Source of the DNA: Seleniivibrio woodruffii
GTDB taxonomy: Bacteria; Chrysiogenota; Deferribacteres; Deferribacterales; Geovibrionaceae
Direction: 5' to 3'
Assembly: GCF_004339245.1 (NCBI RefSeq)
Contig: NZ_SMGG01000003.1
Coordinates: 1,116,770-1,180,769 of the forward strand
DNA length: 64,000 nt
A program made the translations under genes and the position numbers. How positions within the stretch are numbered: the first letter of the stretch is position 1; each line of letters begins with the position of its first letter. The notes beneath the pieces are model-generated. The model did not search any database. It saw only the letters and a program-made list of their open reading frames with translations, and was not told the DNA's origin. This document shows, piece by piece, positions 1 through 64,000 of the stretch.

Positions 1-437
1 ATGCCCAGTTCGCCGAGGATGGACTTTATCTCTGATTCGTATGCCCACGCCTCAAGCCTGTTAAGCTCCGCTATGGCGTTGTCCAGCTTCTGTCTGTAGC
101 TGTCGGAATCCTCCGGCGATGCGCAGAGGCTTTCATATTCTTTAACGAGGCTCACGAGGGCGGAATCGCTTCTGAAAAGGTGATCAAGTATTGTGTCGCC
201 CTCTTCAAACTGAGGCATCTGGGGCAGATAGTTTATTCTGCACTGCCTGTTCCATGAAACCGTGCCGCTGTCGGGCTGTTCGGCCTTGGCTATTATTTTA
301 AGAAGGGTGGATTTCCCGCTTCCGTTGATTCCGATGAGGGCTGTCTTTTGCCCCTCTTCCAGTCCGAACGATATATCGGCAAAGAGTTTTTTGTCTCCGA
401 GAGTTTTCGATATGGAGTCTGCTGATACCAGATTCAT
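1..437 (-). CDS. ABC-F family ATPase, N-terminal part (cut by window edge)
   Basis: About 145 residues of a soluble ABC-F ATPase (Uup/EttA type), a family that acts on ribosomes or nucleic acids rather than in transport. The ATG is at 437 behind an AAGGAT ribosome site. Early residues include the Walker A motif GINGSGKST near residue 40 and a Q-loop-like LPQMPQF stretch. There is no membrane segment. The rest, including the second ATPase domain, lies beyond base 1, so the subfamily cannot be fixed. The gene lies downstream of the efflux operon on the same strand but is separated from it by a terminator and a repeat. Confidence 0.85.
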   Translation of the reverse strand, partial: MNLVSADSISKTLGDKKLFADISFGLEEGQKTALIGINGSGKSTLLKIIAKAEQPDSGTVSWNRQCRINYLPQMPQFEEGDTILDHLFRSDSALVSLVKEYESLCASPEDSDSYRQKLDNAIAELNRLEAWAYESEIKSILGELG

Positions 438-502
438 GCTGATCCTTTATGTGTTTTTAGGGATGATAGCAAAGGGTTTGAAAGGGGTAAAGGGGAAAAA
501 GG

Positions 503-526
503 AAAGGGCTTCCTGAGAAGCCCTTT
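503..526 (-). terminator. Intrinsic terminator between the efflux operon and the ABC-F gene
   Basis: The 9-bp arms AAAGGGCTT/AAGCCCTTT enclose a 6-nt loop. On the minus strand a T-rich tract (CCTTTTT) follows. The position fits the end of the tetR-acrA-acrB-oprM transcript. Confidence 0.6.
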
Positions 527-537
527 TATGATGGTTA

Positions 538-616
538 CAAATCCACCCCAACCCTCCTTTGGAAAAGGAGGGAGTAAAGCCTCCCTTTTTTAAAGGGAGG
601 TTTGGATGGATTTTAT
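538..616. repeat. Dispersed intergenic repeat, family B (copy 1)
   Basis: Two palindromes sit side by side: CCTCCTTT..AAAGGAGG and CCTCCCTTT..AAAGGGAGG. They are flanked by AAATCCACCC on one side and GGATGGATTTT on the other. Related copies lie at 23250-23325 and 52293-52385. All three are intergenic and at gene ends. Confidence 0.7.
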
Positions 617-2013
617 TATTTCTGTCCGCCGCCCAGAGCCTTGTAAAGGGCTATGCGGCTTGAGAGATCCGCCGTGCGCACGGAGATGAGCGCCTGCTGT
701 GCGGAGAAGAGCGACCTCTGTGCGTCCAGAACGCCGAGGTAGCTGTCCACACCCTTCTCGTATCTGAGAAGTGAAAGCTCATATGCACGCTGTGCGGCGG
801 CCGTCTGCGCCTTTTGTGCGTCAAACTGCTTGCCGTATGTGGCTTTAGAGGAGAGTCCGTCCATTACCTCTTTAAAGGCTGTCTGGATGGTCTTTTCATA
901 GGCCGCAGCGGCTATTTTCTGGTTATTGTTTGCGTTTTCCAGAGTGATCTTGTTTCTGCCAGCATCAAATATGGGTAGGTTTATCTGGGGTGAGAAGCTC
1001 CACGCAAAGGCTGAACCGGAGGAGAACAGGTTGCCAAGTTCGCTGCTTGCCACTCCGAAATAGCCTGTGAGGCTGACGGAGGGGAAGAAGGCCGCTCTGG
1101 CCGCACCTATGTTGGCGTTGTAAGCCATAAGGTTCTGTTCGCTCTGTCTTACGTCAGGTCTGTTAAGGAGTACGTCCGAGGGGAGACCCACGGGCAGTTC
1201 CTTAACGAACTCAACGTTGTCCAGATCGCCTTTCAGAAGAGATTCGTCTATCTCCGCACCCGCAAGGAGCGTCAGGGCGTTTTTGTCCAGTTCCACCGCT
1301 CTGGTGTACTGCTGGATGGAGGCCTTCGCCGCTTCAACGGCGGACACTGCCTGCACAAGGTCAAGCTCTGTTCTGACACCTGCATCGAACCCTTTTTTCA
1401 CCAGCGAATAGCTGTCCTGACGGGTTTTCAGGGTGTCTTTTGATATCTGGAGGAGTTTCGCATCCGACAGATATGTGATGTATGCATTCGCCGTTTCGGC
1501 TATGAGTGACATCTGAGCCGCAGTTCTGGCCTCTTCCGTGGCCATGTACTGACGCAGAGCCGCTTCGTTAAGGCTTCTGACCTTGCCGAAGAAGTCTATC
1601 TCGTAGGATGTGTTTACATTCGCCGAGAAGGATGAACTTGTGACGGAACTGCCTGAACTGCTTGCGTTCTCAGGCACAGCCGTTCTGGCACCCTCTGCCG
1701 TAAGGTTTACGGACGGGATCAGGTCGGCCTTCTGAATCCTGTAGGCCGCTCTTGCCTTCTCAATGTTCAGTGCGGCTGTTCTCAGGTCTCTGTTGTTGTC
1801 CAGAGCCGTCTGAATGACCTTCTGCATGTTCTCCGAGCGGAAATAGTCCTTCCATGCGATATCCGAAGCCTTTTTGTCGGCGGATATCTCTGTTTTCGCA
1901 CCGCTCCATGAGTCCTTCACGGGCATGTCAGGCCTCTGATAGTCAGGAGCCATGGTTGCGCATCCGGCCATGACCGTCACTGCGGCCGCTGTGATTATTA
2001 TCTTATTTAGCAT
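616..2013 (-). CDS. RND efflux outer-membrane factor (OprM/NodT family lipoprotein)
   Basis: Outer-membrane channel of a tripartite RND pump, about 465 residues, the usual size for OprM/NodT. It starts with a lipoprotein signal peptide ending in the lipobox VMAGC, so the mature protein is acylated at Cys18. Two repeats of the OEP domain follow, with typical motifs such as [10 protein letters not shown] and [16 protein letters not shown] chose the ATG at 2013 because GGAG lies 7 bases upstream; a TTG two codons earlier is also open. The start overlaps the end of the pump gene by 11 bases, so the two are translationally coupled. Confidence 0.93.
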
Positions 2014-5000
2014 CGTCAATCTCCGAACGGATAATCTTTCTGCCGAACCTGCCTCTGATCATGATGAAGAACAGAGGAACGAATATCATCGCAAGGAAGG
2101 TTGCGGCAACCATACCGCCGATAACGCCTATACCGATGGCGTTCTGGCTGGCTGAACCTGCGCCGTTGGCTATGGCAAGGGGAGTAACGCCGAGGATGAA
2201 CGCCATAGACGTCATCACGATGGGGCGGAGTCTCAGTTTTGCCGCAGTCATGGCCGCTTCTATAAGGTCGGTTCCGTGGTCATAAAGTTCACTGGCGAAT
2301 TCAACGATCAGAATTGCGTTCTTCGCCGCCAGACCGATGGTGGTAAGCATACCCACCTGGAAGTACACGTCGTTGGACATTCCGAAGAATTTTGTTGCGG
2401 CAACCGTTCCGAAGATACCCAGCGGAACGATAAGGATTACCGCAAAGGGAACAGCCCAGCTCTCATAGAGTGCCGCAAGGCACAGGAAGACCACGAGGAG
2501 CGACAGGGAGTAGAGAAGCATTGTCTGAGAACCCGCCTGAATCTCTTCGTATGAAAGTCCCGACCACTCAAAGCCTATTCCGGCAGGGAGTTTCTTGGCA
2601 AGGTCTTCCATCACTGCCATAGCCTCTCCGGAGCTTATTCCGGGTGCGGCCTGACCCATGATCTGCTGAGATGATGTGCCGTTATATCTTTCCAGTTTCG
2701 GCGAACCGAATGTCCAGTGCGCTGTGGCAAAGGAGGAGAAAGGAACCATCTCGCCTTTATTATTTTTTATGTACCATTTGTTTATATCGTCGGGAGCCAT
2801 CCTTGCGGCTGCGTCGCCCTGAATATAAACCTTTTTGATACGTCCTTCGTGGAGGAAGTCGTTAACATATGCCGAGCCCCATGCGGTTTGCAGTGTGGTG
2901 TTTATGTCGGCTATGGAAAGCCCCAGAGCGGAAGCCTTCTCCTGATCTATGTCGACCTTGTATTGGGGAACGTCGGACAGACCGTTGGGACGAACGCCCA
3001 CAAGTCTCTTATCCTGCGAGGCCATTCCCAGCATCTGGTTTCTGGCGTTCATCAGACCTTCGTGGCCTATGTTGCCTCTGTCCAGAAGCTGCAGGTCGAA
3101 GCCCGTTGCATTACCAAGCTCGATGATGGGGGGCGGGAAGAATGCGAATACCTGTGCATCCTTGATTGAATACATCGCTCCCATTGCCCTGCCTGCGATT
3201 GCGGCGGCTTTCTGGTCGGGTCGCTGTCTCTCTTTCCAGTCTTTCAGCCTTACGAAACCGATACCGGCGTTCTGTCCCCGTCCGGCGAAGCTGAAGCCTG
3301 CAACGGTGAATATCTCGCTTACGTTGTCTTTTTCGGTTGTCAGGAAGTACTGCTCAACCTTCTTTATGGTCTCAAGTGTTCTTTCCTGTGTTGACCCGGG
3401 AGGCGTCATAACCTGAACGAAAAGGATACCCTGATCCTCATCGGGAAGGAACGCTGTGGGGATGCGCATGAATATGAATACCAGTCCTGCGATTATGACA
3501 CCGTAGAGCAGGAGGAAACGTCCTGTTCTGGCGGCAACGTAGCCCACGCTGGTCTCATACATGTCACGGCTTGCGTTGAACAGCTTGTTGAATGCGCCGA
3601 AGAAGCCCTTCATGGTCTCCTTGTGGCCTTTTTCAACAGGTTTGAGCATTGTTGCACAGAGTGCGGGAGTGAGCACCAGAGCCACTAGCACCGACAGAGC
3701 CATCGCCGAAACAATGGTTATGGAGAACTGGCGGTAGATTGCGCCCGTTGAACCTGCGAAGAATGCCATGGGAACGAAAACTGCGGAGAGAACCAGAGCG
3801 ATACCCACCAGAGCGGATGTGATCTGATCCATTGATTTCCGGGTTGCGTCCCTCGGACTTAGCCCCTCCTCACTCATGATACGTTCCACGTTTTCAACAA
3901 CGACAATGGCGTCGTCCACCAGAAGACCGATGGCAAGAACCATTGCGAACATGGTCAGGGTGTTGATTGTATACCCGAACGCCGAGAGAACCGCAAAGGT
4001 ACCCAGAAGTACCACGGGAACGGCGATGGTGGGGATAAGTGTCGCCCTGAAGTTCTGGAGGAACAGATACATTACGAGGAACACCAGAATAATGGCTTCG
4101 ATGAGGGTCTTTACAACCTCGTGGATCGAAAGCTCAACGAAGGGTGTCGAGTCGTAGGGGTATACCACTTTCATGCCTTCGGGCATGTAGGCGGAGAGTT
4201 CGTCTATTTTTGATTTAACAAGTTCTGCCGTTTCAAGGGCGTTTGCACCTGTGGCAAGGCTTATGGCCATACCGGAGGCGGGCATGCCTTTGTATCGGGT
4301 CACGAAGTCGTAGCTCTGAACGCCCAGTTCTATTTTGGCAACGTCTTTCAGACGAACCTGAGAACCGTCGGTGTTCACTTTAACCAGAATCTTTTCAAAG
4401 TCGGCCACTGTTTTCAGTTTTGACTGAGCGGTCACTGTGGCGTTGAGCTGCTGACCTTTAACAGCGGGGGTACCGCCCAGCTGACCGGCCGAAACGTCAG
4501 CATTCTGCGCCTTTATGGCGGCTGTGACTTCGGATGTGGTCAGTTTATAGTTGTTCATCTTCGCAGGATCCACCCATATACGCATGGCGTACTGCTGTCC
4601 GAAAACGGTCAGCGTACCGACACCGGGAACACGGCTTATGGGGTCTGCGATTTTAGAGTTGATGTAGTCGCCGATGGCGTTCTGGTCCATCTTTCCGTTT
4701 TCAGAGTAGAAACCGGCCACCAGAAGGAAACCTTTCGATGCCTTGGCAACGGTTACACCCTGTTGCTGGACTTCCTGAGGCAGTGTCGACATCGCACTCT
4801 GGAGTTTGTTCTGAACCTGAACCTGCGCAATGTCCGGATCGGCCTCCGGCTCGAAGGTAAGTGTTATGGTAACGTTACCTGTTGAGTCACTGGCGGACGA
4901 GAAATAACGCAGATGGTCTATACCGGTCAGCTTCTGCTCGATAACCTGAGTAACGCTGTTCTCAAGTGCTTCGGCGGACGCACCGGGGTAGTATGCCCGA

Positions 5001-5134
5001 ATCTCCACCGAAGGCGGAGCTATGCGGGGGTACTGTTCTATGGGCAACGTTTCTATTGCCAGAATCCCCCCAAGCATAATTACTATTGCTATCACCCACG
5101 CAAAAACGGGGCGGTCTATGAAAAATCTTGACAT
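2003..5134 (-). CDS. RND efflux pump inner-membrane transporter (AcrB/MexB, HAE1 family)
   Basis: Proton-driven inner-membrane pump of 1043 residues, typical for AcrB/MexB. The N-terminus [16 protein letters not shown] is the hallmark of HAE1 pumps. A first membrane helix is followed by a large periplasmic porter domain, a block of helices, a second periplasmic domain and a C-terminal helix block. The proton-relay motif [18 protein letters not shown] with paired aspartates is present in the fourth helix. The gene lies 12 bases after the adaptor gene and overlaps the channel gene. Substrates (drugs, bile salts, solvents) cannot be read from the sequence. Confidence 0.96.
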
Positions 5135-5146
5135 CTAAATCAGTCC

Positions 5147-6274
5147 TTATTTTTTCTCAAAGGGTACGGGTTTAACGGTTGCTCCGGCCTGAATTTTCAT
5201 CAGACCTTCCACCATGACAACGTCTCCTGCGCTGATTCCGCTGTCAACGAGCCACTTGTCGCCCACAACAGCCGAAACTTTTACGGGAGCGGGGTTGATG
5301 ACATTGTCCTTACCAACCTTAAACACGATTGTGCTGCCGTCGGCATTGCGTACAACAGACTGCTGGGGAATCAGAATTGCGTTGTCGACCTTCGACTGGA
5401 CAAGTTTCGCACGTACGAAAAGTCCGGGGAGGATCTCCATTTCGGGGTTGTCAAACAGCGCACGCAGGGTAACCATTCCTGTGGTTTCGTCGACAGTTAC
5501 GTCGGAGAACTGGAGGTGACCCAGAAGCCTGAAGGTGTCGCCGCTGTCGAAGATAAGCTCAACGGGAGGTTTGCTGCCCAGAGAGTTCTTAAGTTTCATG
5601 ACCTCTTCCGCAGACTGTGTCAGGTCGACGTATATGCGGTCAAGCTGCTGAACTGTTGCCAGCGGGTCTGCCTGATTGGCTGTCACCAGTGCACCTTCCG
5701 TTACGGAGGATTTGCCTATGCGGCCTGAAACGGGGGAGAGAACCTTAGTGTACTGAAGGTTTATCTTCGCCTGTGTCAGTGCGGCCTTTGCCACTGCAAC
5801 TTCGGCCTTCGCCTGAGCATAGGATGCCGACGCATCGTCGTGATCCTGCTTGCTCACAGCTCCTGCCTTAACAAGCTCGGCGTATCTTTCGGCCTTTGCC
5901 TGAACGGACAGAATGTTGGCCTCTGCCTTTTGCAGAGCTGCGGCTGCGCTGTCATATGCCGCCTGATAGGGTGCGGGGTCTATCTGATAAAGCTGCTGAC
6001 CCTCTTTAACGTTGCTGCCCTCGGTGAACATCCTGTCGATGATAATGCCTGAAACCTGCGGGCGTATCTGTGCCACACGATATGCGGATGTGCGCCCGGG
6101 GAGTTCCCTGCTGACGGACACCGTTTCAGGTGTCGCCGTGATAACCGCCACCTCAGCGGGAGGCATTGCGCCCATTGCTCCCTGCTGTGCAGCGGGTTTT
6201 TTTGTCATCCAGTACGCCGCCGCTATAACAACCAGTGCAAGTGCGGCAACGATGATGAGAACTTTGTTTTTCAT
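5147..6274 (-). CDS. RND efflux membrane-fusion (adaptor) protein, AcrA/MexA family
   Basis: Periplasmic adaptor joining the pump to its outer-membrane channel. It has an N-terminal hydrophobic segment (VLIIVAALALVVIAAAYW), then a lipoyl/barrel-sandwich domain split by an alpha-helical hairpin rich in Ala, Lys and Glu (AQAKAEVAVAKAALTQAK). A beta-barrel and membrane-proximal domain follow. There is no lipobox Cys, so it is probably anchored by the N-terminal helix. The ATG at 6274 is preferred over an in-frame ATG at 6295 because GAGGGA sits at the right distance. Length (about 375) is normal. Confidence 0.94.
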   Translation of the reverse strand: MKNKVLIIVAALALVVIAAAYWMTKKPAAQQGAMGAMPPAEVAVITATPETVSVSRELPGRTSAYRVAQIRPQVSGIIIDRMFTEGSNVKEGQQLYQIDPAPYQAAYDSAAAALQKAEANILSVQAKAERYAELVKAGAVSKQDHDDASASYAQAKAEVAVAKAALTQAKINLQYTKVLSPVSGRIGKSSVTEGALVTANQADPLATVQQLDRIYVDLTQSAEEVMKLKNSLGSKPPVELIFDSGDTFRLLGHLQFSDVTVDETTGMVTLRALFDNPEMEILPGLFVRAKLVQSKVDNAILIPQQSVVRNADGSTIVFKVGKDNVINPAPVKVSAVVGDKWLVDSGISAGDVVMVEGLMKIQAGATVKPVPFEKK

Positions 6275-6294
6275 CACTCTTCCCTCAAAAATCA

Positions 6295-6885
6295 TTATTT
6301 ATCGATTATCAGCAGCCTTTTCAGCAGCCTGATAACATCCTGTTTCATACTCTCCATGTCCGGCCTGCCTGCATCCGCATGCTCGATGGAACGGAAAGTG
6401 CCTATTATCGTTCCCCAGATGGTCTCAGCGAGAATAAGGGGGTTTACGTTTATTATCTGTCCCTTCTCGATGCCCCTTCTGATGGTGGCGGCGAGAGGTT
6501 TTATAACCAGTTCACGGGTTTCTTTTGTGTCTTCCTCAACGGTTCTGTATTTCTGCATGAAATAGAAATATCTACTGACCGTTTCGTATGATCTGAAGGT
6601 GTAGTCTGTGAAATCGCAGAGCACCTCCATGGGGTCTTTGTCTTCGGAAAAGATTCTGGACTTTTCATCCCGAAGCGGGCAGAGAAAGGTCTCGTGGACA
6701 TAATGGAAGAGCTCCTCTTTGTTGGCAAAATAGTTATAGAGAGTGCCTTTGGCAACTCCGGAGCGTTTTGCCACCTCTTCCATTGTAATGGATGTATCTG
6801 AATTTATCATGGACAGGACAGTGTTCACTATCTCCTGTTTCATCAGTTCTTCTGTTATCTGCTTCTTTTTGCAAAATAGGCTCAC
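6295..6885 (-). CDS. TetR/AcrR family transcriptional regulator of the efflux operon
   Basis: 196-residue TetR-type repressor, first gene of the efflux operon. The helix-turn-helix is clear near residues 35-60 (ITMEEVAKRSGVAKGTLYNY), followed by the conserved FANKEELF. The C-terminal half is the variable ligand-binding domain. It starts with GTG behind GGAGAGAT. It lies directly upstream of the adaptor gene on the same strand, so repressor and pump share one transcript and probably one operator (6931-6946). The inducer is unknown. Confidence 0.93.
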   Translation of the reverse strand: MSLFCKKKQITEELMKQEIVNTVLSMINSDTSITMEEVAKRSGVAKGTLYNYFANKEELFHYVHETFLCPLRDEKSRIFSEDKDPMEVLCDFTDYTFRSYETVSRYFYFMQKYRTVEEDTKETRELVIKPLAATIRRGIEKGQIINVNPLILAETIWGTIIGTFRSIEHADAGRPDMESMKQDVIRLLKRLLIIDK

Positions 6886-6925
6886 GATCTCTCCGATTAA
6901 ATATATGTTTAAACCTGATTGGTCA

Positions 6926-6954
6926 AAAATATGACCGCCCGGTCATTTTGTCAA
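6926..6954 (-). promoter_or_regulatory. Promoter and TetR-type operator of the efflux operon
   Basis: On the minus strand TTGACA (6954-6949) is followed by a 17-base spacer and TATTTT (6931-6926). The spacer is filled by a perfect palindrome, ATGACCG-CC-CGGTCAT (6931-6946). An operator between the two promoter elements is the classic layout for a TetR repressor controlling its own transcript. Binding by the adjacent TetR is inference. Confidence 0.75.
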
Positions 6955-7038
6955 TAAATATCTTTATGTTTTTTTATAGTGGTTCTTTTGCATTGATAGT
7001 TATGAATTTTTACATATAATACCAGAAGAGGTGCTGAT

Positions 7039-7278
7039 ATGATAGGGTTCGGACTTGTTACTCTCGGCTTCATAGTTATCTCCCTTGCGGCGGCTGTTCT
7101 TTTCATCTGGACAATAGTGGACATCATCCGCTCGGACTTCAAAGATGGCGCAACCAAGATAGTATGGCTTATCGCAGTCATAGCGTTCAACTTTCTTGCG
7201 ATAATCATCTACCTTATCTTCGGCAGAGAAACAAAAGCGAAAAAACCATCGGGTTCAAATCCGGCCGTTGACGGTTAA
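7039..7278 (+). CDS. Small PLDc_N-like membrane protein
   Basis: 79 residues with two predicted membrane helices (about 3-28 and 40-63) and a short charged tail. The pattern, with IWTIVDIIRSDF between the helices and IYLIFGR at the end, matches the PLDc_N domain found at the N-terminus of cardiolipin synthases. Here it stands alone, so it is not itself an enzyme. It is preceded by AGAGGTG. No operon partner is evident. Confidence 0.75.
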   Translation: MIGFGLVTLGFIVISLAAAVLFIWTIVDIIRSDFKDGATKIVWLIAVIAFNFLAIIIYLIFGRETKAKKPSGSNPAVDG

Positions 7279-7333
7279 ACTTAGTTGTTGTATGTGAATA
7301 TTTCACAAACGCTTAATTGAACCCCTATTGAAG

Positions 7334-7362
7334 TTGACAATCAATTCATCTGATGGTTTTAT
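7334..7362 (+). promoter_or_regulatory. Candidate sigma70 promoter of the hybrid kinase gene
   Basis: TTGACA at 7334-7339, a 17-base spacer, then TTTTAT at 7357-7362 in AT-rich DNA. The kinase ATG is 36 bases further on. The -10 is weak. Confidence 0.45.
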
Positions 7363-7398
7363 TATTTAATATTTATTGAAATTACAGGTATTTGAAAA

Positions 7399-10300
7399 AT
7401 GGGCAGGTATCTTTCGGGAAAGTGGCTGGCTGTTGCGCTGCTTTTATTGTTTGTTATTGACATACTATTTGTTGTTCTAAGCTATTTTGTTACAAAAGAG
7501 GGTCTCCTGAGGGAGATAGGCAACGAAGCGAAGACAGCGGAGAAAATGTTTATCTCCAGCATGGATTTTTCCGCAGGCTACATGCAGCAGATTGCAACCT
7601 TCATTGCGTCCGACCCGAAGACACAGGAATATTTCTACAAAGGGCTCATGGCGGCAAAGGCAAATGACGCCTGGTCCGAGCAGGAATACAGACAGTTTCT
7701 GTACGATCATCTCAAAGACGGCTGGAACCAGCTTCAGGGCAGGTACGGCATAACCCAGATACACTTCTTCGATTCCAAAGGCGCAAAGTCCTTTCTGCGC
7801 ATGCACAAACCCGCAAACCACGGCGACGACCTCAGCGCAATCAGGATAACCGTTGCGGATGCCAACAGAGAAAAATCCCCTGTGGCAGGGTTTGAGGTGG
7901 GGCGTGTGGAGGCGGGGATAAGAGGGGTCATACCCTTTTACTATTCCGCTTCGGACGGCACTCAGATACATATAGGATCCCTTGAGGTCTGCGCATCGTT
8001 CGACACCATTCTTAAAACACTCAAGGACTCCCTTTCGGTGGATCTGGCGGTATATCTTTCAACCGATAAACTGCAAAGGACCATGTGGCAGGCGCAGTAT
8101 GTCAAAAGGGTTGCAGAGAGCAGGCCTGTAAACGGTTTTCTGCTTGAGAACTCAACTTCGGACGTTATCCAGCAGGAGCTTGAGGAAAACCCTGAGAACA
8201 ATTTCTTTTTAAGAAGCAAGACCAAAATAACTATAGACAAGGGCAGAGTATATTATCTGGCGTCGTTTCCTTTCTACGACTATGCGGGGCTTAAGAACAG
8301 TTCCGCCGTTCCAGCAGGCTATACCGTCATCCGCAAGGACATAACGGCTCTCTATTCAAAATTCACCAATAACAACAATCTGGTAATGACCTACGCCGTC
8401 ATAGCCTACATAGTGGCGGCGGGAGTTCTGTGGGCACTCTGGTGGTTCGCCTCCAGAATGTTCATGGATATCATAAACGAACGCACGAACGAGCTTATAG
8501 CCGCAAAGGTTGAGGCGGAGCTTGCAAACAGGGCAAAAAGCGAGTTTCTGGCAAATATGAGCCATGAGATACGCACGCCGATGAACGGAATAATAGGTAT
8601 CACCGACATAATTACAAAGCAGGATATCCCCGACAGGATTAAAGGTCAGGTGGAGATCCTGAAAAAATCAGGCCGGATGCTTCTGGGGATAGTGAACAAC
8701 ATTCTGGACTTTTCCAAGATTGAAGCCGGAAAGATGGAGTTTGTTAAAGAGGCCGTGAACGTTCGGGAGAGTGTTGAAACTGTCGTTCAGATGATGGCTG
8801 TCAGCGCACAGACCAAAGGAATAGATATCGTTGCGGATTTTGAGGACGGACTGCCGGAGCGCATAATCTCCGACAGAATGTGGTTTGGCCAGATTCTGGT
8901 GAACCTGATAGGCAACTCCCTTAAATTCACCGAACAAGGCAGTATCACCCTGCGTGTCAGCACCGACAGCGACAGTTCGCTCCTTTTGTTCAGGATAACC
9001 GATACCGGAATAGGCATTCCCGAGGAGAAGGCATCCGTGCTTTTCAAGCCTTTTTCTCAGGCGGGGGTATCCACCGGAAAATACGGCGGAACCGGACTGG
9101 GGCTTTCAATCTGCAAATCGGTCGTCTGCTCGCTGGGCGGGGAGATAGGATTTTATAACAACGAAGAGGGCGGATGCACCTTCTGGTTCACCCAGCCCAT
9201 AGACCCGTATGCGGAAAAAATATCCGTCAGAAAAGATCTTTCAGACCTTACCTTCCAGACGCTCATAGAATCGGAAGCTCTGGAACGCTGGGTGATAGGC
9301 TGTCTGGGCGGATGCGGAGCCAGATACGGCGGCAGATATCTGACCGACTATCCCGCAAGGGACACGTCCGCATTCCTTGTGATAGCCGATGCCGGGCTGT
9401 TCTTCCACTCCGACATCAGCAGGATGCACAAAAGCTGTCACGTCAGCAACATGCGCTACATCCTTCTGGAAAACGGCACAGAGACCGGACTGATGTTCGA
9501 GAACATAGACTATATGCGGTTCTCCATCCTCACCAAACCGCTCACAGATGACAAACTCATCGCTGAGGCGAAAGAGGGCGGGGCTGTCAAAGCGGCACGG
9601 GAGAAAAGGACTGCATCTGACGGCATATTCTCCGGCTACAGGGTGCTTGTGGCTGAGGACAACGAAATAAACAGACAGGTTATCTCCATCTATCTGAAAA
9701 TATGGGGATGTGAGTTTGAGGTGGCCGAAAACGGCAAACAGGCTGTGGACATGGCTGCGGGGGGCGGTTTCGACCTTATCCTCATGGACTGCCTTATGCC
9801 TGTCATGGACGGATATCAGGCCACGGAGGTCATCCGCAACATTGAGCGTGCGAAAAGGACTCACCGTATGCCCATCATAGCAATGACTGCAAACTCAATG
9901 CAGGGCGACAGGGACACATGTATTGCGGCGGGAATGGACGGTTACCTCAGCAAGCCTTTCAACGAGGACGAGGCTGTGGAGGTCATTTCAGGCTGGCTGA
10001 AACCCTTGGCGGCGGTTATAAAAGAGACTCCTGCGCGGCAGAGGGACGACATCCCCTCGTTCGATGTTAAGACTTTCAGAAGTCTGGAGGACATGCTGGA
10101 CGGAAACAGGGATCTGCTGAAAGAGTTCGTTGTAACCTATGCCGAGACCAGCGATAAGTATATAAAGGATATGGTGAAGGGTGTGCAGGAGAAGGACGCG
10201 TCACTGCTTCTGCTTTCGGTGCATTCGCTGAAGTCCAGCAGTGCCTCAATGGGCTGTCTGAGGCTTTCGGAGCTTTGCGGTGATGCCCAGAACATGGTCA

Positions 10301-10410
10301 AGAACTCCGGCGGTTTCACAGGCTCGGAGATGGCAAAGCTGATCATTGAGGAATATAAGCTTTCGTCGGAACTGCTTACGGCGCACTACGAAAAGGGCGG
10401 CGAAGCCTAG
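7399..10410 (+). CDS. Hybrid sensor histidine kinase (dCache-HisKA-HATPase-REC-Hpt)
   Basis: 1003-residue membrane phosphorelay protein. TM1 (about 10-30) and TM2 (about 328-350) enclose a periplasmic sensor resembling dCache_3, with a motif like FLRMHKP..GDDLS. The HisKA box [10 protein letters not shown] has the phosphorylated His at 389. HATPase motifs DTGIGIP and [11 protein letters not shown] follow. A roughly 130-residue stretch (about 610-740) looks like a receiver fold without a clear acceptor Asp. A true receiver follows ([10 protein letters not shown], Asp797), then an Hpt domain ([12 protein letters not shown], His942). The final target is not encoded nearby. The stop codon falls in the end repeat of the adjacent inserted element, so the extreme C-terminus may have been altered. 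Confidence 0.93.
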
Positions 10411-10600
10411 AGCATTTAACGAAATATTTATCGTACCAACTTTCATTCCATGCGAGTTGTTGAATTTGTCATGCTGAACGCAGTGAAGCATCTCAGTTTG
10501 AGCAGAGACCCTTCACTCCGTTCAGGGTGACGTAGATGGAGGTATCAGGGTGACGTTTTACGCATACAACTAATATTAATAATTTCGTTAAACGCTCTAG
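10407..10600. mobile_element. MITE-like element with terminal inverted repeats
   Basis: The ends match as inverted repeats: CTAGAGCATTTAACGAAAT at the left and, read on the minus strand, the same 19 bases with one change at the right. The 194-bp unit has no transposase. Its core carries a family C palindromic repeat (GTCATGCTGAACGCAGTG .. TTCAGGGTGAC). The left end supplies the TAG stop of the hybrid kinase, and the right end is 3 bases from the stop of the convergent GGDEF gene. Confidence 0.6.
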
Positions 10601-10603
10601 AAC

Positions 10604-12967
10604 CTAGATAAAATCATCGGGAATATATATTTCGCATCTGTTTCTGCCGTTTCTTTTGGCGGTTTCAAGTGCGTTTTCGGCATTTTTCAGAAGCACTATC
10701 TCGTTCGTGCCCTGCTCTGGGAATATGGATATGCCTATGCTCACCGTGAGCGAAAGGTCATACCCTTCAACGTAGAACGGCTCTTCAAACATTTTTCTTA
10801 TGTTATCTGCTCTTTCCAGTGCATTTGCTTCGCAGGAAACCCTTGCCAGAAGCACAGCGAACTCGTCGCCGCCGATACGGCTCACATCGGCCTCTCTGGC
10901 TTCTTTCAGCCTTTCGGCCGTCTTTTTGAGAACAAGATCGCCTGCGGAGAAACCGAATGTCTCGTTTATGTTCTTAAATCCGTCCAGGCCGACAACCAGC
11001 AGACCGCCGGAGCCGTTGACCAGTTTTGCCGCCTCTATCTCATTTTCAAGCCGGGTCGTGAAAAATTCTCTGCGTGGCAGTCCGGTAACGGAGTCATATT
11101 TTTTCATTTCCGCAATGCTCGATTCGAAATGCTTGCGCTGGGTTATGTCACGGGTTACCCCGAGCATCCCCACAAATTCGTTCTTTTCGTTATACATTCC
11201 GGTGACTGTGGTCTCTGTCCAGACAGTGGTTCCGTCCTTGCAGGGCTGTTCGAGATCAGCTCTGAAATCCGGATACGGGAGCCCTTTTTCAACGGCCTCT
11301 CTGGCCATTTTAAGCCCCTCCTGAACTATCACCAGCGAGTCATGTGTCAGAAGTTTTTCCATGGGCTGCTGCATCACCTCTTCGGGTGAGTAGCCTCTGA
11401 GTTTCTGAACTGACGGGCTGACATAGGTCATGCGCCCGTTTATGTCCATCGTCCAGATAACGTCAAGGCTGTTGTCCGCCAGAAGTCTGTGCCGTTCCTC
11501 GCTCAGTTTCAGCGCATCCCGCATCTGCCTGTTCTCTGTGATGTCGATGGCAGTGCCGACGACGCACATTTCACCCCTGTGGGACACGGCTCGGCCGGAA
11601 TGGTCTATTCATCTGGTCTCGCCGTTCTTCTTGCGTATCTTCATCTCATATCTGTCGGGGACGTATTCGCCGTGCTCCCTTTTGCGTGTACGCTCTTTAG
11701 CTATTTCACGAAAATCAGGATGGATGAATTCGAACTCCTCCATCTCAAGCAGTTCGTCCTTCTGATATCCGGTTATTTCGGCTATGGCCGAGTTTCCGTG
11801 GATTATCTTCGATCCTTTGAGCATGTATATTGCCGCTGTGGAGTTTTCCAGCAGACTTTTGTTCAGCTGCTCAGTTTCATTCAGCTTTGCAATTATCTCC
11901 TGTTCTCTGGCTATTCTCCATTTCATCCGGCGGAAAATGAATATCAGGTATATGCTTATGGTTAAAACCAGAACTGCCGCCGCAGGAAAACCGACCGTTC
12001 TGAACCAGACCGTCTTCTCCTTCGGTTTTTCGTCATAGAGGAAACCGTCGAGGCTGAAATCGGGTTTCAGCATTCCGAGGCTCTGGTAAATTTCGACGAT
12101 ATGCTGCCAGCGTCCGATATTCATATAGCCTATCTCAACCAGCTCCGGCTTAAGCATGTCATCCATTGCCAGTGCCTCGTGGAGATAGAAATCCTTGGGG
12201 TGCTTTGAGGAATATCTGGAAAAAATTATATCCGCCACTTCGTCCTTATGGGTCATGGCATAGTGCCAGCCTTTCAGGGATGCACTGCGGAAGGCGGCCA
12301 CCGCCTCCGGATTGTTCTTTATCATGTATTCGGAGGTAAACAGGTTGTCACCGTAAAAATCTATGCCGGATGCTCTGGGGTCGAGAACCTGATAGGGTAT
12401 GTTCTCCTTTTCCAGATAGAAGGTTTCGTTGGTAACATAGGCGGAGATGGCATCAACCCGCCCCTCTGTGAGGTCGCGGATGTCGAAGCTGTGAGGGATG
12501 AAACGGATGTCCTTGGGGGAGATGCGCTCTCTCTGGAGATAGGCAATAAGCTCTTCCGACTGCTTTTCAAACATGATCCGCTTTCCCACGAGATCGTGGA
12601 TGGTTTTGACCTTTTTTTCATCGGTGAGGGCAAGTATTACAAGGGGGGAGTGCTGAAAAATAACTGCAAGAACAGTTACCGGCTGGTCTGCCTGCCTTGC
12701 CAGAAGCAGGCTGTTGGTTCCCGTTCCGAACTGCGCCCTGCCGCTTAAAACCTCGCTTATAACATCGGATTCCGGCTGTGCTTCCTTGATGGTGACATCA
12801 AGCCCTGCCTGGTCGTAGAACCCCTTCTCTTTTGCCGCATAATACCCTGCGAACTGAAACGCATGGGTCCACTTGAGCTGAAGTGTTATCTTCTGCTTTT
12901 CAGCGGCCTGCGCAGTCAGGTGGAAACATATAAATATCAGCATCAGGCAGATTATATGTTTTTTCAA
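10604..12967 (-). pseudogene. NMT1/THI5-like sensor-PAS-PAS-GGDEF protein, interrupted by in-frame TGA
   Basis: One reading frame of about 787 codons interrupted by a single TGA at 11609-11611. The first part (TTG start at 12967, GGAG upstream) has a signal peptide, a periplasmic NMT1/THI5-type binding domain (LQLKWTHAFQFAGYYAAKEKGFY), a membrane helix near residue 325, and a PAS domain ending KKNGETR. After the TGA the same frame continues as IDHSGRAVSHRGE, a second PAS with PAC, and a diguanylate cyclase domain with intact RIGGDEF. The PAC pattern normally has Trp where the TGA stands, so TGG to TGA is the simplest cause. The fragment from the GTG at 11587 could still be made. Confidence 0.85.
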
Positions 12968-13023
12968 GCGGCATCTCCAATGGGGGTATAATACTTTATA
13001 ATGAATTGTATCAGAAAATATTA

Positions 13024-14040
13024 TTATATTTCAAAAAATTTCTTCATGTCCAAAGAGATTTTTTCACCCGCCCTGAGCATTGTGCGAAGCCGCATCAGTT
13101 TTGCGTCCACCTCCTGAAGCACCTTAAGCCCTTTCAGCTCCTCCTCGTCCGTTTCTATTATCCGTTTTACACCGCCATTGTGTATCGCAAGCCTTCTGTT
13201 GCCCATCAGAGCCAGAATGGGGTCGTGGGTTGACATCAGCACTATTTTTTCTTCTTTGACCAGCAGTTCGAGGGCTTTTTTTCTGTCCACCCCTGCGTTT
13301 TCTATTTCGTCTATCAGAACAATCGGTGATGAGCTGAGCATTGCCGTATCGGCTATCATCAGCGCACGGGACTGGCCGCCGGAAAGTTGTGTCAGGGCGG
13401 TTTCGGGAGAGAAGGTCTCGCCCGCAAGCTCGTTCGCACAGGCTATGACAGCCGTTACCGTGGATTCGATATCAGGTATCATCCTGCTTGCGGCGTGCAT
13501 TGCTATGAAATCGCCCACGCTCATGTCCACAACAAAGTTCATGTTCTGGGAGAGCTGGGCGACCAGCTTATTCTCCAGCTTGAACCTGTCCTCACCGTCC
13601 AGAATCTTTCCGTTAACAAGCACAGTTCGTTCCGTCGGGGTGTCCTTCTGTGCGAAACATTCGATATCCGCCAGCAGACGGCTTTTCCCTGAGCCTGTGG
13701 TGCCTACTATGCAGACTATGTCGCCGGGTTTCAGCGTCAGCTCAAAGTTTTCCGGTTCGCCGGATTTGTCACGGCCGCCCAAAATAGTGACCGAGTGTAC
13801 GGAGCGTTCGGCGGTGCTTCTCAGCATTGCCGCCTGTTTCAGAAACTCTATGAAATGGGACGATATCTGTTCTCTGGAAAACCCCTTGTCTTCGAGGTCT
13901 TCGGGGTTCAGAGCGTCTATAACCTCTCTGGGTGTCATCTCTGTATCCGTCACCGTTACCCCCACCGAGCGGAAATAGTCCATAGCATAGGGGTGTTCCT
14001 CCGCAATGACTGCGAAGGGTGTGTTCATAAGCTCTGTCAT
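13024..14040 (-). CDS. Soluble ABC-type ATPase with DUF1858-like N-terminus
   Basis: 338 residues. The first 65 or so (EEHPYAMDYFRSVGV..) resemble the DUF1858/ScdA-N fold, which the third gene of this cassette also carries. A full ABC ATPase domain follows: Walker A GTTGSGKS near 112-119, signature LSGGQ near 217-221, Walker B PIVLIDEIEN near 240, D-loop AGVD, and H-loop STHDP. There are no membrane helices and no permease gene nearby, so ordinary transport is doubtful. It overlaps the GTPase gene by 4 bases (ATGA), hence translational coupling. The role is unknown; energy-dependent assembly or cofactor delivery is a guess from the company it keeps. Confidence 0.8.
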   Translation of the reverse strand: MTELMNTPFAVIAEEHPYAMDYFRSVGVTVTDTEMTPREVIDALNPEDLEDKGFSREQISSHFIEFLKQAAMLRSTAERSVHSVTILGGRDKSGEPENFELTLKPGDIVCIVGTTGSGKSRLLADIECFAQKDTPTERTVLVNGKILDGEDRFKLENKLVAQLSQNMNFVVDMSVGDFIAMHAASRMIPDIESTVTAVIACANELAGETFSPETALTQLSGGQSRALMIADTAMLSSSPIVLIDEIENAGVDRKKALELLVKEEKIVLMSTHDPILALMGNRRLAIHNGGVKRIIETDEEELKGLKVLQEVDAKLMRLRTMLRAGEKISLDMKKFFEI

Positions 14041-14741
14041 ACTGCGGCCTCTTCCTCTTTGAATATCATCTTTTTAACGTTGCCCTTCTGGTGGTCCTTT
14101 CCGATGGTCATTTCGCCAACGCAATAGGGGCAGATGGCCGCCGGAACGGAGAACCGCAGTTTCGCACCCTCAAGGGTTTCCACGTCCTTGGCTTTTGTGA
14201 AGGCATGGGAAAGGTCATATGCGCCCTGTCCGGTGATGCCGTTGACGAATATAACTGAAGCCTTCGGGTTTGCCTGACGTACCCTGAACGAAAATACCTC
14301 CCGTTCGGCCTGAGAGACGATGTCCCCTTTGGTGACCGCAACGGTGTCGGCATAGCGGAGCATGGGGCCTATCTTTTTCGGGGTTTCAGCCCCCGCCAGA
14401 CAGTCTATGACGCATACCGCAGGTATCTCCTTTATGTGTGGGCTGCACCTGTTGCAGAGGCCTGCGCTCTCACTGATGAGCATGTCGAACCCCTTTTTCT
14501 TTGCCCACTGAAGGCAGTCATCGATGTTGCTGACGAAATAGTGGTCGGGGCAGAGGTTGCCCGAAAGCCCTGTCACAACTGAGATACCCGCCTTTGCATA
14601 ATGCAGGTGGTCGGATGTTGAGAGGCAGTCGAACTTCACCACCCCTATCTTTGCAAAAGTTTTTTTAAGATGAACCGCAGTTTTTATTATTACGGCCGTT
14701 TTTCCCGCAGACGGCGGGCCGGCCACTGTTACCAGTTTCAT
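14037..14741 (-). CDS. HypB/UreG-like P-loop GTPase
   Basis: 234 residues. The P-loop GPPSAGKT is at 8-15, a VVKFDC switch region follows, then ISESAGLCNRC (Cys near 96 and 99) in the place where HypB/UreG have their metal-site region. VTKGD is an N/TKxD guanine motif. A C-terminal CPYC pair (about 204-207) could bind metal. This family comprises metallochaperone GTPases that load nickel or similar ions. The target is unknown: no hydrogenase, urease or CO dehydrogenase genes are in the window. It is the middle gene of the three-gene cassette and is coupled to the ABC ATPase. Confidence 0.78.
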   Translation of the reverse strand: MKLVTVAGPPSAGKTAVIIKTAVHLKKTFAKIGVVKFDCLSTSDHLHYAKAGISVVTGLSGNLCPDHYFVSNIDDCLQWAKKKGFDMLISESAGLCNRCSPHIKEIPAVCVIDCLAGAETPKKIGPMLRYADTVAVTKGDIVSQAEREVFSFRVRQANPKASVIFVNGITGQGAYDLSHAFTKAKDVETLEGAKLRFSVPAAICPYCVGEMTIGKDHQKGNVKKMIFKEEEAAV

Positions 14742-14771
14742 TTGTTTTCCTCATATTAGCCAATTATCTCA

Positions 14772-14866
14772 ATGCAGACTTGGAAGGTTGCTTCGCTTTG
14801 CTCGCAAAGACGTCTCTGCGAGGAAGCCTTAAGGCTGACGCGGCAGTCTTCCATATTGAGCAGTGT
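14772..14866. repeat. Dispersed intergenic repeat, family A (copy 1)
   Basis: Palindromic unit with GGTTGCTTCGCTTTGCTCGC and CGTCTCTGCGAGGAAG arms and a GCGGCAGTCTTCC end. Similar units lie at 19620-19715 and 23147-23238, with a degenerate one at 35622-35650. It fills the gap between the cassette's GTPase and substrate-binding-like genes. Confidence 0.7.
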
Positions 14867-14869
14867 CAA

Positions 14870-16135
14870 TTACCCCTTCACCATCATCCTTTTAAATCCC
14901 TTTTTCGATGGGCTGGGTTTCAGCAGGTTCACCGATCCGCATTTCCTGCGGTATTTCGCCAGTCTGGCGTTCAGCTCTTCCGCAAGCACCTTCATGTCGT
15001 TTTCACGGACAAAGTCCCATCCGAACCATTTCAGCCCTGTGCCTTCCGGCAGGATGTTCGGTATTTCAGGGCAAAGCGGCGGGAATTTAGAACCTGCGGA
15101 GATGGCTCCCATCTCGGCTCCGGTCATAAAATCCGTAACGGGTTTCATGCGCTCAGCCTTGTCCGCTTTCACCATCATATACATGGGGCTGATCATGGCT
15201 CCGTCCTCCGGAAAGATGATTGATATGTGGTCTGTGTTTGGGCATGTGTCGGCAAAGAACCACGCCAGAACGTATATCGCCGCTCCGTCTGCCATGCTGC
15301 TTCCGGCGGCTTTTGCCATCTGCGATGCGTGCCATGTGGCCTTTATGTTGGGCGCAAGGTTTTTCAGTGCCTCCTCGCCCCCGTCTTTGTATATGTGCAT
15401 CAGGAAAACTTCGTTTATCTCGTCGTCACTTCCGCTGATTATCACGTTGTCTTTGTATATGGGGTTTGCGATGTCCAGCCACGTTTTCGGCACGGGCAGA
15501 TCGCCCAGCTTCTTATGGTCGACAAGGATGACATAGGCTGACACCGAATAGATGGTGTATTGTTTCAGCGGGTCTTCAAGCTCTTTGAAAACGTCGTGCA
15601 GAGGCGGACGCTCAACGGCAATGAACTTTCCGTTGTCCAGAAACCGCTCCCTGAACTCTTTCCGCCAGAAGTTGCCGAAGCCTATTGAGGCTATGGCGTC
15701 AGGCAGTTCGTCAATGTTCTCAGTGTCCCAGATATATTCGTATGGGTCGGGGCCTCCGCAGCCCATAGGCACGAAACTGACGAGCTTTTCGCCTGTTCTG
15801 TCGTAATGTCCGTGGAGTTTCTTTTCGAACGCTTCTTTGTAAAGGTGTTTGAACGGACAGACGACGTAGCCCAGAAAATCCGTGCGGACAACGGGCGTTT
15901 CGTCCGTATAAAGGATTTTTACCTCGGACGAGGCTTCTGCGGTATCGTTTAACAGCTTCAGGAATATTTCGGGGTTGATATTGCGAAGCGACATAAATGA
16001 TTCCACAGTGAGAGCGGTCAGAAACAGGTGGTTTGTCTGCTCAAGTGGCAGTCCGTTGGATGCGAAAACGGCTCTGGTGTCCGGATAGGCGGAGATGATC
16101 TCGGAAAGGGTCATTTCCCGTGTGACAAGGGGCAT
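14870..16135 (-). CDS. Cytoplasmic substrate-binding-like protein with DUF1858-like N-terminus
   Basis: 421 residues, first gene of the minus-strand cassette (CGGAGG ribosome site). Residues 1-65 (MTLSEIISAYPDTRAVFASNGL) fit the DUF1858/ScdA-N pattern. The remainder resembles extracellular solute-binding proteins of the iron/AfuA type: FWRKEFRERFLDNGKF, LVDHKKLGDLPVPKTW, and DGAAIYVLAWFF. There is no signal peptide or lipobox, so it should stay in the cytoplasm, contrary to the family norm. VVCPFKHLY, MGCGGPDP and TCPNTD supply cysteines that might bind a metal. A role in handling a metal or small anion for the GTPase is inference. TTGCCA-17-TATTAA upstream is a possible promoter. Confidence 0.75.
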   Translation of the reverse strand: MPLVTREMTLSEIISAYPDTRAVFASNGLPLEQTNHLFLTALTVESFMSLRNINPEIFLKLLNDTAEASSEVKILYTDETPVVRTDFLGYVVCPFKHLYKEAFEKKLHGHYDRTGEKLVSFVPMGCGGPDPYEYIWDTENIDELPDAIASIGFGNFWRKEFRERFLDNGKFIAVERPPLHDVFKELEDPLKQYTIYSVSAYVILVDHKKLGDLPVPKTWLDIANPIYKDNVIISGSDDEINEVFLMHIYKDGGEEALKNLAPNIKATWHASQMAKAAGSSMADGAAIYVLAWFFADTCPNTDHISIIFPEDGAMISPMYMMVKADKAERMKPVTDFMTGAEMGAISAGSKFPPLCPEIPNILPEGTGLKWFGWDFVRENDMKVLAEELNARLAKYRRKCGSVNLLKPSPSKKGFKRMMVKG

Positions 16136-16335
16136 AATATTCCTCCGTGAGCCCGCAAAATGCGGACGCAGTCTGATGGTATATCCTTCCCCACAAAAGA
16201 TATCCTTTAATATAGCCTAAAAGCCCGATTGGCAAACAGTTTTTTCAGAGTTAAAATATAACCGATATCTGACAAATTACGGAAAGTTTTATGTTACTCG
16301 TGTTATAGATTAAACGAAAATAACGAGGTGACGAC

Positions 16336-16443
16336 ATGAGTGTTATTTTTTTAATAGCCGCCGCCGCTGTCATTGTTTTCAGAACCGCAAAAACAGCCGA
16401 AAGGCTTTTCGATGAGATAGCCGACACGGTTAAAGTTATCTAA
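16336..16443 (+). CDS. 35-residue predicted single-pass membrane protein
   Basis: Short open frame with a good ribosome site (GAGGTGAC, 4 bases before ATG). The product begins MSVIFLIAAAAVIVFRTA, a likely membrane helix, followed by an amphipathic acidic tail (AERLFDEIADTVKVI). It lies between the divergent cassette and the B12 riboswitch; its end is 9 bases from the riboswitch promoter. Function unknown; no family recognised. Confidence 0.5.
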   Translation: MSVIFLIAAAAVIVFRTAKTAERLFDEIADTVKVI

Positions 16444-16451
16444 AAGTTCCG

Positions 16452-16480
16452 TTGACTTTTTCAGCCCCATTATGCAGAAT
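16452..16480 (+). promoter_or_regulatory. Candidate promoter of the nrdD riboswitch transcript
   Basis: TTGACT at 16452-16457, a 17-base spacer, then CAGAAT at 16475-16480. It lies just upstream of the cobalamin aptamer. The -10 is a weak match. Confidence 0.45.
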
Positions 16481-16483
16481 AGC

Positions 16484-16630
16484 CTATCGGGAATCAGGGA
16501 AGTCCGGTTAAACTCCGGCACTGCCCCCGCAACTGTAATCCGGACGAAATCTCCAATGAAGTCACTGCCTTAAAGCGGGAAGACGGAGAGAGTAGGTTGA
16601 TGGAGAGTCAGGATACCTGCCCCGAAGTAA
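16484..16630 (+). promoter_or_regulatory. Cobalamin (AdoCbl) riboswitch aptamer
   Basis: It has the conserved core GTCCGGTTAAACTCCGGCAC followed by TGCCCCCGCAACTGTAA, and the downstream B12-box element GTCAGGATACCTGCC. A closing helix TCGGG/CCCGA joins 16487-16491 with 16621-16625. The gene controlled is the anaerobic, B12-independent ribonucleotide reductase. Binding of cobalamin should lower its expression; B12 riboswitches ahead of B12-independent reductases are known in other bacteria. Confidence 0.95.
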
Positions 16631-16700
16631 CCAGCGGAGGGATGGATGATCTTGCGTCATTCCATTAATTTCAATCATACTTTTCATAGTCTAATTGTCA

Positions 16701-16730
16701 TGTCCTCCAGTTGTGCCCAAAGGAGGAAAC
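16701..16730 (+). promoter_or_regulatory. Ribosome-site sequestering hairpin (riboswitch expression platform)
   Basis: TCCTCC (16703-16708) can pair with the Shine-Dalgarno GGAGGA (16722-16727), and CATG on each flank can extend the pairing. This would hide the nrdD ribosome site, so the switch probably acts on translation. No terminator with a T-tract is seen here. Confidence 0.6.
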
Positions 16731-18782
16731 ATGATAGAGAAGGTCAGCAAGCGTGACGGCCGCTTTGTTCCGTTCGATGCGGAGCGAATAGCCAACGCAA
16801 TCTACAAGGCCGCAAAGGCGGTGGGCGGAACCGACAGAAACATAGCGTCGGCATTGTCCATCAAGGTTTGCAGACGCATAACCGACAAATACGGCCATTA
16901 CGGAGCTGTGTCCGTTGAAGAGATTCAGGACGAGGTTGAGAAGGTTCTCATCGAGTCCGGACACGCCAAAACCGCAAAAGCATACATCATCTACAGAAAA
17001 CAGAGATCGGAGATGCGTGACCTGAAGGAAGCGTTCGGCGGTCTGGAATCCATAGTGGAGGAGTATCTGGGCGGCAGCGACTGGCGGGTGAACGAAAACA
17101 GCAACACAACCTATGCCCTGCAAGGCCTGAACAACTATATCTCATCAAAGATAACCGCCAAATACTGGCTGAACAAAATATATCCCCAGAACGTTCAGGA
17201 AGCTCACGTCAACGGCGAATATCACATCCACGACCTTGGTCTTCTGGCTGTCTACTGCTGCGGGTGGGATCTGAAAGATCTTCTGACCCGTGGTTTCGGC
17301 GGCGTGACTGGAAAAGTTGAGAGCAGACCGCCCAAACATTTCCGCTCTGCTCTTGGTCAGATTGTAAACTTTTTTTACACTTTGCAAGGCGAGGCGGCGG
17401 GTGCACAGGCGTTCTCAAACTTCGACACCCTCCTTGCTCCCTTCATAGCCTATGACAAACTCTCCTATTCGGAAGTGAAACAGGCCATGCAGGAGTTCAT
17501 TTTCAACCTGAACGTGCCTACCCGTGTGGGCTTTCAGACGCCCTTCACCAACCTGACCATGGATCTGTACGTTCCCAAGGCGTTCCGTGACGAAGCAGTC
17601 GTTATCGGGGGCATGCCGCAGGAGCGCACCTACGGCGAATTTCAGGAGGAGATGTTCCTGTTCAACAAAGCCTTTATCGAGGTTATGCAGGAGGGGGACG
17701 CAAAGGGCAGGGTGTTTACCTTCCCCATCCCCACCTACAACGTTGACAAGAATTTCGACTGGAACCACCCCATAGTCACCGACCTGATGAAGATAACCGC
17801 TAAATACGGCACTCCCTATTTCGCAAACTTCGTCAACAGCGACATGAGCCCCGATGATGCACGCAGTATGTGCTGTCGTCTGAGACTGGACAACCGTGAG
17901 CTTCGCAAACGGGGCGGCGGTCTGTTCGGTGCGAACCCGCTGACAGGTTCTATAGGCGTTGTTACCATAAACCTGCCCAGACTGGGCTTTACTGCAGGAA
18001 ATGAGGCGGAATTTTTCGACAGGCTGTCAAAGCTGATGGAGTTGGCCAGAGAGGGGCTTCGAATCAAAAGAAAATCACTGGAAAAGCTCACCGCCAACGG
18101 GCTTTATCCCTACTCGAAACACTATCTGTCCGATATTTACGCACAGCACGGTCAGTACTGGAAAAACCATTTCAACACCATAGGCATAATCGGAATGAAC
18201 GAGTGCCTGCTGAACTTCCTCGGTGTGGACATAATGCACGAGCAGGGGCTTGAGTTCTCAGTCAAAGTGCTGAACTTCATGCGGGACAAACTGGCAGATT
18301 TCCAGAACGAAGACGACATGCTCTATAACCTTGAGGCAACGCCCGCCGAAGGAACATCATACCGCCTTGCCAAAAAGGATGTTTCCGACTTCGACGGTAT
18401 CGTGACTTCCGGTTCGGCGGAGAGACCCTACTACACCAACTCAACACAGATTCCGGTGGAACAGACCCGTGACCTGTTCAAGGCGATGTCACATCAGGAT
18501 AAACTGCAGCCGCTATACACCGGCGGAACAGTTTTCCATGTCTTCCTCGGCGAGGCTGTGGACAACCCCGAAACCGTGGCTAAACTGCTGGAGAACATCA
18601 CAAGCACCTATGCGATGCCCTATATCACAATAACCCCGACATTCTCAGTGTGCCCTGTCCATGGCTACATCAAAGGCGAACACAGGGAATGCCCCCTCTG
18701 CGAAGAGGACAAAAAACATGAGATAAACCGCCAGATCGAGCGGATAAAAGCGGAAATAGAACAGGAGGTATCTAATGGATAA
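16731..18782 (+). CDS. nrdD: Anaerobic (class III) ribonucleoside-triphosphate reductase, large subunit without glycyl-radical domain
   Basis: 683 residues reducing ribonucleoside triphosphates to deoxy forms without oxygen. An ATP-cone (residues 1-95, KRDGRFVPFDAERIANAI) is followed by the ten-stranded barrel with the MCCRLRLD active-site Cys pair at 381-382. A zinc-site region follows (CPVHGY at 641 and CPLC at 654-657). The chain ends about 25 residues later, exactly where the glycyl-radical domain should begin; that domain is encoded by the next gene. The ATG at 16731 is set by AGGAGG. The last 8 bases overlap the next start. Expression should be repressed by cobalamin. Confidence 0.93.
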   Translation: MIEKVSKRDGRFVPFDAERIANAIYKAAKAVGGTDRNIASALSIKVCRRITDKYGHYGAVSVEEIQDEVEKVLIESGHAKTAKAYIIYRKQRSEMRDLKEAFGGLESIVEEYLGGSDWRVNENSNTTYALQGLNNYISSKITAKYWLNKIYPQNVQEAHVNGEYHIHDLGLLAVYCCGWDLKDLLTRGFGGVTGKVESRPPKHFRSALGQIVNFFYTLQGEAAGAQAFSNFDTLLAPFIAYDKLSYSEVKQAMQEFIFNLNVPTRVGFQTPFTNLTMDLYVPKAFRDEAVVIGGMPQERTYGEFQEEMFLFNKAFIEVMQEGDAKGRVFTFPIPTYNVDKNFDWNHPIVTDLMKITAKYGTPYFANFVNSDMSPDDARSMCCRLRLDNRELRKRGGGLFGANPLTGSIGVVTINLPRLGFTAGNEAEFFDRLSKLMELAREGLRIKRKSLEKLTANGLYPYSKHYLSDIYAQHGQYWKNHFNTIGIIGMNECLLNFLGVDIMHEQGLEFSVKVLNFMRDKLADFQNEDDMLYNLEATPAEGTSYRLAKKDVSDFDGIVTSGSAERPYYTNSTQIPVEQTRDLFKAMSHQDKLQPLYTGGTVFHVFLGEAVDNPETVAKLLENITSTYAMPYITITPTFSVCPVHGYIKGEHRECPLCEEDKKHEINRQIERIKAEIEQEVSNG

Positions 18783-18942
18783 AAAAGAAAAACTTCAGGA
18801 ACTGCAAGCGGAACTGGAAAATGTCAAAGGAACTCCCTGTGATGTTTACAGCCGTGTGGTGGGCTACCACAGCCCCGTTAAACAATGGAACGAAGGCAAA
18901 AAGGAAGAATTTGAACACAGAGAGACCTTTCAGGTTAAGTAA
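18775..18942 (+). CDS. Separate glycyl-radical subunit of the class III reductase (NRDD C-terminal domain)
   Basis: 55 residues, missed by length filters. After a short coiled segment it carries PCDVYSRVVGYHSPVKQWNE, the glycyl-radical signature of NrdD, with the radical Gly at position 30. It has its own ribosome site (AGGAGG, 7 bases before ATG) inside the end of nrdD and a start that overlaps it in another frame, so this is an organised gene split, not a random frameshift. Its stop shares a base with the activase start (TAATG). By analogy with the YfiD/GrcA radical subunit of pyruvate formate-lyase, it should dock on the large chain. Confidence 0.88.
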   Translation: MDKKEKLQELQAELENVKGTPCDVYSRVVGYHSPVKQWNEGKKEEFEHRETFQVK

Positions 18943-19619
18943 TGGCAGTTGAAGACTTTTTTCTGGCAGACTATCAGCATGTGAGCCTCATGGAGTATCC
19001 CGGAAAGATCTCATCCATAGCCTTTACCCACGGGTGCAACCTGAGATGCAGATATTGCCACAACCCCGCACTGGTTGCGGGCAGAAAAGGGTCGAACAGA
19101 CTGCCCGATTTTCTGGACTATCTGAAAGGCAAAGACATTGAGGCCGTCGCCCTCACCGGCGGCGAGCCTCTTTTGGCTGACGATATCGCGGGCTTTCTAA
19201 AGGGCATCGTTGATATGGGACTTGCTGTCAAATTAGACACCAACGGCTTTCTGCCCAACAGGCTCAAAAAGGTTCTGTCGGCAGGTCTCGTTGACTATGT
19301 GGCCGTTGACCTGAAGGCGTTCAACGATGTCGACCTGAAAGCCATCGTGCGCACTAACCATAAACTTGATTCGTTTTTCAGGACTTTGGATGTTCTGAAA
19401 ACATCGGGTGTGCCTTTCGAGATTCGCCATACCATCTGGAAAATGCCCTCCGAGGCTGATGTTGCTTCGGTTGCCGAACATGTCGGCGATGCCCCGCTGT
19501 TTGTGCAGACGCTCAGGGACGTTCGTATGCTTGATAAGTCATATAAACCTGAGATTTTCGACAGGTCGGCGGCTGTGGAGCTGTTTGAAAAGTATTTTAA
19601 GGATGTTTGGGTGCGGTGA
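18942..19619 (+). CDS. nrdG: Class III ribonucleotide reductase activating enzyme (radical SAM, NrdG2 type)
   Basis: 225-residue radical SAM enzyme that generates the glycyl radical on its partner using S-adenosylmethionine and a [4Fe-4S] cluster. The cluster motif HGCNLRCRYCHNP has Cys at 32, 36 and 39, followed by the SAM-binding ALTGGEPLL. The N-terminus (QHVSLMEYPGKISSIAFT) is typical of the NrdG2 branch. It overlaps the glycyl-radical subunit gene by one base. Substrate recognition here should be the separate 55-residue protein. Confidence 0.93.
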   Translation: MAVEDFFLADYQHVSLMEYPGKISSIAFTHGCNLRCRYCHNPALVAGRKGSNRLPDFLDYLKGKDIEAVALTGGEPLLADDIAGFLKGIVDMGLAVKLDTNGFLPNRLKKVLSAGLVDYVAVDLKAFNDVDLKAIVRTNHKLDSFFRTLDVLKTSGVPFEIRHTIWKMPSEADVASVAEHVGDAPLFVQTLRDVRMLDKSYKPEIFDRSAAVELFEKYFKDVWVR

Positions 19620-19715
19620 CAACGTATTTGTCACTGCGAGCGTAGCGCGGCAGTCTTCCACGTATAGCAATCATAGAAGATCGCTTCGTCGTTACACTCC
19701 TCGCGAAGACGTTCT
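19620..19715. repeat. Dispersed intergenic repeat, family A (copy 2)
   Basis: Palindromic unit: TGTCACTGCGAGCGTAGCGC and GGCAGTCTTCC, answered by GATCGCTTCGTCGTTACACT and CCTCGCGAAGACG. It separates the convergent nrdG and dgt genes and may serve as their terminator. Confidence 0.7.
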
Positions 19716-19725
19716 TGGTGTTATT

Positions 19726-21000
19726 TTATATCCCCGAAATCTGTCTCGCCATTTCAGTGGCGTAATTATCAGTCATTCCCGAAATATAGTCAGTGACCTT
19801 GTGCAGGGCCTCGTACATGCCTTCGCTTTCGGCTGGTGCGCTGTCGCCCATTATCTTTATAATGTGATTTGTTCGGTCTTTGGATTTACCCTCTGAAACA
19901 TGGTCGTATACAGCCTCGCAGAAGGTCTCCAGCAGTATGCTCATAACGTTGTATGCGCCAACCTCAAGCATCAGCTTTCTGCTGTTCTGGTATATCACCT
20001 CACTGCTAAGGTCTTTTATGCGTTTAATAGGTTCTGCAAACACTGAATTTTCAGGAAGGTTATATTTTCCGAGGCTTCCGTCCATTATTGCGCCGTAGTT
20101 TTCGAAAAACTCGTCCACCACAGCCCCGACGCATTTGTTTATGGCTATTGCCCGCAGGTAAGCTATGGCCTCTTTGGGTGTTTTGCCCGACAGTTTTTCT
20201 TCTGCTGCGCCGCAGATGCCGTTCATGAGGTTTTTAACCTCTTCATATCTCAGAATACCCATTTCATAGGCATCCTCAAGGTCTATGATACTGTAGCATA
20301 TGTCGTCCGCCGCTTCGGAAAGATATGCCAGCGGGTGGCGGCTGTATACTCCGTCTTCTCCCGCCAGTCCTGTTTTCTGTGCGATATCTTCAAGGATCCT
20401 GCTTTCGCTTCTGAATGCGCAGTATTTTTTAAGGTCATCGTTATATTTCACCCACGGATACTTCATCATGGCCGCTATCACTGCATAGGTGGGGCGCAGT
20501 CCGCCGTCGTTTTTATACATGGCAAGACGGGTCATAATGCGCAGAGCCTGTGCGTTGCCTTCGAAAGCGGTGAAGTCGGTTTTCTGTGACTCTGAAAGTG
20601 ACTCGAAATATTTGGTGCCGTTGGTGGTGAACCATTCGCTGATGATCGTTTCGCCCATGTGTCCGAACGGCGGGTTGCCGATGTCGTGGGCGAGACATGC
20701 CGCCTGAACTATCTGCCCGATGCGGTCGGGGTTCATGTGTTCGGGGAGTTTTTCTATGCGTGCGCCAACCAGAGTTCCGAGGCTTCTGCCGACGCAGGAA
20801 ACCTCCAGACTGTGGGGAAGGCGTGAGTGAACGTTGTCGTTACTGCGCATGGGGTGAACCTGCGTCTTTCTGTCCAGCCTGCGGAAAGAGTCCGAGAAGA
20901 TGATGCGGTCGAAATCTATGCTGAACGGATTTCTTGCCTCATCAAAAGGTTTCGGTGCTTCGTTCAGTCTGTCACAGTTGAGCAGTTTGTCCCACTGCAT
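19726..21000 (-). CDS. dgt: dGTP triphosphohydrolase (HD-domain dNTPase)
   Basis: 424 residues, similar to dGTPases that cleave dNTPs to nucleoside and triphosphate and so adjust dNTP pools. The N-terminus holds FRRLDRKTQVHP and RLPHSLEVSCVGRSLG. The metal-binding HD motif AACLAHDIGNPPFGHMGE lies near residue 90, and ADDICYSIIDLEDA carries a later metal ligand. It converges on nrdDG, so both genes bearing on dNTP balance are neighbours, though on opposite strands. Substrate preference (dGTP only, or broad) cannot be told from sequence. Confidence 0.92.
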   Translation of the reverse strand: MQWDKLLNCDRLNEAPKPFDEARNPFSIDFDRIIFSDSFRRLDRKTQVHPMRSNDNVHSRLPHSLEVSCVGRSLGTLVGARIEKLPEHMNPDRIGQIVQAACLAHDIGNPPFGHMGETIISEWFTTNGTKYFESLSESQKTDFTAFEGNAQALRIMTRLAMYKNDGGLRPTYAVIAAMMKYPWVKYNDDLKKYCAFRSESRILEDIAQKTGLAGEDGVYSRHPLAYLSEAADDICYSIIDLEDAYEMGILRYEEVKNLMNGICGAAEEKLSGKTPKEAIAYLRAIAINKCVGAVVDEFFENYGAIMDGSLGKYNLPENSVFAEPIKRIKDLSSEVIYQNSRKLMLEVGAYNVMSILLETFCEAVYDHVSEGKSKDRTNHIIKIMGDSAPAESEGMYEALHKVTDYISGMTDNYATEMARQISGI

Positions 21001-21033
21001 TGATTACTCCGGTGTGGTTAAAGTGAAAAGCTT

Positions 21034-21112
21034 CAGAGATCCTTCGGCTTTAGCCTCAGGATGACGTTTGCTAAATAAATCCGTCATTCTGAGCGCAGCG
21101 AAGAATCTCAGT
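21034..21112. repeat. Dispersed intergenic repeat, family C (full palindrome)
   Basis: The GAGATCCTTCGGCTTTAGCC arm is answered by CGTCATTCTGAGCGCAGCGA and AGAATCTC. Relatives lie inside the 10407-10600 element, at 35656-35697 and at 62985-63035. This motif type is widespread in bacterial genomes. Confidence 0.7.
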
Positions 21113-21123
21113 ATGGCAATGCT

Positions 21124-22524
21124 CTATCCCACTATTGCCTTAAACTCGGCATCGTTGGCAAAACTTTCAAAATCCTTGTCGGTTTTGGCCTTCTTCGCAT
21201 ATTCCGCTGAAAGCTCGATGGCTTTTTTAAGGTTTTTCAGTGCGCCCTCACGTTTGCCCAGAAGAGCATACAGGCAAGCGGCGTTGTACATGGATTCGTG
21301 TTTATCAGGCTTAACGTAGATGGCTCTTTCAAAAGCCGCCAGAGCCTCTTCATATTTGTTCAGAATGCTTAATGTCAGTCCGAGGTTGTGCAGAGCCTCG
21401 TGGAAATCCGGTTTCAGCTCAGTTGCCTTCCGGAAAGCTTCTGCGGCCTTGTCTGTGTCCCCTGCGACAACGTAGGCGTGGGCAAGGTTGTTCCACACTG
21501 CGGCATCGTCGGGTTTCAGTGAAACTGCCTTTTCAAGGGCTGTGGATGCCTCAAGGTATCTTTTCAGTTTAAGACATGTGCTTCCGTAGGTGGACTGATA
21601 TGTGTCGTTCTCCGGCTCTATGCCGCATGCAGTGGCGAGGTTGTCCGCTGCGGCTTCGAACTTTTTGTTCAGATAGGCTATGTAGCCTACCATATACCAT
21701 GCGGCGGCAAAATCCGGCTCGTCCCTTTTGATGTGCTCGAAAAGGGCTGTCGCTTCGGTGTAGTTCTTTTCGTTCAGCCTTTCAACGCCCAGCAGATAAA
21801 GCTCTTCGGAGGACATTTTGCATCCGGCCTTGTCCAGAAAAAGTATCTCGTCGGTGATCTCGGAGAGGGTGGTCTTCTGAACGGCGGTGAGCCTTACCGC
21901 CTTGTCGGCTTCGAAAAGGTATTTATTTTCGTTTATCTTAACTGCAAGTTTTGCGGCAACTGCGCTGACAGCTTCAAGGATGGGGCTGTCGGCTGAGTCG
22001 CTCTGGGGTTCGGAATCGGCTTTTGCCTTGCCGATTATGAGGCTTTGGGCGATGAATTTTTTCAGGCTGACATATCCCATCAGCATTATTGTGGTGAACA
22101 GAACGAACACCGCAAGAAGTCCGGCCAGCACCTGATAAAACTCGTTCCTATACCACTGCTCCTTTTTGTTCACAGCCGCCAGAACAAGGGTCACATCAGT
22201 TTCAAGCTGTTTGCTCAGCTGGTCGATGCGGGCTATAACCTCTTTGTTGTTGGATGAGCGTGCTATTATGGACAGTTTCGTGTTGATGGATTTTTCAAAC
22301 TCGTTCACCCGTGAATATACGTCGGTGTTGGCCATGTCGGGCTCTTCCGGCAGAAGGCTGACATCCGAACCGGGCATCTGATATGCGGGTTTTTCAGGCT
22401 TGGGCGTTTCGGATATCTGAACGGGCAGTTCCGTAATGCCTTTTCCGTTGTAAAAATTGACCGAGTATGACACGGCAACAGCCACTGTCACTATAATTAG
22501 GATAAGGTATAATATGTTTCTCAT
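21124..22524 (-). CDS. Membrane-anchored tetratricopeptide-repeat protein
   Basis: 466 residues. One membrane helix at the N-terminus (ILYLILIIVTVAVAVSY) and a second near residues 118-138 (VLAGLLAVFVLFTTIMLMGY) frame a periplasmic segment of about 95 residues. The cytoplasmic part contains at least five TPR units from about residue 240 to the end (for example AAWYMVGYIAYLNKKFEAA). TPR proteins act as scaffolds; no partner is named by the neighbourhood. Not recognised as a characterised protein. Confidence 0.8.
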   Translation of the reverse strand: MRNILYLILIIVTVAVAVSYSVNFYNGKGITELPVQISETPKPEKPAYQMPGSDVSLLPEEPDMANTDVYSRVNEFEKSINTKLSIIARSSNNKEVIARIDQLSKQLETDVTLVLAAVNKKEQWYRNEFYQVLAGLLAVFVLFTTIMLMGYVSLKKFIAQSLIIGKAKADSEPQSDSADSPILEAVSAVAAKLAVKINENKYLFEADKAVRLTAVQKTTLSEITDEILFLDKAGCKMSSEELYLLGVERLNEKNYTEATALFEHIKRDEPDFAAAWYMVGYIAYLNKKFEAAADNLATACGIEPENDTYQSTYGSTCLKLKRYLEASTALEKAVSLKPDDAAVWNNLAHAYVVAGDTDKAAEAFRKATELKPDFHEALHNLGLTLSILNKYEEALAAFERAIYVKPDKHESMYNAACLYALLGKREGALKNLKKAIELSAEYAKKAKTDKDFESFANDAEFKAIVG

Positions 22525-22594
22525 GGTTGAATTTTAGCATCGCTTAGCCTCAAGGTCTACAAAAATCTGTTCAGGTTCGTTCTATTCTAATTTA

Positions 22595-22623
22595 TTGACA
22601 ACTGTGTATAAATATTGTAATTA
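22595..22623 (+). promoter_or_regulatory. Candidate promoter of zapB-zapA giving a leaderless start
   Basis: TTGACA (22595-22600), a 17-base spacer, TAATTA (22618-22623). An ATG lies at 22630, where transcription would be expected to begin, and no Shine-Dalgarno is present. Confidence 0.5.
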
Positions 22624-22629
22624 ATGGTC

Positions 22630-22821
22630 ATGGAACTTCTTGAAAAACTGGATATTTTGAGCAATAGAATAGATAATCTTGTTTCGGAACTTAAGAAGGA
22701 AAAGGACAGAAGTTCCCTTCTTGAGACGGAAAATATCCGGCTGAAAGAGGATAACCGTCTGCTGACGGAGCAGAGAGAGGCTGTTAAAGAGCGTATCGAA
22801 AATCTCATCGGCAGATTATAA
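22630..22821 (+). CDS. zapB: ZapB-like coiled-coil cell-division protein
   Basis: About 63 residues, almost wholly coiled coil (LLEKLDILSNRIDNLVSELK; heptads continue to the end), the size and character of ZapB-type division proteins. It sits directly before zapA, the usual partner in Z-ring stabilisation. An ATG at 22624 is also in frame, but that base abuts the predicted -10 element; 22630 fits the promoter better. Assignment rests on the coiled-coil pattern and the neighbour, since such short sequences diverge quickly. Confidence 0.7.
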   Translation: MELLEKLDILSNRIDNLVSELKKEKDRSSLLETENIRLKEDNRLLTEQREAVKERIENLIGRL

Positions 22822-22840
22822 ACCTATCGAGGTGCAGAAA

Positions 22841-23104
22841 GTGCCCGTCTACGAGCATAAGGTAAACATTAACGGCCTGCAGTACCCTCTGGTGACAGAC
22901 AGGGACAAAGAGTTTGTCGATAGAGTTACCGAAATGCTCCAGAACCGCATGAATGAGATCAAAAGCAAGATAAATGTTCTTGACACTCAGAAGCTTGCGG
23001 TGATGGCGGCTCTGACCATCTCTGCGCAGTATCTCGATTTGAAAGAGGCCGCCGAGGCGGCGGACGCCATTCTGGACGATCTGCTGAGGAAGTCGGACAA
23101 GTAA
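22841..23104 (+). CDS. zapA: Cell division protein ZapA
   Basis: About 87 residues that bind and bundle FtsZ at the division site. The pattern VNINGLQYPLVTDRD followed by FVDRVTEML and LAVMAALTISAQYLDLKE matches ZapA: a small N-terminal domain and a C-terminal coiled coil. The GTG at 22841 is chosen because GAGGTG lies 6 bases upstream; a GTG at 22832 lies inside that site. It follows the ZapB-like gene by 19 bases and ends before a terminator and a 6S RNA candidate. Confidence 0.88.
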   Translation: MPVYEHKVNINGLQYPLVTDRDKEFVDRVTEMLQNRMNEIKSKINVLDTQKLAVMAALTISAQYLDLKEAAEAADAILDDLLRKSDK

Positions 23105-23124
23105 AAGGGAATCCAAACCTCCTT

Positions 23125-23145
23125 TCCGGCTGGCCCGGATTTTTT
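23125..23145 (+). terminator. Intrinsic terminator after zapA
   Basis: TCCGG-CTGGC-CCGGA followed by TTTTTT, 20 bases after the zapA stop. Confidence 0.65.
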
Positions 23146-23146
23146 A

Positions 23147-23238
23147 TAGAGTTAAGATTGCTTCGGGCTTAAGCCCTCGCAAAGACAACTATCCGTCTCT
23201 GCGAGGAGTGTAACTACGCGGCAGTCTCAAATGTTGAC
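23147..23238. repeat. Dispersed intergenic repeat, family A (copy 3)
   Basis: AGATTGCTTCGGGC and CCCTCGCAAAGAC, answered by GTCTCTGCGAGGAGTGTAAC and GCGGCAGTCTC. It lies between zapA and the 6S RNA candidate. Confidence 0.7.
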
Positions 23239-23249
23239 AGTAAGAGAAT

Positions 23250-23325
23250 GTAAATCCCCCTTAGTCCCCCTTTGTAAAAGGGGGAGACAGAGTTCCAGAG
23301 ATTCGGGGTGGATTTTTTTAAAGTT
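23250..23325. repeat. Dispersed intergenic repeat, family B (copy 2)
   Basis: AAATCCCCCTTAGTCCCCCT followed by TTGTAAAAGGGGGA and, further on, GGGGTGGATTTTTTT. It shares the outer AAATCC/GGATTTT ends and the C-rich/G-rich palindrome of the copies at 538 and 52293. Confidence 0.65.
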
Positions 23326-23338
23326 GTTTACTTAGGAT

Positions 23339-23517
23339 GCCCCTGCTGTGTTTGTGCATCATATGAAAATTGGAGCCAATACTCCAGAAAAGGGGGATGA
23401 TACTGATTGCGGTGTGCAAGCCTGCCTCGTAGCAGGAAGCCTGATGCGTCGTGATTCCTCCGCCCTGATGAACAGGGCTACAATTGGATTATGGTTACGG
23501 CATGTGCGGGGGCTTTT
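23339..23517 (+). ncRNA. ssrS: 6S RNA candidate (SsrS)
   Basis: About 180-nt structured RNA. The ends pair perfectly (GCCCCTGC 23339-23346 with GCGGGGGC 23506-23513, one G-U) and TTTT follows. Inside are hairpins TGGAG/CTCCA, CCTGC/GCAGG and GCCCTG/CAGGGC. Stretches such as GCAGGAAGCCT and CAGGGCTACA..TACGGCAT resemble the apical loop and 3' strand of 6S RNA. The position after zapA and upstream of the 5-formyl-THF ligase gene is the classic ssrS site, here with rarA between. 6S RNA binds housekeeping RNA polymerase. Exact ends are estimates. Confidence 0.72.
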
Positions 23518-23528
23518 ATATATAAAAC

Positions 23529-23556
23529 TTGCCCATTTCATGCAATGTGCTAATAT
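23529..23556 (+). promoter_or_regulatory. Candidate promoter of the rarA operon
   Basis: TTGCCC (23529-23534), a 16-base spacer, TAATAT (23551-23556). The rarA ATG follows at 23601. Confidence 0.5.
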
Positions 23557-23600
23557 AGATATTAAGTACGTTTAACCGCCCGTTAGGGGTTTTTATATAA

Positions 23601-24833
23601 ATGAGAATACTGGAAGAGTTAAGACCTAAGGTCTTTGACGATATAGCCGGACAGAAACATCTGTTGGGTACAGATTCCGTATTTCGAAAGATGGCAGAAA
23701 GCGGCGGGTTCGACTCGGTGATACTCATCGGGCCGCCCGGAACAGGCAAGACCACCTTGGCCGAAATAATCGGGAACTATCTTCAGATGCCGTTTGTCAG
23801 TCTCCACGCAGCCACGGCGGGTGCGTCGGAAATCAAGCAGGTTATGGAGTCTGCGGGAACACAGGGAACCATGCTGGTGTTTGTGGATGAACTGCACAGG
23901 TTCAACAAATCTCAGCAGGTGCTTCTGCTCAACCTTATAGATTCCGGCAAAGCCAAGCTTATCGGAGCTTCCACAGAAAACCCCTATCACAGTCTTATAC
24001 ACCCTCTGAGGTCGCGCAGTTTTGTTTTTGAACTGCAAAGACTTAACCATGAGGACTTTGCGCTTATGTTCGCAAAGGCATGTGTGTATTTCAAAAAGCG
24101 GTATAATGCCGTCGATGTCGTCATATCCGATGAGGATTTTGACAGGCTTGTTCAGGCATCAGACGGTGACGGACGACGTTTTTATAGCCTTCTGGAGCTG
24201 TCCGCAGTGGGCGGAAAGTTTGTGGGCGACGACCTGCATCTGAATGTTAAGCAGGCGGCGGAACACACAGCATCCGGAAGATATAATACCGACGAGCACT
24301 ACAACATGCTCTCGGCGATGATCAAGAGCATAAGGGGAACCGACCCCGACTCTGCGCTTCTCTGGGCGTTTTCGCTCCTTCGAAGCGGCATGGAGCCGGA
24401 GGCCATCTTCCGCAGACTGCTCATCAGCGCATCGGAGGATATCGGCAACGCATACCCCGATGCTGTAACGTTTGCTCATGCGGCCTATGAAAACTTCATG
24501 GCGGTGGGCAGACCCGAAGGGGATATAATCCTCGCACATGTGGTGACGTTTCTGGCGGGATGCCCCAAGAGCAACCGCAGCTATAACTCCATGTGGGCGG
24601 TGAAAAAGTATCTGGAGGAGAACACGCCGGCTGTTCCCGAACCTCTGAGAACCAACGGTCAGGGGTATATGTATCCATTTGATTTCGGCGGGTTTGTTAA
24701 ACAGGAATACGGAGCATCGGAAAAGGTTTTCTATTCCCCTTCCGATGCGGGATTTGAAAGCAAAATAGCTGAACGGCTGAAAAAACTCCATCTGGGAGTC
24801 AAAGACTATGGAAAAAGCAAAAGCGAGAAGTGA
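23601..24833 (+). CDS. rarA: Replication-associated recombination protein RarA (MgsA), AAA+ ATPase
   Basis: 410 residues, related to clamp-loader ATPases and acting at stalled replication forks. The order is as expected: RPKVFDDIAGQKHLLG, Walker A GPPGTGKTT near 48-56, Walker B VFVDELHRFNKSQQ, sensor 1 GASTENP, then the C-terminal MgsA domain with SALLWAFSLLRSGMEP and RRLLISASEDIGNAYPDA. Length is close to the family norm. It overlaps the next gene by 26 bases, and the chain rarA-fau-rny-ymdB-nadA looks like one transcript. Confidence 0.94.
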   Translation: MRILEELRPKVFDDIAGQKHLLGTDSVFRKMAESGGFDSVILIGPPGTGKTTLAEIIGNYLQMPFVSLHAATAGASEIKQVMESAGTQGTMLVFVDELHRFNKSQQVLLLNLIDSGKAKLIGASTENPYHSLIHPLRSRSFVFELQRLNHEDFALMFAKACVYFKKRYNAVDVVISDEDFDRLVQASDGDGRRFYSLLELSAVGGKFVGDDLHLNVKQAAEHTASGRYNTDEHYNMLSAMIKSIRGTDPDSALLWAFSLLRSGMEPEAIFRRLLISASEDIGNAYPDAVTFAHAAYENFMAVGRPEGDIILAHVVTFLAGCPKSNRSYNSMWAVKKYLEENTPAVPEPLRTNGQGYMYPFDFGGFVKQEYGASEKVFYSPSDAGFESKIAERLKKLHLGVKDYGKSKSEK

Positions 24834-25353
24834 GGCTATTTTCCGCAGACAGCAGCTTGACCCCGAATATGCAGAAGTGGCTTCCTTGAAGATTGCGGAG
24901 CGGTTTCTGGCGGAGTTCTCGGAATTTGAAAGTTTTCTTCTTTATGCCGATTTTAAAAACGAGGTCGGTACGGCGAAGATCATTAATGCCTTAAACGGCA
25001 TGAACAAGGCGGTTTATCTGCCCCGGATCCGAGGGGGCGGTATAGAGCTTGGGCTTTATAAAGGTGAAAACAGCCTTATCTGCGGCGCATACGGAATTTC
25101 AGAGCCTGCCGAATGCGCTGATTATGACTTTATAGACGTTGCCGCAGTTCCCGGGGTCGCCTTTGACAGGCGGCTGAACAGGGTCGGCTGGGGCAAGGGC
25201 TACTACGACAGGCTCCTTGGGGCGGGCACGATTCGCCTTGCCGTGGGGCTGGCATTCGAGTGTCAGATATTTGACGCCATTGACGCCGAGCCGCACGACA
25301 TTCCGTGCGATGTGCTTGTCACCGAAAAGAATACATATAGGAGGAACAGCTAA
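24808..25353 (+). CDS. 5-formyltetrahydrofolate cyclo-ligase
   Basis: 181 residues converting 5-formyl-THF to methenyl-THF with ATP, returning it to the one-carbon pool. The C-terminal signature [18 protein letters not shown] is intact, and the N-terminal region carries the basic residues ([13 protein letters not shown]) seen in the family. It starts inside the end of rarA and ends one base into the RNase Y start. Finding it downstream of zapA and the 6S candidate is a conserved arrangement in many bacteria. Confidence 0.92.
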
Positions 25354-26912
25354 TGGGTATAGTTTATTACCTTCTGGTAGTTGCCGGAGCTGTTATCGGA
25401 GCATTCCTTGGAATGTTCTGGCAGAAAAAAAGAAACGACGCAGAAAACCTGAAACTGAACAAAACCGCTGAAGATATTATCAGCAAAGCAAAAAGAGAGA
25501 GCGACGACATCGTTAAGGAGTCGAAGCTCGAAGCAAAAGATATCGTTAACAAGGGAAAGGCTGAGATTGAAAGAGAAGTGCGTGAGAAACGCAACGACCT
25601 GAAAGCTCAGGAGAAACGCATCATCCAGAAGGAAGAGGCGGTTGACAAAAAGATGGAATCCCTTGAGAAGAAAGAGGAGTCTCTGGCTCAGAAGGATGCT
25701 GAATACGACAAGCGTCTGAAAGAGATAGAGGCGACGAAAGAGCGCATCAACGAGATGAAGCAGAACATTATCTTCGAAACAGAGAAGATAGCCAACATGA
25801 CCAGCGAAGAGGCCAAGCAGATGCTCGTTGCCCAGATGGTGGACGATGCTAAGCTGGAAGCCGCAAGAACACTGCGTGAGCTGGAAGAGGAGACGAAAGC
25901 CGAGGCCGACAAAAAGGCAAGAAGCATCATCTCCACAGCAATTCAGCGCTGCGCACCCGAATATATTTCGGAGATCACCGTTACGGTTGTGGCCCTGCCC
26001 TCAGACGAGATGAAAGGCCGCATCATCGGACGTGAAGGACGTAACATCCGCACGTTTGAAAGCGTTACAGGCGTTGACATAATCGTTGACGATACGCCCG
26101 AAGCGGTTATCCTCTCCTCCTACGACCCCTTCCGCAGAGAGATCGCAAAGATGACTCTGGAAAGGCTCGTGTCTGACGGACGTATCCACCCCGCCAGAAT
26201 CGAGGAGATCTACAACAAAGCGAAAGAGGAACTTGAGAAACACGTTCTTGAAGTGGGCGAGGAAGCACTGTTCAACCTCGGTCTCCACAACGTAAGCAAG
26301 GACATCACCAGACTGCTGGGCAGGCTGAAATACAGAACTTCCTACGGTCAGAACGTTCTCGGTCACTCAATAGAGGTTGCCAAGATAACAGGTCTTATGG
26401 CGGCTGAACTCGGTCTCAACGAAAAGGTTGCCAAGCGTGCGGGACTTCTCCACGACATCGGTAAAGCCATCGACTATGAGGCTGAAGGCTCACACACCCA
26501 GATCGGTGTTGAAGTTGCCAAGAAGCACAAAGAGGACTGGAGAGTCATCAACGCAATCGCATCTCACCACGGCGAAGAGGAGTTCAAGTGTATCGAGGCT
26601 GTTCTGGTTCAGGCGGCCGACGCAATCTCCGCATCACGCCCCGGTGCCAGACGTGAAGTTCTTGAGAGCTACATCAAGCGTCTTGAGAACCTTGAGACCA
26701 TCGCCAGCGGTTTTGACGGCGTAAGCAAATCCTACGCTATTCAGGCCGGACGTGAGGTCAGAATCATCGTTGAACCCGAAAGAGTGAACGACGAAAGACT
26801 CGTCACCCTTTCAAAAGATATCTCCAAGCAGATCGAAGACGAACTCACATATCCGGGACAGATCAAAGTCACCGTTATCCGTGAGTCCAGAGCGGTCGGT
26901 TACGCAAAGTGA
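25353..26912 (+). CDS. rny: Ribonuclease Y
   Basis: 519-residue membrane-bound endoribonuclease that starts mRNA decay. It has an N-terminal membrane helix ([20 protein letters not shown]) and a long charged coiled coil to about residue 190. A KH RNA-binding domain ([15 protein letters not shown]) and an HD phosphodiesterase domain ([12 protein letters not shown], then ASHHGEE) follow. All parts are intact and the length is typical. AGGAGG lies before the ATG. It is followed at once by ymdB, a neighbour pair common in many genomes. Confidence 0.97.
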
Positions 26913-27682
26913 GAATCCTCCACATCGGAGACATAATAGGACGCACAGGCAGGAAGGCCGTACAGACCTTTCTGCCGGCTGTCCGTGCTGAATATAAACC
27001 TGATATTATCATAGCTAATGCCGAAAACTCTTCCGGAGGATTCGGCATTTCCTATATTGTCTATGAGGAACTGCTCAAATATGAGATAGACATCTTCACC
27101 ACCGGAAACCATGTCTGGGACAACAAGGAGACAGAGTCCGCCATCAAAAAGATGGACAGGCTCATCCGTCCCGCAAACATGCCGGAGGGAGTGCCGGGCA
27201 GGGGATACATCACCATTGAGAAGAACGGTGAGAAGTTTACCTGCGTAAACCTCATAGGCAGGGTTTTCATGGGGCTTTCCGACTGTCCTTTCCGCAGGTT
27301 CGACAGGATAATGGAGGAGGCGGAGGGGTTCGTTTTCGTGGACTTCCACGCCGAGGCCACCAGCGAAAAAGCGGCTTTCGGGCTGTATGCCGACGGAAGG
27401 GCGGGGGCTGTCACAGGGACGCACACCCATGTGCAGACCAATGATGAACGTCTGCTCCCCAAAGGCACGCTGTACCTGACCGACACCGGAATGTGCGGCA
27501 GTCTCAATTCCGTCATAGGAATGGAAAAATATGCGCCCATAGAAAGGTTTCTGACGGGCATGCCCAGAAAATTTGAAGTTGAAAAGAAGGGTAAAATATT
27601 GTTTAATGCATTGTTTTTCGAATACGGAAGCGACCGTAAGGTTACTAACTACTCAAAAATATGCTTAACATCGGGAGATTGA
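26909..27682 (+). CDS. ymdB: YmdB-family metallophosphoesterase
   Basis: 257 residues, a di-iron-type phosphodiesterase of the TIGR00282 family (studied members cleave cyclic nucleotides). Metal ligands appear in [29 protein letters not shown] and [11 protein letters not shown]. The start is GTG, overlapping the end of rny by 4 bases, so the two are co-translated. In Bacillus this protein affects biofilm and motility; whether that holds here is unknown. Confidence 0.92.
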
Positions 27683-27683
27683 T

Positions 27684-28592
27684 ATGGACTTGAAAGCGGA
27701 AATTAAAAGGCTTGCGAAGGAACGGGATGCCGTTATCCTTGCCCATAATTATCAACCCGACGAGATTCAGGAAATTGCGGATATAGCCGGAGATTCTCTC
27801 GGACTTTCCATTGAGGCGGCAAAAACCACCAACAAGGTCATTGTTTTCTGCGGCGTGCATTTCATGGCCGAAACAGCCAGCATGCTCGCACCGGAAAAGA
27901 CTGTCCTTCTGCCCCGCATGGATGCCGGATGCCCCATGGCGGACATGATAACAGGCGAAAAGCTTGCCGAGTTCAAAGCTCAGCATCCCGGCGCCGTCAC
28001 CGTCTGCTATGTGAACTCCACAGCCGAAGTTAAAGCGCAGTCAGACCTCTGCTGCACTTCGGGCAATGCCGTGAATGTTATCAAGAGCATTCAGGCGGAC
28101 AGGATTCTTTTCGTTCCGGACAAAAACCTCGGACACTACGTTCAGAGGTTCACCGATAAAGAGATAATCCTCTATCCCGGCTTCTGTCCTATACACAACA
28201 GAGTAACGGTTCCGGAGATTCAGCAGCTTAAGCGTGAGCACCCCGACGCAGTAGTAGTGGCGCACCCCGAGTGCCCCCCTTCTGTGGTGGATATTGCAGA
28301 CCACGTCTGCTCCACATCGGGTATATACTCCTATTGCAAGGAGAGCCCTGCTCAGAAATTTATAATTGCTACTGAAACCGGCGTGGGTTACAGGCTCAGG
28401 CTTGAAAATCCCGAAAAAACCTTTCTCTTCGCATATGAGGGATTCACCTGTAAAAATATGAAAAAGACTTCTCTGCAAGACGTTTATGACTGCCTGCTCA
28501 ATATGGGCAACGTTGTTAAGGTCGATGCGGAGACGGCTAGGAAAGCGGTGACCTGCATTGAGAAGATGCTCGCTATCCCAAGAAACGCATAG
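27684..28592 (+). CDS. nadA: Quinolinate synthase NadA
   Basis: 302-residue [4Fe-4S] enzyme making quinolinate from iminoaspartate and dihydroxyacetone phosphate in de novo NAD synthesis. Signatures include ILAHNYQPDEIQEIAD at the N-terminus, VCYVNSTAEVKAQSD, CTSGNAV, VAHPECPPSVVDIAD and CSTSGIY. Cluster cysteines are expected in the first, middle and C-terminal Cys motifs. It starts one base after ymdB. nadB is not in the window, while nadD is at 60701. Confidence 0.95.
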   Translation: MDLKAEIKRLAKERDAVILAHNYQPDEIQEIADIAGDSLGLSIEAAKTTNKVIVFCGVHFMAETASMLAPEKTVLLPRMDAGCPMADMITGEKLAEFKAQHPGAVTVCYVNSTAEVKAQSDLCCTSGNAVNVIKSIQADRILFVPDKNLGHYVQRFTDKEIILYPGFCPIHNRVTVPEIQQLKREHPDAVVVAHPECPPSVVDIADHVCSTSGIYSYCKESPAQKFIIATETGVGYRLRLENPEKTFLFAYEGFTCKNMKKTSLQDVYDCLLNMGNVVKVDAETARKAVTCIEKMLAIPRNA

Positions 28593-28768
28593 GCTTTTCA
28601 AATAGGGGCTTCCCTTATATTGTAAAATCTGATACAGTGCGTTTCAGAGGGTTATTTGTGACAGGTATCTGGCAAAATAAAACTCCTGTTTGATTCCTTT
28701 GACGATTGGTGAGGCTGTATGCTTTTGCCTGTTTTGTCATGGGTTTAAACGGATATTCAGAGGACAGA

Positions 28769-29221
28769 ATGAAAAGAGTAGCTCTTGCATCCGACCATGG
28801 CGGATTCGGTCTTAAGGCCGAAGTAAAAAACTATCTCACATCCAAAGGCTATGAGGTCGTGGATCTCGGAACAGATTCCGAGACATCTGTTGACTATCCC
28901 GACTATGGTGCGGCGGCGGCTCATGCCGTTCTTGAAAACCGTGCCGACTGCGCAATCATAATGTGCGGTTCGGGGATAGGCATTTCAATCTCCGCAAACA
29001 AATTCAAAGGCATCCGCTGTGCACTCTGTTTCGACACCTACACGGCGAAGATGTGCCGCATGCACAACAACGCAAACATAATGGCTCTGGGCGGACGTAT
29101 CACCACCATCGAAAGGGCGGCTGATATGGTCGATCTGTTCCTCACCACCGAGTTTGAGGGCGGCCGCCACCAGAAGCGCATAGACAAGATAGAAGAACTC
29201 GCAAAAGACAGCTGGTGCTGA
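28769..29221 (+). CDS. rpiB: Ribose-5-phosphate isomerase B
   Basis: 150 residues interconverting ribose-5-P and ribulose-5-P. The RpiB core is clear: [54 protein letters not shown]. The catalytic Cys lies in MCGSG. I start at the ATG at 28769 (GAGGAC upstream); the longer frame to 28706 adds residues foreign to the family. It begins a chain of overlapping or abutting genes running through comEB into the rnf genes. Confidence 0.94.
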
Positions 29222-29222
29222 C

Positions 29223-29687
29223 ATGAACAAACCCGAAAGACCCTCATGGGACGAATATTTCATAGAAATGACCAATCTGGTGAAGCAGCGTTCGACCTGC
29301 CTTCGCAGACAGGTGGGCGCAGTTATCGTTAAAGACCACCATATTCTGGCAACAGGCTACAACGGCGTGCCCAGCGGAATTGCACACTGCGCACAGACAG
29401 GATGTCTGCGTGAGAAGCTGAACGTTCCCTCCGGCGAACGCCATGAGATATGCAGAGGCCTTCATGCCGAGCAGAACGCCATCATTCAGGCTGCCTACCA
29501 CGGAATAAGCATTAAGGGTTCGGTGATCTACACCAACACAAAGCCCTGCTCCATCTGCGCGAAGATGATATGCAACGCCGGAATTGAGAAGGTCATATAT
29601 GAAACAGGCTACAGCGACCCGCTGGCCGATGAAATGCTCTATGAGAAAAAGGTTCTTCTGGTGAAATACGAGAAGGGGAAATTCTGA
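29223..29687 (+). CDS. comEB: dCMP deaminase (ComEB type)
   Basis: 154-residue zinc deaminase turning dCMP into dUMP, the precursor of dTMP. The catalytic HAEQNAI (zinc His and proton-shuttling Glu) and [10 protein letters not shown] (two zinc Cys) are intact, after [14 protein letters not shown] and [10 protein letters not shown]. It starts one base after rpiB and its stop overlaps the rnfC ATG (TGATG). Confidence 0.93.
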
Positions 29688-30994
29688 TGCCTTTTTTCGG
29701 ATTTAAGGGCGGAGTACACCCGGACTACAACAAGTCCCTGACAATGGAGAAACCCGTCGAAACTCTGCCTGTAAAACCCGGTGATAAATATTATCTTCCA
29801 CTGTCCCAGCATATCGGTGCGCCTGCGAAACCGGTCGTTTCTAAAAACCAGCAGGTGAAGACCGGAGAGCTGATCGCAGAGGCGGGCGGGTTCATCAGCG
29901 CATGCCTGCACAGCCCTGTGAACGGTAAAGTGGTGTCCATATCCCATGTTGTTCACCCCATGGCCGGACGCATGGAGGGGATAGTCATTGAGGCGGACGA
30001 AACCAATGACGAGTTCGTGCCCATATCCGACGAAGGGACTTTTCAGCAGATAGTCCAACGGGCGGGTATAACAGGCATGGGCGGAGCGACCTTTCCGACG
30101 CATGTGAAGCTGTCGCCGCCTAAAGAGGTGGACTCGCTGCTCATAAACGGGGCGGAATGCGAACCCTACCTCACATGCGACCACCGCATGATGCTTGAAG
30201 AGACCATGAAAATCATCAAAGGCGCTGTCCTTATCAAAGAAAAACTCAGGATAAAAAATCTTATAATCGCAATTGAGAAGAACAAGCCTGATGCCATCAA
30301 GCTGTTCAGAAAATATGAGAAAGAATACGGTTTCGAGCTTGTCCCGCTGTATGTTAAATATCCGCAGGGCGGCGAGAAACAGCTTATAAAGGCCTGTCTG
30401 AACAGGGTTGTGCCCGAGGGCAAGCTCCCCGTTGAGGTTGGCGTGATAGTGCACAACGTCGGCACTGCCGCCGCCGTTTACGAGGCATACACCGAGAGAA
30501 AGCCGCTTTATGAGCGGATAGTGACCGTTACGGGCGCAGTGGTTAACCCCAAAAACCTCCGTGTCCGGGTTGGAACCCCCATCCTGACGCTGGTGGAAGC
30601 CTGCGGCGGGTTTGTCGGCATTCCGAAAAAAATGGTGATGGGCGGCCCCATGATGGGCATGGCGGTGACATCCGTTGAAACCCCCGTCATGAAGGGAACA
30701 AGCGGAATAGTCGTTTACCGTGAAGAGGATATGCCCAATCTCACAAAATATCCCTGCATCCGCTGCGGCAGATGCGTCGATGCATGCCCCATGCTCCTTG
30801 TTCCTTCCATAATGGACAGGTTCGTTAAAAAGGAGATGTATGAGGCTCTGGAGGAGCACCATGTGCTCAACTGCATAGAATGCGGCTGCTGTTCATATGT
30901 CTGCCCCTCACGCAGAACCCTTGTGGGCGGCTTCAAGACATCAAAACGTCACATAATGCAGATGATAAAGGAGAGGGGGGCGAAGAATGCCTGA
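29687..30994 (+). CDS. rnfC: Rnf complex subunit C
   Basis: 435 residues, the peripheral subunit thought to receive electrons from NADH or pass them to it in the ferredoxin:NAD+ oxidoreductase. It starts FFGFKGGVHPDYNKSLT. A flavin/NADH-binding SLBB-type central part follows (GITGMGGATFPTHVKL, INGAECEPYLTCD), then two [4Fe-4S] motifs near the C-terminus (CIRCGRCVDACP and CIECGCCSYVCP). Length is that of the short RnfC form, without the long Ala-rich tail of gammaproteobacteria. Confidence 0.96.
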   Translation: MPFFGFKGGVHPDYNKSLTMEKPVETLPVKPGDKYYLPLSQHIGAPAKPVVSKNQQVKTGELIAEAGGFISACLHSPVNGKVVSISHVVHPMAGRMEGIVIEADETNDEFVPISDEGTFQQIVQRAGITGMGGATFPTHVKLSPPKEVDSLLINGAECEPYLTCDHRMMLEETMKIIKGAVLIKEKLRIKNLIIAIEKNKPDAIKLFRKYEKEYGFELVPLYVKYPQGGEKQLIKACLNRVVPEGKLPVEVGVIVHNVGTAAAVYEAYTERKPLYERIVTVTGAVVNPKNLRVRVGTPILTLVEACGGFVGIPKKMVMGGPMMGMAVTSVETPVMKGTSGIVVYREEDMPNLTKYPCIRCGRCVDACPMLLVPSIMDRFVKKEMYEALEEHHVLNCIECGCCSYVCPSRRTLVGGFKTSKRHIMQMIKERGAKNA

Positions 30995-31979
30995 CAGAAA
31001 ATTTCTGGTGACCTTTTCACCCCACGACAGAAACCCCGAAACAACCGACAAGGTGATGCTCACCGTTATCATCGCCATGCTTCCCATAATAGCCAACTCT
31101 GTCTGGTACTACGGTTTTTATGCCATTAAGGGCTATGTGCTCACTTCACTTTTCTGCATCGGATTCGAACTTCTTTTTAACAAAATTTCAGGTCGTCCCT
31201 GCTCGCTGAAGGACAATTCGGCACTTCTTACAGGTCTTCTTCTGGCCATGAACATGCCCGCCGCCGCTCCGTGGTGGATAATGCTTGTGGGTTCGTTCGT
31301 TGCCATCATAATATCAAAACAGGTTTACGGCGGACTGGGGCAGAATCCCTTCAACCCAGCTCTGGTGGCAAGGATCTTCCTGCTCATCGCATGGCCTGTT
31401 GAAATGACTGCGTGGATCCAGCCCACGCCCATCATCAGAGGTTTTCTTTTCGACACAGTCAGTTCCGCAACGCCACTTGGCACAATGAAGTCAGACCTTC
31501 TGGCGAAAGGGCATGTGGTCACTGCAAATCTGGCGAGCTATACCGATCAGCTCATCGGAAACGTCAGCGGCTGTATGGGCGGCGACGGAGCGATATTCGT
31601 TCTCATCGGCGGACTTTTCATGATGAACCGCAAGGTCATCAGCTGGCATATACCTGTATCGTTTATCGGTTCGCTTTTCCTTTTCACAGGAATAGTCTGG
31701 GCGGTGAACCCTGCCCGAACAGTGGATCCGTTCATGCATATCATAAGCGGCGGCGTTATGCTGGCGGCATTCTTCATGGCAACGGACTACGTCACTTCCC
31801 CCGTCATAAAGCGTGCGCAGATAGTCTTCGGCATCGGCTGCGGGCTTATCACGGGGATAATCAGGATATACGGAAGCTATCCGGAGGGCACGGGTTTTGC
31901 GATACTCATCATGAACGCATTTGTGCCCCTGCTTGATAAATACATGCGACCCCTCTCTTTCGGCGAGGTGAAGAAATGA
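30987..31979 (+). CDS. rnfD: Rnf complex subunit D
   Basis: 330-residue integral membrane protein with about nine helices, part of the ion-translocating core. The flavin-attachment motif SSATPLG places covalent FMN on Thr162. KQVYGGLGQNPFNPALVAR is a family signature. It overlaps rnfC by 8 bases and rnfG by 4. Confidence 0.95.
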   Translation: MPDRKFLVTFSPHDRNPETTDKVMLTVIIAMLPIIANSVWYYGFYAIKGYVLTSLFCIGFELLFNKISGRPCSLKDNSALLTGLLLAMNMPAAAPWWIMLVGSFVAIIISKQVYGGLGQNPFNPALVARIFLLIAWPVEMTAWIQPTPIIRGFLFDTVSSATPLGTMKSDLLAKGHVVTANLASYTDQLIGNVSGCMGGDGAIFVLIGGLFMMNRKVISWHIPVSFIGSLFLFTGIVWAVNPARTVDPFMHIISGGVMLAAFFMATDYVTSPVIKRAQIVFGIGCGLITGIIRIYGSYPEGTGFAILIMNAFVPLLDKYMRPLSFGEVKK

Positions 31980-32527
31980 GCAATTCGCTGAAAATGGTGG
32001 TGGTGCTGACGGTTATATCCGCTCTGGCGGCACTTATCCTTGCGGGGATGAACATCGCCACAAAGGACAGGATAGCCGAGGCGGAAAGGCAGGATTTTCT
32101 GAGAGGACTGACGTCCGTTCTGCCGGGGTTCGACAACGAACCGGACAGGGATATTCTGACAGTTAACGGTAATAAACTTTATATTGGTAAAAAGGGCGGA
32201 CAGGTTTTCGGCTATGCGGTTGAGAGCGTATCGGCCAAGGGATATTCAGGCAACATAAAGGTCCTGGTGGGTGTCGGTACAGACGGCAAGATACTGGGAA
32301 TAGAGATAATCAGCCATGCTGAGACACCCGGTCTCGGCAACAAGATAGAGAATGAGGAGTGGCGCAGCAGCTTTAAGGGCATGAGCGCCGACTCGAAAAT
32401 ATCCGTTAAGAAGGACGGAGGGGATATTGACGGCTTCAGCGGAGCAACAATATCGCCCAGAGCCGTGTGCGAGGCGGTTGTGAACGCTCTGGCACTGGTT
32501 AAGAAAGCTGACGGGGGTGCGAAGTGA
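31976..32527 (+). CDS. rnfG: Rnf complex subunit G
   Basis: 183 residues with one N-terminal membrane helix (VVVLTVISALAALILAGM) and a periplasmic FMN-binding domain. The motif DGFSGATISPRAV provides covalent FMN on Thr158. HAETPGLGNKIENEEW is typical. It overlaps both neighbours by 4 bases (ATGA). Confidence 0.95.
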   Translation: MSNSLKMVVVLTVISALAALILAGMNIATKDRIAEAERQDFLRGLTSVLPGFDNEPDRDILTVNGNKLYIGKKGGQVFGYAVESVSAKGYSGNIKVLVGVGTDGKILGIEIISHAETPGLGNKIENEEWRSSFKGMSADSKISVKKDGGDIDGFSGATISPRAVCEAVVNALALVKKADGGAK

Positions 32528-33135
32528 AACTTTCAATTCTTACCGAAGGCATTTTTAAGAACAACCCTGTAATGAAGCAGGTTCTGGGTCTCTGCCCGAC
32601 TCTGGCAGTGACGACCTCCGCAATAAACGGCATAGCAATGGGACTGGCCACAATGTGCGTTCTGATGGGGTCAAACGTTGCCGTATCTCTGGTTAAAAAC
32701 ATTATCCCCGCAAAGGTTCGCATACCCGCTTATGTGGTTATCATCGCAACCTTTGTTACGGTCATAGATCTCGCTATGAATGCTTTTGTGCACGACCTGC
32801 ACAAGATCCTTGGGCTTTTCATTCCGCTGATAGTGGTAAACTGCATTGTTCTGGGCAGGGCGGAGAGCTTTGCATCAAAGAACGGCGTATTTGATTCACT
32901 TCTGGACGGAATAGGCTCAGGGCTTGGTTTCACGCTCACCCTGTTCGTTCTGGGCAGTGTGCGGGAGGTGCTGGGCAACGGCTCATGGCTGGGGCTTGAT
33001 CTTTTCGGGGCTTCTTTCAGCCCCTCGATACTCATGATACTCCCGCCGGGAGCGTTTATCGTCCTTGGATTCCTTATGGCTTTCAATAACTATGTTGAAG
33101 AGCGCAGACGAATCAACAGAGGGGGCATACAATGA
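32524..33135 (+). CDS. rnfE: Rnf complex subunit E
   Basis: 203-residue integral membrane subunit with six helices, paralogous to RnfA and topologically inverted with respect to it. NPVMKQVLGLCPTLAVT carries the conserved Cys and VVNCIVLGRAESFA the second, the pair thought to hold an iron-sulfur centre between RnfA and RnfE. The start GTG/ATG overlap with rnfG is 4 bases. Confidence 0.95.
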   Translation: MKLSILTEGIFKNNPVMKQVLGLCPTLAVTTSAINGIAMGLATMCVLMGSNVAVSLVKNIIPAKVRIPAYVVIIATFVTVIDLAMNAFVHDLHKILGLFIPLIVVNCIVLGRAESFASKNGVFDSLLDGIGSGLGFTLTLFVLGSVREVLGNGSWLGLDLFGASFSPSILMILPPGAFIVLGFLMAFNNYVEERRRINRGGIQ

Positions 33136-33707
33136 GCCTTTTTCTTCTGTTCGTCAGCGCTGTTCTTGTAAATAACTTTGTTCTGGCAAGATTCCTCGGC
33201 ATATGTCCCTTCTTCGGGGTCTCAAAAAAGGTTGAGACAGCCGTGGGGATGGGGCTTGCGGTGACGTTCGTAATGGCGGTGTCCGGCTCGATAACATGGA
33301 TAATCCAGTACACGGTGCTGGACAGATTCAATGTCGGTTTCCTCCAGACAATAGTTTTCATCCTCGTAATCGCCGCTCTGGTTCAGTTTGTGGAAATGGT
33401 CATCGAAAAATCATCCCCAGACCTCTATCAGAGCCTTGGAATATACCTCCCGCTGATAACCACCAACTGCGCCATTCTCGGTGCGGCCATCATAAACATT
33501 CAGTCCGGATTCGACTTTATCCATATGCTGGTCTTCACTGTGGGTTCGGCTCTGGGCTTCACTCTGGCTCTGGTGCTGTTCGCAGGAATCAGGGAGAGGA
33601 TTGAGCTTTCGGATATTCCCTACTACTTCCGCGGACTGCCCATCGCTTTCATAACTGCGGGGATCCTTGCCCTCGGTTTCATGGGCTTTTCAGGGCTGGT
33701 GAAGTGA
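33132..33707 (+). CDS. rnfA: Rnf complex subunit A
   Basis: 191-residue integral membrane subunit, partner of RnfE. NNFVLARFLGICPFFGVSKK and ITTNCAILGAA hold the conserved cysteines. Six predicted helices. It overlaps rnfE by 4 bases; rnfB follows after one base. Confidence 0.95.
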   Translation: MSLFLLFVSAVLVNNFVLARFLGICPFFGVSKKVETAVGMGLAVTFVMAVSGSITWIIQYTVLDRFNVGFLQTIVFILVIAALVQFVEMVIEKSSPDLYQSLGIYLPLITTNCAILGAAIINIQSGFDFIHMLVFTVGSALGFTLALVLFAGIRERIELSDIPYYFRGLPIAFITAGILALGFMGFSGLVK

Positions 33708-33708
33708 T

Positions 33709-34503
33709 ATGATAGCGGCAGTTATGACAATGGCGGTGACAGGATTCGTTGCGGGACTGGGGCTGATGTACGCCTCGAAAAAGTTCCACGTTCAGAAGGA
33801 CGAGCGCATTGAGACCGTGAACGGGATGCTTCCGGCTGCTAACTGCGGCGGATGCGGATTTCCTGGATGCGGCGCACTGGCGGAAGCCATCGTCAACGGC
33901 AAAGCACCTGTGAATGCATGCCCTGTTTGCAGCAGAGAGATGGTTCAGCAGATTGCTGAATACCTTGGACTCACAGCTGACAGCACCATTAAGAAGGTTG
34001 CAAGGGTCAGATGCATGGGCAACTGCGACAGTGCAGTTGAAAAATACAATTACTACGGCCCCAGAGACTGCCACAGCATAGTTCTGCTCTCCGGCGGAAA
34101 CAAGCTCTGCACCTACGGATGTGTGGGCGAGGGCAGCTGTGTCAAAGCCTGCGGTTTTGACGCCATGCACATGGGAAATGACGGCATACCCGTTGTCAAC
34201 GAGGAGAAGTGCTGTTCCTGCGGGCTCTGCGTAAAGGCATGCCCCAGAAATCTTATAGTCCTCATCTCCGAAGACAGACCCGTTGTGGTCTCCTGCATGT
34301 CGAAAGACAAAGGGCCTGAAGTTAAAAAGGCTTGCAGTGTCGGGTGCATCGGCTGTAAGATGTGCGAGAAAAAATGCCCTGTCGGCGCTATAGATGTGGA
34401 CAGTTTCTTAGCGAAGATAGACCCTGCTGTATGCAACGTGTGCGGCGTCTGTGTTGACGTCTGCCCCACCAAAGCAATAAAAAATTACAGCCGCACGAAA
34501 TAA
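33709..34503 (+). CDS. rnfB: Rnf complex subunit B (ferredoxin-interacting, multi-[4Fe-4S])
   Basis: 264 residues. An N-terminal membrane helix precedes the CGGCGFPGC cluster domain. Several ferredoxin-type clusters follow: CSCGLCVKACP, CIGCKMCEKKCP and CNVCGVCVDVCP, plus Cys-rich CMGNC and CTYGC segments. It accepts electrons from reduced ferredoxin at the cytoplasmic face. It closes the order C-D-G-E-A-B, the arrangement of acetogenic and many anaerobic Rnf operons. The coupling ion (Na+ or H+) cannot be told. Confidence 0.95.
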   Translation: MIAAVMTMAVTGFVAGLGLMYASKKFHVQKDERIETVNGMLPAANCGGCGFPGCGALAEAIVNGKAPVNACPVCSREMVQQIAEYLGLTADSTIKKVARVRCMGNCDSAVEKYNYYGPRDCHSIVLLSGGNKLCTYGCVGEGSCVKACGFDAMHMGNDGIPVVNEEKCCSCGLCVKACPRNLIVLISEDRPVVVSCMSKDKGPEVKKACSVGCIGCKMCEKKCPVGAIDVDSFLAKIDPAVCNVCGVCVDVCPTKAIKNYSRTK

Positions 34504-34595
34504 TTCCTTAAATTCGACGCAAAAAGGACGATTAGTTATTACGGGTGTTCTCCCCACAGGGAAAACGCACGGCTGAACTATGTTTTTGGAGCGTT

Positions 34596-34931
34596 ATGTC
34601 ACAGATTCCACCCGACAGACACAGCCTGGTAGTTGAGGACAAGATAGCCCTGCTCAACAGGCTCAGTGCATTTTACAAAATGAGCGAGTTCTTCTTCTCG
34701 CTGGATAAAGATACCGTGCGTACAGCAAACGATCACGACATTCTCGCTGTGTCCCGGCAGGTTGAAATTGCCATTAACAACTCCGAGGCCGCAGACAGAA
34801 TTAAAGAGATATGCGACAGGCTGAAACTTCTGGAGATAAACGGTTCTGAAAACACCAATATCATGAAGAAAAAGAATCTGCTTCGCCGCAAGCTCCTGAA
34901 ACTCACTCAAACCCTCGGCGACAAGCATTAA
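34596..34931 (+). CDS. Hypothetical helical protein
   Basis: 111 residues from the ATG at 34596 (GGAG four bases upstream). It is mostly predicted alpha-helix, rich in Lys, Arg, Asp and Glu (HSLVVEDKIALLNRLSAFYK; KKKNLLRRKLLKLTQTLGDK). No family recognised. The spacing looks like the FlgN/FliT type of small helical flagellar chaperones, but that is only a resemblance in size and composition. It lies 92 bases after rnfB. Confidence 0.6.
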   Translation: MSQIPPDRHSLVVEDKIALLNRLSAFYKMSEFFFSLDKDTVRTANDHDILAVSRQVEIAINNSEAADRIKEICDRLKLLEINGSENTNIMKKKNLLRRKLLKLTQTLGDKH

Positions 34932-34993
34932 TATCCCTAAAAGGGTTGACCGTTCATTAATCCTGCAATAAAATACACAATCGGAGGTTCTTC

Positions 34994-35617
34994 ATGAAAA
35001 GGTTTTTATTGCTCACGCTTCTGTGCGTTCTTCTCTCTTCCTGCACATCCGCAATCCTTGTTGACATAGAAAAAGCAAACGTTTCGCCCAAGTTCAGCAA
35101 AGCAACCGTAACCCGTGTTGCCGTGATAGGATTCGACAAAAACGTCGACGTTCACTACAACACAGCCATAATTGCCGACAAGTTCACCGCTGAGCTTGTT
35201 GACGGACAGCTCTTTAACATCATGGACAGAAACGATATCGACAAAATAATCACCGAAGTGGGATTTCAGCAGAAAGCCTCCGGCACGGGACTTCTGGACG
35301 AACAGACCAAGAAGAGACTTCAGGCTATGGGCGCAGACAGCGTTCTCACCGGAAAACTTATCAAATACAGACAGATAGAGCGTGGCGACAGCATTCTGCT
35401 TTCCGAGGCTCAGCTTGTTGCAAAACTCCTGCGCATTGAAACAGGCGAGGTGCTGTGGTCGGCTGAGATAGCCGAGCGTTCGAAGATTGACGGCAAAAAA
35501 GAAGCTGTCAGTGCAGAGGTTCTGCTTTCGGACATCATCACGAAAATGTCGAAACCTCTCAAAAGCGAAGGGATGATGAAGAAAATAGGTAAGAATATCA
35601 ATTTTCTGAAAAACTGA
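34994..35617 (+). CDS. CsgG/FlgO-like lipoprotein
   Basis: 207 residues with a lipoprotein signal peptide (LLCVLLSSC, acylated Cys17). The rest follows the CsgG-type fold pattern: RVAVIGFDKN, IADKFTAELVDGQLFNIMDR, ADSVLTGKLIKYRQ, VAKLLRIETGEVLWSAE. Proteins of this class are periplasmic lipoproteins, some forming secretion pores (CsgG), others accessory to flagella (FlgO) or the cell envelope. No curli or flagellar genes are nearby, so the role is open. Confidence 0.8.
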   Translation: MKRFLLLTLLCVLLSSCTSAILVDIEKANVSPKFSKATVTRVAVIGFDKNVDVHYNTAIIADKFTAELVDGQLFNIMDRNDIDKIITEVGFQQKASGTGLLDEQTKKRLQAMGADSVLTGKLIKYRQIERGDSILLSEAQLVAKLLRIETGEVLWSAEIAERSKIDGKKEAVSAEVLLSDIITKMSKPLKSEGMMKKIGKNINFLKN

Positions 35618-35621
35618 TCTC

Positions 35622-35697
35622 CATCACTGGCTTCCTCGCAAAGACGTGAAATTTCAGTCACCCTGAGGCGACAGCCGAAGGGTCTCAGTTTACGATA
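35622..35697. repeat. Degenerate dispersed repeats (families A and C)
   Basis: CACTGGCTTCCTCGCAAAGACG recalls family A in part, and CACCCTGAGGCGACAGCCGA with GGGTCTCAG recalls family C. They lie between the convergent lipoprotein and cbiJ genes. Confidence 0.5.
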
Positions 35698-35701
35698 ATA
35701 A

Positions 35702-36373
35702 TCAGCCGCCTGTAATCACAATGCATGCGGCTTTTGTTTTTTCGCATGCGTCTATCTTTTCCTGCAAACCGCCGGAATCACCCGACAGCTTGGTCACCAG
35801 CGCATCAGCCCTTATCTCTTTCATCAGAGCTGTATTGAACTCCTCCGAAAAGGGTCCCTGCATTGCGATTATCTGTCTATATTCCGCCCCCGCTTCCCTG
35901 CATTTCTGTATGGACTTTTCAAACGGCAGGATGCGGACGGTGCATCTGCTGATTATTTCCTTAAAAGCGTCTATGCGGTTCGAGCCGATGGTGAGCAGAA
36001 CCGAGCTGAACTCTGCGGCCTTCGCCGCCGCCTCTTCATAGGTTTCCACAACGATGATGCCTTCGTAGTCCGAATCCAGTTTCGGGTTGCGCATTGCGTT
36101 TATGTATTCAATGCCCAGCTTTTCCGCCGTTTCCACAGCCAGTGCGGTTATGTTCTTTGCGAAAGGGTGGGTGGTGTCGGCTATTGCGGTTATCCCGTGC
36201 TCTTTTATGAAGGCGGTCAGGCTGAGTTCGTCAAATCTGATTTGAACAGTGGGGAAATCCTTTGAAAAGGATTCGAACCCGTATTCGGTGGCCACAGTGA
36301 CGATATAATCGCAGTCGAGTTTTTTTATATATTCACGGCTGTCAGATGTGCCGCCAAGTACCAGAATTTTCAT
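35702..36373 (-). CDS. cbiJ: Cobalt-precorrin-6A reductase (CbiJ/CobK)
   Basis: About 223 residues reducing a double bond of the corrin precursor with NAD(P)H. It opens MKILVLGGTSDSREYIKK, followed by ADTTHPFAKNIT and ALVTKLSGDSGG near the end, all typical of CobK/CbiJ. I start at 36373, where the ATG overlaps the upstream stop (TGATG); the longer frame adds unrelated residues. It is the last gene of the cbiDEFGHJ operon. Confidence 0.93.
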   Translation of the reverse strand: MKILVLGGTSDSREYIKKLDCDYIVTVATEYGFESFSKDFPTVQIRFDELSLTAFIKEHGITAIADTTHPFAKNITALAVETAEKLGIEYINAMRNPKLDSDYEGIIVVETYEEAAAKAAEFSSVLLTIGSNRIDAFKEIISRCTVRILPFEKSIQKCREAGAEYRQIIAMQGPFSEEFNTALMKEIRADALVTKLSGDSGGLQEKIDACEKTKAACIVITGG

Positions 36374-37098
36374 CAGACCGGATATCCTCTGGGGGTTACC
36401 ATTTTGCCGTCTATCAGTATTGTTTTCCTGCATCCCACAATGACAATCGAGGTCATTCCCACAAAGTCGTAGTCGAAGTTGGAAATGGCGGATATTTTCA
36501 CCGACTGGTTTTCACGGAAAGCGTCTCTGACGGTTCCTGTGATAAGGTCTCCCCGTGACTGCATGAAGGTGTTGAGCGCATACTCAATCTGCTGAGTGCG
36601 TTTCATGCTTTTGGGGTTGTATATGGCCGTGACAAAGTCTCCGGCGTTAACGGCATCTATGCGTTTTTTAATTACTTCCCACGGGGTCAGAAGGTCCGAC
36701 ATGGAGATTATGGCCAGATCATCCGCAATGGGCGCACCCAGAAGTGATGAGGCCGCCATTGCCGCTGTCACCCCTGCGATAACCTCTATATCGACCTTGC
36801 CGTCCGCCAGCTGATACACCAGCGAAGCCAGGGAGTAGAGCGACGGGTCGCCGCCGCATATGAGGCATACGTCGTGTCCGTCCTTTGCGAACTGAACAGC
36901 TGTCTCCGCCCGTTCAACTTCGCCCTTCATTCCGCTGGTGAAAACGGGCGTTCCTGCGGGAATAATGTCCGCCACCTGCTCAACGTATTTGTCATAGCCG
37001 CAAACGGCCGTGCAGTTCTCAATTGCGAATCTTGCCTGAGCCGTCATCATCTCTTTGCTTCCGGGACCTATGCCCGTAAGAATAACCTTTCCCATCAT
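36373..37098 (-). CDS. cbiH: Cobalt-precorrin-3B C17-methyltransferase (CbiH/CobJ)
   Basis: About 241 residues, a SAM-dependent tetrapyrrole methylase that also drives ring contraction. GKVILTGIGPGSKEMMT opens the fold, with CGYDKYVEQV, LICGGDPSLY and VIAGVTAAMAASSLLGAP following. The ATG at 37098 or 37095 fits the GGAG site; a GTG at 37101 is less likely. No fused domain. Confidence 0.93.
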   Translation of the reverse strand: MMGKVILTGIGPGSKEMMTAQARFAIENCTAVCGYDKYVEQVADIIPAGTPVFTSGMKGEVERAETAVQFAKDGHDVCLICGGDPSLYSLASLVYQLADGKVDIEVIAGVTAAMAASSLLGAPIADDLAIISMSDLLTPWEVIKKRIDAVNAGDFVTAIYNPKSMKRTQQIEYALNTFMQSRGDLITGTVRDAFRENQSVKISAISNFDYDFVGMTSIVIVGCRKTILIDGKMVTPRGYPV

Positions 37099-37883
37099 CA
37101 CTCCGAAAGAAATCCGGTCATTTCCTTTGAAATTGCTACCGTAACACTTTCATATATAGTTTTTTTAAGTACCAAAGTTGTATTAAATCCGGCCATAAGT
37201 GCACATGGCTCTGCAACTGCTTTTACTCCGATGTGCCTTGCCGCAGCCGTTTCCTCGACTTCATAAGGGCAGTAGGTGAATAGATGCTCAGGCAGGAAGC
37301 GGAGATATATACCAAGCTCGTCCGCCGCATCGATCAGCCCCTGTTCGTTCTCCTTCACCCATGCGGAAGCTATAAGCCTGAGCTGTGCAATGTCGATTTT
37401 TGCATCAGCGCAAGCCTGTGTCAGCGCAGAGATTATCTGTTCCTTTTTCGTGTCTTTTCTGCATCCGACACCAGCAATATACAGCTTGTTTGCCTCTGTT
37501 GCCGTGGTTATGACGGGTACGGCTCCTGTGATGGATGCCACTCTGTGAGCCAGTCTGTTTGCGCCGCCTTCGTGGCCCGATACTGCGCTGATGGCATATC
37601 TGCCCACCTCATCGCAGACCACCACGGCGGGGTCTTTGTATTTGCTTTCAAGGAGCGGGGCTGTGACACGGGTCACTATTCCCTGTGCCATAACGGCCAC
37701 TATGCCGTCATACTCCTGAAATAATTTTTCAAAACATTCTTTTATTGATGAATATTTTATAGAGTCATAGCCTGAAATTTTTTCAGAGAGATAAAGCTCT
37801 GCTCTGAGTCTGTCGGCAATATATTTTGCCTGAACTGCTCCCTTATCGGTGACGGCGATGACCGCCAGTCTACCTGTATTCAT
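37098..37883 (-). CDS. cbiG: Cobalt-precorrin-5A hydrolase (CbiG)
   Basis: About 261 residues that open the lactone and release acetaldehyde, a step unique to the oxygen-independent route. MAQGIVTRVTAPLLESKYKD, VVCDEVGRYAISAVSGHEGG and AGVGCRKDTKKE are family marks. The length fits the two-domain form without a large insert. The ATG at 37883 is preferred (AGGG 9 bases upstream) over one at 37901 that lacks a ribosome site. Confidence 0.93.
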   Translation of the reverse strand: MNTGRLAVIAVTDKGAVQAKYIADRLRAELYLSEKISGYDSIKYSSIKECFEKLFQEYDGIVAVMAQGIVTRVTAPLLESKYKDPAVVVCDEVGRYAISAVSGHEGGANRLAHRVASITGAVPVITTATEANKLYIAGVGCRKDTKKEQIISALTQACADAKIDIAQLRLIASAWVKENEQGLIDAADELGIYLRFLPEHLFTYCPYEVEETAAARHIGVKAVAEPCALMAGFNTTLVLKKTIYESVTVAISKEMTGFLSE

Positions 37884-38613
37884 GGCTGAATGCCCTGTCA
37901 TATAGCTTTGAATAGGTCTCCGGCGTGCCGCCGACTGCTCTTCCCGCCAGAATCATTGTCTGCTTGGTCATTCCGTTCTCTTTCAGGGTCTTTTCGAGGT
38001 CTTTAAGCAGACATCGGGCTATCTTCTGATCTGCCCAGCTGGCTCTGTAAACCAGAACAACGGGAGTTTCTCCGCTCCAGCCGTTTGCCGTCAGGGTATC
38101 GGCGATGAACTGCCCCTGTCCTGCGGACAGAAAGAAGGCTATCGTTCCGCCGACTTTGGCGATGGCCGAAAGCTCTTCGGGCATGGGTGTCCTGCCGGGG
38201 GTGCGGGTGATTATCACCGTCTGGGAGATCTCTGGCATGGTCAGTTCAATGTTCGCCGCCGCCGCCGATGCCGCCATGCTGGTCACTCCGGGCACTGTTT
38301 CGTATTCTATGCCCAGTTTGTCCAGCTCTGCAATCTGCTCGCCGGTGGCTCCGTAGAGTGCGGGATCGCCTGTGTGCACACGTGCAACGTTTTTATTCTC
38401 TTTATGTGCTTTTTTGATTATTTCAACTATTTCATCCAGATTCAGAGGGGCTGAATCGTATATTTCGGCATCATTTGAGGCATATTTCAGGATATCGGGA
38501 TTAACAAGGCTTCCGGCGTATATCACAACGGGGCATTCGCCTATGAGTCTTGCGCCCTTAACCGTGATAAGCTCCGCATCCCCCGGTCCTGCGCCGATAA
38601 AATATACCTTCAT
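37870..38613 (-). CDS. cbiF: Cobalt-precorrin-4 C11-methyltransferase (CbiF/CobM)
   Basis: 247-residue SAM-dependent methylase. It begins MKVYFIGAGPGDAELITVKG, with YAGSLVNPDIL, ARVHTGDPALYGATGEQ and TVPGVTSMAASAAAANIELT, all characteristic of CobM/CbiF. It overlaps cbiE by 4 bases and cbiG by 14. Confidence 0.95.
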   Translation of the reverse strand: MKVYFIGAGPGDAELITVKGARLIGECPVVIYAGSLVNPDILKYASNDAEIYDSAPLNLDEIVEIIKKAHKENKNVARVHTGDPALYGATGEQIAELDKLGIEYETVPGVTSMAASAAAANIELTMPEISQTVIITRTPGRTPMPEELSAIAKVGGTIAFFLSAGQGQFIADTLTANGWSGETPVVLVYRASWADQKIARCLLKDLEKTLKENGMTKQTMILAGRAVGGTPETYSKLYDRAFSHEYR

Positions 38614-39206
38614 GCCGTTTTCTCCTCCAGAACTATTATCATTCTGGATGTTTTTTTATAATCGCTTATGCCAGCGAAAACCCCTTCGGAGGGCAGGCTG
38701 ATATCGCTCAGTACGAAAATATTGAATTTTTCCTCTATCTGGGGAAATTTTGCGGCTATTGCAGAGGGGTTATTCACCTCATCGCAGAGGATAACCGTTG
38801 AAACTTCCGGACATTCATCAAAAAGTTCTCTGCCGTGAACGGACATGAATCTGTAGCCGAACCACTGCTTTTTTAGCAGTGCGAATCCTGCGCAGACGGA
38901 GCTGACACCGGGAATTATTGTCACGTTTTCAAAAGCAGCAGTAACGAATCTGGCAAGGCTGAAAAAACCTGCGTCACCTGACACAAGAACGCCTATCCTG
39001 CTTTTCGGGCAGTCTTTTATGAAGTTCACACAGTCGGTCTTCATGTTAGCGGGGATATAGTGCTCCTTATGTTTCGCAAAGGTTTCCACAGCATCCTTCA
39101 TGCCGATGATCATCTCCTGATCCTCTATGGCCTTATGTCCGCGCAGGGTTATGAGGTCATGCGCCCCCGGCCCCACGGAGATTATTGTGATTTCAGAGTC
39201 TTTCAC
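38610..39206 (-). CDS. cbiE: Cobalt-precorrin-7 C5-methyltransferase (CbiE)
   Basis: 198-residue methylase (ISVGPGAHDLITLRGHKAIE; VLVSGDAGFFSLAR; IIPGVSSVCAGFALL). It corresponds to the N-terminal half of CobL. The partner decarboxylating methylase CbiT is not fused to it and is not in this operon, so it must lie elsewhere. It overlaps cbiD by 14 bases. Confidence 0.9.
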   Translation of the reverse strand: MKDSEITIISVGPGAHDLITLRGHKAIEDQEMIIGMKDAVETFAKHKEHYIPANMKTDCVNFIKDCPKSRIGVLVSGDAGFFSLARFVTAAFENVTIIPGVSSVCAGFALLKKQWFGYRFMSVHGRELFDECPEVSTVILCDEVNNPSAIAAKFPQIEEKFNIFVLSDISLPSEGVFAGISDYKKTSRMIIVLEEKTA

Positions 39207-40170
39207 CCTTTTTCCTCCCGCTCATGTCATAGAAGATAACAGAAACGTGCCTGAAACCGTAGTCTTTTTCTATCTTTTCCGCCAGTTCCGCCGCTATGAA
39301 CGACAGATCGGCATCGGAGGAGGTGAGTATCTCCTCGACGGTGTTGAATTTTTCGTTGAGTTCCAGCCGCTCCGCCAGCCAGTCCGTTGCCATGGGCGAT
39401 CTCTTTGAGTGGGTGTTGTAGTACCCCATCAGAATTTTGCAGAGCTTTGCGGGGTGTCCCGCAACGTATATTCTGTCAAAACCTTTGAATTTTGCGTACT
39501 CAAAGGCTTCGTATGCGTAGTTGCTCATCAGTATCACAGGAACAGACCGGAAATTTTCCGAAAAATGCTTTTCGCCTATCTTGCCGGGCGTGAGGCATAC
39601 GGTGTCTCTGCCCTCTGCCGCCGCAACGTCTATTTCGCATTTTATGGTCTCTATAATTGCTTCAACGCTCATGGGAGTGACGATTCCAGTTGTTCCGATT
39701 ATGGAGATGCCGCCCACCACCCCGACTTTTTCATTGAAGGTCTCTTTTGCTATCCGTTCGCCATCGGGAGCGTAAATGGTGACATCTGCCCCCTTTTCTC
39801 CCAGAAGTTTCGACAGGTTCTCCTTTATCATCTTTTCGGGAGCGGGGTTTATTGCGTGCAGGCCGACATCCACCTGAAGTCCCTTTCTGGTGACTATTCC
39901 TATTCCCTGACCGCCCTTTATATCGATTTTGCCGCTGTCGTTTATTGTGCAGTCGGCATAAATTTTCATTCCGTGGGTGGCGTCGATGTCGTCGCCGCCG
40001 TCTTTGACAGCATAGAAACCGTCTATATCTCTGAACACCGGAATATGAGCTATGGTTCCGTTTGGCAGGGATATATCGGCTATTTCTATAATGCGGTTTG
40101 ACAATTTAAAGACGCATGATGCCGCCGTAGCGGCACAGGCTGTTGTTCCTGTGGTGTAACCGTTTCTCAA
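39193..40170 (-). CDS. cbiD: Cobalt-precorrin-5B C1-methyltransferase (CbiD)
   Basis: 325 residues. It opens RNGYTTGTTACAATAASCV, the hallmark of CbiD, with GGDDIDATHGM, GIGIVTRKGL, TPGKIGEKHF and YVAGHPAKLCKI further on. It is specific to the anaerobic cobalamin route. The start codon is TTG at 40170 behind AGGAG. It is the first gene of the minus-strand operon, facing pyrF. Confidence 0.94.
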   Translation of the reverse strand: MRNGYTTGTTACAATAASCVFKLSNRIIEIADISLPNGTIAHIPVFRDIDGFYAVKDGGDDIDATHGMKIYADCTINDSGKIDIKGGQGIGIVTRKGLQVDVGLHAINPAPEKMIKENLSKLLGEKGADVTIYAPDGERIAKETFNEKVGVVGGISIIGTTGIVTPMSVEAIIETIKCEIDVAAAEGRDTVCLTPGKIGEKHFSENFRSVPVILMSNYAYEAFEYAKFKGFDRIYVAGHPAKLCKILMGYYNTHSKRSPMATDWLAERLELNEKFNTVEEILTSSDADLSFIAAELAEKIEKDYGFRHVSVIFYDMSGRKKGERL

Positions 40171-40207
40171 TTAAAGGTTTCTCCTGAAAATGAACTTTCG
40201 TTAAACA

Positions 40208-40270
40208 ATCTTATATTATTAGACAAATCTGTCAACAGGTGCTTGAAAAATATCTGAAATATGCTACAGT
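40208..40270. promoter_or_regulatory. Divergent promoters of the cbi operon and pyrFE
   Basis: Minus strand: TTGACA (40235-40230), 16-base spacer, TAAGAT (40213-40208) for cbiD. Plus strand: TTGAAA (40243-40248), 16-base spacer, TACAGT (40265-40270) for pyrF. No B12 riboswitch is present here. Confidence 0.65.
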
Positions 40271-40287
40271 CTGCAAGAGGATAAAAG

Positions 40288-40995
40288 ATGAAACCAGAAA
40301 TGATAGTTGCCCTTGACTTCGACAGGGCGGATTCCGCTAAGAAGATAGTAGACATGACGCAGGATGCCGTCACATGGTATAAGGTAGGACTGGAGCTGTT
40401 TGTAGCAGACGGCAGAAGCATTATTGAGTACCTTAAGAAGAAAGATAAGAAAATCTTTCTCGATCTGAAATTTCACGATATTTCAAACACTGTTGTGTCC
40501 GCTGTGCTGGCTTCGCTCCAGTATGAAACGGACATGGTGAACATGCACACTCAGGGCGGCGGTGACATGATGGCCACCGTTGCTGAAAAGGTCGCTGCAC
40601 ACTGCGAAAAAGCGGGTGTCAGAAAACCCCTTCTCATCGGTGTGACACTTCTCACCAGCCTCGATGACAATTATTTGAAATCCATGAATCTCGGGTTCAA
40701 TTCCAGCCGTGATTACGTTCTGCACCTCGCCTCACTGGCAAAAAAGAGCGGGCTTGACGGTGTTGTGTCCTCCGCTCAGGAGACTCCCTTCATAAAAGAG
40801 ACTCTGGGCAGGGATTTCATAACCGTTACACCCGGAATAAGACCTCTGGACGCATCCGTTGACGATCAGAAAAGAGTTGTAACCCCTCAGGACGCAAAGG
40901 CCATGGGGACTGATTATATAGTTATTGGCAGGCCTGTCACTCAGGCGAAAGATCCTATGCAGGCTGCACTAAGCATATTGGAGGCAATTAATTGA
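40288..40995 (+). CDS. pyrF: Orotidine 5'-phosphate decarboxylase
   Basis: 235 residues, last step of UMP synthesis. The catalytic DLKFHDISNTV holds the Lys and Asp of the active site; VTPGIRPLDA and DYIVIGRPVTQAKDP bind phosphate. It starts MKPEMIVALDFDRADSA after AGAGGAT. Overlaps pyrE by 4 bases. Confidence 0.96.
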   Translation: MKPEMIVALDFDRADSAKKIVDMTQDAVTWYKVGLELFVADGRSIIEYLKKKDKKIFLDLKFHDISNTVVSAVLASLQYETDMVNMHTQGGGDMMATVAEKVAAHCEKAGVRKPLLIGVTLLTSLDDNYLKSMNLGFNSSRDYVLHLASLAKKSGLDGVVSSAQETPFIKETLGRDFITVTPGIRPLDASVDDQKRVVTPQDAKAMGTDYIVIGRPVTQAKDPMQAALSILEAIN

Positions 40996-41567
40996 ACGCT
41001 GATCAGGTACTTGAACTGTACAAAAAACACAATGCACTGTTAGAGGGACATTTTCTCCTTTCCTCAGGACTCCATTCCGATAAATTTCTTCAATCGGAAC
41101 TCATAATGCAGTATCCGGACAAGGTTGATGCTGTTATAGCTGAACTTGTTGTCAAACTTAAAGATGTTGAGTTTGACACAATAGTCAGCCCCGCAATAGG
41201 CGGCATACGTTTCGGATATGAGCTTGCACGTCAGATGAAAAAGCGTACACTGTTTACGGAAAGGGTGGACGGACATATGACCCTGCGCAGGGGCTTTTCT
41301 CTGGCGAAAGGTGAAAAGGTTCTTCTGGCGGAAGATGTTATTACCACAGGAAAATCTACCAAGGAATGCATCAACGCCTGCATAGATGCGGGGGCCGATG
41401 TTATCGGTGTTACATGCCTTATCGACAGAAGCGGAGGCAAGGCGGAGTTTGACCAGCCTTTCATCCCTCTGGTTCAGCTGGATGTGAAAACCTATGACCC
41501 GTCTGTGTGTCCCATGTGCAAAGAGGGTACTCCCGCCTATAAACCCGGCAGCAGAAACTTGAAATAA
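40992..41567 (+). CDS. pyrE: Orotate phosphoribosyltransferase
   Basis: 191 residues joining orotate to PRPP. The PRPP motif VLLAEDVITTGKST is intact, with FLLSSGLHSDKFLQ near the start and SPAIGGIRFGYELA. The start is TTG inside the pyrF stop (ATTGA overlap). Length fits the PyrE form of archaeal/cyanobacterial type. A strong terminator follows. Confidence 0.95.
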   Translation: MNADQVLELYKKHNALLEGHFLLSSGLHSDKFLQSELIMQYPDKVDAVIAELVVKLKDVEFDTIVSPAIGGIRFGYELARQMKKRTLFTERVDGHMTLRRGFSLAKGEKVLLAEDVITTGKSTKECINACIDAGADVIGVTCLIDRSGGKAEFDQPFIPLVQLDVKTYDPSVCPMCKEGTPAYKPGSRNLK

Positions 41568-41609
41568 TTGTTTCTCAAGAATATTTTTATTTTTACGAAA
41601 TTATGTGAT

Positions 41610-41635
41610 ATACTCCCCTTTCGGGGGAGTATTTT
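41610..41635 (+). terminator. Intrinsic terminator after pyrE
   Basis: ATACTCCCC (41610-41618) pairs with GGGGAGTAT (41624-41632) across a short loop, followed by TTTT. Confidence 0.8.
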
Positions 41636-41671
41636 GCTTCGCCGCATATCATACAACGGGGTTTTTTTAAA

Positions 41672-42334
41672 TTGGAAAAACTGGTAAAGTTTGATAAGTA
41701 TATAACTATCAACCAGAAGTTATTAGTGGAAGTGAAAGTGGGGGATCATGCGGGCATATTCGACTCGCGGATAGAGGATATGGAAGCGGGCGATTCGATA
41801 ATGATATCAATGCCCACGGACAAGGGACGGGCTGTTCCGCTGGCTCCGAACACCAGACTTCACCTTTCATATGTTATGGATATGGGCAGGTTTTCTTTTA
41901 AAAGTATCGTTCTGGACAGGGTTAAAGAACCCAGAATGATGCTTAAGATTGCCTTTCCCGATGCCGTTTTCCGTCAGGAGCTGAGGTCATTTTTCAGGGT
42001 GGACACCAGGCTGTCCGTCAAGGTTATGGTCACGGTTAAAATTGACGATGTCTGGACACAGAAGCTTTTCGAAGGTAAGGTTGTTGACATGTCCGGCGGC
42101 GGACTTAGAATGTTTACAGACATTCATATTGAAAAAGATGCTACAATAGAGATATATTTTCTGGGTTCCATCGAAAAGGTCGATCAGGTCAAGGCGCAGG
42201 TCATGCGCTGCCGTTCGATGGAAGGCAAGTTTGAGGTTGGGGTCAGGTTTGTTGACATTTCCCAGACCGACAGGGACCGGATAATAAAATATGTCTTTAA
42301 AAGACAGGTCGAGCAGAGAAAGCTCCTTGGATAG
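41672..42334 (+). CDS. PilZ-domain protein with YcgR-like N-terminus
   Basis: 220 residues. The C-terminal PilZ domain has the cyclic-di-GMP site: QELRSFFRVDTRL (the RxxxR pattern) near residue 103 and VDMSGGGLRM (the D/NxSxxG pattern). The N-terminal half resembles YcgR/FlgZ proteins that brake flagella. The start is TTG. A PAS-GGDEF cyclase at 10604-12967 is broken, so the c-di-GMP must come from elsewhere. It is followed by a STAS gene. Confidence 0.9.
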   Translation: MEKLVKFDKYITINQKLLVEVKVGDHAGIFDSRIEDMEAGDSIMISMPTDKGRAVPLAPNTRLHLSYVMDMGRFSFKSIVLDRVKEPRMMLKIAFPDAVFRQELRSFFRVDTRLSVKVMVTVKIDDVWTQKLFEGKVVDMSGGGLRMFTDIHIEKDATIEIYFLGSIEKVDQVKAQVMRCRSMEGKFEVGVRFVDISQTDRDRIIKYVFKRQVEQRKLLG

Positions 42335-42345
42335 GGGGATTTTGT

Positions 42346-42690
42346 ATGGCGTTTAACAGCGAGACGATTGTTTTCGGCGAGAAGAATGTTGAAGTTCTCT
42401 ACCCCATGCATGAGATAGACTCATACAACGGTGACGAGATCAAAACCCATATCAAATCCAGCATAGACTCATCCGACGCCGTCATAATAAACTGCTCAAG
42501 GGTTACATATCTGAACAGCAGCGGCCTGCGTGAGCTTATCCAGATACTCAAAAACATGCGTGATCTGAACAAACCCCTTTATCTGACATCGGTTAACGAA
42601 GACATTATGAAGGTGTTCAAAAGCACTAACCTGAACAGACTGTTCAACATACACGACACAAACGACGACGCAATGCGTTACATTATCTGA
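42346..42690 (+). CDS. STAS-domain protein (anti-sigma factor antagonist type)
   Basis: 114 residues of the SpoIIAA/RsbV fold. The VTYLNSSGLRELIQIL segment carries the Ser that is phosphorylated in such antagonists (near residue 58). There is no cognate kinase next to it. It lies 11 bases after the PilZ gene, and rlmN follows 11 bases later. Confidence 0.88.
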   Translation: MAFNSETIVFGEKNVEVLYPMHEIDSYNGDEIKTHIKSSIDSSDAVIINCSRVTYLNSSGLRELIQILKNMRDLNKPLYLTSVNEDIMKVFKSTNLNRLFNIHDTNDDAMRYII

Positions 42691-42701
42691 AAGAGTTAAA
42701 A

Positions 42702-43775
42702 TTGACCGAAAAATTCTATATCGATTCCCAAACACTCACGGGTCTTAAAGATTTTGCCGTTTCTCAGGGTTTTGAAAAATTCAGGGGCGAGCAGATCTAT
42801 AAATGGATCCACAACAGAGGCTGTGAAAACATAGCCGAAATGACCGACCTTTCAAATGCAATCAGGCAGAAACTGGCGGATATCGCCGTGTTCACAGTTG
42901 CGGATATCGTTGCCACCCAGCGGTCGGCGCAGGACGGCTCCATAAAGGTGCTTTTCCGTCTTGAGGACGGGGAGCATATCGAATCCGTTATCCTGAACGA
43001 CGGCAAACGCTATACCGCATGCATCTCATCACAGGTGGGCTGCCGCATGGGCTGTGCCTTTTGTTCCACAGCTTCGATGGGGCTTAAACGAAACCTCACT
43101 GCGGGCGAGATTCTGAAACAGGTGAAACGCCTGAACGACATACTGGCCGAAGAGGACGAAAAGCTCAGCAACCTTGTTTTCATGGGCATGGGAGAACCGC
43201 TGGACAACATCGACACGGTGCTTGATGCGCTGACAGTTCTGCTGGACGACAACGGCTACGGTTTTTCACACCGCAAGATAACCGTTTCAACCTGCGGGCT
43301 CACAGACAGCATAATAAAACTTTTCTCGCTTAAAACCCCTGTCAACATAGCAGTTTCCATAAACGCCGCAACACAGGAGAAACGAAAGGGCATAATGCCG
43401 GTTTCGAATAAATATCCCCTTGCGGAGCTTATGAAAACCCTGCGGGAACTGCCCATAGCCAAGCGGAAAAGCGTTACCATTGAGTACGTTCTTCTGAAAG
43501 GTTTCAACGACAGTATTGAGGATGCAAACAATCTTGCAAAGCTGCTTAAAGGTCTTGATAAGGTTAAAGTAAATCTTATATTGTACAATGCCGGTTCCGA
43601 TGCCGAGTTTAAAGCACCCGACCAAAAAGATGCTTTAAAATTTCAGGAATATCTGATAAATAACAGACTGGGCGTTTTCATAAGAAAAAGTCTGGGAAGC
43701 GACATCGACGGTGCCTGCGGTCAGCTGCGGGCAAACTATGCAAAAAAAGCGAAAAAAGGTGATAGAAATGGCTGA
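42702..43775 (+). CDS. rlmN: 23S rRNA (adenine2503-C2)-methyltransferase RlmN
   Basis: 357-residue radical SAM methylase that modifies A2503 of 23S rRNA and also A37 of tRNA. The cluster motif CRMGCAFC has Cys at 114, 118 and 121; FMGMGEPLDN and HRKITVSTCGL follow. The second catalytic Cys is expected in IDGACGQLR near the C-terminus. TTG start. It overlaps the peroxiredoxin gene by 8 bases. Confidence 0.95.
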   Translation: MTEKFYIDSQTLTGLKDFAVSQGFEKFRGEQIYKWIHNRGCENIAEMTDLSNAIRQKLADIAVFTVADIVATQRSAQDGSIKVLFRLEDGEHIESVILNDGKRYTACISSQVGCRMGCAFCSTASMGLKRNLTAGEILKQVKRLNDILAEEDEKLSNLVFMGMGEPLDNIDTVLDALTVLLDDNGYGFSHRKITVSTCGLTDSIIKLFSLKTPVNIAVSINAATQEKRKGIMPVSNKYPLAELMKTLRELPIAKRKSVTIEYVLLKGFNDSIEDANNLAKLLKGLDKVKVNLILYNAGSDAEFKAPDQKDALKFQEYLINNRLGVFIRKSLGSDIDGACGQLRANYAKKAKKGDRNG

Positions 43776-44232
43776 GAAACTTCCTGAAGAGGGAATGGCC
43801 GCTCCGTCTTTCAGTCTGGAAGGCGACGACGGGCAGACATATACCCTTGAATCCTTTAAAGGCAAAAAGCTGGTTCTGTACTTTTATCCCAAAGACAACA
43901 CATCCGGCTGCACAAAAGAGGCCATAGCTTTCACTCAGGTGAAGGATGAGTTCGGCGGAAAGAACGCCGTGATAGTCGGCGTCAGCCCCGACAGCATAAA
44001 GAGCCATGTTAATTTTAAAGAGAAGCACTCCTTGGGCATCCTGCTTTTAAGCGACCCCGACAGGAGCGTTGCGGCGGCATACGGCGCATACGGAGAAAAG
44101 AAGATGTACGGAAAACCCGTCATGGGTATCATCCGCTCAACATTCGTTATAGATGAAAACGGTAAACTTGAGAAAGCCTTCCGCAATGTTAAAGTTGACG
44201 GTCACGCTGAAAAAGTGATGTGTGTGCTTTGA
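43768..44232 (+). CDS. bcp: Peroxiredoxin, BCP/PrxQ family
   Basis: 154-residue thiol peroxidase. FYPKDNTSGCTKEAIAF carries the peroxidatic Cys (about 48). The usual PrxQ resolving Cys five residues later is replaced (CTKEAI), and the only other Cys is two residues from the C-terminus, so resolution may use that Cys or an external thiol. The ATG at 43768 is inside the end of rlmN. Overlaps xseB by one base. Confidence 0.92.
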   Translation: MAEKLPEEGMAAPSFSLEGDDGQTYTLESFKGKKLVLYFYPKDNTSGCTKEAIAFTQVKDEFGGKNAVIVGVSPDSIKSHVNFKEKHSLGILLLSDPDRSVAAAYGAYGEKKMYGKPVMGIIRSTFVIDENGKLEKAFRNVKVDGHAEKVMCVL

Positions 44233-44459
44233 TGAGCGGCGAAAAGTTTGAACAGAAACTCAAAAAACTGGAAGAGATCGTCGAGAAGCTTGAGAACGGC
44301 GAAGTTGACATCGAAGAGAACCTGAAGCTTTTTCAGGAGGGCATGAAGCTGGGCAAGGAATGCCGCAAAATGCTTGACGACATAGAGCTTAAGGTAAGCA
44401 AAGTGCTCTCAGCCGAGGGCGACGAAGTTAAAACGGAGTCATTCGATGAGCCGCTTTGA
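44232..44459 (+). CDS. xseB: Exodeoxyribonuclease VII small subunit
   Basis: 75 residues with the XseB pattern: FEQKLKKLEEIVEKLENGEV, LKLFQEGMKLGKECRKML. It pairs with XseA, which is not in the window. The ATG overlaps the bcp stop (TGATG) and the end overlaps ispA by 14 bases. XseB ahead of ispA and dxs is a frequent gene order. Confidence 0.92.
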   Translation: MSGEKFEQKLKKLEEIVEKLENGEVDIEENLKLFQEGMKLGKECRKMLDDIELKVSKVLSAEGDEVKTESFDEPL

Positions 44460-45345
44460 TATGAAAGGATACCTCGGTTTCTGGGGACAGAAGGTCGAGG
44501 ACTTTTTTGAAGAATACATGCAGCCTCACGACCCCCACACAAAGGGTCTTAACGAGGCCATGAGATACAGCCTTTTCGCAGGCGGAAAACGTATCCGTCC
44601 GGCACTGGTCTATTCGGCATACGGAATATTCGAAGGCTATTTCGACAAAGCGACCCCCTATGCGGCGGCTGTGGAGATGCTCCACACCTATTCGCTGATC
44701 CATGATGACCTTCCGGCCATGGACGACGATGATTTCCGCAGGGGCAAGCCCACAAACCATAAGGTTTTCGGTGAGGCGACCGCCATCCTTGCGGGTGACG
44801 GACTGCTCACAAAGGCCTTTGAGGTTATGTGCGACAGAAACCTGAACCCCGACATTACCCCTGAGCAGATGGTTGAGGCGGCCTATAAACTGGCGGCGGC
44901 CACAGGCGACAAAGGGATGGTGGGCGGACAGGTTGCGGACATGGATGCTGAAAAAGGTTTTTTTGATGCCGCAACGGTGGATTTCATCCACACACACAAG
45001 ACATCAAGACTCCTTGCATACTGCTGTGAGCTGGGTGCGATACTCGGTTTCGGCACGGAAGATGACAAAAGACGCCTTTACGAATACGGAATGCGTATCG
45101 GTCTGGCGTTTCAGATAGTCGACGACATACTGGATATTACCTCCACAACGGAGGAACTGGGCAAGGATGCCGGAAGTGACGTTGCCAACGGCAAAGCCAC
45201 ATATCCGGCTGTGCACGGCATTGAGGATTCCCACCGCAAGGCGGAACTCCTTATTGAGGAAGCGCTGGAACTGCTCTCCGTTTACGGAAACACAGCCGAC
45301 CCCTGCCGTGAGATAGCTAAATTTATAATCGAGAGAAAAAACTGA
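44446..45345 (+). CDS. ispA: Polyprenyl (farnesyl/geranylgeranyl) diphosphate synthase
   Basis: 299 residues elongating isoprenoid chains. The two aspartate-rich motifs are present: LIHDDLPAMDDDD (first) and QIVDDILD (second), plus GGKRIRPALVY and the KTSRL pocket. Chain length (C15 or C20) cannot be settled by eye. It is directly followed by dxs, so the precursor supply and chain-elongation genes are co-expressed. Confidence 0.94.
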   Translation: MSRFDMKGYLGFWGQKVEDFFEEYMQPHDPHTKGLNEAMRYSLFAGGKRIRPALVYSAYGIFEGYFDKATPYAAAVEMLHTYSLIHDDLPAMDDDDFRRGKPTNHKVFGEATAILAGDGLLTKAFEVMCDRNLNPDITPEQMVEAAYKLAAATGDKGMVGGQVADMDAEKGFFDAATVDFIHTHKTSRLLAYCCELGAILGFGTEDDKRRLYEYGMRIGLAFQIVDDILDITSTTEELGKDAGSDVANGKATYPAVHGIEDSHRKAELLIEEALELLSVYGNTADPCREIAKFIIERKN

Positions 45346-45348
45346 TAT

Positions 45349-47205
45349 ATGGCTCTGATAGACAGACTGAAACTGCCCGCAGAACTGAAAGAGTTGAGCT
45401 ATGAACAGCTTGATGAGGTTGCTGAGGATGTCAGAAAGGTAATCATTGAAACCTGTTCCGTTTCAGGCGGCCATCTTGCGCCCAGTCTGGGTGTGGTTGA
45501 ACTGACTCTGGGGCTTTTGAAGGTCTTCGATCCCGGGCACGACCGCATAGTGTGGGATGTGGGTCACCAGTCCTACGCATTCAAGATACTCACCGACAGA
45601 AAAGACAGATTTTCAACCCTGCGCCAGTATAAAGGCATATCAGGGTTCATAAAACCTTCCGAATCAAAATATGACGCTTTCGGTGTAGGCCACACCAGCA
45701 CATCCATCTCCGCAGGACTGGGGATGCGTGTTGCGGACGATATCACCGGACGCCAGCGCAAGATAGTCTCCGTAATCGGCGACGGCGCAATGACGGCGGG
45801 AATGGCTTTTGAGGCTCTTAACAACCTAGGCCATCTGGACAAGAACATGATAGTGGTGCTGAACGACAATGAAATGTCCATCAGCGCAAATGTAGGCGGA
45901 TTTTCACACTACCTGTCGAACATGATGACGGGTAAATTCTATACAAGAGTGCGCAAGGACGTTCAGGAATACCTTGCCACAAAACCCCTCGGCAACCGCA
46001 TACTCCATCTGGCTAAGAAGATGGAGGAGGGGATGGTGGGCTTTTTCACCCCCGGAATACTTTTCGAGGAGCTTGGACTCCGCTATATCGGCCCTGTTCA
46101 GGGGCACAGGATAAAGGATGTGGCAAAGGCTCTGGAGAACGCTCAGAACGTGGACGGCCCCGTGCTGGTACACGTTATGACCCGTAAGGGCAAGGGATTT
46201 GAACCTGCTGAGGCCAACCCTTCAAAGTTCCACGGCGTTGCGTCATTCGATAAATGCACCGGACAGTCGGTTAAGCTGGCGGGTAAAAAGTCATACACCG
46301 ATGTTTTCGGTGAAACCCTCACCGAGCTTGCGGCTGTTAACCCCAGACTGGTGGCCGTAAGCGCCGCCATGAAGGACGGCACAGGTCTTAATATTCTTGA
46401 GAAAAAATTCCCCGACAGGGTCTTTGACGTAGGGATAGCCGAACAGCATGCGGTGACATTCGCCGCAGGCATGGCGATTTCCGGCGTTAAACCCTTTGTA
46501 GCGGTCTATTCAACATTCGCCCAGAGGGCTTATGACCAGATAATACATGACGTTGCGCTCCAGAATCTGCCCGTTGTGCTCTGTCTGGACAGAGGCGGAC
46601 TTGTTGGAGCAGACGGCCCCACCCACCACGGCGCATACGACATATCCTATCTGCGCTGTGTGCCCAACATGGCTGTGATGCTCCCCAAGGATGCACACGA
46701 GCTTGAGAGCATGCTGAGAATAGCCGAAAAAATGCAGACTCCCTGTGCCATCCGCTATGCCAGAGGCGAGGCGGGCGCATATGACGATATACCCGTTACC
46801 CCCGTTGAGATGGGAGAGCCGGAGATAATAGGCGACGGAACCGACGTTGTTCTGTTCTCTGCCGGGCATATCTTCGAAGAGATGTACCCTGTTTATAAAG
46901 AACTGCTGGCGAGGGGAATCTCCGCAAAACTGGTCAATATCCGTTTCCTTAAGCCGCTGAACGCCGAAAAGATCGCCGAAGCCGCAAGGGGTGCAAAACT
47001 GGTTGTTACTGCCGAAGAGGGCAGCGTTAAGGGCGGAGCGGGTGACGAGATAGCCGATATCCTTATGGATAATGGAGTTCTGGTTAAGGTCATAAAACAC
47101 GGCATCCCCGACATCTTCATCGAACACGGCGACCATAAAAGTCTGCGCAGGCTCATTCAGCTCGACGCTGAGAGCATTCTGGAAAACATCGGAAAACATA
47201 TCTGA
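45349..47205 (+). CDS. dxs: 1-Deoxy-D-xylulose-5-phosphate synthase
   Basis: 618-residue thiamine-diphosphate enzyme opening the MEP isoprenoid route from pyruvate and glyceraldehyde-3-P. GGHLAPSLGVVELT, VGHQSYAFKIL and the ThDP motif VIGDGAMTAGMAFEALNN are in the first third. FDVGIAEQHAVTFAAGMA and DRGGLVGADGPTHHGAYD lie in the central domain. The transketolase C-terminal domain is complete. The gene ends one base into tlyA. Confidence 0.97.
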   Translation: MALIDRLKLPAELKELSYEQLDEVAEDVRKVIIETCSVSGGHLAPSLGVVELTLGLLKVFDPGHDRIVWDVGHQSYAFKILTDRKDRFSTLRQYKGISGFIKPSESKYDAFGVGHTSTSISAGLGMRVADDITGRQRKIVSVIGDGAMTAGMAFEALNNLGHLDKNMIVVLNDNEMSISANVGGFSHYLSNMMTGKFYTRVRKDVQEYLATKPLGNRILHLAKKMEEGMVGFFTPGILFEELGLRYIGPVQGHRIKDVAKALENAQNVDGPVLVHVMTRKGKGFEPAEANPSKFHGVASFDKCTGQSVKLAGKKSYTDVFGETLTELAAVNPRLVAVSAAMKDGTGLNILEKKFPDRVFDVGIAEQHAVTFAAGMAISGVKPFVAVYSTFAQRAYDQIIHDVALQNLPVVLCLDRGGLVGADGPTHHGAYDISYLRCVPNMAVMLPKDAHELESMLRIAEKMQTPCAIRYARGEAGAYDDIPVTPVEMGEPEIIGDGTDVVLFSAGHIFEEMYPVYKELLARGISAKLVNIRFLKPLNAEKIAEAARGAKLVVTAEEGSVKGGAGDEIADILMDNGVLVKVIKHGIPDIFIEHGDHKSLRRLIQLDAESILENIGKHI

Positions 47206-48017
47206 TGCAGAAGCCGAAAAAGGAGCGCATCGACAGTCTTCTGGTTCAGTTGGATCTGGCTGAGAATACTGACGAGGCGGCAAGGCTCATCATGGCGGGT
47301 CTGGTGGTTGTGAACGACCATCGTGCAGACAAGCCGGGTCAGACGGTTCCTTCCGACAGCGTGGTCAGGCTGAAAGCTCACAACAAATTTGCAAGCCGGG
47401 GCGGGCTTAAGCTCGAAAAGGCGGCGGACGAATTTCAGATCGATTTCAAAGATAAAACAGTTATAGATATAGGTGCATCCACAGGCGGATTCACCGACGT
47501 TGCGCTGAAATACGGTGCGGCGGAGGTTTTCGCAGTGGACACGGGCAAAGGGCAGCTCGACCCCAGACTCGCCAGAGATGAGCGGGTGACCGTGCTCGAT
47601 GCCACCAATTTCAGAACTATCCCCTATGAAACCATAGATACTAAAGCCGACATTTTCGTCTGCGACGTTTCCTTCATCTCCCTTTCAAAGATAATTCCCG
47701 CCTGTGTGCAGTTCTGTCATGAAGATTCCGTGGCGGTGTTCCTCATAAAGCCCCAGTTTGAAGCGGAGCGGAACGAGGTCGACAGGGGTGGAATAGTGAA
47801 CGACAGAAGCGTTCATGAGAGAGTGATAAGTCAGGTAATCACATGGGGCGGCGGGTGCGGTTTCGCTCTCGCAGGGCTCTGCGCATCGCCCATTAAGGGT
47901 GCAAAAGGAAACATTGAATATCTGGCGTATTTTAGGTACAATGTTCAATTAGTTCCGCAACAAACAGAAAGCATCATCCGCAAGGTAGTGTATGAAGAAT
48001 ATTGCTATCATAGCTAA
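47205..48017 (+). CDS. tlyA: TlyA family rRNA (cytidine-2'-O)-methyltransferase
   Basis: 270 residues. An N-terminal S4 RNA-binding domain (RIDSLLVQLDLAENTDEAAR) and SRGGLKLEKA precede an FtsJ-like methyltransferase with the SAM motif VIDIGASTGGFTDVAL. CDVSFISL and FLIKPQFEAERNE follow. Members modify 16S and 23S rRNA, affecting capreomycin response; some were called hemolysins. It overlaps nadK by 26 bases. Confidence 0.92.
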   Translation: MQKPKKERIDSLLVQLDLAENTDEAARLIMAGLVVVNDHRADKPGQTVPSDSVVRLKAHNKFASRGGLKLEKAADEFQIDFKDKTVIDIGASTGGFTDVALKYGAAEVFAVDTGKGQLDPRLARDERVTVLDATNFRTIPYETIDTKADIFVCDVSFISLSKIIPACVQFCHEDSVAVFLIKPQFEAERNEVDRGGIVNDRSVHERVISQVITWGGGCGFALAGLCASPIKGAKGNIEYLAYFRYNVQLVPQQTESIIRKVVYEEYCYHS

Positions 48018-48852
48018 GCCCCACGGCGACAGGGTGCGCCCCCTTCTGGGGGAGATAACGCATTTTCTGTCCGAACACGGAGTCCGCATCCTTAAAGCGA
48101 AACGGACGGCTGAGGCGCTCGGCGAAAGAGAATTCAACACCGACGACGAGATCCGTGAGCAGGCTGACCTTGTAATAGTCCTCGGAGGCGACGGAACGCT
48201 CATCTCCGCAGTAAGACTTCTTGGCATGAAAGAGACGCCGATTCTGGGGATAAACCTCGGCAGGCTCGGCTTTCTGACAGAGACCAGAGCATCGGACGCC
48301 ATTCCTGCTATCAAATCCGTTCTGGACGGAGACTACAGAATGGAACGCAGGATGAAGCTCCACTCACATCTGCTTGAGGACGATGAGAAAGTTCTTGAGA
48401 TAGACGTGCTGAACGACCTTGTGATAAACAAGTCGGATGTAGCCCGTATCATAGAAATGTCATTATACATCAATAAAGTTTTGGTGAACGAGTACAGAGC
48501 GGACGGTCTTATCGTGGCCACGCCCACAGGTTCGACTGCCTACAGTCTTGCCGCGGGCGGACCGATAGTCCACCCCGGCCTTGAGAGTATGATAATCACC
48601 CCCATCTGCCCGCAGGGGCTTTCAAACAGACCCATCGTGATCTCGGACGACAGCGAGATCGAGATACGTATAAAAACACGCAACGAACGGGTTTCAATAA
48701 CCTTCGACGGTCAGGTCTACAGACAGCTGGATACCGAAAAGACCATCAAGGTTAAAAAAGCCAGTTCCTACACACATATAATCGTTCCCAAAGACAAGAA
48801 CTACTACGCCCTTATCCGTGAGAAACTGGGCTGGGGCGGTGTTCAGTGCTGA
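47992..48852 (+). CDS. nadK: NAD kinase
   Basis: 286 residues phosphorylating NAD to NADP. GGDGTLISAVRLL, LGINLGRLGFLTE, DGLIVATPTGSTAYSLAAGG and the NE-containing VLVNEYRAD match the family. Start ATG inside tlyA. The placement tlyA-nadK-recN is common in bacteria. Confidence 0.95.
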   Translation: MKNIAIIAKPHGDRVRPLLGEITHFLSEHGVRILKAKRTAEALGEREFNTDDEIREQADLVIVLGGDGTLISAVRLLGMKETPILGINLGRLGFLTETRASDAIPAIKSVLDGDYRMERRMKLHSHLLEDDEKVLEIDVLNDLVINKSDVARIIEMSLYINKVLVNEYRADGLIVATPTGSTAYSLAAGGPIVHPGLESMIITPICPQGLSNRPIVISDDSEIEIRIKTRNERVSITFDGQVYRQLDTEKTIKVKKASSYTHIIVPKDKNYYALIREKLGWGGVQC

Positions 48853-50498
48853 GTATGCTCCGTGTGGAGAACCTGTCGGTGATAGAGTCCGTTTCGGTGG
48901 AGTTCACCGAAGGGCTGAACATTATAACCGGTGAGACCGGAGCGGGAAAATCAGTTTTCATTGGTGCACTCAGCCTTGTGCTGGGAGCAAGATTCAGCCG
49001 CACGCTGTTTCGTGACCCCGAAAAGAAGATAACCGTTGAAGCGGAGTTTCTGAATTCTGAAAACATCCCCGCTGACCTTGCGGAGCAGTTTGAAACCGCA
49101 GACGGTATAATTATCCGCCGTGAGATAGACAAAACAGGCAAGAACAGAATATTCATAAACGGCCGCATGGCTACTGTGGAACAGCTTAGGGAGCTGACAG
49201 CCTCCTTCTGCGACATCCACGGACAGCACGAGCATCAGCAGCTTCTGGACAACACCACTCACATGAGCTTTATCGACAGCCTTGTGGATTCTTCACCCAA
49301 AGAGACCTACGCAGAATGCTGGAGCAGGTTCAGCGAGTTGAAATCCCGCATCGCAAAGATTAAGGCCGACCGTCAGCTCTTCCTTCGTGAAAAGGATATG
49401 CTTGAGTTTCAGCTGGGCGAGATAGACGGACTCAAGATAAATCTTGAAGAGGATTCGAAGATAGAGGACAGAATAAACGTCCTCTCAAACCTTACCAAAA
49501 TAATTGATAATTCATCAAAATCATTACAGCTCCTCCGTGACGGCGAGGTTAATGCATATGAGCTGATAACCTCTGCCGCTTCCGCTCTGCACGGTATCTC
49601 GCAATACAGCGAGACAATTAATAAGGCGGCTGATCAGTTGGCGGAGATGACCTATCTGCTGAACGATGTCATGGAGCAGATAGAGTCCGTTGCCGATGCC
49701 AGCGACACAGACCCCGAAGAGCTGGACAGGCTGGTGGACAGAAAATATAAGCTCCAGAACCTTATGAAGAAATACGGCCCCGAGCTTTCCGATGTCTGCG
49801 CATTTGCGGAGAAGGTAAGCGCAAGGCTTAAGGACATGGAGTTCTCGGACGAGAGCCTTTCCAAACTGGAAAAGGAACTGGGAACTGTCGGCGAAGAGCT
49901 TAAAAGCAAAGCCGACAAGCTGAATGCTGCCCGCCGGAAAGCGGCAGACGTGATAGAAAATTCCATAATTGAAAATTTAAATGAACTGGAACTCAAGAAC
50001 TCTGTCTTTAAAGTAGTTTTCGAAAAAACAGAGGATATGGATGCGTCCGCAGGTCTTAAGGCGGAGTTCCACATCAGCACCAACAGAGGCTTTGAGCCTG
50101 GACCCATTCAGAAAGTGGCATCAGGGGGCGAGATTTCCCGTGTTATGCTGGCCATGAAAGAGGTTTTTGCGGCAAAAGACAGGGTGCAGACCCTTGTTTT
50201 TGATGAAATTGACACGGGGATCAGCGGAAAAACGGCGAAACAGGTTGCCGTTAAGCTGAAAAAGGTTGCAGATGCCAGACAGGTTATCGTTATAACCCAT
50301 CTTCCCGTTGTCGCATGTGCGGGCAGAAAACACCTGCACATTACAAAGTCAGCAGATACGGAGCTTGCCCGTACTGAAATAAACGAGATCGACGGGGACA
50401 CCAGACTCGGTGTTCTGGCGCAAATGATAGCCGGAAACGATACACCTTCGGCCGTTGCGCAGGCAAAAGAAATGATTGAGGATATGAAGAATGCTTGA
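48846..50498 (+). CDS. recN: DNA repair protein RecN
   Basis: 550-residue SMC-like ATPase used in double-strand break repair. Walker A ITGETGAGKSVF near residue 30, a central coiled-coil region, then the signature VASGGEISRVMLAMK and Walker B LVFDEIDTGISG. GTG at 48846 overlaps nadK by 7 bases; an ATG at 48855 is an alternative start. Length is typical. Confidence 0.95.
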   Translation: MLSMLRVENLSVIESVSVEFTEGLNIITGETGAGKSVFIGALSLVLGARFSRTLFRDPEKKITVEAEFLNSENIPADLAEQFETADGIIIRREIDKTGKNRIFINGRMATVEQLRELTASFCDIHGQHEHQQLLDNTTHMSFIDSLVDSSPKETYAECWSRFSELKSRIAKIKADRQLFLREKDMLEFQLGEIDGLKINLEEDSKIEDRINVLSNLTKIIDNSSKSLQLLRDGEVNAYELITSAASALHGISQYSETINKAADQLAEMTYLLNDVMEQIESVADASDTDPEELDRLVDRKYKLQNLMKKYGPELSDVCAFAEKVSARLKDMEFSDESLSKLEKELGTVGEELKSKADKLNAARRKAADVIENSIIENLNELELKNSVFKVVFEKTEDMDASAGLKAEFHISTNRGFEPGPIQKVASGGEISRVMLAMKEVFAAKDRVQTLVFDEIDTGISGKTAKQVAVKLKKVADARQVIVITHLPVVACAGRKHLHITKSADTELARTEINEIDGDTRLGVLAQMIAGNDTPSAVAQAKEMIEDMKNA

Positions 50499-51102
50499 TT
50501 CGTTCGTACAGTTTGTTCTGAACAGCGTCCACGATATGGGGTATCTCGGTATCGTTTTTCTTATGACCCTTGAAAGCTCGTTTGTACCTTTTCCCAGCGA
50601 AGTTGTGGTTCCTCCCGCAGGCTATCTGGCCGCACAGGGAAAGATGAACATATATCTCGTGGTTTTAAGCGGTGTCGCAGGTTCAATCCTCGGAGCACTG
50701 GTAAACTACTATCTGGCAGTTTTTATGGGCAGGGCACTGCTTGAAAAATACGGGAAGTACCTTTTTATGCCCGTAGAAAGACTTAATAAAATGGATGAAT
50801 ATTTCAAAACCCATGGGGAGATAACCACTTTTGTGGGCAGACTTCTTCCCGCCATCAGACAATACATTTCATTTCCTGCGGGACTTGCACGCATGAATAT
50901 GCCCAAGTTCATATTCTTCACCTCTCTGGGGGCCGGAATATGGGTTGTGATCCTTGCCGTGCTTGGATATTTCGTCGGAAACAACATAGAACTAATCAAA
51001 TCAAATTTGCGGCCGATTACTGTAGTTACATTATGTGTCCTTGCGGTGGTTGTTGCTGTTTATATTTATTGGCACAAAAGAAGGAGGAAGAATGCAGCGT
51101 AG
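50491..51102 (+). CDS. DedA family membrane protein
   Basis: 203 residues with several membrane helices. FLMTLESSFVPFPSEVVVPP, VNYYLAVFMGRALLEKYGKY, GRLLPAIRQYISFPAGLARM are DedA/SNARE-associated domain marks. Recent work ties the family to flipping of undecaprenyl phosphate or other lipids. It overlaps recN by 8 bases and the peptidase gene by 11. Confidence 0.93.
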   Translation: MLDSFVQFVLNSVHDMGYLGIVFLMTLESSFVPFPSEVVVPPAGYLAAQGKMNIYLVVLSGVAGSILGALVNYYLAVFMGRALLEKYGKYLFMPVERLNKMDEYFKTHGEITTFVGRLLPAIRQYISFPAGLARMNMPKFIFFTSLGAGIWVVILAVLGYFVGNNIELIKSNLRPITVVTLCVLAVVVAVYIYWHKRRRKNAA

Positions 51103-52264
51103 GGTTTTAATCGTTTTATTGTTGGTATTGCTAACAGTTTTTTCGGCTAATGCTTCAGATAAAATTCACAGGATTCAAACAGGCGAAAGTCTCTTCACAC
51201 TCTTCTCGGACAAGCTTTCTGCGGCCACCATCCTGAATCTGGAAAAAGAGATAAAACGTCTGGTGCCTGATTTTACCCTCCGTATAGGAACAGTGGCTAA
51301 GATCAGTCCCGCATCAGTCACGCTCTCGCCCGATAATCTGACCGATATATCGGTGAAACTTCTCGATGATGATTTCGATATTAAGGTGACTAACCATCCC
51401 GTTCACACAGTTACGGCGGTTGTCCACGGAACTGTTGACGGAAGCCTGACCGAGGCAATGCTTAAGGCGGGCGAGGGTATTGAGCTGGCTTTCATGCTGG
51501 CTGATATATACGAGTGGGAGATAGATTTCTTCCATGCCCTACGCAAGGGCGACACCTTCTCTGTTCTGGTGGAAAAGAAATTTGCCAAGGACAGATTCAT
51601 CGGCTACGGAAACATTCTGGCGGCGGATTTTGTCAATCAGGGCAGATTCCTCCGTGCACTTTACTATGAATATGACGGCGTGAAAGGCTATTATGATGCA
51701 GAGGGCAAATCACTTAAAAAAGGATTTTTGAAAGCACCCCTTAAATTTTCCAGAATTTCATCAAAGTATACCGGAAAAAGACTCCACCCCGTTCTTAACA
51801 AATATCTCCCCCACCACGGTGTAGACTATGCCGCACCTGTGGGTACACCGATAAACGCCACAGCCGACGGGGTTGTGGTCGCCAGAGAATATAATCAGTT
51901 CAATGGAAACTATGTCAAGATTCGTCATCAGAACGGTTATGAAACCCTCTATCTGCACCTGTCCAAGTTCGCAAAAGGGATTAAGAAAGGTTCCAGAGTT
52001 TCTCAGGGTTCCGTGATCGGCTACGTCGGCTCAACGGGCATATCTTCCGGTCCCCACCTCGACTATCGCATCAAGCAGGGCAGCAAGTTCCTGAACCCGC
52101 TGACATTCTCCTCACCCAACCTGAAACTCCCCCGCAGGGAGAAAGAGGCTTTCAGAGAGGCTGTTAAGCCCTTCATAGCAAAAATAAACAATGCCTACGG
52201 GCGTGACGTGAGGTTTACTTTCATAAGAGACAATCATGTGCGGGCTGACGGCAGTGTGATGTAA
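51092..52264 (+). CDS. M23 family zinc metallopeptidase (LytM type), exported
   Basis: 390 residues. An N-terminal signal peptide (VLIVLLLVLLTVFSANA) is followed by a LysM/OapA-like region (IQTGESLFTLFSDKLS), a middle domain, and an M23 domain with the zinc ligands HHGVDYAAP and LYLHLSKF and GPHLDYRI. Such enzymes cleave peptidoglycan cross-bridges or act as amidase activators. The ATG at 51092 is set by AAGGAGG. It ends the long plus-strand run. Confidence 0.92.
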   Translation: MQRRVLIVLLLVLLTVFSANASDKIHRIQTGESLFTLFSDKLSAATILNLEKEIKRLVPDFTLRIGTVAKISPASVTLSPDNLTDISVKLLDDDFDIKVTNHPVHTVTAVVHGTVDGSLTEAMLKAGEGIELAFMLADIYEWEIDFFHALRKGDTFSVLVEKKFAKDRFIGYGNILAADFVNQGRFLRALYYEYDGVKGYYDAEGKSLKKGFLKAPLKFSRISSKYTGKRLHPVLNKYLPHHGVDYAAPVGTPINATADGVVVAREYNQFNGNYVKIRHQNGYETLYLHLSKFAKGIKKGSRVSQGSVIGYVGSTGISSGPHLDYRIKQGSKFLNPLTFSSPNLKLPRREKEAFREAVKPFIAKINNAYGRDVRFTFIRDNHVRADGSVM

Positions 52265-52292
52265 ATAATAAGCCGGCTTATAGTTTTGCTTA

Positions 52293-52385
52293 ATTGAACC
52301 CTCCTTTGGGAAAGGAGGGCAGGGTGGATTCCCCTGTTAATAAAAGAAAATCCCTCCAAACCTCCCTTTGACAAAGGGAGGCTTA
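52293..52385. repeat. Dispersed intergenic repeat, family B (copy 3)
   Basis: AACCCTCCTTTGGGAAAGGA and GGGTGGATTCCCC, then AAATCCCTCCAAACCTCCCT and TTGACAAAGGGAGG. It is a pair of palindromes as at 538-616 and lies between the peptidase gene and the convergent glycosyltransferase. Confidence 0.7.
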
Positions 52386-52418
52386 AGACTTCAAAGCAAA
52401 CTTCGTAAATAACCTGAT

Positions 52419-52443
52419 GCCGGCTTTCAGAGCCGGCTTTTTT
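52419..52443 (+). terminator. Intrinsic terminator of the plus-strand run
   Basis: GCCGGC-TTTCAGA-GCCGGC followed by TTTTTT. It overlaps the 3' end of the convergent glycosyltransferase gene, whose stop is inside the hairpin. Confidence 0.8.
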
Positions 52444-53446
52444 GTTCTTTTATAAATCTTTCCAGTTTTTCCTTAATATGTTCAAAGCCGAAATCCGTCA
52501 TGCACGGGATGTCCGGCGAAATTCTGCATGTACTTTTCAGACAAGGCTGACACTCAAGCCCCGCATTTGCGTATGTGTGATCCGGCGAGGGGAACACCCA
52601 GTGGGGCGACGTTGAGCCTATGACTATGAATGTAGGCACATTCTGCGCCGTTGCAAGGTGGTGCGGTGCGGAATCGTTGCCGATATGCAGCTTTGCTCTG
52701 CCTATGACAGCGGCGAACTCCGAAAGGTTCAGCTGGGGAATCAGGAAAATATTTTCAGGCAGTTCTGTCAGTCTGTCGGTGATGTATTCCTTCTCTCCGG
52801 GGCCATAGGTTAAAAGAACCTTTGCGCCGTGCTCACGGACAAGATGTTTTGCCGTGTCCATGAAGTGTTCGAACTTCCATCGGCGTGTGTCCCTTTTGTG
52901 GGTGGGTGATATGGTTACCAGAAAATCGGAAGGGGTTATTCCGAAGGAGGCGAGCACTTCACCGGCTTTCTTTTCCGCCTGTGCCGATGTGAAAACCTCC
53001 GGCTTTGCGTTGAGTTTTTTAAGGTCGAAATCCTTTATAAAAGGCTGTGTGAGCGAAAGTTTTATCTCGCCCGGACAGCCGTCAAGATTTTGGCAGGGGG
53101 TGTTATAGAATATTCTTCTGGATGAATTTCCGTAGCATACCTTATATTTTGCGCCGCTAAGGAAAGTGATGTAGGCTGTTCTGGGATTGTTGTGGAAATC
53201 CAGTACCGCATCATAGCGGTTTCTGCGCACCTCTTTTATAATGCGCACCATTTCGCCTATGCCGCCTTTGCGCTCGGTGGTCAGTATGTTTCTTATGTTC
53301 GGATTGTTCTCCAGAACGGGTTTGTTGGCTTTAAACACCAGAAAATCTATCTCAGCGTCAGGATAATATTTTTTCAGCTCTCTGGGAATATGAGTGGTGA
53401 GAATAACATCGCCTGTCTGATATAGCTGGATAAGAAGAAATTTCAT
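52427..53446 (-). CDS. Family 9 glycosyltransferase (heptosyltransferase-like)
   Basis: 339 residues. MKFLLIQLYQTGDVILTTHI opens a GT9 fold. The donor-binding part KLHIGNDSAPHHLATAQNVP and STSPHWVFPS is clear. Members add heptose to lipopolysaccharide inner core (WaaC, WaaF, WaaQ). The exact acceptor is not readable. A cysteine-bearing tail (CQPCLKSTCRISPDIPC) is typical of this subgroup. Confidence 0.9.
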   Translation of the reverse strand: MKFLLIQLYQTGDVILTTHIPRELKKYYPDAEIDFLVFKANKPVLENNPNIRNILTTERKGGIGEMVRIIKEVRRNRYDAVLDFHNNPRTAYITFLSGAKYKVCYGNSSRRIFYNTPCQNLDGCPGEIKLSLTQPFIKDFDLKKLNAKPEVFTSAQAEKKAGEVLASFGITPSDFLVTISPTHKRDTRRWKFEHFMDTAKHLVREHGAKVLLTYGPGEKEYITDRLTELPENIFLIPQLNLSEFAAVIGRAKLHIGNDSAPHHLATAQNVPTFIVIGSTSPHWVFPSPDHTYANAGLECQPCLKSTCRISPDIPCMTDFGFEHIKEKLERFIKEQKSRL

Positions 53447-53516
53447 ACTGCCTCCGGTAGAGACGAAGATAGCAGATAAGTTTGAAAAGATGAAGAGGAA
53501 AGGATGGGGTGGTGTA

Positions 53517-53783
53517 TCAGGCTATTTCGAGTTTTTCGGGTTTAAGTCCCATTCCGTCGCCAAGACCGAATACATACCACTTAAGCTGTTCATCTGTAAG
53601 GTCGCTGGCCAGAGTGAACACGTCGGCATCATTCTGCCCTTTGAGCACAAGGTTATAGGTCGTTGCCGAGCTGTCCACCTTCTTCTCCAAAAGCAGAGTA
53701 ATTTTTGTCTCTTCAATATTCCTGTTAATGTGTCCCAGAACGGAACAAACATTACTCATGAACTCCATCGAAGGTTTCATCAT
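53517..53783 (-). CDS. Small hypothetical protein
   Basis: 88 residues with a good ribosome site (GGGGTG). It looks alpha/beta, with no signal or membrane helix (MEFMSNVCSVLGHINRNIEE, KVDSSATTYNLVLKGQNDA). No family recognised. The other open frames over this stretch lack a ribosome site and read as shadows. Confidence 0.55.
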   Translation of the reverse strand: MMKPSMEFMSNVCSVLGHINRNIEETKITLLLEKKVDSSATTYNLVLKGQNDADVFTLASDLTDEQLKWYVFGLGDGMGLKPEKLEIA

Positions 53784-53856
53784 TCACCCCTGTTTCTATA
53801 TACTAAGATATCGGTGAATTTTTTTCAATGTTTAGGGGGAAAATAAAATTTTATAA

Positions 53857-54804
53857 CTATTTTGACACAGACCGCAGGTTCTTTACGGCTCTGGCAGCCG
53901 CCCTTGCGAAAAGACCCAGCACGGAAATATGAAATACGGTTCCCAACACCGCTTTTTTGTTTATCTGCAACGCTCCGAAGATATAGTTCCTTATGTCCGA
54001 CCAGCGTTTCTCTTTAATCAGGCTTACGGTATTCTCTCTGATTATCTCAGCCATAAGTTCCTTTTTCAGCCTTCTAGCGGCCTTTCTGGCGGATGTTGCG
54101 GACTCTATGTAGGTCAGGACGTTCATCATGCTTTCCGCTTCGTCCAGCAGCATTTCCGGTTCAGGTGTTTTTTCCGGCTGTGTTTCGTATCTGGTCACCA
54201 TTGTTTCGGAGGAATAGACCAGATCACCCTCTGTCATAGCTATCATTGCCGCCGCCGCAGGAACCCACTCCGAGAACGGCGAAAGCTCTCTGAAAAGGGA
54301 TGAGAGTATTATATCCTTCTTTATAAGAATGTTGGTGAATCGTTTCAGCGGGGTTTCTTCAAATATGTTGAAAAGGTAGTCTTCGCCTTTGACAAATTCA
54401 GGCAGGTCATAGTAGATGCGGTGGCGCTTTCCGTCCGGCGTGATGCTTGTGTATGCTGAGAAGGTCATGGATATTCCGCCGAAGGTCTCCGCCTGTTCCA
54501 GCCTTTTTTCCAGAGAGTTTTCGGCCAGTATCTCGGAGTCCTGAAGAAAGCGCACCCACTGGGCGGTGGAGCTTTCTGCCAGACGCAGGCAGGATTCGTG
54601 GAGTGTTAGGGGTTCTTCCGGTCTGAAACAGATCAGTCTGGGACAGGCATACTTTTCCGATATCTCACGCACGGTATCGTCCGGACTGTTGTCGCAGACG
54701 ATGACCCTTGCCGCAGTCCTCTGGGAAAGAGCGGAAGACAGGCACTTTTCAAAATATACCGAGCCGTATGCTGATATCAGTATGTCAGCTTTCAGAGTTT
54801 CCAT
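53857..54804 (-). CDS. Family 2 glycosyltransferase
   Basis: 315 residues. ADILISAYGSVYFEKCLSSA and VIVCDNSPDDTVREISEKYA form the GT-A nucleotide-sugar site; WVRFLQDSEILAE takes the place of the DXD region. The C-terminal third is helical and basic with a final hydrophobic patch, perhaps for membrane contact. Sugar and acceptor unknown. It lies downstream of nrdJ but behind a terminator. Confidence 0.82.
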   Translation of the reverse strand: METLKADILISAYGSVYFEKCLSSALSQRTAARVIVCDNSPDDTVREISEKYACPRLICFRPEEPLTLHESCLRLAESSTAQWVRFLQDSEILAENSLEKRLEQAETFGGISMTFSAYTSITPDGKRHRIYYDLPEFVKGEDYLFNIFEETPLKRFTNILIKKDIILSSLFRELSPFSEWVPAAAAMIAMTEGDLVYSSETMVTRYETQPEKTPEPEMLLDEAESMMNVLTYIESATSARKAARRLKKELMAEIIRENTVSLIKEKRWSDIRNYIFGALQINKKAVLGTVFHISVLGLFARAAARAVKNLRSVSK

Positions 54805-54826
54805 TTCTGCACCGTAAAAAAATAAA

Positions 54827-54852
54827 GCCTCCGTATCTTAACATACGGAGGC
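54827..54852. terminator. Bidirectional terminator after nrdJ
   Basis: GCCTCCGTAT (54827-54836) pairs with ATACGGAGGC (54843-54852). A-rich on one side and TTTTTTT on the other, so it can work on both strands; it closes the nrdJ transcript. Confidence 0.85.
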
Positions 54853-54881
54853 TTTTTTTGTATGGAAAAAATGAGTGCAGA

Positions 54882-57191
54882 TTATGAACAGTGTGAGTAT
54901 CCGCAAGAGTAGCAGATATCGCATCCTTCCACATGCTCAACGGGGCCGCCGCAGTCGGGACATGCGCCGTTTTTAACCTTGATGCCTTCCTGTTCGGCCT
55001 TTTCAGCCTTCTCAAGGAGCTTGTCCACGGTGATGCTGTCGTCCTGTTTGCCGCTGACCTTTATCTCGGTGTTGTCTCTGAGAGCCTGCTCAAGGGCTTT
55101 GCCCACCGCATCGGAACAGCTGAGCACGGTGTTGGGTCCGAATCCGTATCTCATGTGACAGCTGATACCTTTCAGCTGTTTGATGATACGGTCGATTTCG
55201 CCGCCGCTTCTGAGGTTGATGGAGATGAGACGTCCGATGGCCTCGCACTGGCTCTGGGCGCAACCGCCGGCCTTACCCATGCTGGTGAACACTTCAAACG
55301 CCTTGCCGTTCTCGTCCTGATTGATGGTGACATAGAGCTTGCCGCATCCTGTCATCATTTCAACAGTGCGCCCCACCAGAACCTTGGGTCTGGGTTTGGG
55401 AGCGAACACACAGGGTTCCTGAGATACCGATTCGGGTTTTGCCTCTTTGTCCTTTGTTCCGACATTGAGAACCTGACCGGTACGGCTTCCGTCTCTGTAT
55501 ATTGTGGTTCCCTTGCATCCGAGGTTGTATGAAAGAAGGTACGTCCTGCGTACGTCCTCAACAGTCGCCTCGTTGGGGAAGTTAACGGTCTTGCTTACTG
55601 CGTTGTCGGTGAACTTCTGGAATGCAGCCTGCATTTTAGTATGCCAGAAGGGGGTGATGTCGTGTGCCGTAACGAAGGCTTTCTGCCATTTTTCGGGCAC
55701 AGACTCGATGTCGTGAACCGCACCTGTCTCAGCCACCTGATCAAGAAGCTCATCGGTGAGGAATCCTTCTCTTTTAGCGATATCTTTGAAAACAGGGCTG
55801 ACCTCAACAAGTTTGTTGTTATCCATTACCTGTCTGTAGAATGCGATTGCGAAGAAAGGCTCGATACCGCTGGAGCATCCTGCGATGATTGAGATTGTTC
55901 CTGTGGGTGCAACAGTAGTGATGGTTGCGTTGCGCATGTTTTTGAAGCCCTTCGCAGGGTACACGCTGTCTTTGAACGTGGGGAAATCGCCTCTGATCTC
56001 TGCCAGAGCGGCTGATTTCTCACGGCCTTTGTCACGGATGAACTGCATAACGTCTTCGGCGAGTTTTGTGGCTTCGTCGGAGTTGTAGGGGATGCAGAGC
56101 ATGGCCAGCATGTCCGCCCAGCCCATAAGACCCAGACCTATCTTGCGGTTGCGCTTGGTCTGTCTGTCTATCTCGGGGATGGGATATTTGTTCATATCGA
56201 TTACGTTGTCGAGGAAATGTACGGCAACGGTGATTGTCTTCTCAAGGTCTGCCCAGTCGATCTGGCCGTCTTTAACGAACCTGCCGAGGTTGATCGAGCC
56301 GAGGTTGCAAGATTCATAGGGCAGAAGAGGCTGCTCACCGCAAGGGTTCGTGCTCTCCATTTCGCCCTCTTTGGGGGTGGGGTTTTCGGCGTTTATCCTG
56401 TCCAGATAAACGATGCCGGGGTCTCCGCCCTCCCATGCCAGCTGAACCATCTTGTCGAACACGTCCTTGGCTCTCAGCTGACCCGCAACGGATTTTGTCT
56501 TGGGGTTGATGAGGTCGTATTCTTTGTCTTCAAGAACTGCCTGCATGAACTTTTCGGTGAGACCGACGGACAGGTTGAAGTTTGTGAGCTTCGTTTTGTC
56601 CTCTTTAGCGTAGATGAAATCCATTATATCCGGGTGATCCACACGAAGGATACCCATGTTGGCACCGCGGCGTGTGCCGCCCTGCTTGATTGTTTCGGTT
56701 GCGGCATCAAAAACGGTCATGAAGGAAACGGGACCGCTGGAAACGCCTCTGGTGGTTTTTACAACGTCGTCCTTGGGACGAAGGCGGGAGAATGAGAAAC
56801 CTGTACCTCCGCCAGATTTATGGATGAGAGCGGTGTTTTTGACCGCTTCGAAAATGCCTTCCAGTGAGTCTTCCACAGGAAGAACGAAACAGGCGGCAAG
56901 CTGCTGAAGCTCACGTCCGGCGTTCATCAGAGTGGGTGAGTTGGGCAGGAACCTGAGGGTTACCATCTGCTCATAGAATTCTTTGGCGGAGGCGAGTATG
57001 TTTGCGTTCTTGTCGTAGAGTTTGTCGGCTTCTGCAATGTTCAGAGCGACCCTGCGGAACATGTCGATGGGTTTTTCGGAAGGTTTTCCGTTATTATCCC
57101 TTTTCAGGTATCTTTTTTCCAGAACGGTTATGGCGTTCTGATTCAATTCGGGCTCACGAGAAAGTGCTTTCTCGATGTCCTTCACACTCAT
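54882..57191 (-). CDS. nrdJ: Adenosylcobalamin-dependent (class II) ribonucleotide reductase
   Basis: 769 residues reducing ribonucleotides with a radical from adenosylcobalamin, so it works with or without oxygen. The active-site NPCGEQPLL is near residues 282-290, after GIVYLDRINAENPTP and SGPVSFMTVFDAATETIKQG. The C-terminus carries CPDCGG and CDICYSCGYSHC, cysteines that re-reduce the active site or bind zinc. No N-terminal ATP-cone is evident. It starts behind GGAGGAGAT. Its cofactor would come from the cbi genes at 35.7-40.2 kb. A structured leader (57192-57398) suggests regulated elongation. Confidence 0.95.
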   Translation of the reverse strand: MSVKDIEKALSREPELNQNAITVLEKRYLKRDNNGKPSEKPIDMFRRVALNIAEADKLYDKNANILASAKEFYEQMVTLRFLPNSPTLMNAGRELQQLAACFVLPVEDSLEGIFEAVKNTALIHKSGGGTGFSFSRLRPKDDVVKTTRGVSSGPVSFMTVFDAATETIKQGGTRRGANMGILRVDHPDIMDFIYAKEDKTKLTNFNLSVGLTEKFMQAVLEDKEYDLINPKTKSVAGQLRAKDVFDKMVQLAWEGGDPGIVYLDRINAENPTPKEGEMESTNPCGEQPLLPYESCNLGSINLGRFVKDGQIDWADLEKTITVAVHFLDNVIDMNKYPIPEIDRQTKRNRKIGLGLMGWADMLAMLCIPYNSDEATKLAEDVMQFIRDKGREKSAALAEIRGDFPTFKDSVYPAKGFKNMRNATITTVAPTGTISIIAGCSSGIEPFFAIAFYRQVMDNNKLVEVSPVFKDIAKREGFLTDELLDQVAETGAVHDIESVPEKWQKAFVTAHDITPFWHTKMQAAFQKFTDNAVSKTVNFPNEATVEDVRRTYLLSYNLGCKGTTIYRDGSRTGQVLNVGTKDKEAKPESVSQEPCVFAPKPRPKVLVGRTVEMMTGCGKLYVTINQDENGKAFEVFTSMGKAGGCAQSQCEAIGRLISINLRSGGEIDRIIKQLKGISCHMRYGFGPNTVLSCSDAVGKALEQALRDNTEIKVSGKQDDSITVDKLLEKAEKAEQEGIKVKNGACPDCGGPVEHVEGCDICYSCGYSHCS

Positions 57192-57258
57192 ATCTCCTCC
57201 GAGTAAAACGTTATTGATTTAGCCGCCGCACGAGGATGCCGATTCATCCGCACGGATA

Positions 57259-57305
57259 CAAAAAGGGCGCAAAAATAGCGCCTGACAGCGAATGTTTCGG
57301 CTGTC
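57259..57305 (-). promoter_or_regulatory. Leader hairpins with intrinsic terminator upstream of nrdJ (attenuator candidate)
   Basis: On the minus strand a 9-bp hairpin with one bulge (GACAG-C-CGAA / TTCG-CTGTC, 57305-57284) is followed at once by GGCGC-TATTTTT-GCGCC and then CTTTTTG (57282-57259). This is an intrinsic terminator about 70 bases before the nrdJ ATG and downstream of a plausible promoter. The rest of 57192-57618 holds no gene that I can support. Confidence 0.55.
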
Positions 57306-57404
57306 CGCTGACTGGATATAATCAAATGTATATCACTTTAAAAAGCCCTGTAGCCCCTTCGCACGCCGATTTGCATTGCAGTGCCCAAGCGGCGCAGTCA
57401 TGTA

Positions 57405-57433
57405 ATGTTATATGCATCTAAAAACTTTGTAAA
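57405..57433 (-). promoter_or_regulatory. Candidate promoter of nrdJ
   Basis: Minus strand TTTACA (57433-57428), 17-base spacer, TAACAT (57410-57405); TATAAC two bases earlier is an alternative. It predicts a leader of about 207 bases. Confidence 0.4.
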
Positions 57434-57618
57434 GTCTGTTTTTAGGCGTAGTGTAAAATTTTTTAAGTTATTGATGAATGCGTAAAGTATTGATGCTAAA
57501 CGTCAAACATCTTAAATAATTTTCAAACATTATTCTGTTTTAAGCAAGGATTAATTTTTGTGCGTTTGGGTTCACGCTCGAAATCCCTGCTGTATACAGA
57601 CTTTTACCTAAAAAAGAC

Positions 57619-58023
57619 TTAGTATTTTTCAGCCAAACTGGCAAGTGTATAACTTTTAAGCATTGCGATGAGTTTGGTTTGGATGTCGCTCCACATGACA
57701 TGAGCTGTGCATGAGTGAACAAGGTTGCAGAAGTCGTCGTCGAAGATGCATTTGTTCAGGCTCAGCTCGCCTTCGATAGCTGTTATGATATCGTATACGG
57801 TTATCTGTGAGATATCCTTGGCTATTTTAAATCCTCCCTTCTTACCCCTTTCGGATGTAAGGATCTCTGATTTTGCGAGGTTCTGAAGGATCTTGCCGAG
57901 GAAACTGTCCGGGATGTCGCATTCTGTTGCCAGTTCGGAGCGCATGAAGGTAGTGCCTAGGGGTTTATGTGCCATATGAATAAGAGCACGGATAGCGTAG
58001 TCGCTGGCTCTGGTGACTTTCAT
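57619..58023 (-). CDS. Rrf2 family transcriptional regulator
   Basis: 134 residues. The winged helix opens MKVTRASDYAIRALIHMA, then LATECDIPDSFLGKILQNLA and RGKKGGFKIAKD. The cluster loop has three cysteines, CIFDDDFCNLVHSC (spacing 6 and 5), consistent with an Fe-S cluster as in IscR/NsrR relatives. It could sense iron-sulfur status, NO or redox. Targets are unknown; it faces away from tRNA-Gln and is followed at some distance by nrdJ on the same strand. Confidence 0.9.
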   Translation of the reverse strand: MKVTRASDYAIRALIHMAHKPLGTTFMRSELATECDIPDSFLGKILQNLAKSEILTSERGKKGGFKIAKDISQITVYDIITAIEGELSLNKCIFDDDFCNLVHSCTAHVMWSDIQTKLIAMLKSYTLASLAEKY

Positions 58024-58153
58024 TTTGTCTCCTTACGAAATAATATTAATAAGATGCTATTTGTATAAATATATCCTCAGAGTGGTAGCTTTGCAACAAT
58101 TTTATGCTCTCTGTGCCCATGAATACTGCCTAAAAAAACTTTAAAAAAAGTTC

Positions 58154-58182
58154 TTGACATCTTTGCTGATTTCCTTAATAAT
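58154..58182 (+). promoter_or_regulatory. Promoter of tRNA-Gln (and perhaps proB)
   Basis: TTGACA (58154-58159), 17-base spacer, AATAAT (58177-58182), 15 bases before the tRNA. Confidence 0.7.
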
Positions 58183-58197
58183 CCCGTTCTGCTTTGC

Positions 58198-58273
58198 AGG
58201 GGTATAGCCAAATTGGTAAGGCATCTGGTTTTGGTCCAGTGTATTGTGGGTTCGAGTCCTGCTACCCCTGCCA
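58198..58273 (+). tRNA. tRNA-Gln (anticodon TTG), CCA encoded
   Basis: The acceptor stem AGGGGTA pairs with TACCCCT, discriminator G, and CCA is in the DNA. The anticodon loop TTTTGGT gives TTG. The T-loop is TTCGAGT. 76 nt. Confidence 0.95.
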
Positions 58274-58320
58274 TTTTTTTTATCCAAATTCAGCCTCTCT
58301 GTTTTTGAGACAGGTCAAAC

Positions 58321-59463
58321 ATGAGAACACTGCCCCAGATAAACACGCTTGTTGTTAAGGTCGGAAGCAACATCCTTACGCAAAAGGACAAAGGGGTAAA
58401 TCTCGAATTCCTTTCATCTTTTGTCAGCCAGATATGTGAGATAAGAAACAGTGTGAAAAACATTGTGATAGTTTCGTCCGGAGCCGTCGGAGCAGGATTT
58501 AAGATCCTCGGGTTCGACAGCCGCCCCACGAACATAATCGACAAGCAGGCCTGCGCCGCAGTAGGACAGGCAAGGCTGATATGGTATTATGACAAAGAGT
58601 TTGAAAAATATAATGTAATTCCTGCGCAAATACTCATCACAAAAGACGATTTTGCCAACCGAAGAAGATATCTCAACGCAAGATATACCATCCGCAGGTT
58701 GCTGGAAATGGGTGTTGTGCCTATTATAAACGAGAACGACTCGGTTGTTATCGAAGAGCTTAAGTATATTGAGAACTTCTCGGACAACGACAATCTCTCG
58801 GCACTGGTGGGTGGGCTCATCGGGGCGGACATGCTGCTTATCATGTCCGACGTTGACGGGCTTTACGACAGCGACCCTACGGCGAATCCCGATGCAAAGC
58901 GCATCGGCGAGGTGAAGTATATTAATGAGGAGCTGTTCAGCCTTGCGGGCAGTTCGGTTTCCGGTGTGGGCACGGGCGGAATGAAATCCAAGCTCACAGC
59001 CGCATCCAAAGCTCTGGATGCAGGCTGCTGTGTGGGTATCATAAACGGCCGCAAGCCCGGAGCGATGCTGGATTTCCTCTCCGGAAAGGATATCGGAACC
59101 TATTTCAGCCACAATGAGGACGCTCTCTCCCGCCGTCAGCACTGGATAGCCTACGCCGCAGGCGTTACAGGCATCCTCAAACTGGACAAAGGCGCTGTGA
59201 ACGCTCTCGTCCATAAAAAGAAATCACTGCTTCCCGGCGGAGTCATCTCCGTTGAGGGCGATTTCGAGATGGGCGACGTGGTTTCCGTTTGCGACGAGGA
59301 CGGAAAAGAGATAGCCAGAGGGAAGGTCAGATATAACAGTTTTGACCTGAACCTGATTAAAGGCAAAAAAACGTCTGACATCTTTGATATTTTAGGCTAT
59401 AAGTTTACAGACGAGGTTATTCACCGCGACGATCTCGTTGTCATTAACATAATCGGAGAATGA
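58321..59463 (+). CDS. proB: Glutamate 5-kinase
   Basis: 380 residues, first step of proline synthesis. The amino-acid kinase domain runs from NTLVVKVGSNILTQ through VSSGAVGAGFKILGF, NENDSVV and MSDVDGLYDSDP to GTGGMKSKLTAASKA. A C-terminal PUA domain is present (from about residue 280). It starts 47 bases after tRNA-Gln. Overlaps proA by 4 bases. Confidence 0.96.
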   Translation: MRTLPQINTLVVKVGSNILTQKDKGVNLEFLSSFVSQICEIRNSVKNIVIVSSGAVGAGFKILGFDSRPTNIIDKQACAAVGQARLIWYYDKEFEKYNVIPAQILITKDDFANRRRYLNARYTIRRLLEMGVVPIINENDSVVIEELKYIENFSDNDNLSALVGGLIGADMLLIMSDVDGLYDSDPTANPDAKRIGEVKYINEELFSLAGSSVSGVGTGGMKSKLTAASKALDAGCCVGIINGRKPGAMLDFLSGKDIGTYFSHNEDALSRRQHWIAYAAGVTGILKLDKGAVNALVHKKKSLLPGGVISVEGDFEMGDVVSVCDEDGKEIARGKVRYNSFDLNLIKGKKTSDIFDILGYKFTDEVIHRDDLVVINIIGE

Positions 59464-60701
59464 TTATGCTTGTAAATATGCTGAAAGCCGCCAAAGAAGC
59501 AACCTATGAACTTATGAGCATGCGCTCCGATATAAAGGACAGGGCTTTGTCTGCCGTTGCGGACAAGCTGGACAAAAACCGAGAACTTATCAAAGCCGAG
59601 AACGCCAAAGACATTGCATATGCAAACGAATGCGGGCTCTCAAAGGCTATGATAGACAGACTTATTCTTGATGATAAGCGCATCGATGCCATGATTCAGG
59701 CAGTTAACGAGATAAAAGCCCAGACCGATCCCGTGGGCAAAGTTGTTGAAGGATACAGACGCCCCAACGGGCTTTATATAACAAAAGTGAAGGTTCCGCT
59801 GGGTGTTGTGGGCATAATTTTCGAATCACGCCCCAACGTTACCATCGATGCAGCAGCTTTATGCCTCAAATCGGGCAACGTTTCCGTGCTCCGTGGCGGA
59901 AAAGAGGCGATAAACTCGAACGTCTGCCTCGGAAAGCTTATGAAAGAAGCTCTGAAAGAGACGGGACTTCCCGAAGCCGCCGTCAATATTATAGAGGACA
60001 CCGACCGTGCAGTGGTCATGGAGATGCTCAGGGCGAAGGACTATATAGACATAATGGTTCCCAGAGGGGGCGACAGTCTTATTAAGTTCTGCACCGAGCA
60101 CAGCCTTATTCCCCTTGTTAAGCACGATGCGGGCATCTGTCATGTGTTCATAGACGAGTTTGCGGACATGGAAATGGCTGTTAATATTGCCGTCAACGCA
60201 AAATGCCAGCGTGTGGGCGTATGCAATACAATGGAAACCCTGTTGATACATGACGCCGTGGCCGCAAAAATTCTGCCGATGCTTGAAAAAGCCTATGCGG
60301 AATATAGCGTGGAACTGAGGGGCTGTGAGAACACGCAGAAGATAATAGCTTGCAAACCCGCAACCGAAGAGGACTGGAGCACGGAATATCTGGACTTCAT
60401 CCTCTCAGTTAAGATAGTGAAAAGTGTGGACGAGGCCATCGCCCACATTAATAAATACAGCTCTCAGCACTCCGACAGCATAGTCACCGAAAACTACTCC
60501 AACAGCGAGAAGTTTCTGGACAGGGTTGATTCGGCGGCTGTTTATGTGAACGCTTCAACAAGATGGACAGACGGAGGGGAGTTCGGGCTTGGCGCCGAGA
60601 TAGGCATCAGCACACAGAAACTCCATTGCCGGGGCCCCATGGGAGCCGACGACCTCACCACCACCAAGTACCGCATCTACGGAAGCGGGCAGATCAGATA
60701 G
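59460..60701 (+). CDS. proA: Gamma-glutamyl phosphate reductase
   Basis: 413 residues, second step of proline synthesis. Signature: VPLGVVGIIFESRPNVT, RGGKEAINSN, MVPRGGDSL, the catalytic Cys region NAKCQRVGVCNTMETLL, and the closing DGGEFGLGAEIGISTQKLH. Complete. The stop overlaps the nadD start by one base. Confidence 0.96.
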   Translation: MIMLVNMLKAAKEATYELMSMRSDIKDRALSAVADKLDKNRELIKAENAKDIAYANECGLSKAMIDRLILDDKRIDAMIQAVNEIKAQTDPVGKVVEGYRRPNGLYITKVKVPLGVVGIIFESRPNVTIDAAALCLKSGNVSVLRGGKEAINSNVCLGKLMKEALKETGLPEAAVNIIEDTDRAVVMEMLRAKDYIDIMVPRGGDSLIKFCTEHSLIPLVKHDAGICHVFIDEFADMEMAVNIAVNAKCQRVGVCNTMETLLIHDAVAAKILPMLEKAYAEYSVELRGCENTQKIIACKPATEEDWSTEYLDFILSVKIVKSVDEAIAHINKYSSQHSDSIVTENYSNSEKFLDRVDSAAVYVNASTRWTDGGEFGLGAEIGISTQKLHCRGPMGADDLTTTKYRIYGSGQIR

Positions 60702-61339
60702 TGAAGATAGGGCTTTTCGGGGGAACCTTTAACCCCATACACATAGGACATCTTGCTCTTGCCGAGAATGTCACGGACAGTTTCAGTCTGGACAGGATGA
60801 TATTTGTGCCGTCAAAAGTGCCGCCACATAAGACTGACGGCGTTATCGAGCCTGAACTGAGGCTTAAGATGGTTCAGCTGGTTGCCGCAGGGCTTGGCGA
60901 CAGGTTTATTGTCTCCGATTTCGAGATACACGAAGAGGGGGTATCCTATACCCTCAAAACCCTTCAGCATTTCAGGGACGCATACTGCGACGATGCTATC
61001 TTCTTCGCCTGCGGAACTGATATTTTTGCCAGCATCGGAAGCTGGTATGAGTATGAAGCGCTGTTCGACTATGTGAATTTCATCGTGGTCAGCCGCTCCA
61101 CAATGAGCTTTGAAGAACTTTTAAAAACAATTCCGCCGAAACTCCTTGAAAGAGTCGTGCAGGCGGATGAATATAATAATGAGATATCCGGCAGAATAAT
61201 ATTATACAGAATGCCGGAGGTTGATATATCAAGCACGGAGATCCGAAGCATCCTCGAAGAGAGCTACCGAAGGGCGAATCTGCCCGACGGTGTTTATGAA
61301 TATATCGCCGAAAACAGACTATACAGGGGAAACGAATGA
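60701..61339 (+). CDS. nadD: Nicotinate-nucleotide adenylyltransferase
   Basis: 212 residues forming deamido-NAD. The nucleotidyltransferase motif GLFGGTFNPIHIGHLALAE is at the very start, and DISSTEIRSILEE near the end. The start is GTG at 60701 sharing a base with the proA stop; the longer frame to 60563 lies inside proA and is spurious. With nadA at 27684 it serves NAD synthesis. Overlaps rsfS by 4 bases. Confidence 0.95.
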   Translation: MKIGLFGGTFNPIHIGHLALAENVTDSFSLDRMIFVPSKVPPHKTDGVIEPELRLKMVQLVAAGLGDRFIVSDFEIHEEGVSYTLKTLQHFRDAYCDDAIFFACGTDIFASIGSWYEYEALFDYVNFIVVSRSTMSFEELLKTIPPKLLERVVQADEYNNEISGRIILYRMPEVDISSTEIRSILEESYRRANLPDGVYEYIAENRLYRGNE

Positions 61340-61683
61340 CAAGAACAGCTCTGCTGGACAGTATTCTGAAAGAGATGATCGACCGCAAGACAGAGAACGT
61401 TGTGTGCTATCACATTGCACCCAAAAGCAGTATTGCGGACTATATGGTGATCGGAACGGCAACTTCCGAACCCCACGTTAACGCTATTGCGGAATACGTT
61501 CTGGAGAAAATGAAAGAGAACGGAACACGTCCTTTCGCAGTTGAAGGACAGGGACGCTCACGCTGGATATGCCTCGATTTCGGCGAGGTTATGGTGCATC
61601 TGATGTGCAGGGACGAAAGGCAGTATTACAACCTTGAATCCATCTGGGGCGGATGCGACAAAGTGGAGATTCCCTACGAGTGA
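61336..61683 (+). CDS. rsfS: Ribosomal silencing factor RsfS
   Basis: 115 residues that bind uL14 and keep ribosomal subunits apart when nutrients fail. DYMVIGTATSEPHVNAIAEY, EGQGRSRWICLDFGEVMVHL and RQYYNLESIWG are family marks. nadD-rsfS is a widely conserved pair. Confidence 0.95.
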   Translation: MTRTALLDSILKEMIDRKTENVVCYHIAPKSSIADYMVIGTATSEPHVNAIAEYVLEKMKENGTRPFAVEGQGRSRWICLDFGEVMVHLMCRDERQYYNLESIWGGCDKVEIPYE

Positions 61684-61684
61684 T

Positions 61685-62200
61685 ATGACAGGACTTAATA
61701 TTGTCCTTTTCGAACCCGAAATTCCCCAGAACACTGGGAACATCGGACGGTTCAGTGTTGCAACGGACAGCAGACTGATCCTGGCGGGAAAGCTGGGGTT
61801 CAGTCTGGATGATAAATATGTTAAGCGTGCGGGTCTCGATTACTGGCAGCATGTCAGGCTTGAGACCATAGACACGCTTGACGGATTTTTTGAAAAATAT
61901 CCCATCGGAAACCATCCCTATGCCTTCCTTTCGAAATTCGGCACGAAGAACTACACCGAAATACCGCATGACAACCCGAACCTGATGCTGATTTTCGGAC
62001 GTGAGACCAGCGGACTGCCCGACAGCGTGCAGAAGAAATACGCAGAACATCTTTACCGCATCCCCACAACGGGGAGGGTGCGCAGTCTGAACCTTTCCAA
62101 TGCAGTTGCGCTTGTGGGGTTCGATATTCTGCGCAGGCGTGAATTTGCCGGCCTGGATGCCAACTGGATGGGACCCGAAACCGGAGAGACCTATGCTTAG
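61685..62200 (+). CDS. trmL: tRNA (cytidine/uridine-34-2'-O)-methyltransferase TrmL
   Basis: 171 residues of the SPOUT class, methylating the wobble base of leucine tRNAs. It opens LNIVLFEPEIPQNTGNIGR, with LIFGRETSGLPDSV and RIPTTGRVRSLNLSNAVALV forming the trefoil knot. The ATG at 61685 fits the family; the longer frame lies in rsfS. Overlaps mqnA by 8 bases. Confidence 0.94.
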   Translation: MTGLNIVLFEPEIPQNTGNIGRFSVATDSRLILAGKLGFSLDDKYVKRAGLDYWQHVRLETIDTLDGFFEKYPIGNHPYAFLSKFGTKNYTEIPHDNPNLMLIFGRETSGLPDSVQKKYAEHLYRIPTTGRVRSLNLSNAVALVGFDILRRREFAGLDANWMGPETGETYA

Positions 62201-62978
62201 AATCGGTCAGATCGACTACGCAAACGTATATCCTATATTCCATCACCTTGAAAAAGAGAAGGGTTTCAAGCTCATCAAGGGCGTGCCCTCATATCTGAAC
62301 ACTGCCATCCGTGAAGGGGTCATAGACCTTTCGCCGTGCAGCTGTATCGAATATGCCAGAAATCCTGAGAGCTACTATATAATTCCCGATATCTCCATCA
62401 GCAGTATAAATGAGGTGAAGAGCGTCATGCTCTTCTCGGATATGCCAATTGAGGAACTCGGCGGCAAAGAGGTTTATCTCACCACCGAATCCGGCACTTC
62501 CGTCATTCTGTTCGAGATACTCATGCGTGAACGTTACGGTATTGTGCCTGAGTTCACCAAAGAAAATCCCGAAGCACCAGCAAAGGTGCACATCGGGGAT
62601 ACGGCACTTTTCGGCTACTACAACGACAAGTCAAAATACATCTACGACCTCGGAAAACTCTGGAAAGAGTTCACGGGACTGCCGTTCGTCTTTGCCCTGT
62701 GGATAATCCGCAAGGATACGGCGGATGCTCACCGTGAGGAGACGAAGGCGTTCGTTGAGCTTCTGGGCAGGATAAAAAAGGACAGCAAGGGCAATCTGGC
62801 GTCACTTATCGACCATTATCAGATGAAGGGGCTTACCAGCTACCAGATCATCGACTACTGGGAGATAATCAACTATGACCTCTCGGAGAACCATATAAAG
62901 GGTCTGCTGAACTACTACAGTTTTGCTGTGAAGATCGGAAGACTGAAGAAGATGCCGTCGCTTGATTTTTTTGTGTAG
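62193..62978 (+). CDS. mqnA: Chorismate dehydratase MqnA (futalosine menaquinone pathway)
   Basis: 261 residues removing water from chorismate, first step of the futalosine route. LRIGQIDYANVYPIFHHLE and VPSYLNTAIREGVIDLSPCS match the family, then LTTESGTSV and PFVFALWIIRK. It has a periplasmic-binding-protein-like fold but no signal peptide, as expected for MqnA. The ATG at 62193 is inside trmL. The other mqn genes are not in the window. Confidence 0.93.
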   Translation: MLRIGQIDYANVYPIFHHLEKEKGFKLIKGVPSYLNTAIREGVIDLSPCSCIEYARNPESYYIIPDISISSINEVKSVMLFSDMPIEELGGKEVYLTTESGTSVILFEILMRERYGIVPEFTKENPEAPAKVHIGDTALFGYYNDKSKYIYDLGKLWKEFTGLPFVFALWIIRKDTADAHREETKAFVELLGRIKKDSKGNLASLIDHYQMKGLTSYQIIDYWEIINYDLSENHIKGLLNYYSFAVKIGRLKKMPSLDFFV

Positions 62979-62984
62979 GGACAA

Positions 62985-63035
62985 TTGGCCACTCTGAGCG
63001 CAGCGAAGAATGACGGAGAATCAGCGTCGTCATCG
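62985..63035. repeat. Partial dispersed repeat, family C
   Basis: CACTCTGAGCGCAGCGAAGA followed by ATGACGGAGAATC, a short version of the unit at 21034-21112. Confidence 0.55.
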
Positions 63036-63145
63036 GCAGTGATGTAATAAAATTTACCCTTTCAAAAAAAATTGAAGGGTAGTATATTTTTTCTTTGAAC
63101 TTATAGATTGATGGTCAGTCATAGAACCATAGATTCGGAGGAAAT

Positions 63146-63721
63146 GTGAAAGATACGGCAATTATCGAAAAGGTACTGGCAGGTGATTCACAGGCGTTTG
63201 AAATGCTGATACTCAAGTATCAGTCGAAGCTGTTCGCTACTTCGATGAACGTGGTGAAAAACAGAGAGCTGGCAGAAGATATCGTTCAGGAAGCCTTTAT
63301 GAAGGCCTTCATGAAGCTGGACTCTCTGAAAAACAGAGAACAGTTCTATCCCTGGCTGAAACGCATTGCCCTCAACATCGCCCTTAACCACTTCGAAAAA
63401 GAGAAGAGGGTTATGGATGTTGAAAATGACGACGAAGAGACCAGCTTCTTCGACAATATAGGCAGCGGCGAAAGCCCCGAAGAACTCACTCTCAAAGAAG
63501 AGCTCCACAGGTATGTGAGGAACTATGTGGATTCTCTGCCCGACAAGCTCCGTGTGGTAATCGTTCTCAGAGAAGTTGAGGACATGAGCTACGAGGAGAT
63601 TGCGGATATGATGAACATACCGCTGGGAACTGTCCGCAGCAGGCTGTTCAACGCCAGGCAGATCATAAAAGACAGACTCATCAATCAGGGGTTGGCAGAT
63701 GGAATGTACCAGATTTCATAG
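63146..63721 (+). CDS. ECF-type RNA polymerase sigma factor
   Basis: 191 residues of the RpoE/SigW type. Region 2 is FEMLILKYQSKLFATSMNVV with NRELAEDIVQEAFMKAF; region 4 is LPDKLRVVIVLREVEDMSYE with GTVRSRLFNARQII. GTG start behind CGGAGG. It overlaps the anti-sigma gene by 23 bases. The signal it answers is unknown. Confidence 0.94.
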   Translation: MKDTAIIEKVLAGDSQAFEMLILKYQSKLFATSMNVVKNRELAEDIVQEAFMKAFMKLDSLKNREQFYPWLKRIALNIALNHFEKEKRVMDVENDDEETSFFDNIGSGESPEELTLKEELHRYVRNYVDSLPDKLRVVIVLREVEDMSYEEIADMMNIPLGTVRSRLFNARQIIKDRLINQGLADGMYQIS

Positions 63722-64000
63722 ATTAATATCCTCATACGTAGACGAAGAGGCCTCGTCTCTGGAAAGACAGGCTGTTGAAAAACACATGGCAGGCTGTCAG
63801 TCCTGTCGTGACGAGCTTACAAATCAGCTGAGACTGAAAGACATGGTGAAACTCTCCTATGAAAAGACAATGGACATAGACATGTCCAGATCGATCATGG
63901 CGATGATCGCCCCTCAGGCCGCAAAGCCTGCTGTTAAGAAGGTCTCGTTCTATAAAAAATTCTCTGTTTTTGCGGCGGCGGCTGCGGCTCTGTTTGTTCT
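63699..64000 (+). CDS. Zinc-binding anti-sigma factor, N-terminal part (cut by window edge)
   Basis: About 100 residues visible. MECTRFHRLISSYVDEEAS and KHMAGCQSC form the zf-HC2 anti-sigma pattern (HxxxCxxC, with an upstream Cys at position 3). A membrane helix begins near residue 90 (FSVFAAAAAALFV). It should hold the sigma factor encoded just upstream. The periplasmic part lies beyond the window. Confidence 0.85.
   Translation, partial: MECTRFHRLISSYVDEEASSLERQAVEKHMAGCQSCRDELTNQLRLKDMVKLSYEKTMDIDMSRSIMAMIAPQAAKPAVKKVSFYKKFSVFAAAAAALFV

Follow-up and report, generated by a model that had tools for sequence, protein, structure and literature searches.

A predicted cobalamin riboswitch and a candidate upstream ORF precede a putative two-chain class III ribonucleotide reductase in Seleniivibrio woodruffii

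Introduction

A 64-kb stretch of the Seleniivibrio woodruffii genome (64,000 nucleotides, hereafter the window) encodes two ribonucleotide reductases (RNRs), the B12-independent class III enzyme NrdD and the B12-dependent class II enzyme NrdJ. The original prediction placed a cobalamin aptamer ahead of nrdD and proposed that cobalamin switches off class III when class II can work. Does the nrdD leader set a choice between the two reductases, and by which route would it act on nrdD? The first part of this question has a history: B12 elements were described before nrdDG in Desulfovibrio vulgaris and Desulfuromonas, with the proposal that the B12-independent isozyme is repressed when NrdJ can work (Rodionov et al., 2004; PMC545781). 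The main isozyme-choice idea has therefore been in print since 2004, and the window adds a member.

Results

The Rfam scan gave one Cobalamin riboswitch match in the window (E 3e-19; Table 1), directly upstream of nrdD, which is followed by a glycyl-radical ORF and then by nrdG. With 84.1 bits it clears the curated RF00174 gathering score (31.5 bits), and the aptamer predicted ahead of nrdD was thus recovered. Similarly, profile matches (NF006126, TIGR02495 and NF006417) placed nrdD, nrdG and the class II nrdJ where they had been described. In the RF00174 alignment the B12 box and the junction core are intact (GCCCCCGCAACUGUAA; AGUCAGGAUACCUG).

Table 1. Positions of the features discussed, in window coordinates
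Feature	Position	Strand	Basis and remarks
Predicted promoter of the leader	16452..16480	+	-35 TTGACT 16452-16457, 17-nt spacer, -10 CAGAAT 16475-16480; predicted start near 16487
Cobalamin riboswitch aptamer (predicted)	16487..16630	+	RF00174, 84.1 bits; Rfam match spans 16446-16638
Post-aptamer hairpin, P13/L13 position	16631..16645	+	CCAGC-GGAGG-GAUGG; loop GGAGG also a Shine-Dalgarno (SD) sequence
Candidate upstream ORF (uORF), 36 codons	16646..16756	+	ATG 5 nt past L13 GGAGG; overlaps nrdD start in another frame
Predicted hairpin closing the nrdD ribosome site	16703..16726	+	anti-SD UCCUCC 16703-16708 with SD GGAGG 16722-16726
nrdD main chain (ATP-cone, barrel, zinc site), without glycyl-radical C terminus	16731..18782	+	NF006126, 1034 bits
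55-aa glycyl-radical ORF, motif RVVGY	18775..18942	+	PF13597 532-562; own SD AGGAGG and ATG
nrdG activase (NrdG2)	18942..19619	+	TIGR02495, 156.8 bits
cbi genes (cbiD, tetrapyrrole methylase, cbiF, cbiG, cbiH, cbiJ), without riboswitch	35702..40170	-	profile matches
nrdJ, B12-dependent class II ribonucleotide reductase	54882..57191	-	NF006417, 1204.8 bits

At the 5' end of the match, the P1/P2 helices of the Rfam model are poorly paired, as would be the case if the aptamer were decayed or non-functional and had been kept by chance beside nrdD. This is very improbable, because the core boxes are intact at 84 bits, the association with nrdD is conserved across families of the phylum, and the badly paired end is overlapped by the predicted promoter. 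The promoter hexamers (TTGACA/T, 17 nt, CAAAAT/CAGAAT) recur at this position in most nrdD leaders of the family, and also in another family of the phylum. Judged from this conservation, the badly pairing 5' part of the match is promoter and not RNA, and the leader transcript probably starts near 16487. Given this predicted start and the nrdD ATG at 16731, the span 16484-16730 first proposed for the leader was a good estimate.

No NrdR boxes with 12/16 matches were found before nrdD. The L5 and L13 loops showed no consistent complementarity across the leaders compared, and an L5-L13 kissing contact is not demonstrable in that way. Upstream of the promoter, a small ORF of 35 aa (16337-16444; MSVIFLIAAAAVIVFRTAKTAERLFDEIADTVKVI) encodes one likely membrane helix; its C terminus is conserved in five of five genomes of the genus and it has no Pfam match.

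The genome, 2.9 Mb in size with a completeness rating of 100%, contains two Cobalamin riboswitches in total. The window NrdJ is its sole PF02867 enzyme, and no class I RNR was found in it, the best PF00268 match (20 bits) being below the cut-off. We compared the positions of RF00174, PF13597, PF02867 and PF00268 matches in 60 relatives, which share descent, so that the counts are not independent trials. A short distance before nrdD, and in the same orientation, the riboswitch is present in 23 of the 23 relatives that have both NrdD and NrdJ, the class II identity of the PF02867 matches in these 23 genomes resting on the absence of NrdB. None of the three relatives with NrdD but without NrdJ (G021, G032 and G058) carries it before nrdD, an absence confirmed by Rfam scan. 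One genus (g13) lacks NrdD and has class I nrdB and nrdA; there, the riboswitch is directly before nrdB in nine genomes. The exceptions are two reduced genomes, G046 and G047, which both have NrdAB and carry no Cobalamin match; the second large-subunit gene of G046, the one of the two that was checked, is NrdJ.

Because the riboswitch pairs with the presence of NrdJ across genomes and class I is absent here, we favour the isozyme-choice reading. In the presence of coenzyme B12 the riboswitch would lower the class III reductase and NrdJ would make deoxyribonucleotides; under B12 scarcity, the class III reductase would be produced. The proposal that cobalamin switches off class III when class II can work thus finds strong support in the comparative pattern (23/23 versus 0/3) and in the lack of a class I RNR, while ligand binding and the OFF direction are assigned by analogy with the riboswitch family. 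In conclusion, the leader element is likely to be the cobalamin riboswitch of the nrdD - glycyl-radical subunit - nrdG operon and an OFF switch for the class III reductase. The location of nrdJ and the cbi genes within the same 64 kb, which was part of the initial argument for isozyme choice, carries no weight.

It had also been proposed that the sensor acts on the choice of consumer rather than on this synthesis operon. As stated, the cbi operon of the window (in which the tetrapyrrole methylase gene is at 38610-39206) has no riboswitch: no Cobalamin match was found around it even at E<=5, and cbiD is separated from a divergent orotidine-phosphate decarboxylase ORF by only about 118 nt. The other Cobalamin riboswitch of the genome, 310 kb away, lies upstream of cbiK and of a tetrapyrrole methylase gene that we interpret as cbiL, and the contrast with synthesis is therefore only partly right: from the placement of the two elements, B12 is predicted to be sensed at two points, where its synthesis begins and where the reductase is chosen, of which the original prediction covered only the latter. 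A third Cobalamin riboswitch, before an apparent start of metE (B12-independent methionine synthase), is carried by four relatives of the genus (L158-L161) and is absent from the genome of the window. Two neighbouring features were recorded: a dGTP triphosphohydrolase gene (19726-21000) is convergent to and adjoins nrdDG, which puts a dNTP-degrading beside a dNTP-making enzyme, and a 6S RNA (RF00013, 80 bits) is located at 23337-23516.

Outside the phylum, Rfam scans detected a Cobalamin-clan switch no more than 500 nt before nrdD in 18 of 76 loci; they superseded a regular-expression search of 80 distant nrdD loci, which had recovered 17 of 22 known riboswitches. Several of these distant leaders have terminators and nearly all lack the L13 uORF described below. 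A candidate-phylum (Berkelbacteria) genome has an AdoCbl riboswitch (RF01482; L105, 2784-2915) 56 nt before nrdD.

Immediately downstream of the aptamer, the P13 stem covaries while its GGAGG loop is invariant: over seven distinct sequences, 31 of 35 cells are paired, a value reached by 2 of 5000 shuffles. A start codon follows the L13 GGAGG by 5-9 nt in all 21 nrdD leaders that have this loop (ATG in 20, TTG in one), and none of the 21 has an ATG at a spacing of 10-39 nt; counting one leader per family, the probability of this pattern by chance is about 1e-6. A distance of 5-9 nt is the normal Shine-Dalgarno-to-start spacing. The uORFs of the nrdD leaders vary from 6 to 46 codons, most having 6-17. 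Their peptides are hardly conserved, and peptide conservation was not used as evidence. In genus g13, the class I nrdBA leaders have six-codon uORFs at the corresponding position (MRYNSI, MCVYSF and similar), where the spacers are 7, 10 or 11 nt. Within the same genera, cbiK and metE leaders lack the feature, and a similar one occurs in a few other B12 leaders of the phylum. In nine of the g13 leaders (L147, L150-L157), an apparent long-range stem with a T-run at its end (CTAACCAGACAG ... CTGTCTGGTTAGTTTTT) was seen past the uORF, and is possibly a terminator.

The nrdD SD of the window is closed in the folding model, with an unpaired probability of 0.001 versus 0.21 in shuffles. The closing pairing was also found in genus relatives (G001, G003 and G004); several families close the SD no more than shuffles do. 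In the genus of the window the SD stays closed whether the upstream hairpin is present or absent; the model opens it only when the uORF carries a ribosome. We favour translational control, in which B12 would fix the post-aptamer hairpin, whose GGAGG loop would be the ribosome site of the uORF; without B12, the uORF would be translated and the ribosome would open or adjoin the closed nrdD ribosome site. For a B12 riboswitch that works through a uORF there is an experimental precedent in Mycobacterium tuberculosis ppe2 (PMC11260477), and the window leader is of the ppe2 type in that the ribosome site of the candidate uORF is inside a regulatory hairpin (L13 GGAGG, ATG 5 nt on). Against this step, the overlap of the uORF with the nrdD start could also inhibit in the genus of the window. 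On balance, a uORF step in nrdD control is quite possible.

The main rival of the uORF mechanism is direct sequestration. B12 would lock L13 to the aptamer, so that CCUCC (16704-16708) could pair with the nrdD SD and close it; in the absence of B12, the L13 GGAGG would take the anti-SD and nrdD would be translated, the ATG after L13 being incidental. Both the L13 GGAGG and the nrdD SD are complementary to this same CCUCC, L13 pairs downstream with a probability of 0.65 in the folding model, and the L13 of M. tuberculosis metE overlaps an anti-anti-ribosome-site (PMC11260477). However, the model keeps the SD closed in both states in the genus of the window, and conservation across all families holds for the start codon after L13 but not for the anti-SD; we therefore regard direct sequestration as doubtful. 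A simple thermodynamic competition between L13, anti-SD and SD was rejected, as the SD of this genus remained closed under it.

Alternatively, control could be mainly transcriptional, B12 blocking translation of the uORF and Rho cutting off the untranslated leader. Such a mechanism is known for other riboswitches with uORFs, as in the M. tuberculosis Mbox (PMC12810186), and is consistent with the window leader, in which neither an intrinsic terminator nor a terminator-like site was found. The fact that most uORFs have only 6-17 codons argues against it, and we consider it unlikely. Returning to translational control through the uORF, the full scheme in which the B12 sensor of the RNR operons of this phylum acts not on the reductase gene but on a uORF with its SD in the loop of the docking hairpin (L13), licensing class III or class I synthesis, together with a two-chain class III enzyme, is put forward tentatively.

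The nrdD ORF ends after the zinc site, matching NF006126 only up to 662 of 684 and PF13597 over 1-534 of 562. It has the fold and catalytic core of a class III NrdD, but the glycyl-radical loop is not in the same chain: it is encoded by the 55-aa ORF, which overlaps the nrdD stop in another frame. The split is conserved in relatives, with the small ORF sometimes in the same frame after the stop and sometimes in another frame, at a varying distance; in G018 it is about 600 nt further on, and G049 alone has a fused gene. A frameshift or a sequencing error was ruled out by this variation of frame and distance between species. The gene is also split in about 16 of 80 NrdD loci of other phyla (L070, L072, L076, L081, L086, L093, L104, L133 and others), another seven being unclassified. 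In an alignment of 42 sequences, the glycine and the residues around it do not vary. AlphaFold gave a confident NrdD fold for the two chains joined (mean pLDDT 87), a junction used as a modelling device and not as a claim of fusion, and the model matches the class III structures 8p23, 9dca and 4u3e. The class III enzyme is thus very likely, on this comparative evidence, to be a two-chain protein with a separately made glycyl-radical subunit, and it would still work like NrdD if the two chains assemble.

Discussion

The nrdD operon of S. woodruffii resembles nrdDG of D. vulgaris and Desulfuromonas in having a B12 element in a genome that encodes NrdJ, with the same proposed isozyme choice, and in relatives of these bacteria cbiK-cbiL is also under a B12 element (PMC545781). 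It differs by belonging to another phylum and by the L13 uORF and the split NrdD, neither of which is described in the available sections of that paper. Moorella sulfitireducens (L074) similarly has RF00174 directly before nrdD; its leader, unlike that of the window, contains an intrinsic terminator and no L13 uORF, and its NrdD is fused. What is new here is a possible uORF step and, besides it, the predicted two-chain class III enzyme, both read from sequence.

Regarding the uORF, the proposed mechanism is like that of M. tuberculosis ppe2/metE in being a translational OFF switch, with a ribosome-site hairpin involving L13 and a uORF between aptamer and gene (PMC11260477). The genes under control are others, and uORF translation was measured there and is proposed here. 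In addition, the SD in the present leaders is the L13 loop itself, and this pattern recurs across families.

Regarding the split, no published description of a split NrdD was found in the open literature, which misses most subscription journals. Related arrangements exist in other enzymes: YfiD/GrcA is a spare-part glycyl-radical protein, in which, as here, the glycyl-radical domain forms a small protein. In Pseudomonas aeruginosa, the class II RNR is likewise split, a radical enzyme cut into two chains (PMC4520616). Unlike in these two systems, the protein divided here is a class III reductase, with the break falling after the zinc site and before the glycyl-radical loop.

This leader is an unusually clean member of its kind, the switch following the presence of NrdJ and moving to class I nrdBA where NrdD is absent. 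The split NrdD provides a natural system for exchanging the radical-bearing part of a glycyl-radical enzyme, like a spare part. If the uORF is translated, riboswitch control via a uORF would not be a mycobacterial oddity.
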